From the NCBI GenBank assembly GCA_016879935.1, contig JAACJQ010000214.1, positions 1 through 40,004 on the forward strand: a stretch of 40,004 nt of DNA. The letters are read 5' to 3'. The notes beneath the pieces are model-generated. The model saw only the letters and a list, made by a program, of their open reading frames with translations, ran no database searches and was not told where the DNA came from. A program made the position numbers and the translations under genes. Shown here one piece after another: positions 1 to 40,004 of this stretch (position 1 is the stretch's first letter; the number at the start of each line of letters is the position of its first letter). The stretch comes from Archangiaceae bacterium. Lineage in GTDB: Bacteria; Myxococcota; Myxococcia; Myxococcales; Myxococcaceae.

Positions 1-180
1 AATCCACCTCGGCGAGACGAACGACGACACCTCGATGCGCTTCTCACCCGCGGCGATCAACGCCTCGATCAGCCGAACCTTGTCGGGCGTCGGCAACGTG
101 CGCAGCTCGTTCTGCAAGCCGTCACGCGGGCCGACCTCGTAGACGTCGACCTTCTTGGGAAGGGCACCGATCGCACTCAT
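1..180 (-). CDS. Hydroxymethylglutaryl-CoA lyase, N-terminal part (runs off window)
   Basis: The first 60 codons of a minus-strand gene are present, starting at the ATG at 180-178. The translation carries the HMG-CoA lyase signature [11 protein letters not shown] at residues 15-25, including the catalytic Arg-Asp pair, and continues to a family-typical SSFVSPRW segment at the window edge. The enzyme cleaves HMG-CoA to acetyl-CoA and acetoacetate, the last step of leucine catabolism. The ATG overlaps the TGA of the upstream B12-subunit gene in an ATGA arrangement, so the two are almost certainly co-transcribed and translationally coupled. About four fifths of the protein lies outside the window, so only the family assignment of the N-terminus is secure. 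Confidence 0.9.
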
Positions 181-581
181 GCGCGCGCCGGAATGTGCTC
201 CTGAATCCACTTCACGATGTCTTGGGTGCTCGAGCCGGGCGTGAAGATCGCCGAGACGCCCTGCTCCTTCAGCCGCGGAATGTCGTCGTCGGGAATGATG
301 CCGCCGCCGAACACCTTGATGTCGTCGGCCTTCTGGCCCCTGAGCAGATCGATCACCGCGGGGAAGAGCGTCATGTGCGCACCCGACATGATCGACATGC
401 CGATCGCGTCGACGTCTTCCTGCACGGCCGCGCTGACGATCATCTCGGGCGTCTGGTGGAGGCCCGTGTAGATGACCTCCATGCCGGCGTCGCGGAGCGC
501 CCGGGCGATGATCTTCGCGCCACGGTCGTGCCCATCGAGGCCGGGCTTTGCGACGAGAATGCGGAGTTTTCGGTCAGCCAC
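177..581 (-). CDS. Stand-alone cobalamin-binding subunit of an acyl-CoA mutase
   Basis: This 134-residue protein is a complete B12-binding domain of the methylmalonyl-CoA mutase C-terminal type. The cobalt-ligand motif DxHxxG is intact (D16, H18, G21), followed by the family's GLHQTPE and MSIMSGAH segments and a [10 protein letters not shown] stretch near residues 92-101. It should form a heterodimer with a separate catalytic subunit, and that subunit is encoded about 1.9 kb upstream on the same strand (2498-4303). It overlaps the HMG-CoA lyase gene by 4 bp and the methyltransferase gene by 8 bp, so it sits inside a tight operon. Because the catalytic partner has isobutyryl-CoA mutase residues, this could be an IcmB-type rather than an McmB-type subunit; the small subunit alone does not decide. 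Confidence 0.92.
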
Positions 582-1317
582 GTTTCTGCGCTCCTACGAT
601 CTGATCAACCGACGCGTCAGAGAGTGCGCTTCCATCGACTGCGCCGTGCACCCACTGCACCTGGAAGCCCGCCGCGTCGAGCAGGGCCTCCCACTCGGAA
701 ACGGCATAGTAACGAATGAAGAATGATGCAGCCATGAAGCGACCATCGGGCAGGGTCAGCTCCCGCGTCAGCACGTCACGGCGGGTCGTCGCGTCGAAGC
801 GCACCTGCTCCACCAACCGGGAGCCGTCGGGCAACACACCGTCGTAGCTCGCTTCGGGCTGGGCCAGCGGTGGGTTGGGCGAGCTACCGTGAATGATGAG
901 CCAGCCACCCGGCCTGACGCATCGCGCAAGCTCGGCCAGCACCACGGGCACGGCCTCGTCGGCGAACGTTCCGAGCGTGTTGTACCAGCAGTACGCGGCT
1001 CCGAAGGCGCCAGCGCGAAACGGCAGCCTGAAGAAGTCTCCGCGCGTGACGGGAGCGTGGGCCTTCGCTTCGCCGAGCGACAACGCGTCGAAGTCGATGC
1101 CCATCACCCGGCCGGGCAGCTTCGGCGCCACCCGAGACAGGTGCCGGCCGTGCCCACAGCCCAGGTCGAGCACGAGCCCCGTCGCGCCACCTTCGTCGAG
1201 CCGCGCCGCGAGGTACGCGCCCTCGGCGTCGGTCACGTGCTCGGGAAGAAAGGGCCTCGTGGAGCGCAGGTACAGCTCACCGAAGAACCCCTTCGGGCCT
1301 TCAGTCGAGATCGTCAT
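574..1317 (-). CDS. Class I SAM-dependent methyltransferase
   Basis: The 247-residue protein has the Rossmann-fold SAM site: motif [12 protein letters not shown] near residues 49-59, an acidic residue ending the second strand (MGIDFD), and a post-motif [10 protein letters not shown] where the adenine contact is expected. A typical WYNTLGTF / [11 protein letters not shown] region follows. The substrate cannot be read from the sequence; the fold is that of small-molecule methyltransferases of the UbiE/Methyltransf_11-25 type. It overlaps its neighbours by 8 and 17 bp, so it is co-transcribed with the mutase small subunit. A role in modifying an acyl-CoA-derived product is possible but is only inferred from position. 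Confidence 0.85.
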
Positions 1318-2431
1318 CCGTGTCGTCTTCGTCGAGCTCGGCGTGGGCCTTCGAGGCGTCGACCTTCAGACGGCCTTCGGTGTCCCACTCGAGGCGAACC
1401 CCGGGCGGCAGCGCGAGGAAGCGGATGATCTGGGGCACGCGGTTGGCGATCTCGGCCAGCGTCATCTGGCCCTCTTCGGGGCCGTCGTGCGTGGTGCGGC
1501 TGATGAAGCGCCAGCCTGAGTCTTTCGACGCTCGCGGCTCTTCCCGAATCGCGGTGAGGGCCCGCAAGCCGTGAACGAAGCCGCGAACGCGGGCGGTCGA
1601 CGAATGAAACGGCGAGTCGCCGGTGAGATCGTGCTCCTCGAGCACCAGGCGCTGCTCGAGCGCACGAAGGAGCGGAACGGTGAGCGGCGCCCGCGTGGCC
1701 GTCGGAGCGTCTTCGACCGTCTGAACCTCGAGCACGCCCACGCCGGGAAACACCTCGGCGGGGAGCAGCTTCTGAATGATCGGTGGGTGCCAGCCGCGGA
1801 ACGGGCCTCCAGCGTCGCCTTCGGCCGCGAAGAAGGTCAGCCGATCGAACCCGTAGGCCATCGACTGCCCGTGCTGCACACGGTGGCCGTGCTCCATGGC
1901 CCAGTCGGCGAGGTGGCCGCACATGAGGGCGGCGTCTTCGAGCAGCTCCTTGCCGCGAAACTCGAAGCTGATCTCGCGTTGATCGAGCTTCGACAGGCCG
2001 ACCGTCTCGGCGCGAAACCCGTGCTCGCCCATCTCGGTGAAGCCGACCGAGAACAGATCCTCGGCGAGCGGCTCCTCGGCCAGCGCCTCGGCAGCCTGCT
2101 CGATGGGAAACGGCCACAGCCGCAGCACGTCGAAGCCGAAGCCCTTGAGGCCCGCCGTCGCCTCGAGGAACACGCGGCGCGCGTCACCGAAGAACGTGCC
2201 CGCCCCGCCCTTCACCTGCTTCGAGAGCGCCAGCAGAAAGGCGCGCTTCGGCGTGAAGCGGCTGAAGGTCTGCGTGTGCGGGCCGAAGAGCTCATCATTG
2301 CGGCCTGGCACCACCAGCTCGGGCAGCTCCGTGAGCAACACCTGCGTCGGGCCGTTGTTCGGCGGAGCGAAGGCGTCGGTGGGTGCGCCTCCATCGGAAT
2401 AAATGACGAAGCAGCAGCGGAGCGTCGGCAA
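1301..2431 (-). CDS. Uncharacterised protein with DUF2185/Imm33-like C-terminal domain
   Basis: This 376-residue protein has no signal peptide or membrane segment. Its C-terminal part (about residues 303-350) reads DSGWRFIS, then IANRVPQII, then a Pro-Pro-Gly turn, which matches from memory the DUF2185 (Imm33-like) pattern of a GWRF strand, an IANxxPxII helix and a PxG turn. The N-terminal 300 residues are not recognised; they start with a beta-rich RCCFVIYSD segment. The tail is very acidic (Glu/Asp in the last 15 residues). The start is a TTG at 2431, the farthest upstream plausible codon; no clear ribosome site is visible, so the true start is uncertain. It overlaps the methyltransferase gene by 17 bp. 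DUF2185 domains are often immunity-like, but no toxin gene is adjacent. Confidence 0.6.
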   Translation of the reverse strand: MPTLRCCFVIYSDGGAPTDAFAPPNNGPTQVLLTELPELVVPGRNDELFGPHTQTFSRFTPKRAFLLALSKQVKGGAGTFFGDARRVFLEATAGLKGFGFDVLRLWPFPIEQAAEALAEEPLAEDLFSVGFTEMGEHGFRAETVGLSKLDQREISFEFRGKELLEDAALMCGHLADWAMEHGHRVQHGQSMAYGFDRLTFFAAEGDAGGPFRGWHPPIIQKLLPAEVFPGVGVLEVQTVEDAPTATRAPLTVPLLRALEQRLVLEEHDLTGDSPFHSSTARVRGFVHGLRALTAIREEPRASKDSGWRFISRTTHDGPEEGQMTLAEIANRVPQIIRFLALPPGVRLEWDTEGRLKVDASKAHAELDEDDTDDDLD

Positions 2432-2497
2432 GGCGTCAACGAGTGTACAGCGTTCACCCGAAAACGCGAGGAACCGCCCGCCGTTGCAGGGCCCTGA

Positions 2498-4303
<1,806 letters not shown>

Positions 4304-4361
4304 GGGCGGCCCAATAGCATCGGGGCCCCGGGCCAGCCAGACGATGGGTTTGCGGGGTGCG

Positions 4362-5546
4362 TCAGGCTCGCTTCGACCAGGCACCGAGGCGGGCGATGCC
4401 CTCGGTCAGCACCGGGTCGGTCTTGCAGAAGGCGAACCGCGCGAGGCCGTGCACCGACGGAGCGTGCTCGGGGCTGAAGAAGACCGACGGCGGAATCGCA
4501 GCGACGCCGGCCTCTTCGATGAGGCGTCGGCAGAAGGCGACGTCGTCTTCACCGCTACGCCGGAATCCATCCGTGCCGGCCATGACGAAGTAGCTGCCGT
4601 GCGGAACGAGGGGCTGAAACCCCGCCGTGCGCAGGCCGTCGACGAGCAGATCGCGGCGGCGCCGGTACTCCTGGGCGAAGTGCGTGAAGTACGAGTCGGG
4701 CAGTCGGAGCGCCGCAGCGATCGCCACCTGAAACGGGTGTGCGACGGCGAAGGTGACCCACTGGTGCGCCTTCTGCGTCGCCTTCACGAGTGGAGCCGGC
4801 CCGATCGCCCAGCCGATCTTCCACCCCGTGAACGAGAAGCTCTTGCCACCGCTCGAGAGGGTGAGCGTCTGCTCGGGTTGCAGCGTCGCCGGCCGCAGGT
4901 GCCGCTGCGGGGCGTACACGAGGTGCTCGTAGACCTCGTCGCTCAAGAGCGTCGCGCCGCGTTCGTTCACGAGTTGGTGAATGAGCACCAGCTCTTCCAC
5001 CGTGAAGACCTTGCCCGTCGGGTTGTGCGGCGTGTTGACGATGCAGACCTTCGTCTTGTCGGTGAAGGCCGCGCGCAGCTCGCGTTCGTCGAACCACCAG
5101 GCGCCGTCGGGCGTCGAGGGCGCCCGCAGCTGCACGAACTTCGGCACGCCGCCCGCCATCTGCACGCTCGCGAGGTACGAGTCGTAATAGGGCTCGAACA
5201 AGACGACCTCGTCGCCCGGGTTCACCAGCCCCATGATCGCGTCGAAGATCGCCTCGGTCGCGCCGCTGGTGACGGTCACCTCGGAGTCGGGGTCGATCGT
5301 CTGCCCGTAGAACCGCTTCGAGTGATCGGCGATCGCCTGCCGCAGCGCCGGGTTGCCGGTGGTGACGCCGTACTGGTTCACGCCGGCCCGAATCGCGTCG
5401 AGCGCCGCCTGCTTCACCTCGTCGGGGCCGTCGAAGTCGGGGAAACCCTGGCCGAGGTTCACGGCCTTGCGCTGCACGGCGAGTCTGGAGATCTCGGTGA
5501 AGATCGTCGTGCCGAACGGAGCGACGCGGGAACTCTCGGGGGTCAT
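4362..5546 (-). CDS. PLP-dependent class I/II aminotransferase, kynurenine/methionine aminotransferase type
   Basis: This 394-residue fold-type I aminotransferase shows [12 protein letters not shown], the [10 protein letters not shown] cofactor-phosphate region, [17 protein letters not shown] (the Asp that contacts the pyridine nitrogen) and the Schiff-base lysine K235 in [13 protein letters not shown]. The pattern is that of the kynurenine-oxoglutarate transaminase / YbdL branch, which uses aromatic amino acids, methionine or glutamine. The ATG at 5546 is chosen because the longer form starting at 5600 would overlap the next gene by 41 bp and begin with a non-conserved Cys-rich stretch. It lies between the tail-anchored protein gene and the mutase gene on the same strand. 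The exact substrate is not readable from sequence. Confidence 0.9.
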
Positions 5547-5559
5547 GCGCCGCTGTTTG

Positions 5560-6147
5560 TCACGAACCCATCGAGAGCCACAGCATGACGAGGCCACCAA
5601 GTGTCAGCACCGCGCCGAGGATGATGCCTGCGACGCCGAGCTGCCTGCGCCGGGCGGCTTCGCGCTCCCGCTGGCGGTTGGTGGCCTGATCGACCGCCGA
5701 GGCTTCGCGAATGGCGCGCGCCGAGCGGGTGATCGGTTCGTCGATCTGGGCCGAGTCGTCGCTCACGCCGAGCACGTCACGCACGTGTTGAATGAACCGA
5801 TCGCTGCCCTTGTATTGCTTGAGCGCGCGGGTGACGCGCTCGACACGAGGCTGCTGCGCACCGTCGTCCCAGGTGATGCCGTCGGAGGGCCGCGGCCGCT
5901 TCGTCACCTGCGCGTTCTCTCCAGTCTTGAGCCCGCCTTCACCCCAGACCAGCACGTCTTCGAAGAGCAGCAGCTCCTGCCGGGTGACGCGACCGTTGGC
6001 GTCGACGTCGCTGACCAGCTCGGCGCCCTTGAGCCCGCGGTGCCAGATCGTGCGAACGCCCTGCTCGTCGGGAGGCGACTCCACGGCCCTGATGCGAAAC
6101 ATCGACTCGACCGCCGAGACCCGCTCTTCATCCGTCCGTTGGGACAT
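5560..6147 (-). CDS. Hypothetical tail-anchored membrane protein
   Basis: The 195-residue protein has a soluble N-terminal part rich in charged residues and a single hydrophobic helix near the C-terminus (about residues 169-192), preceded by a strongly basic REREAARRRQ stretch. This is the layout of a tail-anchored inner-membrane protein with a cytoplasmic body. I recognise no family. It is the first gene of the minus-strand block, divergent from the PHP-domain lipoprotein gene with about 93 bp between them that should hold both promoters. Its stop lies 13 bp before the aminotransferase start, so the two are probably co-transcribed. Confidence 0.7.
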   Translation of the reverse strand: MSQRTDEERVSAVESMFRIRAVESPPDEQGVRTIWHRGLKGAELVSDVDANGRVTRQELLLFEDVLVWGEGGLKTGENAQVTKRPRPSDGITWDDGAQQPRVERVTRALKQYKGSDRFIQHVRDVLGVSDDSAQIDEPITRSARAIREASAVDQATNRQREREAARRRQLGVAGIILGAVLTLGGLVMLWLSMGS

Positions 6148-6240
6148 CGGGGCCGATTGTACGCTGAAGAACCGTGACGCCGCGCACAGAAACCGGGCCG
6201 CCCGTTGTGTGGGAGCGCTGGCCGCGCGATACCCGAGCCC

Positions 6241-9200
6241 GTGAAGCGACTCGCCCTGCCCTGCCTGCTGGCCCTCTGTGCCTGTCCGCCCCCGAAGCCG
6301 TTGCCTCCGCCCGAGCCACCCACGCGGTGCGAAGCGAAGCTCGACGAGCTGATGCTCTTCTCGAAGCTGGGAACGGGCGTGAAGGCGAAGACGATCGAGA
6401 ACGCCTCGGAGCTGATCGGCGGCGGGTATGCGCAGGGTCGCGTCGGCGACGTCTTGCTCGCCAACGACAAGGTGCGGGTCGTCATTCAGCAGCCGACGCG
6501 CACGATCTCTCCCACGCCGTATGGCGGCGCGATCATCGACGCCGATCTGGTGCGTGATGGTCAGCCCGGCCGCGACACGTTCGGCAAGATCGCGCCGCTC
6601 TACGCGTTCGGCCGCACGCCGCTCGTGAACAAGGTCGAGATTCTCGAAGACGGCTCGAAGGGTGGCTACGCCGTCGTCGCCGCGACCGGCACCGACACGG
6701 TGCTCGACTACATCAACGTCACCAACGTGCTCAGCGACTACCTCGGCGCCGTCGAGCTCAGGTCAGACCCGAACGCGGAACTGCCGCTGCTCATCACCAC
6801 CTACTACGTGCTCTCTCCCGGAGAGACGCGCGTGCGCATGCTGACCGCGTACTGCAACAAGGGCAGCACGCCGATCACGACCATGACTGGCGACATCATC
6901 GAGTCGGGCGGCGAGAGTGAGTTCTTCAACCCGCAAGGCTGCACGGGAGGCATGGGCGCGCTGGGCTGCCTCGTCGATCCCGCGACGTGGGTTGGCTACC
7001 AGTCGAACGGTGTCGCGTATGGGTACCGCTCGTATTCGTTCCGCGATCGCAAGACAGTGTCGACCAACGCGGTGCTGTCGATCGCCGGCGTCGTTGGCGT
7101 GATGGCGGAAGGAAAGGACCGCGACGGCCTGCTCTCGTGGACGTCGACGACGCGCGAGCCCGTGGGCGCGTTCGGCATTCTTCCGGTCGAGCCACGGCTG
7201 TTCCTGCGCGACTTCTTCATCGAGCAGGATCTCGCGCGGGTTCAGGCGTCGATGCTCGCGCTCGATGGCGCTTCCCGTTCGCGCCTCGACGTGACGGTGC
7301 TCGACGGCGCCGGTCAGCCAGTGCCGCAGGGCCGAATTGCCGTGAACGCTGCCGAGACCGGCAAGCCGATCACGGTCGCGATCGCCGATGCACAGGGCAA
7401 GGCGCGCTTCGACGTTCCGGTCGGCAACTACCGCGTCTCGACCGGCGCCTACGGAGCGGCGCTCGAGAACCCAATCGACGTCTCTGCGCCGAGCACCGGA
7501 GAAGCGATGGTGACCGTTCGTCAGGGAGCGAAGCGCACGCTGACCGTGACCGTTCGCGATCCGTTCATGCAGCCGCTCGCCGCGAAGGTGGTCGTGAAGT
7601 GCCCTTCTGGCATCTGCCCCAACGAGCTGTCGAAGCTGCGGCCGTTCTTCGACGTCGAGGCGACTCCGAGCGAGGTGCAGGCGATCGAGTTCGTGCCTGC
7701 GTCGGGGACCATCGCGATTCCCCTGCCCCCGGGCAGCTACGAGGTCTTCGTCACGAAGGGCCCCGAGTTCTCCGCGTTCCCCGACACGTTCCCCACGCGC
7801 GGTCAGACGATCGATCTCTCGACGGCCGATGCGCGCGTCGATGCCACGCTCGCGCAGGTGGTGGACTCGACCGGATGGATCAGCGCCGACCTGCACGTGC
7901 ACGCGGTGGGCAGCCCTGACAGCTCGGTCGCCAACGCCGTGCGTGTGGCCTCGTTCGCGGCCGAAGGTGTCGACGTGATGGTCTCGACCGATCACGACGC
8001 CATCACCGACTTCGCGCCGGTCGTTCGTGATCTCGGCCTGCAGTCGTCGATGGCCACGATGATCGGTGTCGAGGTGACGCCTTTCGACTACGGCCACCAG
8101 AACGCTTTTCCCGTGACGGTGCGTGACGGGCCAGGCGGTGGTGCCTTCGACTGGGCGGGTGGAGACGGCCCGTCGCTGCGGCTCGATCAACTCTACGGAG
8201 GCCTGCGCGAGGCATACCCGAACGTGGTGGTGCAGATGAACCACCCGCGCGGTGGGCAGGGCTCGTCGCTCACCCAGCTCAAGGTCGACACTGCCCGCGG
8301 CACCTCGGCCGCAAAGCCCGAGACCTACCGCATGGCGCCGAACCCGGCCGCGACAGCCGATGACACGAAGCTCTTCTCGCTCGACTTCGATGCCATCGAG
8401 ATCATGAACGGCACCGCAGCCAGCATCGCCGTCACCAACGACTGGATGACGTTTCTCTCGCGCGGTTGGGTGAAGACGGCGACCGGCGTCTCGGACACGC
8501 ACGATCGGCACTCGACGACCGGCGGCTACGGCCGAACGTGGATCTTCCTCGGAGCGAACGCGACGACGGCCGGGTTCACTCCGGCGGCCTTCACGACCGC
8601 GATGAAGCAGCACCGGGCGATTGGCTCCTCGGGCCCGTTCGTCACGATGACGGCGGCTCGCGCAGGCGGAATGCCGGTGGCGATCGGAGACACGCTCTCG
8701 GTGCCCGCCAACACGCCCATCGAGCTGACGGTCGACGTGCAGGCGCCGGAGTGGATGCAGTTCGACTCCATCGAGATCCTCACGCACGCAGCGGGTCGCG
8801 AGTCGTCGAATGGCGTGTCGAACAACGAGTGGCCGGCGACGCGCGTGCTGCAGAAGAAGGCGCTGCCGATCGGAACCCTTCCCATCGAGGCGGTGGCCGG
8901 CCTCAACGGCTTCACGGCCCGCCGCGTTCACGTCGTCGAGAAGTTCACCGTCACGCCCGCGGCCGACACCTGGTTCGTCGCCTTCGTGCGCTCGAGCAGC
9001 GCGGCGAGAACGCTGGCTCCGATGGCGTGGACTGGGGTGCGTTGCACCAACGGCGTCTGCCGCGCGACGGACAACCGGGCCGACGCGTTCACCAACGCCA
9101 TTCTCGTCGATGCCGATGGTTCGGGGGCGTACGACGCGTTCCCGCTGCAGCCCGGGCAGCCGCTGAAGAAGCCCCAGCCGGCGGTGACGAAGCGGGTGCC

Positions 9201-9273
9201 TCGCGAGCCGACCGCAGCCGAGTTCGACGCCATGCTCGAGAAGGTGCTGCGGCACGATCACTCGGAGCGCTGA
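6241..9273 (+). CDS. CehA/McbA-family PHP-domain metallohydrolase lipoprotein
   Basis: This large secreted protein is about 1010 residues from the GTG at 6241. It starts with a basic-hydrophobic signal ending in a lipobox-like LCAC, then a proline-rich linker. The N-terminal half is beta-rich, with segments resembling carboxypeptidase-regulatory-like folds. The C-terminal half has the PHP metal-site motifs: DLHVH (H552, H554), STDHD (D584-D586), MNHPR (H668) and SDTHDRH (D752, H754). CehA/McbA proteins are PHP-type hydrolases; here the substrate is unknown, and the protein is probably anchored on the cell surface or in the outer membrane. An in-frame ATG at 6205 is an alternative start but would put 12 extra residues before the signal peptide. 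It directly abuts the next gene. Confidence 0.85.
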   Translation: MKRLALPCLLALCACPPPKPLPPPEPPTRCEAKLDELMLFSKLGTGVKAKTIENASELIGGGYAQGRVGDVLLANDKVRVVIQQPTRTISPTPYGGAIIDADLVRDGQPGRDTFGKIAPLYAFGRTPLVNKVEILEDGSKGGYAVVAATGTDTVLDYINVTNVLSDYLGAVELRSDPNAELPLLITTYYVLSPGETRVRMLTAYCNKGSTPITTMTGDIIESGGESEFFNPQGCTGGMGALGCLVDPATWVGYQSNGVAYGYRSYSFRDRKTVSTNAVLSIAGVVGVMAEGKDRDGLLSWTSTTREPVGAFGILPVEPRLFLRDFFIEQDLARVQASMLALDGASRSRLDVTVLDGAGQPVPQGRIAVNAAETGKPITVAIADAQGKARFDVPVGNYRVSTGAYGAALENPIDVSAPSTGEAMVTVRQGAKRTLTVTVRDPFMQPLAAKVVVKCPSGICPNELSKLRPFFDVEATPSEVQAIEFVPASGTIAIPLPPGSYEVFVTKGPEFSAFPDTFPTRGQTIDLSTADARVDATLAQVVDSTGWISADLHVHAVGSPDSSVANAVRVASFAAEGVDVMVSTDHDAITDFAPVVRDLGLQSSMATMIGVEVTPFDYGHQNAFPVTVRDGPGGGAFDWAGGDGPSLRLDQLYGGLREAYPNVVVQMNHPRGGQGSSLTQLKVDTARGTSAAKPETYRMAPNPAATADDTKLFSLDFDAIEIMNGTAASIAVTNDWMTFLSRGWVKTATGVSDTHDRHSTTGGYGRTWIFLGANATTAGFTPAAFTTAMKQHRAIGSSGPFVTMTAARAGGMPVAIGDTLSVPANTPIELTVDVQAPEWMQFDSIEILTHAAGRESSNGVSNNEWPATRVLQKKALPIGTLPIEAVAGLNGFTARRVHVVEKFTVTPAADTWFVAFVRSSSAARTLAPMAWTGVRCTNGVCRATDNRADAFTNAILVDADGSGAYDAFPLQPGQPLKKPQPAVTKRVPREPTAAEFDAMLEKVLRHDHSER

Positions 9274-9789
9274 GTGGCGTGGGTCGACGAGCTCGCCGCT
9301 GCGGTGCGTGGTCCGCGAATGGACCAGCTCGAAGCGCTGCGACGATCACTGCCTGACGGGCTCAGCGGAGCCAACGTCGAGCCGATCATTCGACGCATCG
9401 CGGAGCTGCTCGGTCGCCCACCCGACGATCTGCGGCCTGAACGGCTCGCGTGGTGGCTCGATGCGCTGTTGCTCCAGAAGGTGATTCACGTTCCGCAGTC
9501 GCGCAACCGCGTGATGCTGCCAGTGCTGTTCGCGATGCTGGCGATTCTGCTCGGCCTGCTCATCGGCCGGCTCGCCGCGGCCGGCGTGATGGTGATCGGG
9601 CTGGTGATCTGGGCGGTTCGCGCAGGCGGCTCGGTGCGGGAGCGTCAGGGCGACTGGCTCCGACTCGGCGACGTGATCTTCGACCTGCGAAACGTGCGTC
9701 GCGAGCGGCTCGGGCCCGACTGGTACCTGCTCGAGGGTCACCGCGTTCCGGCAAGGGTGTTGCTCGAACTCGGAGTCGTTCGCGAGTGA
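9274..9789 (+). CDS. Hypothetical small membrane protein
   Basis: The 171-residue product begins at a GTG immediately after the TGA of the PHP-domain gene, so translation is probably coupled. After about 70 soluble residues there are two adjacent hydrophobic segments (about residues 70-108: MLPVLFAMLAILLGLLIGRL and a following AAAGVMVIGLVIWAV stretch), then a soluble beta-rich tail of about 60 residues with a YLLEGHRVP motif. No family is recognised. The tight junction suggests a functional link with the PHP-domain lipoprotein, but nothing in the protein says what it is. Its stop is 3 bp from the stop of the convergent Kelch gene. Confidence 0.65.
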   Translation: MAWVDELAAAVRGPRMDQLEALRRSLPDGLSGANVEPIIRRIAELLGRPPDDLRPERLAWWLDALLLQKVIHVPQSRNRVMLPVLFAMLAILLGLLIGRLAAAGVMVIGLVIWAVRAGGSVRERQGDWLRLGDVIFDLRNVRRERLGPDWYLLEGHRVPARVLLELGVVRE

Positions 9790-9792
9790 AGG

Positions 9793-11442
9793 TCAGTCGT
9801 TCGGTGCCGGCGTGTAGATCCACGCGTCGGTCAGCACGTCGCCCGTGGGGTTGGCCGTCGTCTCGTTGAGGCCTCCCGTCACCAGCACCGAGCCATCGAG
9901 CAACAGCGTGCAGGTGTGCAGGTATCGCCCGATCGTCAGGTTCGGAGCGCTCTGCGTGGTGGGCATGCCTTGCGGGTCGTTGCGCACGATCACCGTGGTG
10001 GTCTCCGACCGAGACATCATGCCGTTCGAGTCCGCCGTACGACCGCCGACCGCGAGCACCGACTTCCCGTCCTGCAGGGTGACGGCACAGAGTTCACCGC
10101 GAAGCCCGATGTCAGGGCCCTTCGCGACGGTCTGCACGCCAGCCTGAACGATCTCACTCGTGGGCATCGGCATGGTGACGGGCTTGAGCACGGTGACGTC
10201 GCTGTACCCACCGAGCATCAGCATGTCGCTGCCATCGCGGAAGGTGACTCCGGCGGCGGCGCGTCGGCCCGGCGTCGCGATGCGCGGCGGAGCCATCTGC
10301 GAGACCTGCCGGAACACCGCCGAGGTGTCGTCCCACGCGAAGAACACGACCTCTTCCTTCAGCGCCGTGCCGTCATGTCCACCGGCCACCGCGATGAACT
10401 CCCCCTGCTTCAGTGCAGCAGCCGTCGTCTCGACGCGAGGCAACGTGACACCGGCAACGATGCGAGGCGCTGCTCCGTTGCGATCGAGCGGATCGAACGA
10501 CTCGACCTCGTTCACTGGTACGAGCCGCGGCCCGGTGCCTGAGGTATTGAATCGGAACCCCCCAACGATCAGCACCTTGCCGTTCTTGTCCACGACCGCG
10601 CGGTGCTGCGAACGCGGAATGGCCGGCGGCGTGCTGCGCTGGGTCGCCGTGAACTTGTTCGTGTCGATGTCGTAGACAAGCACCTGCGTCAACGGAGCAA
10701 CGACGTTGACGCCGCTGATCAGCTGGTACCGTTCGCCGCCCCAGAAGAGCACCTGGCGGTTGTTCAGCAGCGTCGCGGTGTGAAAGGCCTTCACCTGCTT
10801 GTCCACTGAGCCATCCGTCAAGGTGAACGAGATTTCCTGCGCTGGCGTGAACAGGCCAGTCGAGGGGTCGAAGATCTCGGTCTGCCCAAGCGCGACGCGG
10901 TTCGGGTTCGTGGGTGGGAAGTTGAAGCCACCGGCCAGGAGCACCTTGCCGCTCGGCAGCAGCGTCGCCGTGTGAGCCGCGCGCGCGACCCGCATCGACT
11001 GGCAGCGATCACGCTCGTTCACACTGACCGGCTGCGTCCACACACCGACCTGGCGGAGGATCACCGACTTCTGCAGGTCTGCCTCGGGAATCTCGCCATC
11101 GATGATGTCTGGCACGGTGAAGGGCAGCGTCTTGCCGATCGACACCACACGCCCACCCGCTGCCGGATCGTTGTCGTACGCGCGCACTTCGATGACGCGG
11201 TTCGTGCCCGCGGGAATCTCGGGCAGCACGGCGGTCTTCGTCGACGCAGGCGTGAGCGACTCGGGCGGCGTGGTGATGCCGTCTCCGGTCACGCGAATGC
11301 GCAGGTACTGAACGCCCTGAAACGGGTTCGCGCTCGCGCAGCCCGTGGTGACGATCGTGAGGCCGTACTTCACCTCTTTGGGCGCACAGGAAGTTCCCAG
11401 CGCCACAGCCATCATTCCGAAGACCAGCCGACGAATCACCAC
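9793..11442 (-). CDS. Kelch-repeat lipoprotein
   Basis: The 549-residue protein has a signal peptide with a probable lipidated Cys19 (GTSC; the lipobox is not perfect). After a beta-sandwich-like N-terminal domain (about residues 25-125), it carries repeated Kelch motifs such as AAHTATLLPSGKVLLAGGFN, FHTATLLNNRQVLFWGGERY and HTCTLLLDGSVLVTGGLNE, with the paired glycines that mark each blade of a beta-propeller. Proteins of this kind are abundant outer-surface lipoproteins in myxobacteria and their function is generally unknown. The GTG start at 11442 overlaps the stop of the upstream PEGA-domain gene by 7 bp, so these two form a minus-strand operon. Confidence 0.82.
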   Translation of the reverse strand: MVIRRLVFGMMAVALGTSCAPKEVKYGLTIVTTGCASANPFQGVQYLRIRVTGDGITTPPESLTPASTKTAVLPEIPAGTNRVIEVRAYDNDPAAGGRVVSIGKTLPFTVPDIIDGEIPEADLQKSVILRQVGVWTQPVSVNERDRCQSMRVARAAHTATLLPSGKVLLAGGFNFPPTNPNRVALGQTEIFDPSTGLFTPAQEISFTLTDGSVDKQVKAFHTATLLNNRQVLFWGGERYQLISGVNVVAPLTQVLVYDIDTNKFTATQRSTPPAIPRSQHRAVVDKNGKVLIVGGFRFNTSGTGPRLVPVNEVESFDPLDRNGAAPRIVAGVTLPRVETTAAALKQGEFIAVAGGHDGTALKEEVVFFAWDDTSAVFRQVSQMAPPRIATPGRRAAAGVTFRDGSDMLMLGGYSDVTVLKPVTMPMPTSEIVQAGVQTVAKGPDIGLRGELCAVTLQDGKSVLAVGGRTADSNGMMSRSETTTVIVRNDPQGMPTTQSAPNLTIGRYLHTCTLLLDGSVLVTGGLNETTANPTGDVLTDAWIYTPAPND

Positions 11443-12851
11443 GACGCCGTCACCGTTCCCGTCACGGGCCGAGTGGCCTCGCGAATGCCGAAGTACGCGC
11501 CAACGCCCGCGCCAGCTGCTGCGACTCCGCCAACGACGACCCAGACCCAGACCGGCACCGAGGGCTTCACGGTGGGCACGGGCTCGACCGGAGACTCCAC
11601 AGGCGCCTCGACGTCGACCACGTTCGCAGGCTTGTCGAGCACCCGATCCTTGGGCTGCAGCACGACCTTCGTCTTGCGATCGGGCGCAGCCACCGAGAGA
11701 TCTTCACCGTTCGGGTCGACCTTCACGGGCTCCTTCGCCACCACCGCGACCGTCTGGGTCTTCTTCGTCACGAGGCTGAAGGGAGGGTTGGTGGGGTTCC
11801 CCAGCGAGGCGGTGCGCTTGAGCACCTCGTCGGCGAGCTTGAACGACTCGGTGTTGGCGGTGAGCACGTCGACGTCGAAGGTGACGGCAGACAGCTGCGC
11901 GAACGTGCTGCGCTTCGCCGCGAACAGGGCGGTGCCGGCCGAGAACTGCGTGTCGCTGACGCGGTAGACGATGCCGACGAGCGCGAACTCGGCGCCCGCG
12001 GCCTTGCAGTAGGCGGTGAGTCGCTGCGGCATGCCCTCGTCGACCGAGGCGGCGATGTTGGGGTTGGGCACCATGTTCACGGGCGCGCGATCGGGGGGCG
12101 CTCCGAACGAGGCCTTCACCTTGGCGGTCGTGCCCTTCACCTCGATGATCTGCCCGAACTTCTCGCCGCGGCTGCCTTCGACCTTCACGTAGTGCGTGCC
12201 CGAAGGAACGTTCTCTTCGGTCGCGGGCACCATGCCGAGATCGCGCCCATCGAGAAACGCGGTCGCACCCGATGGGCCTTCGATGACGACCTGGCCGCGG
12301 GGCTGTTTGTCGAGGCGCTTCTGGGCCTTCTCGAACTCGCGCTGGAACACCGGCGGGTAGCCGGGCGGCAACGAGTAGCCGGGGGCCAGGCGGGCGAGAT
12401 CGAGCAACGCGTTCTTCGCCTCCTTCTCTTCACCCGTGCGGAAGTTCGCAGCGGCCACCTTCACGAGCGCGTCTTGAATCACCTCGAAGTCGGCGGTCGC
12501 GGGCTCGGCCAGCATCAGCTCGATGCCCTTCTTCAGCGCCGGAATGGCCTCGTCGAAGCGCAGATCGTCGAAGGCCTTCTTGCCGGAGTCGAGCGCGGAG
12601 AGCGTCTCGGCCGACGGGCCCTTCTTCGAGACCGCCTTCTCGGGGGCGGGCTTGGTGACGGGAGGCGCCACCACGTCGATGGCGTCGGAGCGTGTCTTGA
12701 GCTCGTCGCTCACGAGGGCGCCGAACTTGGTGGCGGCCTTGTCAGTGGCCCCCTCGCCCGTCGCGAACGGAACGATGACGAGGCGCGGCTTCTCGGCCAC
12801 GGCGAAGGTGGCGGTGAGCGCGATGACGATGGCGGAGATTCGGAGGAACAT
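11436..12851 (-). CDS. PEGA-domain envelope protein with C-terminal membrane helix
   Basis: The real coding part starts at the ATG at 12851 and gives 471 residues; the open frame continues upstream only as antisense to the kinase gene. A cleavable signal peptide (ISAIVIALTATFAVA) precedes a domain with a TPR-like alpha-helical middle (residues about 80-165). A PEGA-type segment follows near residues 175-225, recognisable by GQVVIEGPSGATAFLDGRDLG and a GTHYVKVEG strand. A Pro/Val-rich linker leads to a C-terminal transmembrane helix (VWVWVVVGGVAAAGAGVGAY). PEGA proteins of this layout occur in myxobacterial envelope and gliding loci. The gene is divergent from the histidine kinase across 87 bp. 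Specific function is unknown. Confidence 0.78.
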   Translation of the reverse strand: MFLRISAIVIALTATFAVAEKPRLVIVPFATGEGATDKAATKFGALVSDELKTRSDAIDVVAPPVTKPAPEKAVSKKGPSAETLSALDSGKKAFDDLRFDEAIPALKKGIELMLAEPATADFEVIQDALVKVAAANFRTGEEKEAKNALLDLARLAPGYSLPPGYPPVFQREFEKAQKRLDKQPRGQVVIEGPSGATAFLDGRDLGMVPATEENVPSGTHYVKVEGSRGEKFGQIIEVKGTTAKVKASFGAPPDRAPVNMVPNPNIAASVDEGMPQRLTAYCKAAGAEFALVGIVYRVSDTQFSAGTALFAAKRSTFAQLSAVTFDVDVLTANTESFKLADEVLKRTASLGNPTNPPFSLVTKKTQTVAVVAKEPVKVDPNGEDLSVAAPDRKTKVVLQPKDRVLDKPANVVDVEAPVESPVEPVPTVKPSVPVWVWVVVGGVAAAGAGVGAYFGIREATRPVTGTVTASW

Positions 12852-12938
12852 GCGGGGACTCGACTCCGGAAAAATGAGAGATCGCCCGGCGGCAACGTAG
12901 GCTTCTCCGACAGTGGCGGTCAATGTAGTACTCGACTG

Positions 12939-14480
12939 ATGCGGCTCTCGCTCGCGACCAGAATTTTCCTCGGCTACGCCGTGGTGCTGGTCACCTTCGG
13001 AGCCGTGTCGTTGTTCTCGGTCACCGAGCTTCATCGCGGCCAGGTCGAGATTCGGCTGCTGAGCGAGGGTTACCTGGCCCTCAGTCAAACGGCTGCCACG
13101 CTCGAGTCGTTCCAGAAGAACCAGGCGAACGACACGGCGCGCCTGCGCGATCAGACGGACTTCGCGGTGCGGCGCATGATGATTCAGCTCGCGCGCCGCT
13201 ACTTCTTCGAACAGATGGATCGGAAGCTCGAAGAGGCGCTCACGTTGACGCGCGGCCTCGAGGAGTTCGCGCCCGTCGACGAGATGTCGTTCATCGACGA
13301 CGTGCAGCGGCGGCTCACCGAGCTCAAGGCGAAGTACGGCGAGTACCGCGTGGTGGCCGACGCGGCGTACCTGATTCTCGAGCAGCCGACGCCCGACGCC
13401 GCTGCGGGAAGCCTCGCGCTCGATCGCCTGCAGGACGCCGAGACGGCGCTGGGGGCGACGATCAAGCTGCTCCACAGCTCGCTCGAAGCCAGAACCCGCC
13501 AGCGCGTCGCCCTCACGCAGGAGCGAGAACGTCGAACGGGCGTGGCGATCATCGGCCTCTCGGTGCTGGCGATCGCCGTCGGCCTGCTCGCCACGGGGTT
13601 CGCCGCGCGCTCGCTGCGGCCCGTTCGCACGCTCATCGATGGCGTCTCGCGAATCTCCCGCGGCGACTACTCGGCCAAGCTTGGCATCAGCGGAGAAGAC
13701 GAGATCGCCGTGCTCGCGCGCGAGTTCGACGCCATGGCGAGATCGCTCGCCGAGCGCGAAGCGCAGCTCGCCCAGAAGCAGGAGGCGCTGCTCCGGGCCG
13801 AACGGCTGGCTGCCGCAGGCCGCGTCTCGGCGCAGGTCGCCCACGAGGTTCGCAACCCGCTCTCGAGCATCGGGCTCAACGTCGAGATGCTGGGCGATCA
13901 GCTCGAGGCCGCCACCTTCCCCGACGCGCAGGACGCGCAGGAGGCCAAACGCCTGCTCTCGGCCGTCACCCGCGAGGTCGATCGCATCACCGAGATCACC
14001 GAGGAGTACCTGAAGATGGCGCGCCTGCCCGCGCCGGCCTTGCGCAACGAAGACCTCGTCGAAATCGTGCAGAGCGTGATCGGCTTCTCGAAAGAAGAGC
14101 TCGAGCGGGCGCAGGTGACCGTCTCGACTTCGTTGCCCCCTGCTCCCCTCACGATTCAGGCCGACGAGGGCCAGCTTCGTCAGGTCTTCCTGAACCTCTT
14201 CCGCAACGCGCGCGAGGCGATGACCGCTGGCGGCGCCCTCACGATCTCGGTCGCCCAGGAGGGCGCTGACGCCGTGGTGCGCGTGGAAGACACCGGGCCA
14301 GGCCTGCCCAGCGAAGTGCGCGAGCGCCTCTTCGAGCCGTTCTTCTCGACGAAGGCCCGCGGCACCGGCATCGGGCTTTCGCTCTCGCGGCAGATCGTCG
14401 AAGCCCACGGCGGAAAGATCGGCATCGACGATTCCGTGCAGCAGGGCACCACCTTCGTGATGAGGTTCCCGCTCTCGTGA
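12939..14480 (+). CDS. Membrane sensor histidine kinase with HAMP domain, NtrB-like core
   Basis: The ATG at 12939 gives a 513-residue protein. It has an N-terminal transmembrane helix (about 8-30), a helical periplasmic sensor (about 31-198), a second helix (about 200-222), a HAMP segment (about 223-275), a HisKA dimerisation helix with phospho-acceptor His302 in AHEVRNPLSSI, and a HATPase domain with NLFRNAREAM (N box), VEDTGPGLP (G1), FEPFFSTK (F box) and GTGIGLSLS (G2). The HEVRNPL and FFSTK wording is typical of kinases that pair with NtrC-type sigma-54 activators. No response regulator is adjacent. The gene overlaps the M16 peptidase by 4 bp (GTGA). A link to the nearby sigma-54 flagellar promoter is possible but unproven. 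Confidence 0.9.
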   Translation: MRLSLATRIFLGYAVVLVTFGAVSLFSVTELHRGQVEIRLLSEGYLALSQTAATLESFQKNQANDTARLRDQTDFAVRRMMIQLARRYFFEQMDRKLEEALTLTRGLEEFAPVDEMSFIDDVQRRLTELKAKYGEYRVVADAAYLILEQPTPDAAAGSLALDRLQDAETALGATIKLLHSSLEARTRQRVALTQERERRTGVAIIGLSVLAIAVGLLATGFAARSLRPVRTLIDGVSRISRGDYSAKLGISGEDEIAVLAREFDAMARSLAEREAQLAQKQEALLRAERLAAAGRVSAQVAHEVRNPLSSIGLNVEMLGDQLEAATFPDAQDAQEAKRLLSAVTREVDRITEITEEYLKMARLPAPALRNEDLVEIVQSVIGFSKEELERAQVTVSTSLPPAPLTIQADEGQLRQVFLNLFRNAREAMTAGGALTISVAQEGADAVVRVEDTGPGLPSEVRERLFEPFFSTKARGTGIGLSLSRQIVEAHGGKIGIDDSVQQGTTFVMRFPLS

Positions 14481-15763
14481 GCTTCAAGGTCTTCAAAGAC
14501 GTTCTGCCGTCGGGCCTCACCTGCATCACCGTCGAGACGAAGCACCTGCACAGCGCGATGTGTTCCGTCTACGTGCGCGTGGGCTCCCGTCACGAATCGA
14601 GCCGCACCAACGGCGTCAGCCACCTGCTCGAGCACCTCTTCTTCCGCGGCAGCACGCGCTACCCCGACTCGGTGCGCATGAACGCGGCAGTCGAAGCCGT
14701 CGGTGGAAACCTCAACGGCGTCACCATGCGTGACTCGTCGTACTTCTATACGCCCACGCACCCCGACGGCCTCGGCGTCGCCATGTCGATTCTGGGCGAC
14801 ATGCTCACGCAGCCTCGGCTCGTGCACCTCGCGACCGAGAAGAAGATCATCCTCGAAGAGATGCTCGACGAGGTCGACGAGAAGGGCCGCGACATCGACG
14901 TCGACAACCTGACGAAGATGAAGCTGTTCGACGATCACCCGCTCGCGTTCAAGATCGCCGGCACCCCGAAGACGGTGAAGGGGCTGCAGATGCGCGACGT
15001 GAAGGCGCACTTCGCCACGCACTACGTGACGGGCAACATGGTGGTGGGCGTGGCGGGCCCGGTTCGGCACGACGAGATGCTCGAGCGCGCGCAGCGAGCG
15101 TTCAGCCGGCTGCCGCGTGGGCCTCGCGTCAACGAGCAGCCCCCCGAGCTGCAGCACGAGCCGACGTTTCACTACGTGCGCCTCGAGGAGTCGCAGGTCG
15201 AGTTTCGCCTCACCTTCCCCACCGTCGCCGATCACCACCCCGACGCGATGGCCCTGTCGCTGCTGCGCCGGGTGCTCGACGACGGGCTGTCGTCACGGCT
15301 GCCGCACAACATCGTCGAGAAGCGCGGGCTCGCGTACTCCATCGCCGCGAGCATCGAGACGTTCCACGACACGGGCTCGTTCGAGATCGACGGCGCGTGT
15401 GCGCCAGAGCAGGCGGGCGCGGTCGTGAAAGAGGTGCTCTCGACGTTGTCGACGTTGCGCCGAGGGAAGATCGGTCTCGACGAACTGCGCCGGGCGCAGC
15501 GCCGCTTCGAGATGCACATCGACTTCATGCAGGACTCGCCAGGCGATCTGATCGGCTGGTTCGGCCACAGCGAGCTCTTCCGCCCGGCCGAGACGTTCGC
15601 CGAAAAGAAGGCGCAGGCTCGCGCAGTGACGCTGAAGGAGCTGGTGCGGGTCGCGCGTCAGTATCTCGTCGCCGACAGACTCGTGACGATCGCGGTGGGG
15701 CCGAAGACGGCGAAGGCGCCCATGGAGCGGGCCGCCGCTCACGCGAAGCAGCTGCTGCGCTGA
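14477..15763 (+). CDS. M16 (insulinase/MPP-like) zinc metallopeptidase
   Basis: The 428-residue protein has the inverted zinc motif HxxEH (H49, E52, H53 in SHLLEHLFFRG). A downstream glutamate in ILEEMLDE (E127/E128) serves as the third ligand. The usual second, inactive half-domain follows (about residues 215-420), including a GLAYSI segment. This is the size of the short bacterial mitochondrial-processing-peptidase-like proteases. There is no signal peptide, so it may act in the cytoplasm or be exported by a non-standard route. The GTG start sits inside the kinase stop codon (GTGA), giving tight coupling. Whether the protease acts on envelope peptides or on something in the kinase pathway cannot be judged. 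Confidence 0.9.
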   Translation: MSFKVFKDVLPSGLTCITVETKHLHSAMCSVYVRVGSRHESSRTNGVSHLLEHLFFRGSTRYPDSVRMNAAVEAVGGNLNGVTMRDSSYFYTPTHPDGLGVAMSILGDMLTQPRLVHLATEKKIILEEMLDEVDEKGRDIDVDNLTKMKLFDDHPLAFKIAGTPKTVKGLQMRDVKAHFATHYVTGNMVVGVAGPVRHDEMLERAQRAFSRLPRGPRVNEQPPELQHEPTFHYVRLEESQVEFRLTFPTVADHHPDAMALSLLRRVLDDGLSSRLPHNIVEKRGLAYSIAASIETFHDTGSFEIDGACAPEQAGAVVKEVLSTLSTLRRGKIGLDELRRAQRRFEMHIDFMQDSPGDLIGWFGHSELFRPAETFAEKKAQARAVTLKELVRVARQYLVADRLVTIAVGPKTAKAPMERAAAHAKQLLR

Positions 15764-15764
15764 C

Positions 15765-16181
15765 TCAGCCGGCTTTGCGGTACCAGAGCAGCGAGGCCAC
15801 CTCGTCGAGCACCTTCTCTTCTCCACGCTCGAGGGTGCGGCGCTCTTCTTCTCTGCGCGAATCGGCCACGCGGCGAACGACCTCGGCCCGCTGATGCGCC
15901 GCCGTGTACAGCACGCGCACCTTGGCGACCTCGGCCTGACTCTTCTCGGCATCCTTCTGGGCGCGGCGTGCATCGGCGAGCGCACGAACGTGAGCGCTCT
16001 CGAGCATCTCCCACGTCGCGGCATCGCCTGCCTTGCGGGCGTCGTGCTGCGCGGCCTTCTTCAGGGCTTCGGCACGTTCGGCGGCGAGCTTCGCCTTCGT
16101 CTCGGCGTCGACGACCTGACGCAGCGCCTTGTCTTCGTCCCGCTCCCTCACCTGCACCACCGAATCGAGCCGCGTTCGCAT
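15765..16181 (-). CDS. fliJ: FliJ-like flagellar export protein
   Basis: From the ATG at 16181 the product is 138 residues, close to the usual 140-150 of FliJ. It is almost entirely alpha-helical and charged: TRLDSVVQVRERDED at the start, then long Ala/Lys/Glu/Arg helices, ending in VADSRREEERRTLERGEEKVLDE. This is the antiparallel coiled-coil layout of FliJ, the central stalk of the FliI ATPase ring of the type III export apparatus. Sequence identity to known FliJ is low, so the call rests on length, helicity, N-terminal pattern and position next to flgF. It is divergent from the flgF operon and convergent with the M16 gene (1 bp apart). It stands alone rather than in a fliFGHI operon, which is unusual. 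Confidence 0.62.
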   Translation of the reverse strand: MRTRLDSVVQVRERDEDKALRQVVDAETKAKLAAERAEALKKAAQHDARKAGDAATWEMLESAHVRALADARRAQKDAEKSQAEVAKVRVLYTAAHQRAEVVRRVADSRREEERRTLERGEEKVLDEVASLLWYRKAG

Positions 16182-16197
16182 CGTGGGCGAGGCGAAT

Positions 16198-16213
16198 TGC
16201 AGTCTGCGGGCCC
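16198..16213 (-). promoter_or_regulatory. Possible sigma-54 element upstream of fliJ
   Basis: On the minus strand the sequence GGGCCCGCAGACTGCA keeps the invariant GG-N10-GC spacing and 9 of the 12 informative consensus positions. The predicted start point would be only about 6 nt before the fliJ ATG, leaving no room for a ribosome site, so the element may be fortuitous or fliJ may be leaderless. Confidence 0.3.
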
Positions 16214-16308
16214 TGCTCCAAGCCGCTGATTCGCCGCGCGGAGGTGCTCCGCCCACATGGGTCGCAGCCGCCCGGTCGGGTCGGGAAAACCTGTCAGTTC
16301 CGCGACAG

Positions 16309-16372
16309 CCCGGCAGATCGCGCCCGGCAGAAATGGCCGCTGGGCAACCCCACCCGGCAGGAGTGGCCGCTG
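16309..16372 (+). repeat. Short direct repeats, candidate activator-binding sites
   Basis: Two 20-bp direct repeats, CCCGGCAGAAATGGCCGCTG (16323-16342) and CCCGGCAGGAGTGGCCGCTG (16353-16372), differ at two positions and lie exactly 30 bp apart, near three helical turns. The 8-bp core CCCGGCAG also occurs at 16309-16316. They end 5 bp before the -24 element of the flgF promoter. Same-face repeats upstream of a sigma-54 promoter are what an NtrC-type enhancer-binding protein would use; this role is inferred. Confidence 0.5.
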
Positions 16373-16377
16373 ACCCA

Positions 16378-16393
16378 TGGCACGTGCGCTGCT
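16378..16393 (+). promoter_or_regulatory. Sigma-54 (-24/-12) promoter of the flgF operon
   Basis: TGGCACGTGCGCTGCT matches the sigma-54 consensus TGGCACG-N4-TTGCW at every informative position except one (C for T at the first T of TTGC). The GG and GC are spaced by 10 nt as required. Transcription would begin near 16405, followed by the ribosome site CGGAGG at 16406-16411 and the flgF ATG at 16418. Confidence 0.8.
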
Positions 16394-16417
16394 CAACCGT
16401 CCCCGCGGAGGCGTCAC

Positions 16418-17128
16418 ATGGCCGACGGGATTTACGTGAGCATGAATGGAGCGACGGCGCGCATGGCGCAGCTCGATTCGATCTCCGACAACCTGGCCAA
16501 CATCAACACGCCGGGCTTCAAGGCCTCCCGGCCCGCGTTCGAGGCCTTCCTCGCGAAGGCCGCCCGCAACGACCCCGATCAGGTTCACGCGGCGGCCGTG
16601 CAGACGCAGCTCGATCTCTCCACCGGCGCCGTCATTCACTCTGGCGACCCGATGGACGTGATGCCCACGGGCACTTCCTTTCTCGGCGTGAAGCTCACCG
16701 ACGGCCTCGCCTTCACTCGCAACGGCCGGCTGCAGGTCGACGAGTCGGGCGCGTTGCGGGTCAGCGGTCAGCTCGTGGTCGACGACGCCGGAGCGCCGAT
16801 CATCGCGCCGCCCCAGTCGAGCGTTCGCGTCGAGCCGAGCGGCGCCATCTTCGCCAACAACCAGAAGATCGCGCAGCTGGGCCTCTTCGAACTGCACGGC
16901 TCGATCGATCGCATCTCGCCCACCCTGCTCCGCCCGCAGTCACCCGAAGGCTTCGCCGTCTCGAACGCCAGCGTGCGCATCGGCGAGTTCGAGGTCTCGA
17001 ACTCCAGCGCCCTCGAGGCAGCGGTGCAGATGGTGTCGGCGCAGCGCAACTTCGACAACTCGATGCAGGCGCTGCAGACGTACCGACGGCTCGACGAGAA
17101 GGCCGTCGAGATGGGCCGCATTCGCTGA
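16418..17128 (+). CDS. flgF: Flagellar proximal rod protein FlgF
   Basis: The 236-residue protein has the rod/hook N-terminal motif (SISDNLANINTPGFKA, residues 23-38) and the C-terminal flagellar motif (SSALEAAVQMVSAQRNFDNSMQALQ), with the short central domain typical of FlgF. The ATG at 16418 follows CGGAGG by 6 nt. FlgF is a rod component exported by the flagellar type III apparatus and polymerised in the periplasm before FlgG. It heads the operon behind the sigma-54 promoter and lies 13 bp before flgG. FlgF and FlgG are close paralogues; shorter length, order and the divergent central part favour FlgF here. Confidence 0.9.
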   Translation: MADGIYVSMNGATARMAQLDSISDNLANINTPGFKASRPAFEAFLAKAARNDPDQVHAAAVQTQLDLSTGAVIHSGDPMDVMPTGTSFLGVKLTDGLAFTRNGRLQVDESGALRVSGQLVVDDAGAPIIAPPQSSVRVEPSGAIFANNQKIAQLGLFELHGSIDRISPTLLRPQSPEGFAVSNASVRIGEFEVSNSSALEAAVQMVSAQRNFDNSMQALQTYRRLDEKAVEMGRIR

Positions 17129-17141
17129 AAGGGACTGACAC

Positions 17142-17927
17142 GTGATCCGCTCTCTCTACACCGCAGCGACCGGCATGGACGCGCAGCAGACGAAGATGGA
17201 CACGATCGCCAACAACCTGGCGAACGCGAGCACCACCGGCTTCAAGAAGTCGCGCGCCGACTTCGAAGATCTGATGAGCGAGACGATTCGCGCGCCGCAG
17301 CAGGTCGACCCGCGCGGAGGCACGCAGCCCGCGCCGCTTCAGGTCGGCATGGGCGTTCGCACCGTCTCCACCACGCGCAGCTTCGGCCAGGGCGAGGCCG
17401 TGCAGACGGGCAACGAGCTCGACGTCAGCATCGAGGGCGCGGGCTTCTTCCGCATTCAGCGGCCCAACGGCGAGTTCGCCTACACGCGCGCCGGAGCCTT
17501 TCGCATCGACGCCGACGGCCGCCTCGTCACCCAGCGCGGCGAGCTCGTCGACCCGGCCATCAACGTGCCGCGTGAAGCGCTCGCCATCACCATCGCGACC
17601 GACGGCACCGTGACCGCGCGCGTGCCCGATCGGGTGGCGCCGACCGAGCTCGGCAAGCTCGAGCTGACGATGTTCCAGAACCCGGCGGGCCTCGAGGCCA
17701 TCGGCGGCAACCTCTTCGCCGAGACCAGCGCGAGCGGCGCCCCCGTGTTCGCACGCCCCGGAGAGATGGGCCTGGGGTCGATCAACCAGGGCTTCCTCGA
17801 GACCTCGAACGTCAAAGCCGTCGAAGAGATGGTGGCGATGATCTCCACGCAGCGCTCGTACGAGCTCAACTCGAAGGTCATTCAGACCGCCGATCAGATG
17901 CTCCAGCGCCTCTCGAGCATTCGGTGA
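17142..17927 (+). CDS. flgG: Flagellar distal rod protein FlgG
   Basis: The 261-residue product, starting at a GTG preceded by AAAGGGA, is a full-length FlgG. It begins MIRSLYTAATGMDAQQ and has the TIANNLANASTTGFKKSRA rod motif, a QTGNELDVSIEGAGFFRI central strand and the C-terminal SNVKAVEEMVAMISTQRSYELNSK helix. FlgG forms the distal rod that passes through the P and L rings encoded just downstream. It is the best conserved protein of the cluster. It is followed after 4 bp by flgA. Confidence 0.97.
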   Translation: MIRSLYTAATGMDAQQTKMDTIANNLANASTTGFKKSRADFEDLMSETIRAPQQVDPRGGTQPAPLQVGMGVRTVSTTRSFGQGEAVQTGNELDVSIEGAGFFRIQRPNGEFAYTRAGAFRIDADGRLVTQRGELVDPAINVPREALAITIATDGTVTARVPDRVAPTELGKLELTMFQNPAGLEAIGGNLFAETSASGAPVFARPGEMGLGSINQGFLETSNVKAVEEMVAMISTQRSYELNSKVIQTADQMLQRLSSIR

Positions 17928-17931
17928 CGCC

Positions 17932-18516
17932 ATGATCGCCCTCGCGCTTCTCACGCTGGCCGCCGTCCCCGCTCCGCTCACCGAGGCGTTGTCGCTGCAC
18001 GCGCCCGAGGGCACGCGGGTCGAAGTCAGCGAGTGGAGCGCGCCGTCGTGCAACGCCACCCGCTTCGAGCCGCAGCCCTTCGACGGCAGCGGGCGCGTCG
18101 CCGTGCGCGCGACGGGAAAGAGCTGTGCGGTGTGGGGCTGGGCCACCGTGAGGCTCTTCGCGACGCAGGCGGTGCTGACACGAACGATCGAGGCGGGGGA
18201 ACCAGTCGAAGGGGCGTTCACTTTGGAGGAGCGGGAGTGGACGAAGGGGGCTCCCGCTGCTCCGAAGCTGGACGGGGCGACCGCCAGCCGTCGGTTGAAG
18301 AGCGGCAGCGTGTTGCGCGAGCTCGATCTGCGCTTCGGCCCGGCGCCGGGTACGCAGGTCACGGTTCGCATCGTCATCAAGGCCATCAGCCTCGAGCAGC
18401 GCGGGGTGATCGTCTCGTGTGCGCAGCACGTCTGCGCGTCGCTCCCTTCGGGCAAACGGGTGAGCGGCACTTTCCGTGACGGCGTGCTCGTCGCCACCCT
18501 GGAGGGCGGGTCATGA
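17932..18516 (+). CDS. flgA: P-ring assembly chaperone FlgA
   Basis: The 194-residue protein starts with a short hydrophobic signal (MIALALLTLAAVPAPL). Its C-terminal half has the SAF-type fold of FlgA: LTRTIEAGEPVEG, then SRRLKSGSVLRELDLR, then a VIVSCAQHVCAS strand and a GTFRDGVLVATL end. FlgA binds FlgI in the periplasm and helps form the P ring, consistent with flgI lying two genes downstream. Two Cys pairs are present (Cys50/Cys64-type in the N-terminal part, and two near the C-terminus), compatible with periplasmic disulfides. Sequence divergence is high in the N-terminal half, but position between flgG and flgH supports the call. The stop overlaps flgH by 4 bp (ATGA). Confidence 0.85.
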   Translation: MIALALLTLAAVPAPLTEALSLHAPEGTRVEVSEWSAPSCNATRFEPQPFDGSGRVAVRATGKSCAVWGWATVRLFATQAVLTRTIEAGEPVEGAFTLEEREWTKGAPAAPKLDGATASRRLKSGSVLRELDLRFGPAPGTQVTVRIVIKAISLEQRGVIVSCAQHVCASLPSGKRVSGTFRDGVLVATLEGGS

Positions 18517-19205
18517 AGAAGGTGCTCCTCGTCGGCGCGGCGCTGGTCTTCTTCTGGGGCTGCGGTGTGCCGCACATCGACGCGTACGTTCCCAAGCAGC
18601 GAAACTACGAGTTCACGGGCACGAAGAGCGCGGCCACCGAGGCCGACACGGCTGGCGGGCTGTGGAAACCCGATGCCCGCAACGCCGCGCTCTATTCCGA
18701 CTACCGGGCGTTCCGGGAGCAGGACCTGGTCGTCGTGCGCGTCGAAGAGATGGCCGATGCGCGCCGCTCCGCCGATACCACGACCAACCGCGACGCCGAG
18801 ATCAGCGTCGCGCTGCAGGCCTTCCTCCGCGCCGCCGGCACCACCACCAACGCGAACCCGCAGCTCGACATGACGGCGAGCGCGAAGAGCGGGCTCGACT
18901 TCGCCGCCGACGGCAAGACGGGCCGCACCGAGCGCCTCACCGCCACCGTGCCCGCGATCGTGAAGAAGGTGCTGCCGAACGGGAACCTCTTCATCGAGGG
19001 CCACCGGGTCGTGCTCGTGAACAGCGAGGAGCAGCACTTCTACATCTCGGGCGTCGTGCGCCCCATCGACATCGCGCAGGACAACTCCATTCGCAGCTCG
19101 TACGTCGCCGACGCAGAGATCGAGTTCACCGGCCGCGGCGTGCTCTCCGACAACCAGAAGCCCGGGCTGCTGACGCGCTTCTTCAACTGGATCTGGCCCT
19201 TCTGA
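18513..19205 (+). CDS. flgH: Flagellar L-ring lipoprotein FlgH
   Basis: The 230-residue protein has a lipoprotein signal with Cys17 (FFWGC) and the FlgH hallmarks: GGLWKPDARNAALYSDYRA, then QDLVVVRVEE, an ATVPAIVKKVLPNGNLFIEG strand and the C-terminal YISGVVRPIDIAQDNSI region. It forms the L ring in the outer membrane around the rod, so the organism has a Gram-negative envelope with a standard flagellar bushing. A GGAGGG ribosome site precedes the ATG at 18513, inside the end of flgA. flgI follows after 2 bp. Confidence 0.95.
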   Translation: MKKVLLVGAALVFFWGCGVPHIDAYVPKQRNYEFTGTKSAATEADTAGGLWKPDARNAALYSDYRAFREQDLVVVRVEEMADARRSADTTTNRDAEISVALQAFLRAAGTTTNANPQLDMTASAKSGLDFAADGKTGRTERLTATVPAIVKKVLPNGNLFIEGHRVVLVNSEEQHFYISGVVRPIDIAQDNSIRSSYVADAEIEFTGRGVLSDNQKPGLLTRFFNWIWPF

Positions 19206-19207
19206 TC

Positions 19208-20287
19208 ATGCGCGCCCTCGCTCTCATCGTGCTGGTCGCCCTGCCCGCCTTCGCCGGGAAAGCTCGCCTCAAGGAGCTCACCGACGTGCAGGGCTTCCGC
19301 GAGAACGCGCTCGTCGGCTACGGCCTGGTCGTCGGTCTCACCAACACCGGAGACACCGAGCAGGTGCTCTTCACCATGCAGTCGATGTCGGGTCTGTTGG
19401 GCCGCCTCGGCGTACGCATCGACCCGCGTGACATTCGTTCGCGCAACGTGGCCGCGGTGATGGTGACGAGCAAGCTGCCCACCTTCGCGCGCACCGGCGG
19501 CACCATCGACGTGACGGTGAGCGCCATGGGCAACGCGCGCTCGCTGCAGGGTGGAACGCTGCTCTTCACGCCGCTCTCGGGCGCCGATGGTGTCGTCTAC
19601 GCGGTCGCGCAGGGCCCGGTGCAGGTCGGTGGCTACGACATGCAGGCCACGTACGCGACGGTGCGAAAGAACAGCCCCTCGAGCGGCACGGTGCCCGGCG
19701 GCGCGACGATCGAGAAGTCCGTCATTCCCAACCTGGGCGCGGGCCCCCTGACGCTGCGCCTGCGCAAACCCGACTTCACGAACGCCTCGCGCATCGCCGC
19801 GGCGATCAACACGTCACTGGGTGGCTCGGGCGCGAAAGCCCTCGACGCCGCTGCTGTGGAGGTCGCCGTTCCTGCCGGCCAGGGCACGACGGAGCTGCTC
19901 GCGCAGCTCGAAGCGCTCGAGGTCGACGCCGATACCCGCGCGAAGGTCGTCGTGAGTGAACGTACGGGCACCGTGGTGCTCGGAGAGACGGTTCGGCTTC
20001 GTCCCGCCGCGGTGGCGCACGGTGGCCTGCGCGTCTCGATTCAGACGAGCTTCGGCGTCTCGCAACCCGGGCCGTTCGCGACGAACGGGCAGACGGTCGT
20101 CGCTCCGAGTCAGCAGGTCGACGCGACCGAGAGCCAGAAGTCGGCCGTCAAAGTGCCGCAGGCCAGCACCGTCGACGAGCTCGTCACCGCCCTCAACGCG
20201 ATCGGCGCCGCGCCCCGCGATCTGATCGCGATTCTTCAGGCCCTCAAGGCGGCGGGTGCGCTCGACGCCGACATCGAGGTGCTCTGA
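19208..20287 (+). CDS. flgI: Flagellar P-ring protein FlgI
   Basis: The ATG at 19208 gives a 359-residue precursor with a signal peptide (MRALALIVLVALPAFA, cleavage before GKA). Conserved FlgI segments follow: LKELTDVQGFRENALVGYGLVVGLTNTGD (recognised over residues 20-48), MSGLLGRLGV, SRNVAAVMVTSKLP, ERTGTVVLGE and the C-terminal VDELVTALNAIGAAPRDLIAILQALKAAGAL. The longer upstream frame is antisense-free but overlaps flgH and has no FlgI-like content, so it is rejected. The TGA shares its last base with the ATG of the next gene (TGATG), favouring translational coupling. Confidence 0.96.
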   Translation: MRALALIVLVALPAFAGKARLKELTDVQGFRENALVGYGLVVGLTNTGDTEQVLFTMQSMSGLLGRLGVRIDPRDIRSRNVAAVMVTSKLPTFARTGGTIDVTVSAMGNARSLQGGTLLFTPLSGADGVVYAVAQGPVQVGGYDMQATYATVRKNSPSSGTVPGGATIEKSVIPNLGAGPLTLRLRKPDFTNASRIAAAINTSLGGSGAKALDAAAVEVAVPAGQGTTELLAQLEALEVDADTRAKVVVSERTGTVVLGETVRLRPAAVAHGGLRVSIQTSFGVSQPGPFATNGQTVVAPSQQVDATESQKSAVKVPQASTVDELVTALNAIGAAPRDLIAILQALKAAGALDADIEVL

Positions 20288-20931
20288 TGAAGCTCAACGA
20301 AGCGGCGACGCAGCTCGAAGCCGTGATGATCAAGCAGCTGCTGCACACCTCAGGTGTGTTCAAAGGCTCCGACTCGCCCGGCAGTGCGCACGTCTACGAC
20401 CTCTTCGCCGAGTCGCTCGCCGACGCCGTGGCGAAGAGTGGTGGCCTGGGCCTCGCCAGACTCATGACAGAGGGCCAGGAAGACCCCGTGAGCCCCGAAT
20501 CACCCGCGCCCACGATGCCCCATGACTTCGGGCAGATCTCGTCGAAGTTCGGCAAGAGAATCGACCCGATCAACCACGGCGAGTCGATGCACACGGGCGT
20601 CGACCTGCCCGCTCCCGAGGGAACCCCGATTCCCGCAGCGAAGGCAGGCGTCGTGATCTTCGCGGGCGAACGCGGCGGCTACGGCAACGCCGTCGAGCTG
20701 CAGCACGCTGATGGCACGACGACCCTGTACGCCCACGCGAGCGAGGTGTTCGTGACCCGGGGCCAGGTCGTCCCAGAGGGGGCGCCCGTCGCCCTCGTCG
20801 GCCAAACCGGCAGAAGTACGGGCCCACACCTGCACCTCGAGGTTCGCGAAGCGGGTCATCCAACTGATCCGGTGCGAGCCCTTAAGGCGTACCGCCTTGG
20901 TGTCGAAAAGATGACTGGAGAGACGCCATGA
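20287..20931 (+). CDS. FlgJ rod-binding domain fused to an M23 (LytM) peptidase
   Basis: Residues 1-60 match the FlgJ N-terminal rod-binding domain (AATQLEAVMIKQLLH, then YDLFAESLADAVAKSGGLGLA). Residues 80-205 form an M23 endopeptidase with all zinc and catalytic residues in place: H102 and D106 (HTGVD), H150 (YAH) and H181/H183 (GPHLHLEV). In gamma- and beta-proteobacterial FlgJ the C-terminal enzyme is a glucosaminidase; here a peptide-bond cleaving domain takes its place. The protein should cap the growing rod and open the peptidoglycan so that the rod can pass. There is no signal peptide, as expected if it is exported through the flagellar apparatus. It lies between flgI and flgM, with 1- and 4-bp overlaps. 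Confidence 0.9.
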   Translation: MKLNEAATQLEAVMIKQLLHTSGVFKGSDSPGSAHVYDLFAESLADAVAKSGGLGLARLMTEGQEDPVSPESPAPTMPHDFGQISSKFGKRIDPINHGESMHTGVDLPAPEGTPIPAAKAGVVIFAGERGGYGNAVELQHADGTTTLYAHASEVFVTRGQVVPEGAPVALVGQTGRSTGPHLHLEVREAGHPTDPVRALKAYRLGVEKMTGETP

Positions 20932-21230
20932 AAGTGAACGACCAAAAAGCAGGGCAAATCGTTCCGTTGGCGGCGCAACGTGCAGCGGCGCCTGCGGAGA
21001 AGGCCGAGGCCAGCTCGGGACCGAAGGAGAAGGTCTCGGTGACGAAGGCCGAGGCTTCCGTCGACATTCCCGCGGCGCAGGCGGTGGGGGCGGCGAGTCG
21101 GGCGCAACGGGTTCAGGAAGTGATCAACGCCGTGAAGAACGGCCAGTACTACCCATCGCCGCAACAGATCGCGAACCAGCTCGTCTCTGAGGCCGAGATC
21201 GAAGCCCGGTTGCGTGCGCTGTTCCAGTGA
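20928..21230 (+). CDS. flgM: Anti-sigma-28 factor FlgM
   Basis: This 100-residue protein has a disordered, Ala/Lys/Glu-rich N-terminal half and a C-terminal FlgM sigma-binding region (about residues 58-100): RVQEVINAVKNGQYYPS, then QQIANQLVSEAEIEARLRALF. FlgM holds sigma-28 (FliA) inactive until it is exported through the completed hook-basal body. Its place downstream of the sigma-54-driven rod and ring genes, together with a sigma-28-type site before fliC at 25969-25995, supports classical coupling of flagellin expression to assembly. fliA itself is not in the window. The ATG overlaps the stop of the flgJ-M23 gene (ATGA). Confidence 0.9.
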   Translation: MKVNDQKAGQIVPLAAQRAAAPAEKAEASSGPKEKVSVTKAEASVDIPAAQAVGAASRAQRVQEVINAVKNGQYYPSPQQIANQLVSEAEIEARLRALFQ

Positions 21231-21248
21231 CGGGCGGGGACACCGCTC

Positions 21249-21719
21249 ATGCCACTCGAAGCCGCCATTTCGTTGTCGATTGAGCTGCGCGACGCGCTGA
21301 CCGCCGAAGTGAAGCGGTCTCGTGCCGCGCGCTCGGTGCTCAAGGCGATGCAGGTCGACGCGTTGCTGCTCCAGGCTTCGGAGCGCGACGCCTTCAACCA
21401 CCGCTCGACCCAGCTGTCCGACTCGCTCGCGTTCGCGCTGCAGGAGATCGCGGAGGAGCGTGGAGAGAAGGACGTGACGCTCCAGCAGCTGACCGCCTGG
21501 TTCCCGTTCGAGGCCGCGCAGCTCTCGTCGGTCTTCGCCGAGATTCGGGCGCTCACCGCGGCCCTCAAAGAGCTCGACGTCTTCAACCAGGCGCTGGCCG
21601 AGCGCGCGCTCACCTTCGTGCGTGCGTACGTGGCGCACCTGGCACCGCGGCCCCAGGCCTACGGCCGACGCGGCAGCCTCGTCGCCACCGAAGCGTCCAC
21701 TCACTCGGAGCACGTCTGA
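21249..21719 (+). CDS. flgN: FlgN-like export chaperone for hook-associated proteins
   Basis: The 156-residue, fully helical protein fits FlgN in length, position (between flgM and flgK) and in the C-terminal AYGRRGS tail that resembles the TYGxxG end of FlgN proteins. FlgN binds FlgK and FlgL in the cytoplasm and brings them to the export gate. FlgN family sequences are poorly conserved, so the call relies partly on context. Its TGA overlaps the ATG of flgK (TGATG), matching a chaperone co-translated with its cargo. Confidence 0.75.
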   Translation: MPLEAAISLSIELRDALTAEVKRSRAARSVLKAMQVDALLLQASERDAFNHRSTQLSDSLAFALQEIAEERGEKDVTLQQLTAWFPFEAAQLSSVFAEIRALTAALKELDVFNQALAERALTFVRAYVAHLAPRPQAYGRRGSLVATEASTHSEHV

Positions 21720-23113
21720 TGAGCGGCCTCCTCTCAGTGCTCCGTCAGGGTGCGATGAGTCTCCAGGCGCAGCAGGCCTACTCGTCGACCGTCGCCCACA
21801 ACCTCTCGAACGCGAACACGCCCGGGTTTGCCCGCCAGCGCGCCGAGCTCGCCGCCGTCAGCCCCGCCGATCAGTTCGGCAGCGCGTACATCGGGCGCGG
21901 GGCCGTGCTGCAGGCCATCACCCAGTCGAGAGATCGGTTCGTCGAGCAGCAGATGTCGGGCGCCCTCGGCAACGAGCGGTTCTCGGCGACACAGGCCGAC
22001 ATTCTCAAAGGGGTGAGCGCGCTCAACCCTGACGCCGGGCTCACCGACGCGCTCTCGAACTTCTATGCGCAGCTGCGGGCACTGGCGCAGAACCCGGGCA
22101 GCCCGAACGTGCGTGAAGCGACGGTCGGCGCCGCGACGAGGCTCGCGGTGAGCTTCAACCAGACGGCCATCGCCCTCGACTCGGCTCGCACCGGCGTCGA
22201 CTCGCGCCTCGAGGGTCAGCTGCCCGAGATCAACGAATCGCTGCAGCAGATCGCGCGGCTCAACTCGCAGATCTCCCAGGCCTCGATCGCCGGGGGCAGA
22301 CCGAACGACCTGCTCGACGCCCGGCAGAAGCTCGTCGATCGCGTGTCGGCGCTCACCGGGGCCACCGTCATTCCCAACAACGCAGGCGACGCCAACCTCA
22401 CCCTGCCCTCGGGTGTCTCGCTCGTTCAGGGCGATCGCGCCGCCACGCTCTCGGTGCGGCCTGACCCTGCGAACGGCTCTCGCCTGGGCCTCTGGGTGCA
22501 GACCCCTTCGGCCACCACGCCGACGCAGCTCACCCAACCGCCTGGCGGAGAGCTCGGTGGCATGATGGCCGCGCGTGATGGCGCGATGCTGAACGCGCAG
22601 ACCCGCCTCGATCAGCTCGCCTTCGACTTTGGCAACGCCATCAACGCGGTGTCGCAGACCGGCTTCGCGCTCGACGGCTCCACCGGGCGCTCGATCTTCA
22701 ACGTTCAGGCGACGGTGACGGGAGCGGCGCGCAGCCTCACCGTCGACGCCGCCATCGCGGCCAACGTCTCGCTGCTCCCGGCCGCAGGAGCCGCCGGTGC
22801 CTCGGGCGACGGCACCATCGCGCAGGCGATGATCAACACCGAGTCGCAGCTCCTCTCGGGTGGCCGGAGCGCCGAGGCCGAGCTGGCCAGCATCACCGCG
22901 AACTACGGCGCCACCACCGCGCGCGTCACCGCGACGAGCGAAGGCGATGCGGCGGTGCTGACGAACCTCAACGCCCTGCGCCAGTCGGCCTCGGGCGTGT
23001 CGATCGACGAAGAGCTGGTGAACATGCAGCGCTCGCAGCGCGCGTACGAAGCCGTCAGCCGGGTGATCAAGGTCGCCGATCAGATGTTGGAGACGCTGTT
23101 GGCGCTGAAGTGA
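21719..23113 (+). CDS. flgK: Hook-filament junction protein FlgK (HAP1)
   Basis: The 464-residue protein starts MSGLLSVLRQGAMSLQAQQ and has the N-terminal AHNLSNANTPGFARQR motif, long helical segments of the D1 region and the C-terminal ISIDEELVNMQRSQRAYEAVSRVIKVADQMLETLLALK-type flagellar helix (recognised over the last 40 residues). At 464 residues it is somewhat shorter than enterobacterial FlgK, mainly in the central variable domain. FlgK forms the first of the two junction rings between hook and filament. It is followed by flgL after 8 bp. Confidence 0.95.
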   Translation: MSGLLSVLRQGAMSLQAQQAYSSTVAHNLSNANTPGFARQRAELAAVSPADQFGSAYIGRGAVLQAITQSRDRFVEQQMSGALGNERFSATQADILKGVSALNPDAGLTDALSNFYAQLRALAQNPGSPNVREATVGAATRLAVSFNQTAIALDSARTGVDSRLEGQLPEINESLQQIARLNSQISQASIAGGRPNDLLDARQKLVDRVSALTGATVIPNNAGDANLTLPSGVSLVQGDRAATLSVRPDPANGSRLGLWVQTPSATTPTQLTQPPGGELGGMMAARDGAMLNAQTRLDQLAFDFGNAINAVSQTGFALDGSTGRSIFNVQATVTGAARSLTVDAAIAANVSLLPAAGAAGASGDGTIAQAMINTESQLLSGGRSAEAELASITANYGATTARVTATSEGDAAVLTNLNALRQSASGVSIDEELVNMQRSQRAYEAVSRVIKVADQMLETLLALK

Positions 23114-23121
23114 GGGGAGCC

Positions 23122-24003
23122 ATGAGGGTCAGCGATACGTACATGTTCGATCTGGCGAACAGCCGGCTCATGCGCAGTCGGGCCGAGAGCACCGCCGCCA
23201 GTGATCGCGTCTCGTCGGGCAAACGCGTCGAGACACCATGGGACGACTCGGCCGCTGCCGGGCTCATCACCCGCTTCGCACAGGACACGACCCGCCAGGA
23301 CGCCATGATGACGGCCGCCGATCGCGCGAGCGAAGAGCTCGGCGTCGTCGACGGCGCGTTCGATCAGGTGCTCACCAGCCTCACCCGCGCCAGCGAGCTC
23401 GCGGTGCAGCTCTCGAACGACACCTACAGCGCCGCCGATCGGTTGAACGCGTCGGCCGAGGTGCAGCAGCTGTTTCAGTCGGTGCTGGGGCAGATCAACC
23501 TGCGCTACGGCGACCGGTACGTCTTCGGCGGCATGCGCGACGCGGCGCCACCGTTCGACCCTTCGGGCAACTACCTCGGCGACGCCAACACCCGCCGTGT
23601 CGAGATTGCCCCTGGCATTCTGCAGGACGCGTCGGTGCGCTCCGACGTCGCGTTCAAGGGCGCGGGCGGTGGCATCGACGTGCTGACCGCGCTCTCGAGC
23701 TTCGCGACCGCCCTCTCCGCCAACGACACCACGGGCATTCGCACCGCCATTCGAGCGCTTGCCGACGGCACCCAACAGGTGACGGCCTCGCGTTCACGCG
23801 CGGGCGCGATGATGAACGTGTTCGATCTCGCGTCGAGCACGGCCCGCATCAACCGCGACACGGCAACGGCCGGGCGCTCGAAGCTGGAGGACATCGACAT
23901 CATCGAAGCGAGCACCCGGTTCGCGGCGGCCGAGCAGGCCCTCCAGGCGTCGATGTCGGCGTCGGCCAAGTCCTTCAAGCTCACGCTGCTCGACGTCTTG
24001 TAA
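23122..24003 (+). CDS. flgL: Hook-filament junction protein FlgL (HAP3)
   Basis: The ATG at 23122 with GAGGGGAGC upstream gives 293 residues; an in-frame GTG at 23110 overlaps flgK and is less likely. The N-terminal flagellin-like motif (RVSDTYMFDLANSRL, then SDRVSSGKRVETPWDDSAAA) and the C-terminal EASTRFAAAEQALQASMSASAKSF helix are typical of FlgL, as is YGDRYVFGGMRDAAPPFD in the middle. FlgL forms the second junction ring that supports the filament. It directly follows flgK and precedes the unknown 651-residue gene by 12 bp. Confidence 0.93.
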   Translation: MRVSDTYMFDLANSRLMRSRAESTAASDRVSSGKRVETPWDDSAAAGLITRFAQDTTRQDAMMTAADRASEELGVVDGAFDQVLTSLTRASELAVQLSNDTYSAADRLNASAEVQQLFQSVLGQINLRYGDRYVFGGMRDAAPPFDPSGNYLGDANTRRVEIAPGILQDASVRSDVAFKGAGGGIDVLTALSSFATALSANDTTGIRTAIRALADGTQQVTASRSRAGAMMNVFDLASSTARINRDTATAGRSKLEDIDIIEASTRFAAAEQALQASMSASAKSFKLTLLDVL

Positions 24004-24015
24004 CGGGGTCGTGCG

Positions 24016-25971
24016 GTGAGCCGGCTGCGCACAGAGCGAGCGTGTCACCCGCTGGCGCCCTTCTTCAGGCGCCGGCTCTCGCACCTGCTCAAGCGCCTCA
24101 CCCACGAGGAGCGCGCGATCATTCGGCTGATGCCGGTGCTGCTCGGCGGGCGGTTTCGCCGGCCGGGCTACGATCGTGAGCCACCTGGCGTGCAGCGCAT
24201 GCCGCGGAGGCGACGCTGGGGCCGCGCGTGCGAGGCGATCGACTTTCCACCGCCGCTCGGGTTCGCGACCACCCGGCCGCTCGTGCGCTCGGCGCTGCTC
24301 GTGGCGCACGGCGATCGCTGGGAGCTCGTGCTCGTCACCGTCTCCGAGCGCTCCCCGGAAGAGCACCGGCGCCTCGATGAACGCGTGCAGATGCTGCAGA
24401 TGCTGCTCTCGCGTTGGGCACCGCGGCTGAGCATCGTGCTCGAGCCGAAGATCTCGGCGGAGCGTCTCTTCTTCGCCGGACTCATCGCGGGCGACGTGCC
24501 CTTCCTCGAGGCGCAAGACACCATCGAGCCGACCCGCATCGCGAAGTTCGCGCCGACGCCCCTGGCGCGCGCGCTCGCCCTCACCGCGACGACCGAGGAG
24601 CCGTTCTCGCGTCTGTTGCCCGGCCTCTCGCTGGCCTGCCCTGATCTCTTCGCGGCCGCCGCCTCGTGCGACGATCGCCTGCTCAGCCTGGTGCGACAGC
24701 TGGGCCCCGAGCCCGGCATCGTGGAGCTGGGCCTCGCCTCGCGGGTCGTGCGCCACGCCGCGCACCTGCAGTGGAAGCGCCTGTCGGGCAAGCCGCGCCG
24801 GCAGCTCGGCCACGAGCTGAAGCGGTGGATCATGGGCGGCCACGTGCTCCCAGCGCTGCGGCCGGCGTTCGAGGCGTTGCTCGAGAAGCACGCGCCGCTC
24901 GAAGTCAAAGACGGCGACACCTGGCGGCTCGAGCTCGACGGGCAGACGCTCTTCCACGCCCACTCGCTCGATTCGCTACGGGCACGCTCGCTCAACGAAT
25001 CTCCGAAGCTGTGCCCGAACCAGGCGGAGTGGCGGCGCGCGCGTTCGCTGCTGCTGGCGAAGTCGCCACGCACGCTGTTCGTCATCGAGCCCGGCTTCCT
25101 CAAACACCTCGCGCTCTCGCTGGGCCCGACCGGTCGCCTGCGCGCGCGGCGATTGACGACCGCCGACTGCATTCGGCTCGCGTTGGGCATGAAGGCGGCC
25201 GGTCGTCTGCTCGAGGTGGCGCCCAGGCCCGGCGCCGATCCACTCCTCGTCTCGCGGCTCTCGCAGATCGCGTCGGCCGAGGTGCCACGCGGCGTCGCCA
25301 TCGGAGTACAGCGAGGCGATCGCCTGCTGCTCGCCGCCGACGGGCGCGTTCGAAACCTGCCGCTCGGCAAGGCGCTGGGGCGGCCCCGCCGGCTCGCGCT
25401 CCTGCCCGAACACGCCGACTGGGGCCCCGCCATGCGGCCTCCGCGTGGAGTCGCCAGCCGGCTCGCGGTGCACGTCACCCTCTACGCAGCCGCGCCCGAG
25501 CTGGTGCAGGCGCTGTTCGTCGACGGAACGGGGCGGCTTCTGCTCGAGACCTTCCCGCGCGACCAGATCGACACGTGGGTCGACGACACGCGCGTGCTGC
25601 TCGATCAGGTGGGCGCGTCGCTCTCGCTCGGCGTGAGCCCCTCGCTCGCCTCGACGATGGGCCGGCTCTCGAGTGAGAGCGTCGACCCGATCGAGCTCGA
25701 GGTGGAGATCGACGAAGCAGGCCACGCGATCGTCTCGCTCGACGGCGATCGGTTCGGAGCCGGTCAGCCGATGGGCTGGCGCGCGCTCGCCGAGACCGTC
25801 TTCTCTCACTGGCCACCGCGGGTGCGGGGCCGCGTGAAGATCTCGCGCGTGTCGTGGCCACGTCAGACGAATGACGCGTCGGCGCTCGAGGTGCTGTCGG
25901 TGCGTTCGCGCGTGCTGCGTCGCCTCACTTCGCACCTGGGCACTTTGGCACGGTACCTCGAAGCCGCTTAA
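24016..25971 (+). CDS. Uncharacterised 651-residue protein within the flagellar operon
   Basis: This protein is encoded 12 bp after flgL and directly before the fliC promoter. It is rich in Arg and Leu, has no signal peptide, membrane helix or low-complexity tail, and appears as a multi-domain cytoplasmic protein. I do not recognise a family with confidence. Two stretches faintly recall class I adenylate cyclases: a LMPVLLGGRFRRPGYDREPPGV segment near residues 38-58 and a LFVDGTGRLLLETF strand pair near 505-520. The GS...DxD nucleotidyltransferase residues of that family are not visible, so if the relation is real it is a degenerate member. The start is a GTG at 24016; ATG codons at residues 39 and 62 are alternatives. 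Its TAA stop forms part of the sigma-28-type element of fliC. Confidence 0.8.
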   Translation: MSRLRTERACHPLAPFFRRRLSHLLKRLTHEERAIIRLMPVLLGGRFRRPGYDREPPGVQRMPRRRRWGRACEAIDFPPPLGFATTRPLVRSALLVAHGDRWELVLVTVSERSPEEHRRLDERVQMLQMLLSRWAPRLSIVLEPKISAERLFFAGLIAGDVPFLEAQDTIEPTRIAKFAPTPLARALALTATTEEPFSRLLPGLSLACPDLFAAAASCDDRLLSLVRQLGPEPGIVELGLASRVVRHAAHLQWKRLSGKPRRQLGHELKRWIMGGHVLPALRPAFEALLEKHAPLEVKDGDTWRLELDGQTLFHAHSLDSLRARSLNESPKLCPNQAEWRRARSLLLAKSPRTLFVIEPGFLKHLALSLGPTGRLRARRLTTADCIRLALGMKAAGRLLEVAPRPGADPLLVSRLSQIASAEVPRGVAIGVQRGDRLLLAADGRVRNLPLGKALGRPRRLALLPEHADWGPAMRPPRGVASRLAVHVTLYAAAPELVQALFVDGTGRLLLETFPRDQIDTWVDDTRVLLDQVGASLSLGVSPSLASTMGRLSSESVDPIELEVEIDEAGHAIVSLDGDRFGAGQPMGWRALAETVFSHWPPRVRGRVKISRVSWPRQTNDASALEVLSVRSRVLRRLTSHLGTLARYLEAA

Positions 25972-25995
25972 GGCCGGCCGGGGTCGTGCCGAACC
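25969..25995 (+). promoter_or_regulatory. Sigma-28 (FliA)-type promoter of fliC
   Basis: TAAG (25969-25972), a 15-nt spacer and GCCGAACC (25988-25995) match the sigma-28 consensus TAAA-N15-GCCGATAA in spacing and in nine of twelve bases. The -35 part coincides with the TAA stop of the preceding gene. Transcription would start near 26001-26003. Confidence 0.65.
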
Positions 25996-26000
25996 AATAC

Positions 26001-26027
26001 GTGAAGGCGGCACACCAACCGCCTCAC
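26001..26027 (+). promoter_or_regulatory. Stem-loop at the 5' end of the fliC leader
   Basis: GTG-a-AGGCGG (26001-26010) pairs with CCGCCT-CAC (26019-26027) across an 8-nt CACACCAA loop, giving a 9-bp stem with one bulged A. It begins at about the predicted transcription start and is separate from the ribosome site GGAGAGG at 26041-26047. It could protect the flagellin mRNA or bind a post-transcriptional regulator. Confidence 0.55.
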
Positions 26028-26049
26028 CACCCAACACCCAGGAGAGGCC

Positions 26050-26874
26050 ATGTCCTTCACCATTCGCAGCAACCTCGCGTCACTCAATGCTCAGCGCAAC
26101 CTGTTCAACACCACGTCGATGCAGAACGACAGCTTCAACAAGCTGTCGAGCGGCTTCCGAATCACCCGCGCAGGTGACGACGCCGCCGGTCTCGGCATCA
26201 GCAACAACCTGCAGGCGCAGATTCGCAGCTTCAACCAGGCGAACCGCAACTCGCAGGACGCCGAGTCGCTGATTCAGACGGCGGAAGCGAACCTGAACCA
26301 GACGACCGAGCTGCTCACCCGCATGCGTGAGCTCGCCATGCAGAGCGCCTCGTCAGGCGTCGGCAACACCGAGCGCGGCTACATTCAGACGGAGAACACC
26401 GCGCTCATCACTGAAATCACGCGCATCGCGAACGCGGCTGAATACAACGGCACCGCGCTCCTGAACTCGGCCACCAACCTCACGTTCCAGGTCGGCATTC
26501 GCAACGTCGCGGCCAACGACCAGATCACGGTCGCCACGGTGGACTCGACCGCGACCGCCCTCGGCGTCAACGCGCTCGACTTCTCGACGCAGGCCGGCGC
26601 GCAGGCGGCCCTCACCACCATCGACGCCGCGATCAACACGGTCTCGAGCTCGCGCGCGACGTTCGGCGCCGCCGGCAACCGCCTCGCCTCGGTCGTTCAG
26701 ACGATTCAGCAGTCGGCCGAGTCGCTCTCCGCCGCGAACAGCCGCATCCGCGACGTCGACGTGGCCGAAGAGACCAGCAAGCTCGCCCGCAGCCAGGTGA
26801 TGATGCAGGCCGGTGTCTCGGTGCTCGCGCAGGCCAACCAGGCGCCGCAGGTGGCCCTCAAGCTGCTCGGCTGA
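26050..26874 (+). CDS. fliC: Flagellin FliC
   Basis: The 274-residue flagellin consists almost only of the conserved D0/D1 domains: N-terminal TIRSNLASLNAQRNLFNT and KLSSGFRITRAGDDAAGLGIS, a TRMRELAMQSASSG segment matching the D1 region recognised by TLR5 in many flagellins, and C-terminal SRIRDVDVAEETSKLARSQ to VLAQANQAPQ. The variable outer D2/D3 domains are reduced to about 60 residues, so the filament should be smooth and thin. The ATG at 26050 has a strong GGAGAGG site. The gene has its own sigma-28-type promoter and a structured leader, and is followed by a repeat-containing intergenic region with a terminator. Confidence 0.98.
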   Translation: MSFTIRSNLASLNAQRNLFNTTSMQNDSFNKLSSGFRITRAGDDAAGLGISNNLQAQIRSFNQANRNSQDAESLIQTAEANLNQTTELLTRMRELAMQSASSGVGNTERGYIQTENTALITEITRIANAAEYNGTALLNSATNLTFQVGIRNVAANDQITVATVDSTATALGVNALDFSTQAGAQAALTTIDAAINTVSSSRATFGAAGNRLASVVQTIQQSAESLSAANSRIRDVDVAEETSKLARSQVMMQAGVSVLAQANQAPQVALKLLG

Positions 26875-26975
26875 TTCCGCCGCCTCCTCCTGAAGCACCC
26901 GCTCGGGTCGACGCGCACTCGGTGTGAGTCGCCTCGAGCGGTCAGACGAAACCGCCGACGCGATGAGCGAAGGCG

Positions 26976-27187
26976 GGGAACGCGTGAGACGAAGCCCCGA
27001 GCAGGCCTGAGGAGCGGCGGCCCCTCGTCACCAGCGACCCTGCCGCGGCGAGTATGGCCTGCGAAGGCGGAGTCGACCTGGGAACGCGTGAGACGAAGCC
27101 CCGAGCAGGCCTGAGGAGCGGCGGCCCTCGTCACCAGCGACCCTGCCGCGGCGAGTAGGCCTGCGAAGGCGGAGTCGAACTGGGGAA
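26976..27187 (+). repeat. 104-bp tandem direct repeat
   Basis: Copy 1 covers 26976-27079 and copy 2 covers 27080-27182; both begin GGGAACGCGTGAGACGAAGC and end in GCGAAGGCGGAGTCGA(C/A)CT. They differ by two single-base indels and one substitution. A third unit restarts at 27183 (GGGGAAC) but diverges at once. A degraded remnant, with GACGAAACCGCCGACG and GCGAAGGCGG, precedes copy 1 at 26941-26975. Within each unit GAGG...CCTC and GGCC...GGCC segments can fold. The function is unknown. Confidence 0.85.
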
Positions 27188-27229
27188 CACAGCTGCCGAC
27201 CCGAAGTCGGGTGGCTGCGGGTTGGCGGA

Positions 27230-27258
27230 GGCCCCCTGACCAACTCAGGGGGCCTTTT
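27230..27258 (+). terminator. Intrinsic terminator downstream of fliC
   Basis: A perfect 10-bp stem GGCCCCCTGA / TCAGGGGGCC with a 5-nt CCAAC loop is followed directly by TTTT and another TT after two bases. It would end the fliC transcript, separating flagellin from fliD and its downstream genes. Confidence 0.85.
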
Positions 27259-27291
27259 CGTTCGTGAGAACGGGGCTTGCACAGCAACGCG

Positions 27292-27307
27292 TTGGCCCTC
27301 TGTGGGC
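27292..27307 (+). promoter_or_regulatory. Possible sigma-54 element upstream of fliD
   Basis: TTGGCCCTCTGTGGGC keeps the invariant GG-N10-GC and a TTGGC -24 box, but its -12 box is poor. The start point would be near 27319, directly before the CAGGAGTG ribosome site. The terminator at 27230-27258 means fliD needs a promoter hereabouts, so this is a candidate. Confidence 0.35.
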
Positions 27308-27333
27308 GTCACGCATGCGACAGGAGTGAAACC

Positions 27334-28689
27334 ATGGCCAGCATCCCCGCCTTCCGCACGTCAGGCATCGCCTCGGGCATCGACACCACGAGCATGATCG
27401 ACCAGCTCGTCGCCATCGAGAGCCGAACCATCGACATGGCGAAGAGCCAGCAGACCGCCTACCAGACGCAGCTGAGCGCGGTCGGCGAGATCATGGCGAA
27501 GCTCACCGCGCTGAAGAGCGCCGCGAGCGGGCTGTCGAGCGGCGGCGTGCTGGGCGTCACCGCGAACTCGGGGACGACTTCGTTCAGCGCCACGGCATCG
27601 TCGTCGGCAGCCTCGGGCCGGTATTCGGTGGCCGTGAGCGAGCTGGCCCAGGCCGCGCGCGCCCGCAGCGCGTCGTTCGCGTCGGCCTCGGCACAGGTGA
27701 TGGGGGGAACGCTCGACTTCTCGATCGACGGCACCACCACGCAGGTCGCGCTCGATGATGGCATGACGCTCACCCAGGCTGCCGATCGCATCAACAAGTC
27801 GGGCATCGCGGTGAGCGCGACGGTGCTCGAGACCAACGGCGCCGCCTACCTGAGCATCACCCGCCGAGACACCGGCTTCGTCGTCGGGCAGCCCGGCTCG
27901 AGCGCGCTGCAGATCACCGAGACCTCGACCGGCTCGCTCGGCCAGGCGCTCGGCGCCACCATTCAACAGAGCGCCGTGAACGCGCAGCTCACGGTCGACG
28001 GGCTGGCCTTCGAGCGCCGCAGCAACGTCGTCTCCGACGTGATTCCAGGCGCGACGCTCACCCTCAAGACGAAGCCCGGCACCGCCGAAGATCTGCTGCT
28101 GACGACGAGCACCAGCGACACCCAGAAGTCGCTGCAGAAGTTCGTCGACGCGTACAACGACGTGATGAAGCTGGTGCGAAAGAACACCAACATCGGCGAG
28201 CTGACCGATCGCACCAAGACCCTCGGCGGAGACCCGTCGATTCGCGGGCTCCAGGCGGCGCTGCAGGCGATGGTGGTGAACCAGGGCAACCCCACCAGCT
28301 CGGTCCGCACGCTCGCCGACGTGGGCATCAAGACGGGCACCGACGGCACGCTGAGCATCGACGCGGCCCGGCTCGAGAAGGCCATCGGCACCGACGCGGG
28401 AGCCGTGAACGCGCTCTTCCAGAATGCGACGACCGGAATGTCGGCCGTCACCACGGCGCTCGTCGATCGCTACACCAGCGGCTCGAGCGCCATCCTCGTG
28501 GCGCGGCAGACGGGCATCAACAAGTCGATTCGCACGATGGATGATCGCATTACGAACCTGCAGCTTCGTGTCGATGCCTACCGTGAGCGGTTGGTCTCGC
28601 AGTTCACCGCGATGGAGAAGGTGGTCGGCACCTTCAAGAGCATCGGCAACTTCCTGACGTCGCAAGAGAATCAGGGGACGAAGAAATGA
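27334..28689 (+). CDS. fliD: Flagellar cap protein FliD (HAP2)
   Basis: The ATG at 27334, with AGGAGTG 7 nt upstream, gives 451 residues; the longer frame from 27277 has no conserved content. The N-terminus (SGIASGIDTTSMIDQLVAIE) is the FliD_N signature. A central FliD_C region follows with NAQLTVDGLAFERRSNVVSDVIPGATL-type wording (near residues 212-238), and a helical end (FTAMEKVVGTFKSIGNFLTSQ) matches FliD C-termini. FliD caps the filament tip and catalyses flagellin insertion. The TGA overlaps the ATG of fliS (ATGA). Confidence 0.96.
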   Translation: MASIPAFRTSGIASGIDTTSMIDQLVAIESRTIDMAKSQQTAYQTQLSAVGEIMAKLTALKSAASGLSSGGVLGVTANSGTTSFSATASSSAASGRYSVAVSELAQAARARSASFASASAQVMGGTLDFSIDGTTTQVALDDGMTLTQAADRINKSGIAVSATVLETNGAAYLSITRRDTGFVVGQPGSSALQITETSTGSLGQALGATIQQSAVNAQLTVDGLAFERRSNVVSDVIPGATLTLKTKPGTAEDLLLTTSTSDTQKSLQKFVDAYNDVMKLVRKNTNIGELTDRTKTLGGDPSIRGLQAALQAMVVNQGNPTSSVRTLADVGIKTGTDGTLSIDAARLEKAIGTDAGAVNALFQNATTGMSAVTTALVDRYTSGSSAILVARQTGINKSIRTMDDRITNLQLRVDAYRERLVSQFTAMEKVVGTFKSIGNFLTSQENQGTKK

Positions 28690-29075
28690 ATGCAGCCCGC
28701 GCATACGCGAGAGCGACCAGCGAGACCGCGTCGAAGGAGCGGCTCATGGTGCTCCTCTTCGAGGCAGCCTTGCGGCACATGCGCGTCGCAGCCGGACACC
28801 TCGAGGCGAAGAACGTCAAGGAGGCGCTCCCGCTGCTCACGAAGGCCTCCGACATCGTCACCGAGCTCGCCGCGACGTTGAACCCGCAAGCGGCGCCAGA
28901 GCTCTCGGAGACGTTGGGCGCGGTGTACCTCTTCGTCGCCGAGCGCCTCGCCGTTGGTTCGCTGTCGAAAGACGCGCACGCGGTGCGTGAGGCCGAGCGG
29001 GCGTTCGCGCCGGTCGTCGAGGGCTTTCAGCAGGCGGTGGCGAGCCTTGCGGGCGGCATGGTGGAGGCCCGGTGA
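28686..29075 (+). CDS. fliS: Flagellin export chaperone FliS
   Basis: The 129-residue helical protein matches FliS: a Tyr near the start (ARAYARATSETAS), then KERLMVLLFEAALRHMRVA, an NVKEALPLLTKASDIVTELAATL helix and a C-terminal VVEGFQQAVASL helix. FliS binds the disordered C-terminus of newly made flagellin and prevents premature polymerisation. It overlaps fliD upstream and the small fliT-position gene downstream by 4 bp each, the usual fliD-fliS-fliT order. Confidence 0.93.
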   Translation: MNAARAYARATSETASKERLMVLLFEAALRHMRVAAGHLEAKNVKEALPLLTKASDIVTELAATLNPQAAPELSETLGAVYLFVAERLAVGSLSKDAHAVREAERAFAPVVEGFQQAVASLAGGMVEAR

Positions 29076-29341
29076 ACACCGCGACCGCCCACCTGGTGTC
29101 GAAGCTCGAGGCGATGCTCGCATCGCTCGACGCTGGTGACGCCGAGGTCGTGGCCGGTCAGATGGACGAGTTGAGCGCGGCCTTCAGTGCCGTGAAGAAT
29201 GCCGGGAGCGACCCACGGGTCGTCGAGCTGTTCCTGCAGTGCCAGGGCAAGGCGAACCAGCTGCACGCGCGCCTGAGCGCCGAGCTCGGTTCCCACGCGA
29301 CCTCGAGACGGGCCGCGAGCGCGTACGGGAGTCAGCCGTGA
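29072..29341 (+). CDS. Small helical protein in the fliT position
   Basis: The 89-residue product begins at a GTG overlapping the fliS stop (GTGA). It is predicted helical (TAHLVSKLEAMLASLDAGD, then MDELSAAFSAVKNAG, then LFLQCQGKANQLHARLS) and ends in a flexible SRRAASAYGSQP tail. Size, helicity and place after fliS fit a FliT-type chaperone of FliD. The Ala-Tyr-Gly ending also recalls the FlgN-like protein of this locus. Sequence similarity to FliT is not evident, so the name is withheld. Its TGA overlaps the GTG of the glycosyltransferase. Confidence 0.7.
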   Translation: MNTATAHLVSKLEAMLASLDAGDAEVVAGQMDELSAAFSAVKNAGSDPRVVELFLQCQGKANQLHARLSAELGSHATSRRAASAYGSQP

Positions 29342-30915
29342 GTACCGTCACTATCGCCATGATCGTGAAGAACGAGGCCGAGATGGCGCCAGGCTTCATC
29401 GAGTCGGTGCGCGGCCTGTGGGACGAGCTGCTCGTCGTCGACACCGGCTCCACCGACAACACCGTCGAGCTGTTCGAGGCTGCTGGCGCGAAGGTGGTGC
29501 GCCACGCGTGGGCCGACGACTTCGCCGACGCCCGCAACGTCTCGCTCGCCAACGCCACCAAAGACTGGGTGCTGGTGCTCGACGCCGATGAGCGCGTGTC
29601 GCCTGCCTTCGTTCAGGAGTTCATGGCGCGCTGTGACGACCCGACGGTGGGCGCACTCACCGTGCGCATGTCGAACCCCCTGCCCTACGGCCACCGCCGC
29701 GAGTCGTGGGTGCTGCGCGCGTTTCGTCGAGACGACACGATTCACTTCCGCCACGCGATTCACGAAGACTGCTCGAGCGACGTGGCGCGCATGCTCTTCA
29801 AGTCGAAGACGACGATCGAGCGCGTCGAGGCGCCCGTGGAGCACCTCGGCTACGTGCGCAGCCGCGCGGCGTCGAAAGAGAAGAAGCAGCGCGATCTCGC
29901 CCTGCTCCAGAAGTGCCTGGCGGCGAACCCGAACGACTTCTACGCGCACCTGAAGGTGCTCGAGCTCGCGCGGTTCTGGCGTGACAGCGTGCTCTGGCGT
30001 GAAGGCGCGCAGGTGGCGATCGACAGGCTCGAGCAGGCGGGGCCCGAGGTGCTGCGCGGCATGCCGTGGGGCGGCGAGCTGATCGCCCTCATCGCCGAGG
30101 GGCTCTTCCGCACGAATGGGCCGGCGGGCCTGCTCTTCCTCGACCGCTGGGAGCCGATGGTCGTTCCCGGAGCGCCCTTCTTCCACCGTCGCGCGCAGCA
30201 TCACGAGGCGAACGGCAACTACGAGGAGGCCGCGAAGGACTTCAGCCGCTGCCTCGAACTGGGCGAACTGCTCGGCGATCACCAGCTCACCGGGGTACGG
30301 CCACGCCTGGGCCTGGCTCGACTGGCGTTGATGCGGAGCGCTCCGCTGGAGGCGCTCGAACACGTCGACGCGGCGCTCGAGGTGCAGCCGCGCGATCCTG
30401 AAGCGCTCGTCGCCGCGGCGGCGTTGCGGTTGCAGCTCGAAGGCACTGGCGGACTCAACGCGTGGGTCGCTGCGCATGAGCTGCGGCACGGTGATTCACC
30501 AGAGCTCTCGTGGGCGGTCGGAGACGCGGCCCTCACCCTGGGACATGTGGCGCAGTCGATCGCGCCGCTTCGGCGTGCGGCTGGCGTGCCTCCCTCGGGG
30601 CCAGCGGCACTCCGTCTTGCGCAGGCCCTGCTCGCAGACGGTCAATTGAAGTCGGCCGAGCAGCTCACCCGCAGCCTCTTGAGTTCGGAGCCGGAAGCCG
30701 GTCTCGGCGTGCTGGTGTTCGATCTGCTGCAGGGGCAAGACACGGCGCTCGAGCTCGATCTGACGCCCGAGACCGCGCACGCGGCGATGAAGCATTGGGT
30801 CGACGCGCTGGTGAAGTCGAAGAACCTCGAGTGGCTCACGACGATGCGGCGCAACGCGATTGCCGTGGGAGAAGTGTTCCCCTGGCTCGACGATTACCTG
30901 CGCCGCGCCGGCTGA
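29338..30915 (+). CDS. GT2-family glycosyltransferase with TPR-like C-terminal half
   Basis: The GTG at 29338, inside the end of the preceding gene (GTGA), gives 525 residues. The N-terminal GT-A domain (1-230) has TIAMIVKNEAEM, VVDTGSTDNTVE and the metal-binding DxD as DADER (D82, D84), followed by FRHAIHEDC. The rest is alpha-helical with TPR-like pairs such as ANGNYEEAAKDFSRCLELGE and LEHVDAALEVQPRDPEALVAAAALRL (near residues 285-375). Proteins of this SunS-like, TPR-tailed type often modify proteins. Because it is coupled to the fliD-fliS block, flagellin or another filament protein is a plausible acceptor. It ends against the convergent ffh gene with no spacer. Confidence 0.88.
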   Translation: MSTVTIAMIVKNEAEMAPGFIESVRGLWDELLVVDTGSTDNTVELFEAAGAKVVRHAWADDFADARNVSLANATKDWVLVLDADERVSPAFVQEFMARCDDPTVGALTVRMSNPLPYGHRRESWVLRAFRRDDTIHFRHAIHEDCSSDVARMLFKSKTTIERVEAPVEHLGYVRSRAASKEKKQRDLALLQKCLAANPNDFYAHLKVLELARFWRDSVLWREGAQVAIDRLEQAGPEVLRGMPWGGELIALIAEGLFRTNGPAGLLFLDRWEPMVVPGAPFFHRRAQHHEANGNYEEAAKDFSRCLELGELLGDHQLTGVRPRLGLARLALMRSAPLEALEHVDAALEVQPRDPEALVAAAALRLQLEGTGGLNAWVAAHELRHGDSPELSWAVGDAALTLGHVAQSIAPLRRAAGVPPSGPAALRLAQALLADGQLKSAEQLTRSLLSSEPEAGLGVLVFDLLQGQDTALELDLTPETAHAAMKHWVDALVKSKNLEWLTTMRRNAIAVGEVFPWLDDYLRRAG

Positions 30916-32589
30916 TCACTTCCTGCGGTTCTTCTTCTTGTTTTCCTTCTCGCGCTTCCGACGCTCCTTGAGCGCCTTCCGCTCGGCGTCAGACTGCTTG
31001 TTCGCCGCGGGACCCATCGAGTACCCCTGCAACCGGGCCTGCGCGAGCTGCGACTTCGACATCGGCGGCGTGTAGCCCGCAGGCATTCCCGGAATCTGCA
31101 TGCCCATGCCTGGCATTCCCGGCATGCCCATACCCATGCCTGGTCCGCCCATGCCCATGGCCTGCGCCATCATCGGGTCCTTCGACATCAGCGCGCCCAG
31201 GTTCATATCCTTGAGCTTCGACATCTGCGCGAGCTGCTTGAACCCGGGGATGTTGCCGAGCAGGCCGGGGTTCTGGCCGATCGAGCCCATCATCTGCTGC
31301 ATGACCGAGAACTTCTGGAGCAGCTCGGTCACGTCCTTCACCTGACGGCCCGAGCCCTTCGCGATGCGCTCGATGCGTGAGGCCTTGATGAGCGAGGGGT
31401 TCTTCCGCTCCTGCTCGGTCATCGAGTTGAAGAGCGCCTCGATCTTGTCGAGCTCCTTCTCGTCGGGGTTCATCTGCTCGGTCATGTCGCCGAACAGGGG
31501 GAACCTCTCGAGCAGGTCCTTCAGCGGGCCCATGCGGCGCACGGTCTGAATCTGCTCGACGAAGTCGCGCATGTTGAAGTTGCCCGAGAGCAGCTTCTTC
31601 GCGTCTTCTTCGGCCTTCTTCTCGTCGACGACGCCCTCGAAGTCCTTCATCAGGCCGACGATGTCGCCGAACCCGAGAATGCGGCTCGCGAGGCCGTCGG
31701 GACGGAACTCCTCGAGCTTGTCGAGGCCTTCGCCCATGCCGAGGAACTTGATCGGCTTGCCGGTGATCTCCTTGATCGACAGCGCGGCGCCACCACGGGC
31801 GTCACCGTCGAGCTTCGTCAAGATGAAGCCGTCGATGGTGAGCCGCTTGTTGAACGCGTCGGCCGTGCGCACCGAGTCCTGACCGATCATCGCGTCGCAC
31901 ACGAGCAGGATCGCGTCGGGCGTCACGTTCGCCTTGATCGCGTCGAGCTCGGCCATCAGCGCTTCGTCGATGGCGAGGCGGCCGGCGGTGTCGATGATCA
32001 CCGTGTCGAGCTTCTCGGCCTTCGCCTTCTCGTACGCCTTCTTCGCGAGCTCGGGCGGCTGCAACCCGGCTTCGTGGAAGACCGGAACGTCGAGCTGCGC
32101 GCCGAGCACCTTCAGCTGATCGACGGCGGCGGGCCGGTAGATGTCCGCAGCCACGAGGAGCAGCTTGCGGCCCTCCTTCTTGAGCTTGTTGGCGATCTTC
32201 CCGGTCGTCGTCGTCTTACCGGAGCCCTGCAGACCGACCATCATGATGCCGCTGACGCCCTGGCCTTTGGGCTTCATCGGAATCGACGTGTCGACGGGGC
32301 CCATCAGGGCCTCGAGCTCGTCGTGGCAGATCTTCACGAAGTGATCGCCCGGCGCGACCTTCACCTTCTTGCCCTGCTTGTCCGTGACGGTCGTCTGCAC
32401 CAGCTCGCCGACGGCCTTCTCGCGAACGCGGGCGACGAACTTCTTCACGACGTCGAACGCCACGTCGGCTTCCAGCAGCGCCACACGAATGTCGCGGAGC
32501 GACTCGTCGACGACTTCCGACGTCAACTCGGCCTTGCCCATCAGGCGGTTGCGCGCGGCCTTGAATCCCTTCGTTACGGTCTCGAGCAT
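30916..32589 (-). CDS. ffh: Signal recognition particle GTPase Ffh (SRP54)
   Basis: The 557-residue protein begins at the ATG at 32589. It has the N domain (LTSEVVDESLRDIRVALLEADV), the NG GTPase with P-loop GLQGSGKT (119-126), DTAGR and TKLDGDARGG, and the M domain with IAKGSGRQVKDVTELLQKF. There is a roughly ten-residue insertion near 68-80 (DKQGKKVKVAPG). The C-terminus is extended by a Met/Gly/Pro-rich stretch (about 465-500) and a basic tail ending in Lys/Arg/Asn. Ffh binds signal sequences and 4.5S RNA to target inner-membrane proteins. No ribosome site is visible before the ATG. Only 23 bp separate it from the divergent tRNA-Leu gene. Confidence 0.97.
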   Translation of the reverse strand: MLETVTKGFKAARNRLMGKAELTSEVVDESLRDIRVALLEADVAFDVVKKFVARVREKAVGELVQTTVTDKQGKKVKVAPGDHFVKICHDELEALMGPVDTSIPMKPKGQGVSGIMMVGLQGSGKTTTTGKIANKLKKEGRKLLLVAADIYRPAAVDQLKVLGAQLDVPVFHEAGLQPPELAKKAYEKAKAEKLDTVIIDTAGRLAIDEALMAELDAIKANVTPDAILLVCDAMIGQDSVRTADAFNKRLTIDGFILTKLDGDARGGAALSIKEITGKPIKFLGMGEGLDKLEEFRPDGLASRILGFGDIVGLMKDFEGVVDEKKAEEDAKKLLSGNFNMRDFVEQIQTVRRMGPLKDLLERFPLFGDMTEQMNPDEKELDKIEALFNSMTEQERKNPSLIKASRIERIAKGSGRQVKDVTELLQKFSVMQQMMGSIGQNPGLLGNIPGFKQLAQMSKLKDMNLGALMSKDPMMAQAMGMGGPGMGMGMPGMPGMGMQIPGMPAGYTPPMSKSQLAQARLQGYSMGPAANKQSDAERKALKERRKREKENKKKNRRK

Positions 32590-32598
32590 GGGGCGTGC

Positions 32599-32606
32599 GG
32601 TATACC
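32599..32606. promoter_or_regulatory. Palindromic GGTATACC, shared -10 candidate for ffh and tRNA-Leu
   Basis: The 8-bp palindrome presents TATACC as a -10 box on both strands. Rightward it predicts a start at about 32612-32613, the first base of the tRNA; leftward it predicts a start about 3 nt before the ffh ATG. The -35 boxes are weak on both sides, so the element is a candidate only. Confidence 0.4.
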
Positions 32607-32612
32607 CACATG

Positions 32613-32700
32613 GCACGAGTGGCGAAACTGGTAGACGCAGCGGACTTAAAATCCGCAGACCCTTCGGTGGGTCATATGGGTTCGAGTCCCATCTCGTGCA
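32613..32700 (+). tRNA. tRNA-Leu (anticodon UAA)
   Basis: The 88-nt sequence folds as a class II tRNA. It has the acceptor stem GCACGAG/CTCGTGC with discriminator A, a D arm with ACTGGTAGACGC, anticodon stem GCGGA/TCCGC with loop CTTAAAA (anticodon TAA at 32647-32649), a long variable arm GACCCTTCGGTGGGTC, and the T arm GGGTTCGAGTCCC. The CCA end is not encoded. No integrase or repeat of its 3' end is seen in the window, so there is no sign of use as an attachment site. Confidence 0.97.
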
Positions 32701-32768
32701 AAGCGGCAGATCGGCCCGGGTGACGGTCGACCTGACGACGCCCCCCGACCCGGCGCGTACAGGACCCA

Positions 32769-33908
32769 ATGTTCCCCGTGGATGCGGCCCGTTACGCATT
32801 CTTCGTGGGAAAGAGCGTCGCCACCTTCATCTCGAGACCGTCTCCCGTTCCCGGGCACGCGAAGGGCGTGCACCTCGAGCAGGGGCCCCGAGCGGTTCTG
32901 CCGATCACCTTTCACGAAGACACGGCCGTCGCCCGCTTCGACAGCATGGACTCGTTCGCCAGGCTGTGGGCCCACTCGATCACCGATGGCTGTCTGCGCC
33001 TCGAGGTTCCACTCCCCCGCAACCTCGAGTCGCCCGTCGGCTGCACGCTGCTGATCGGAGACGATCGTTTCCCCGCCCAGCGGCTCAAGGTGCTCGACGA
33101 GACGCGCGCGATGGTCGAGCTGATGCCCTCGCCCGCCCTGCTCACCTGCATCGCCCGCCACGCCCGCGAGCAGCACGAAGGCCGGCCAGTGCCCCGCCCG
33201 CCAGGCGTCACGCGGCTCGCCGATCGATTCGAGACCGCACTCGACGTGCAGTTCATCGACGTACCGCACCTGGCTGAACGCTTCGCCTCTGACATCTCCC
33301 GCGGAGGGCTCTTCGTCGCGTGCACGCCGCAGCCGCCGCTCTGCCAGACGCTCACGCTCCACATGAAGCTGCCCGATGGTCAGCGCCTCGACGTGCCGGT
33401 GCAGGTGATTCACCGAGTGACGCAGGGGCCGACGCCGGGAGTCGGCGTGCAGTTCGTCGGCCCGCACGACGAGGTCTTCAAGCCCATCGAAGCGCTGCTC
33501 TCGAAGTACGAGACCCGCAAACCCAAGGTGCTGGTGATCGACGACGAGGCGATCTGGCGCTCCACGATCGCGCGCGTGCTCGAGCCGATGGGCGTCGAAG
33601 TCGTGCTGGCGAAAGATGGCCGCGAGGGCCTGAACCGGCTCACCGATCTGCTGTTCGAGCTCGATCTCGTCGTGCTCGATCTGCACATGCCGTACATGGA
33701 TGGGCGCGGCCTGCTCGAGCGCGTTCGCCGTCATGGCAACGAGACCGGGCTTCGGCTGTTCCTCTTCTCGGCCGCGAACCCCGAAGAGCTGCGCGCGCTC
33801 GGTGAAGAGTCGCTCGCCAACGCCATCTTCTCGAAGCTCGATCCGCTCGAGAACCTGGTGAAGCGGCTGGCCTTCGAGCTGGGCAAACCGACGCCCGATC
33901 TCCGCTGA
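32769..33908 (+). CDS. PilZ-domain protein with C-terminal response-regulator receiver
   Basis: The 379-residue protein has a degenerate PilZ-like N-terminal region (about 42-120, with HSITDGCLRLEVP), a better PilZ-type domain (about 150-245) with DxSxxG as DISRGG (D175, S177, G180), and a complete receiver domain (252-372). The receiver has D258/D259, phospho-acceptor D304 (VVLDLHMP), S334 and K356. The RxxxR motif needed for c-di-GMP binding in canonical PilZ domains is not evident, so binding is doubtful. It resembles the PilZ family expanded in myxobacteria. Placed 68 bp after the tRNA and about 2 kb from the flagellar block, it could link a two-component signal to motility or surface behaviour. 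Confidence 0.88.
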   Translation: MFPVDAARYAFFVGKSVATFISRPSPVPGHAKGVHLEQGPRAVLPITFHEDTAVARFDSMDSFARLWAHSITDGCLRLEVPLPRNLESPVGCTLLIGDDRFPAQRLKVLDETRAMVELMPSPALLTCIARHAREQHEGRPVPRPPGVTRLADRFETALDVQFIDVPHLAERFASDISRGGLFVACTPQPPLCQTLTLHMKLPDGQRLDVPVQVIHRVTQGPTPGVGVQFVGPHDEVFKPIEALLSKYETRKPKVLVIDDEAIWRSTIARVLEPMGVEVVLAKDGREGLNRLTDLLFELDLVVLDLHMPYMDGRGLLERVRRHGNETGLRLFLFSAANPEELRALGEESLANAIFSKLDPLENLVKRLAFELGKPTPDLR

Positions 33909-33914
33909 AGGCGC

Positions 33915-35474
33915 TCACTCCTTCGGAGCGGGGCCGATCAGCAGGAACCCACCTTCGAGCGCGCGCGTGGGCCTCGTGGCCTGCCAGACCTTCACCTGAT
34001 CGAGGAACACCTGCGGGTCGTACGGCAGCAGGTCCATCTCAAGGTTCACGAGGGCGATCGCGCCAGGGCGGTTCATGCACTCGAAGTCCGAGAGGGGCAG
34101 CATTCGGCGCGAGTACCCGAGGTGTGGGAACAGTGAGGTCTGGGTGCAGACGATCGGCGCCGTCTTCGCCGCTTCCCACGCGGCGGCGAGCTGCGCGTGC
34201 TTCGCCCACTCGACCGGAGCCGCGCGCGGATACGACGAGCCCAACACCGCGAACAGCCCGAGCGCGAGCATCACCACACCTTCACGCCACTTCGCCGTCG
34301 GCAGCGCACGCCACACGGCCCACGCATCGAGCACGCCGAACACCGCGAACGCGAGCAACGGCAACGCGTAGTAGCCGCCGAGCTCTCGCATCATCGGGTA
34401 GTTCGCAGCGCCCAACAGCAGCACCGTCGGAATCAAACCACCCACGGCACGCGGCGACCGGAACGGCACCAGCAGCAACGGCAGGAAGAACGCCCACCAG
34501 CGCGAGGTGACGACCTTCACCGCGAGCAACCACGGGTGCGAGAGCATGCCGAGCACGACGGCCTTCGGGGTGTCTCCGAAGTCGCTCCAGAACCCCCAGT
34601 ACGGCGGCGCCGCGTGACCCGTGAGCCGCGGCTGCAGGAGCCCCACGTACAGCGCGAGCCACGCCAGCGAGACGACGCTGACGAGCAGCGCCTGTCTCCA
34701 TCGCCAGCGCTCGACCGCCGTCGCCACCAGCACGAAGCCCAGCACGAACAGCACCGAGTCTTCTTTCGTGCACAACAACGCCACCAGCGACAAGCCGACG
34801 ATCTCGTCGTTGCGCTCGATCCACCCCACGAGGAACCAGAGGGTCAGCAACGGCAGCAGCAGCTCGGGCCGGAAGCCGGCATGCAGTGAGCGGCCCACCC
34901 ACGCGTTGCTGAGCCAGAGCAGCGTGACCAGCAGCTCGAGCGCTCCGTGGGGCCCACCGCAGGCCAGCCGAACCAGCCGCCGCGCGGGGAAGACGCCCAT
35001 CCACACGATCAGGGGCGCGCTCACCACGAGCCACAGCGGCGAATCGATCACCTCGTGCAGCGGCACCCACAACAGCAGGATGAAGCTCGAGTGAACGCCA
35101 AAGTGGTTCACGTCGTAGATGGGCGAGTAGCCGAGCCGCCCGTGATGCGTGCTCTCGAGCATCCAGTCGAAGATGCTGAAGTCGACGCCGTTGACGCGGA
35201 ACCCGAAGAACCACGTCAGCCCGATCACCTGCAGCCAGACGAAGCTCGCAAAGAGGAGCGTCTTCCATGCGCGGGGGTCGAGGCCGAGCGCGAAGTCAGC
35301 CGGGCGTTTCCACCAGGCGACCAGCAGCAGCAGCGAGATCACGATCTGCGGGTAGTGAAACGAGACGGCGTCTCCGACGAACGGGCCGAGCGCCGCAGCG
35401 ACCAGCATCGCCACCGCCGCGACCTGCGCCAGCCTGGAGGGAGACAGCCACCGTTCCACGAGCAGGCTCGTCAC
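33915..35474 (-). CDS. DUF2079-family polytopic membrane protein
   Basis: The 519-residue protein, starting at a GTG, has about ten hydrophobic helices. It shows the DUF2079 pattern after the second helix: NGVDFSIFDWMLESTHHG, then YDVNHFGVHSSFILLLWVPLHEV. In this family the FD and H-x5-H residues lie in the first periplasmic loop, resembling GT-C glycosyltransferases. A soluble end (about 415-519) includes TQTSLFPHLGYSRRM. Function is unproven; transfer of a lipid-linked sugar is the usual guess for the fold. It is convergent with the PilZ gene, 6 bp apart, and divergent from glutaredoxin. Confidence 0.8.
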   Translation of the reverse strand: MTSLLVERWLSPSRLAQVAAVAMLVAAALGPFVGDAVSFHYPQIVISLLLLVAWWKRPADFALGLDPRAWKTLLFASFVWLQVIGLTWFFGFRVNGVDFSIFDWMLESTHHGRLGYSPIYDVNHFGVHSSFILLLWVPLHEVIDSPLWLVVSAPLIVWMGVFPARRLVRLACGGPHGALELLVTLLWLSNAWVGRSLHAGFRPELLLPLLTLWFLVGWIERNDEIVGLSLVALLCTKEDSVLFVLGFVLVATAVERWRWRQALLVSVVSLAWLALYVGLLQPRLTGHAAPPYWGFWSDFGDTPKAVVLGMLSHPWLLAVKVVTSRWWAFFLPLLLVPFRSPRAVGGLIPTVLLLGAANYPMMRELGGYYALPLLAFAVFGVLDAWAVWRALPTAKWREGVVMLALGLFAVLGSSYPRAAPVEWAKHAQLAAAWEAAKTAPIVCTQTSLFPHLGYSRRMLPLSDFECMNRPGAIALVNLEMDLLPYDPQVFLDQVKVWQATRPTRALEGGFLLIGPAPKE

Positions 35475-35550
35475 CGAAAACCGGAGTCAGGGCAAGCGCT
35501 TCCAGCCCTCCGATGCGCGAGCGCGCGGGCCGCGTTAGACCGCCAGAGCC

Positions 35551-35808
35551 ATGAAAGACGTCACCATCTACACCACCGACTACTGCCCCTACTGTCGCCA
35601 GGCCGAGCGCTTCCTCACCGAGCAGCAGGTGCCCTTCAAGAGCGTCGACGTGACCGGCGACGACGAGATGCGCATGAAGCTCGTCGACATGAGCGGCGGT
35701 CGAAAGACGGTGCCCCAGATCTTCATCGGCGGAGCCCCCATCGGCGGCTACTCCGACATGATGGCGCTCCATCAGAAGGGTGAGCTGTTGCCCCTGCTGA
35801 ACGGGTGA
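35551..35808 (+). CDS. Glutaredoxin, dithiol type (Grx3-like)
   Basis: This 85-residue protein is a complete small glutaredoxin: an IYTTDYCPYC active site with C12 and C15, the cis-Pro motif TVPQIFI that contacts glutathione, and the GGYSDM motif. It reduces disulfides and ribonucleotide reductase using glutathione. It stands alone between the divergent DUF2079 gene and a lipoprotein gene more than 260 bp downstream. Confidence 0.95.
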   Translation: MKDVTIYTTDYCPYCRQAERFLTEQQVPFKSVDVTGDDEMRMKLVDMSGGRKTVPQIFIGGAPIGGYSDMMALHQKGELLPLLNG

Positions 35809-35891
35809 ACGCAGCCCGCCCACACGGCCTCACCGGGCGTTTGGAGACTCGCAACCCATCGGTCTTCCGAGGCTTTTCTTGCCTCACAGAT

Positions 35892-35914
35892 GTCACACAA
35901 GCCGACTTGTGGAC
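35892..35914. promoter_or_regulatory. Imperfect palindrome upstream of a lipoprotein gene
   Basis: GTC-a-CACAAG-CCGA-CTTGTG-GAC is a 9-bp interrupted palindrome with one extra base on the left arm, about 160 bp before the lipoprotein ATG at 36073. A second inverted repeat, GAGGC-ttttctt-GCCTC, lies just before it and could be the end of the glutaredoxin transcript. The palindrome may be an operator or an RNA hairpin. Confidence 0.35.
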
Positions 35915-36072
35915 CCACCGATCATCCATGTTACTCAGGTGGTGAGTGCCGGCCCGTTCGCCGTCCTCCCGACACAAGATTCGTGGTGCCCCACAGGCCC
36001 CGAGGGCGTGCTCGAGTGAGGAAAGCAGAACAGGCCGGCACTCGTTTTGTTTGGTGCCGCGGAGGGGACTCA

Positions 36073-37053
36073 ATGCGGGCGTTGCTGCTGTCGCTGGCGC
36101 TGCTGGGAGCGGTGGGCTGTTCGGGCCTGAACCGGGTCGTCAAACCGCCTCCGCAGCCGCTCGAGCTGACGACCGTCTTCGTCTACCCGGTCACCCTCAA
36201 CGGCATGGAGCGCAACGCCCCGCGCGTCTTCGAGCTCTCGCAGCGCGCGCTCGATCGTGCGGTGAAGGAAGGCGGCGAGAAGCTCGCGTTCTACGGCCCG
36301 CTCGAGTTCAAGGTGATGAAGCCCGAGGTCGACAACGCGTGGGTCGCGACCGATGCGATTCCGGTGCTGGTGCGCTCGGGGTCGAGACCTGATCAGGGCG
36401 CGGCGCTGCGCATCACCGTGGAGCGACGCGTCGCGAGCTCGAGCACCCTGACCGAGACGAAGAAGGGCGCGAAGGCCACCTCGAACGAAGAGACGACCTG
36501 GCTCGTTCATGCCGAGCTGCTGCATCCCTCATCGACCACGACGCTGATCGAGCTCTCGGGCCAGGTGCTCTTCGATCCGTTCGCGACCCCGCCGCCCGAG
36601 GCCGAGTGGGATCCCGCTCCGCAGCTGAGCGCGCTGGTCGACTCGATCGTCACCGCCGCGGTGAAGCACGCGCTCGATCATGCAGGCACCCGCTCCACCC
36701 TGCCCCTCGGGGCTGCGACCTTCGCCGTCACGCCGGCGACTGCGCAGTGGTTTCCCGAAGCCGCGAGCGATGCCGAGGCCGACGCGCTCCAGCGAGAGAT
36801 TCAGCTGCAGAACAAGGCGCGGCTGCTCGCTCCCGGAGTCACCGAAGCGCAGGCGACGACCCTGGCGAAGGCGATCGCCGGTACGGCGGTGCTCGTCGGT
36901 GACGGCAAGCTGCAGCCGGGCGATGTGGTGCTGAAGGTCGATCAGGTACCGGCTCTGCCGAACGTGCTCTCCCGGATTCGCTTCAAGCAGGCGCCGGCCG
37001 AGCTCGAGGTGAAGCGCGCCTCGGGCGCGGTCGAGCCGCTCGTCTGGCCGTGA
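36073..37053 (+). CDS. Lipoprotein of unknown function with PDZ-like C-terminus
   Basis: The ATG at 36073, preceded by GGAGG at a 7-nt spacing, gives 326 residues with a lipoprotein signal and Cys16 (GAVGC). The body (about 25-225) has mixed strands and a FVYPVTLNGMERNAPRVFELSQRALDRAV-type start (near residues 36-64) that is not recognised. The last 60 residues (DGKLQPGDVVLKVDQVPALP to ELEVKRASGAVEPLVW) resemble half of a PDZ domain of the kind found in HtrA-like proteins, though without a protease. Its stop is directly followed by the convergent trypsin-like gene. It is preceded by about 260 bp of non-coding DNA. Confidence 0.75.
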   Translation: MRALLLSLALLGAVGCSGLNRVVKPPPQPLELTTVFVYPVTLNGMERNAPRVFELSQRALDRAVKEGGEKLAFYGPLEFKVMKPEVDNAWVATDAIPVLVRSGSRPDQGAALRITVERRVASSSTLTETKKGAKATSNEETTWLVHAELLHPSSTTTLIELSGQVLFDPFATPPPEAEWDPAPQLSALVDSIVTAAVKHALDHAGTRSTLPLGAATFAVTPATAQWFPEAASDAEADALQREIQLQNKARLLAPGVTEAQATTLAKAIAGTAVLVGDGKLQPGDVVLKVDQVPALPNVLSRIRFKQAPAELEVKRASGAVEPLVWP

Positions 37054-38010
37054 TCAGTTGAGCAGCGTGGGCTTGCCCGAGGGCGGCCCCGACGTCATGC
37101 CCATGCGCGTACGCATGTACTTCTCGATCACGCTCAGGAGCCCATCGAACGCGTCTCGCATCGCCCACGCCTGGTGATCGACGTCCGAGAGCCCGCCCGC
37201 CTTCTTGAGCCCGTCACGCAGCGCCGTCTGCACGCCAGGGCAATCGGGGCGCGCGTCGATGAGCTGCTTGGCCACCTGCTGGTAGAGCCGGTAGCACTTC
37301 TCGATGTCGCCCTCGTTGTACGCGGGCGCGCCTTGCGAGATCACGCCAGCGATCGCCTTCGTGGTCGCCTCGAGCCCGGCCAGGTTCGAGCCCTCGAGCA
37401 ACGACAGCGGGTGCTGCGGAATCTGGCGCGTCGGCCCCCGCCTGGGCCGGTTGAGCACCGAGAGCGGCAGCTGCTGGTTCATCGGCATCAGCGGCTCGAT
37501 GTGCTTCCAGGGCACGCCCAGCGCCACGACGCCATCGTCACTCTCGGCCATCGTGACGATGCCCAGCACCGAGCCATCGGCGCCCACGAGCGGCCCACCG
37601 GAGGCGTCGGAAGGAACAGGCCCCTGCATCGTGTAGACGGTGAGCCCGGGCCCGATCACCTGCGGGTTGCCGAGCACGCCTTCGACCCAGCGCACGCGGT
37701 CTTCGCTGGGCACCAGGCCGAAGACGAACACCTTCTGACCCTCTTCCGCGATCTTCGAGCCCGCCGGCTTCACCGGAGACGCGTCGAGCAGCCCGACGTC
37801 GAGGATCGCCAGGTCGCGCTTCACGTCGACCGCACAGACGGCCTGCACGGGGAGCCGGCGCCCATCGGCGAGGTGCGCGACGATCGTCTTCTCGTTCGCC
37901 ACCACGTGGAAGTTGGTCACGATGCGCCCGTTGGGCGCGACGAAGCCCAGCCCGTAGGCGCGCTCGAGCTCGAGGACGACGATCGCCGTGGCCGCGTCCA
38001 ACGGAGTCAT
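37054..38010 (-). CDS. Trypsin-like serine protease (S1/HtrA fold) without export signal
   Basis: From the ATG at 38010 (AGAGGG about 10 nt upstream) the protein is 318 residues. A chymotrypsin fold occupies about 1-180 with the triad H35 (TNFHVV), D66 (RDLAILDV) and S137 (SDASGGPLVG). The remaining 130 residues are helical, with CYRLYQQVAKQLIDARPDCPG, and have no PDZ domain. No signal peptide is visible from this start or from the alternative ATG at 38055, so it may be cytoplasmic, which is uncommon for this family. It is convergent with the PDZ-like lipoprotein gene and divergent from the Nudix gene. Confidence 0.83.
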   Translation of the reverse strand: MTPLDAATAIVVLELERAYGLGFVAPNGRIVTNFHVVANEKTIVAHLADGRRLPVQAVCAVDVKRDLAILDVGLLDASPVKPAGSKIAEEGQKVFVFGLVPSEDRVRWVEGVLGNPQVIGPGLTVYTMQGPVPSDASGGPLVGADGSVLGIVTMAESDDGVVALGVPWKHIEPLMPMNQQLPLSVLNRPRRGPTRQIPQHPLSLLEGSNLAGLEATTKAIAGVISQGAPAYNEGDIEKCYRLYQQVAKQLIDARPDCPGVQTALRDGLKKAGGLSDVDHQAWAMRDAFDGLLSVIEKYMRTRMGMTSGPPSGKPTLLN

Positions 38011-38082
38011 CTGCCGCGGCCCTCTGGTGACTGAAGCATCCGACACTCCACGCATGGGCCGGCCCCATGCGATACCTGACTC

Positions 38083-38643
38083 ATGCCCGAACCGCGCCCG
38101 TGGAACCTGCTGCGAACCAGAGCCGTGAGGGACTTTCGCATTTTCACAGCCAGCACGCTCGACGTCACCGACCCCCGAACGGGTACCGAGTACGTCCGTA
38201 CGGTCCTCCAGTGCCCCGACTGGGTCAATGTGGTCGCCCTCACCCCCGATCAGTCCGTGATCCTGGTGCGGCAGTTCCGCTTCGGCACCTGGTCGAACAC
38301 CCTGGAGATCCCCGGAGGCATGGTCGACCCCCACGAGACCGACGTTCAAGCCGCCGCCATGCGGGAGCTGGAAGAAGAGACCGGCTTCGTTCCAGGCTCA
38401 GTGGAACTGCTGGGCGTCTCGCACCCCAACCCCGCCATTCAGACGAATCGGCTGCACAGCTACCTGGCGCGTGACTGCCGCAAGGTTCACGACGGCAAGC
38501 AGGACGGCAGCGAAGACATCGAGCTGGTGCTGGTCGACCGTCAGCGCGTTGCCGAGCTGGTGAAGCGCGGCGAGATCTCGCACTCGCTGGTGCTCGCCGC
38601 CTTCCTGTTCGACAGCCTCGGGCCCCGCGCGCTCACTTCTTGA
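38083..38643 (+). CDS. Nudix hydrolase, ADP-ribose pyrophosphatase-like
   Basis: The 186-residue protein has a Nudix box, GGMVDPHETDVQAAAMRELEEETG by pieces: a G-x5-E start and the catalytic RELxEETG helix. The spacing between the first Glu and the RE pair is one residue longer than the canonical x7. The N-terminal beta-sheet (VNVVALTPDQSVILVRQFRFG) is typical of the ADP-sugar branch, where an RQxR pair precedes the box. It would hydrolyse a nucleoside diphosphate linked to a sugar; the exact substrate is unknown. Its last 11 bp overlap the end of the convergent WD40 gene. Confidence 0.9.
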   Translation: MPEPRPWNLLRTRAVRDFRIFTASTLDVTDPRTGTEYVRTVLQCPDWVNVVALTPDQSVILVRQFRFGTWSNTLEIPGGMVDPHETDVQAAAMRELEEETGFVPGSVELLGVSHPNPAIQTNRLHSYLARDCRKVHDGKQDGSEDIELVLVDRQRVAELVKRGEISHSLVLAAFLFDSLGPRALTS

Positions 38644-39574
38644 AGAGCTTCACCAGGCCCATGTCGGTGGCCGCGACCCACGTGCCATCGGGTGAGATCG
38701 CCACGGCAGCCTGCTGCTGGGTCGTGAACGTCTTCACCACGGTGGCCTTCGCCACGTCCCACACGCGAATGGCCTTGTCGGCCGACGAAGTGACCAGGAA
38801 CGCACCATCGGGCGTGAGGCCGGCCGACATCACCTCGGCGGAGATGCGCTTCTCGGGCATCGTGTTGTCGATCTTCGGGCCCGCCAACGTGATGGTGCGC
38901 TTCCCCGTCTTCGCGTCGAAGCCGAGCACGTCGGGGTTCTTCTGGCTCCAGCTCAGCAGCACGCTGGCGTCTTTCGAGAGCAGCAGTGAGCCGAGCAGGT
39001 TGTCGGTCGCGAGATCCTTCTTCTGCTTGCCGGTCTTCAGATCGATCGACTTGAGGTGGTGATCGGCCGACGAGACGAGCGCTTCTTTGCCGTCGGGCAT
39101 CATCACCACCGAGTTGGCGCGCAGATCGAACAAGCGCTTGCCGTCTTTCACCGAGTGCAGCGCGCCGTTGCCGTTGAAACCGGTGACCGCCACGCGCTCG
39201 CCCGTGAAATCGAACGCCACCTGGGCAATCGCGTCGGGGTGCAGCCACGTCTGCAGCAGCTTGCCGCCCGGCAGCTCGACGACCCGAACCTCGAGCGACG
39301 AGTCTCCGATGGCCAGCCGCTTGCCGTCGGCCGAGAACGCGAGCGCGATGGGCTGCTGCTTGGCGTCAGGCACGGTGAGGGTGACGGCCCCGCTCTCGAG
39401 ATCCCACACACGCACGGTCTTGTCTCGGCTGCCCGAGGCGAGCGACTTGCCGTCAGGGCTGAAGGCCACCGAGATGACCGCGTCGGTGTGGCCCCGAAGG
39501 AGCGCGGGAGAACCCGGCAGCAACGGGTCGACGGGAATGGCAGCGAGCAGCAGCGAGAACACCAACGACGTCAT
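38633..39574 (-). CDS. Exported WD40-repeat protein
   Basis: The ATG at 39574 lies inside the moaC stop (ATGA), giving 313 residues; a GTG three bases earlier is possible. A short signal peptide (SLVFSLLLAAIP) is followed by WD40 repeats, clearest at the ends: GHTDAVISVAFSPDGKSLASGSRDKTVRVWD and FLVTSSADKAIRVWDVAKAT (residues about 28-58 and 258-280). Weaker blades lie between. It should form a seven-bladed propeller in the periplasm or on the surface. Coupling to moaC is probably only positional. Its stop overlaps the end of the convergent Nudix gene. Confidence 0.85.
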   Translation of the reverse strand: MTSLVFSLLLAAIPVDPLLPGSPALLRGHTDAVISVAFSPDGKSLASGSRDKTVRVWDLESGAVTLTVPDAKQQPIALAFSADGKRLAIGDSSLEVRVVELPGGKLLQTWLHPDAIAQVAFDFTGERVAVTGFNGNGALHSVKDGKRLFDLRANSVVMMPDGKEALVSSADHHLKSIDLKTGKQKKDLATDNLLGSLLLSKDASVLLSWSQKNPDVLGFDAKTGKRTITLAGPKIDNTMPEKRISAEVMSAGLTPDGAFLVTSSADKAIRVWDVAKATVVKTFTTQQQAAVAISPDGTWVAATDMGLVKLFKK

Positions 39575-40004
39575 CACTTCCTCCTCGACTTGAGCTTCGC
39601 CTCACCCACTTCTTTGCGGGTCCACACGCCCGAGCGCCCACCACTCTTGTGCTCGAGCTGCACCGACTCGATGACCATGCCGCGGTCGATCGACTTGAGC
39701 ATGTCGTACACCGTGAGCGCCGCGGCCGAGACGGCGGTGAGCGCCTCCATCTCGACGCCGGTGCGGTCGACTGTCTTCACGGTGACCTTGATGTCGACGC
39801 CGACCGAGCCTGCCGAGAGATCGACCTCGACGCCCGACAGGCCGATCGGGTGACAGAGCGGAACGAGCTCGGGGGTGCGTTTGGCCCCCATGATCGCGGC
39901 GACGCGGGCTGCGGCCAGCACGTCGCCCTTCTCGACCGTGCGATCACGAATGGCCGTCAACGCCGCGCTCGACATGCGCACCCGGCCCTTGGCCACGGCC
40001 ACCC
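39574..40004 (-). CDS. moaC: Cyclic pyranopterin monophosphate synthase MoaC (5' end outside window)
   Basis: The visible 143 codons match MoaC from shortly after its N-terminus: VAKGRVRMSS, then VEKGDVLAAARVAAIMGAKRT, PLCHPI with the active-site His, the GVEMEALTAVSAAALTVYDM signature, and the end region IESVQLEHKSGG. MoaC makes cyclic pyranopterin monophosphate in molybdenum cofactor synthesis. About 15-20 N-terminal residues, including the usual start, lie beyond 40004, so the GTG at 40002 is not taken as the start. The stop overlaps the ATG of the WD40 gene. Confidence 0.94.
   Translation of the reverse strand, partial: VAVAKGRVRMSSAALTAIRDRTVEKGDVLAAARVAAIMGAKRTPELVPLCHPIGLSGVEVDLSAGSVGVDIKVTVKTVDRTGVEMEALTAVSAAALTVYDMLKSIDRGMVIESVQLEHKSGGRSGVWTRKEVGEAKLKSRRK

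Follow-up and report, generated by a model that had tools for sequence, protein, structure and literature searches.

Which protein is encoded between flgL, the gene for the hook-filament junction protein, and the flagellin gene fliC, and what does it contribute to a flagellum in the Myxococcota, which are known mainly for gliding? The question is raised by a gene, designated gene X here, that lies within the window, i.e., the whole stretch of 40,004 nucleotides that was analyzed. The results point to a flagellum-dedicated pseudo-enzyme that is derived from class I adenylate cyclase, and we assign a probability of roughly 80% to this reading.

Gene X and Its Product

Gene X (24016..25971, forward strand) is an open reading frame of 651 codons with a GTG start and a TAA stop (25969-25971). 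The stop codon of flgL ends at position 24003, which leaves a gap of 12 bp before X. The product contains 15.8% leucine and 12.7% arginine, its net charge is about +29, and it has no transmembrane helix, because the best 19-residue hydropathy value is only 1.43. Open reading frame, composition, and hydropathy confirm the description in the sequence-only reading of a soluble, Arg/Leu-rich protein of 651 residues, encoded 12 bp after flgL in the same orientation.

That X is a real protein-coding gene follows from GC contents of 0.75/0.52/0.88 at the three codon positions, from homologues in all six congeners (52-64% identity in five of them, more distant in one), and from dN/dS values of 0.11-0.42 overall. 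The gene is under purifying selection. In the close species pair L029/L030 the dN/dS value is 0.11 for X, 0.10 for flgK, and 0.11 for fliC, whereas at moderate divergence X has the higher values (0.37-0.42 vs. 0.17-0.29 for the filament genes). The open reading frame, same-slot homologues, a profile match, and an AlphaFold2 model together characterize the 651-aa product as a probable class I adenylate cyclase-like pseudo-enzyme.

The Flagellar Neighborhood and the Element in Front of fliC

X is preceded on the same strand by flgN, encoding the chaperone of FlgK and FlgL (21249..21719, Pfam FlgN with E 1.2e-8), by flgK (21719..23113, assigned by sequence reading and tblastn synteny), and directly by flgL (23122..24003, tblastn synteny and a Flagellin_N match at 23152-23487). 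It is directly followed by fliC (26050..26874, forward strand, Flagellin_N with E 1.4e-31). The stop codon TAA of X overlaps the start of the motif TTAAG-N13-GTGCCGAA (25968..25994, forward strand), which is a sigma-28-like element of fliC by resemblance only, and which had a single match when both strands of the window were scanned with a script. The motif is present upstream of fliC in most close relatives and usually overlaps the stop codon of X again, in agreement with the earlier claim that this stop codon forms part of a sigma-28-type element. In two cases (L086, L087) X ends slightly earlier, yet the element persists 19-23 bp downstream, so conservation concerns the element itself rather than the stop codon. 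In front of fliC of several more distant X members the element was not recognizable. The arrangement suggests that X is read together with flgK and flgL, and that fliC has its own late start.

Two further features of the cluster were observed. An imperfect tandem repeat with a period of 52 and 2.9 copies lies between fliC and fliD (26976-27125), and a gene for a family 2 glycosyltransferase with TPR repeats lies behind fliS (29239-30912, forward strand) and is kept there in close relatives. Glycosylation of flagellin by this glycosyltransferase is possible.

Remote Homology to Class I Adenylate Cyclases

Searches of Pfam, NCBIfam, and PDB (phmmer) with the X protein of the window as a single sequence gave no match at threshold, and neither PF01295 nor PF12633 had a match in the genome of the window. 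Most X members have no Pfam match, and none is above the curated cut-off; one longer homologue has a weak match to Adenyl_cycl_N at the right place (E 0.035, 14.5 bits vs. a cut-off of 27). However, a profile of 28 X sequences matched class I adenylate cyclases with a probability of 94.5% (E 7.6e-8, score 75.7), in an alignment that spans most of both proteins at an identity of 11-16%. In controls of this comparison 20 block-shuffled profiles scored at most 20.5 and the reversed profile 21.1, with a best E of about 0.3.

A comparison by parts with hhalign localized the relationship. The N-terminal parts of X and class I cyclase matched with a probability of 97% (E 1.1e-10) and the C-terminal parts, more modestly, with 68% (E 5e-5), all other combinations remained below 0.4%, and the middle third of X alone did not match class I cyclase. 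The N-terminal domain of X is thereby homologous to PF12633 and the C-terminal region to PF01295. A search of 398 Pseudomonadota genomes with the X-family profile gave six weak matches; five of them, which were compared with the PF12633 positions, lie at true class I cyclases found with PF12633, and the sixth is in G405. A profile search of genome contigs, for which E. coli CyaA was the lead sequence of the alignment, returned only Enterobacteriaceae-type cyclases.

X is distantly homologous to class I adenylate cyclase. The faint resemblance to these enzymes without the catalytic motif, which had been noticed in two short stretches, is true homology, as judged from the profile E value, the shuffled controls, and the match part by part. 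The label "unrecognized" holds for single-sequence searches of Pfam and PDB, but X is not an orphan when family profiles are used.

The N-terminal domain of class I adenylate cyclases of the E. coli CyaA type (PF12633 Adenyl_cycl_N plus PF01295 Adenylate_cycl) is colinear with that of X. Common to both are the Arg of the first helix, the Pro of P-x-LL-H, and P-x-G-I/V, the N-terminal succession beta1-beta2-helix-beta3 within a similar predicted order of elements, and the C-terminal motif D-x-L/F-x-x-G, with DPLNRG in long X members. X differs by the deletion of the GS...SDxDxW segment, by a shorter middle region, by scores below the Pfam cut-offs, and by its flagellar locus.

Structure Models

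The AlphaFold2 model of X is confident (pLDDT 88.3, pTM 0.74), and the model of a flagellar class I cyclase is fair (pLDDT 72.1, pTM 0.65). Both have the same order of elements, namely, two helices, beta1, beta2, a long helix, and beta3, and further on a helical middle and beta-beta-beta-alpha units. The predicted nucleotidyltransferase-like module at the N-terminus of X comprises residues of about 13-180 (24052..24555, forward strand), and is based on the match of the N-terminal parts and on an alignment with AadA. Residues 19-176 of the X model align with AadA over 103 residues with an rmsd of 3.0 and a middling Z of 5.3, and since a Z of about 5 by itself is weak evidence, it is the agreement between the models of X and the cyclase that counts. 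The cyclase model likewise aligns with AadA, which is its best match, at a Z of 10.3 over 226 residues. The likeness to the AadA and AAD(9) aminoglycoside adenylyltransferases is a distant relationship of the fold only; X lacks a drug-modifying site, and drug modification is not suggested.

The C-terminal modules of X, residues of about 340-580 (25033..25755, forward strand), have homologous counterparts in the C-terminal part of class I cyclase, and the C-terminal halves of both models share matches to type III pantothenate kinase and to FACT/Rtt106-type proteins. Foldseek with the whole X model returned low-TM noise only (reverse transcriptases), and a search of the viral library gave the same result. 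A comparison of the predicted structure with class I cyclase had been suggested as a check, and the separate models agree in element order and in AadA-type matches.

Loss of the Catalytic Segment

The beta1 strand of class I cyclases terminates in MGS, after which come a short helix and SDxDxW. In the X family a deletion of about eight residues between the strands removes the GS...SDxD segment, and DxD is present in none of 25 X members, compared to 19 of 19 cyclases. At this place X has a predicted beta hairpin of residues 90-108 (24283..24339, forward strand), with strands at 90-98 and 101-108. Ten columns in an alignment of 20 members are conserved to at least 90%, and none of them is Asp, Glu, His, or Lys. 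X is, judged from these losses, probably a pseudo-enzyme without activity. Residual binding of a nucleotide or metal might persist, because an acidic residue near the second catalytic Asp is retained in 20 of 25 members. The suggestion of a degenerate nucleotidyltransferase-fold protein stands insofar as the N-terminal part is modeled as nucleotidyltransferase-like and the catalytic segment is lost, with a middling Z for the fold.

Distribution and Synteny

X was searched for in Myxococcota and in some Pseudomonadota (the 398 genomes). The phylum sample comprised 195 Myxococcota genomes, mostly draft assemblies, and X is present in 27 of the 51 genomes with flagellin, in contrast to none of the 144 genomes without it, in counts that take no account of kinship. 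Among 60 relatives, X was clear in 19 by single-sequence search, was found by profile only in G030, and is represented in G056 only by its 25 C-terminal residues, cut off by a contig edge upstream of flagellin. It is present in 21 of 22 relatives with flagellin vs. 0 of 38 without (Fisher p 3e-15, a value that ignores kinship). One fragmented genome of the same order (G108) could not be judged. The order flgK-flgL-X-fliC-fliD-fliS was found wherever a contig shows the neighborhood, with the exception of one kinase-fused second copy. Both the co-occurrence with flagellin and the conserved neighborhood characterize X as a flagellum-associated gene; synteny in other flagellated Myxococcota had been proposed as a check, and it upholds a lineage-specific association with the flgL-fliC site.

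Three genomes of one genus of the same order (G045, G085, G088), which we take to be Anaeromyxobacter, are flagellated and lack X, so not all flagella of the group depend on X. In two of them (G045, G085; contigs L051, L114) flgL and fliC are direct neighbors, about 100 bp apart. A flagellar cluster has been described for A. dehalogenans 2CP-C (PMC2330069).

Other Occupants of the flgL-fliC Slot

In the phylum sample PF12633 was found only in G060, G061, and G066, all from family f11. These genomes encode a class I cyclase between flgL and fliC, behind fliW, with an intact GS...SDxDxW motif (L092 5281-7434, L093 5378-8158, L094 5056-7839). The frame of the G066 cyclase is broken near its 3' end by an in-frame TAG (at 7435-7437 in the L092 copy). 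Therefore, the sequence-only reading, according to which no protein like X is found between flgL and flagellin in other bacteria, has to be revised. The flagellar cyclases of family f11 resemble X in the slot and in a common C-terminal module, and they differ in the intact motif and in the preceding fliW. The common module is the last one of X, residues of about 580-651 (25753..25968, forward strand), which matched the C-terminal extension of the f11 cyclases (hhalign E 1.5e-4, score 34.8; 20 shuffles at most 16.4). It was not detected by hhalign in the C-terminus of gamma-proteobacterial CyaA (E 0.17). The fact that this module matches f11 and not gamma cyclases ties X to the flagellar cyclases in particular.

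FliW, the flagellin-binding antagonist of CsrA, occupies the same slot as X in families f11, f17, and f20 and adjoins the cyclase in the cyclase-bearing f11 genomes, but its sequence is unrelated to that of X. In the X-bearing genomes that were tested, PF02623 (FliW) had no match, either at the X locus or elsewhere. X as a replacement of FliW was considered and rejected: the anti-correlation is weak, and FliW is missing also from flagellated families without X. Slot proteins of three further families (f15, f26, f31) were read as response regulator/histidine kinase (L095:3709-5640, reverse strand; L108:5031-6497, reverse strand; L110:4457-6049, forward strand), a type that does not fit X. As the slot holds FliW or response regulator/histidine kinase proteins elsewhere, signaling genes seem to gather between junction protein and flagellin, an apparent hot spot for such genes.

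A genome of family f21 (G171) encodes a second X-like copy (L084:7218-10985, reverse strand), whose X-like part is fused to a preceding zinc ribbon and Ser/Thr protein kinase domain. It is located away from the flagellar genes, next to genes for TldD/PmbA and lamin-tail/collagen-like proteins. The fusion with a kinase fits a signaling module.

Discussion

We propose that the late flagellar locus of Myxococcota has, or once had, a class I cyclase gene between flgL and fliC. In the order of the window and in family f21 the N-terminal GS-helix-SDxD catalytic segment would have been deleted from the cyclase ancestor, and the rest of the N-terminal domain and the C-terminal modules would have been retained under purifying selection. 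X, presumably co-transcribed with flgL, would be made together with FlgK and FlgL, ahead of flagellin, and would remain in the cytoplasm. Its retained modules might bind a partner or a ligand, and bound X could then gate the synthesis or the export of flagellin at the transition from hook to filament. The kinase-fused copy and the signaling genes found in the slot elsewhere make us favor, with moderate confidence, a regulatory role in the synthesis or export of flagellin over a structural one. In enteric bacteria flagellar gene expression needs cAMP, which makes a cyclase origin plausible for a flagellar protein like X, although cAMP sensing by X would be conjecture.

The most serious competitor is a role in assembly or export, with X as a chaperone or escort of FlgL and FliC or as a docking platform at the export gate, and with the cyclase scaffold as a structural relic. 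The tight coupling of X to flgL and fliC, its basic net charge, and a dN/dS value above that of the filament genes, as partner-adapted proteins may show, are all compatible with such a factor. However, dedicated chaperones are already present, i.e., FlgN by its Pfam match and a FliS homologue by synteny, the 650-750 residues of X far exceed known flagellar export chaperones, and the fusion with a protein kinase in family f21 points to signaling, so that we regard this role as possible, but rather unlikely. It is improbable that X is still an enzyme with an active site rebuilt in the nucleotidyltransferase or C-terminal modules, for nucleotide transfer or cyclic nucleotide binding: the GS motif and the paired Asp, which are needed for activity in the superfamily, are deleted in all members, and the highly conserved columns contain no Asp, Glu, His, or Lys, in spite of strong purifying selection and the frequently retained acidic residue.

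The varying content of the slot across the phylum and the flagellated genus without X could indicate a hitchhiker or a housekeeping gene that is merely located in the flagellar cluster. The absence of X from all genomes without flagellin and the constant order flgL-X-fliC, the kinase-fused copy apart, make this very improbable. Even less credible is an unrelated new family that resembles class I cyclases by chance or convergence. The missing Pfam matches of most members and the low identity over the alignment would be expected for it, but the profile scores in comparison to shuffled controls, the matches part by part, the models, and the motif-intact cyclases in the same slot independently agree on common descent. 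The preferred reading remains that of a flagellum-dedicated pseudo-enzyme of cyclase origin. More tentative, at somewhat less than even odds, is the wider scenario that Myxococcota built a class I cyclase into the late flagellar locus, and that one lineage has a motif-intact version while others have turned it into a hook-to-filament checkpoint without catalysis.

The full-text literature that was searched, with subscription journals largely outside its coverage, contained no account of a pseudo-enzyme of the class I adenylate cyclase family or of a cyclase in a flagellar cluster, and both appear to be undescribed. The presence of motif-intact and dead versions in one genetic slot offers a natural pair for a study of the role that the non-catalytic part plays in class I cyclases. 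A compact relative like X might also help structural work, because a search of the PDB copy used here gave no match to the E. coli class I cyclase. For the flagellum of these bacteria, X is a defined candidate for an unexplained step in the control of filament assembly, and the checkpoint reading, if true, would add a pseudo-cyclase as a regulator of flagellar assembly.
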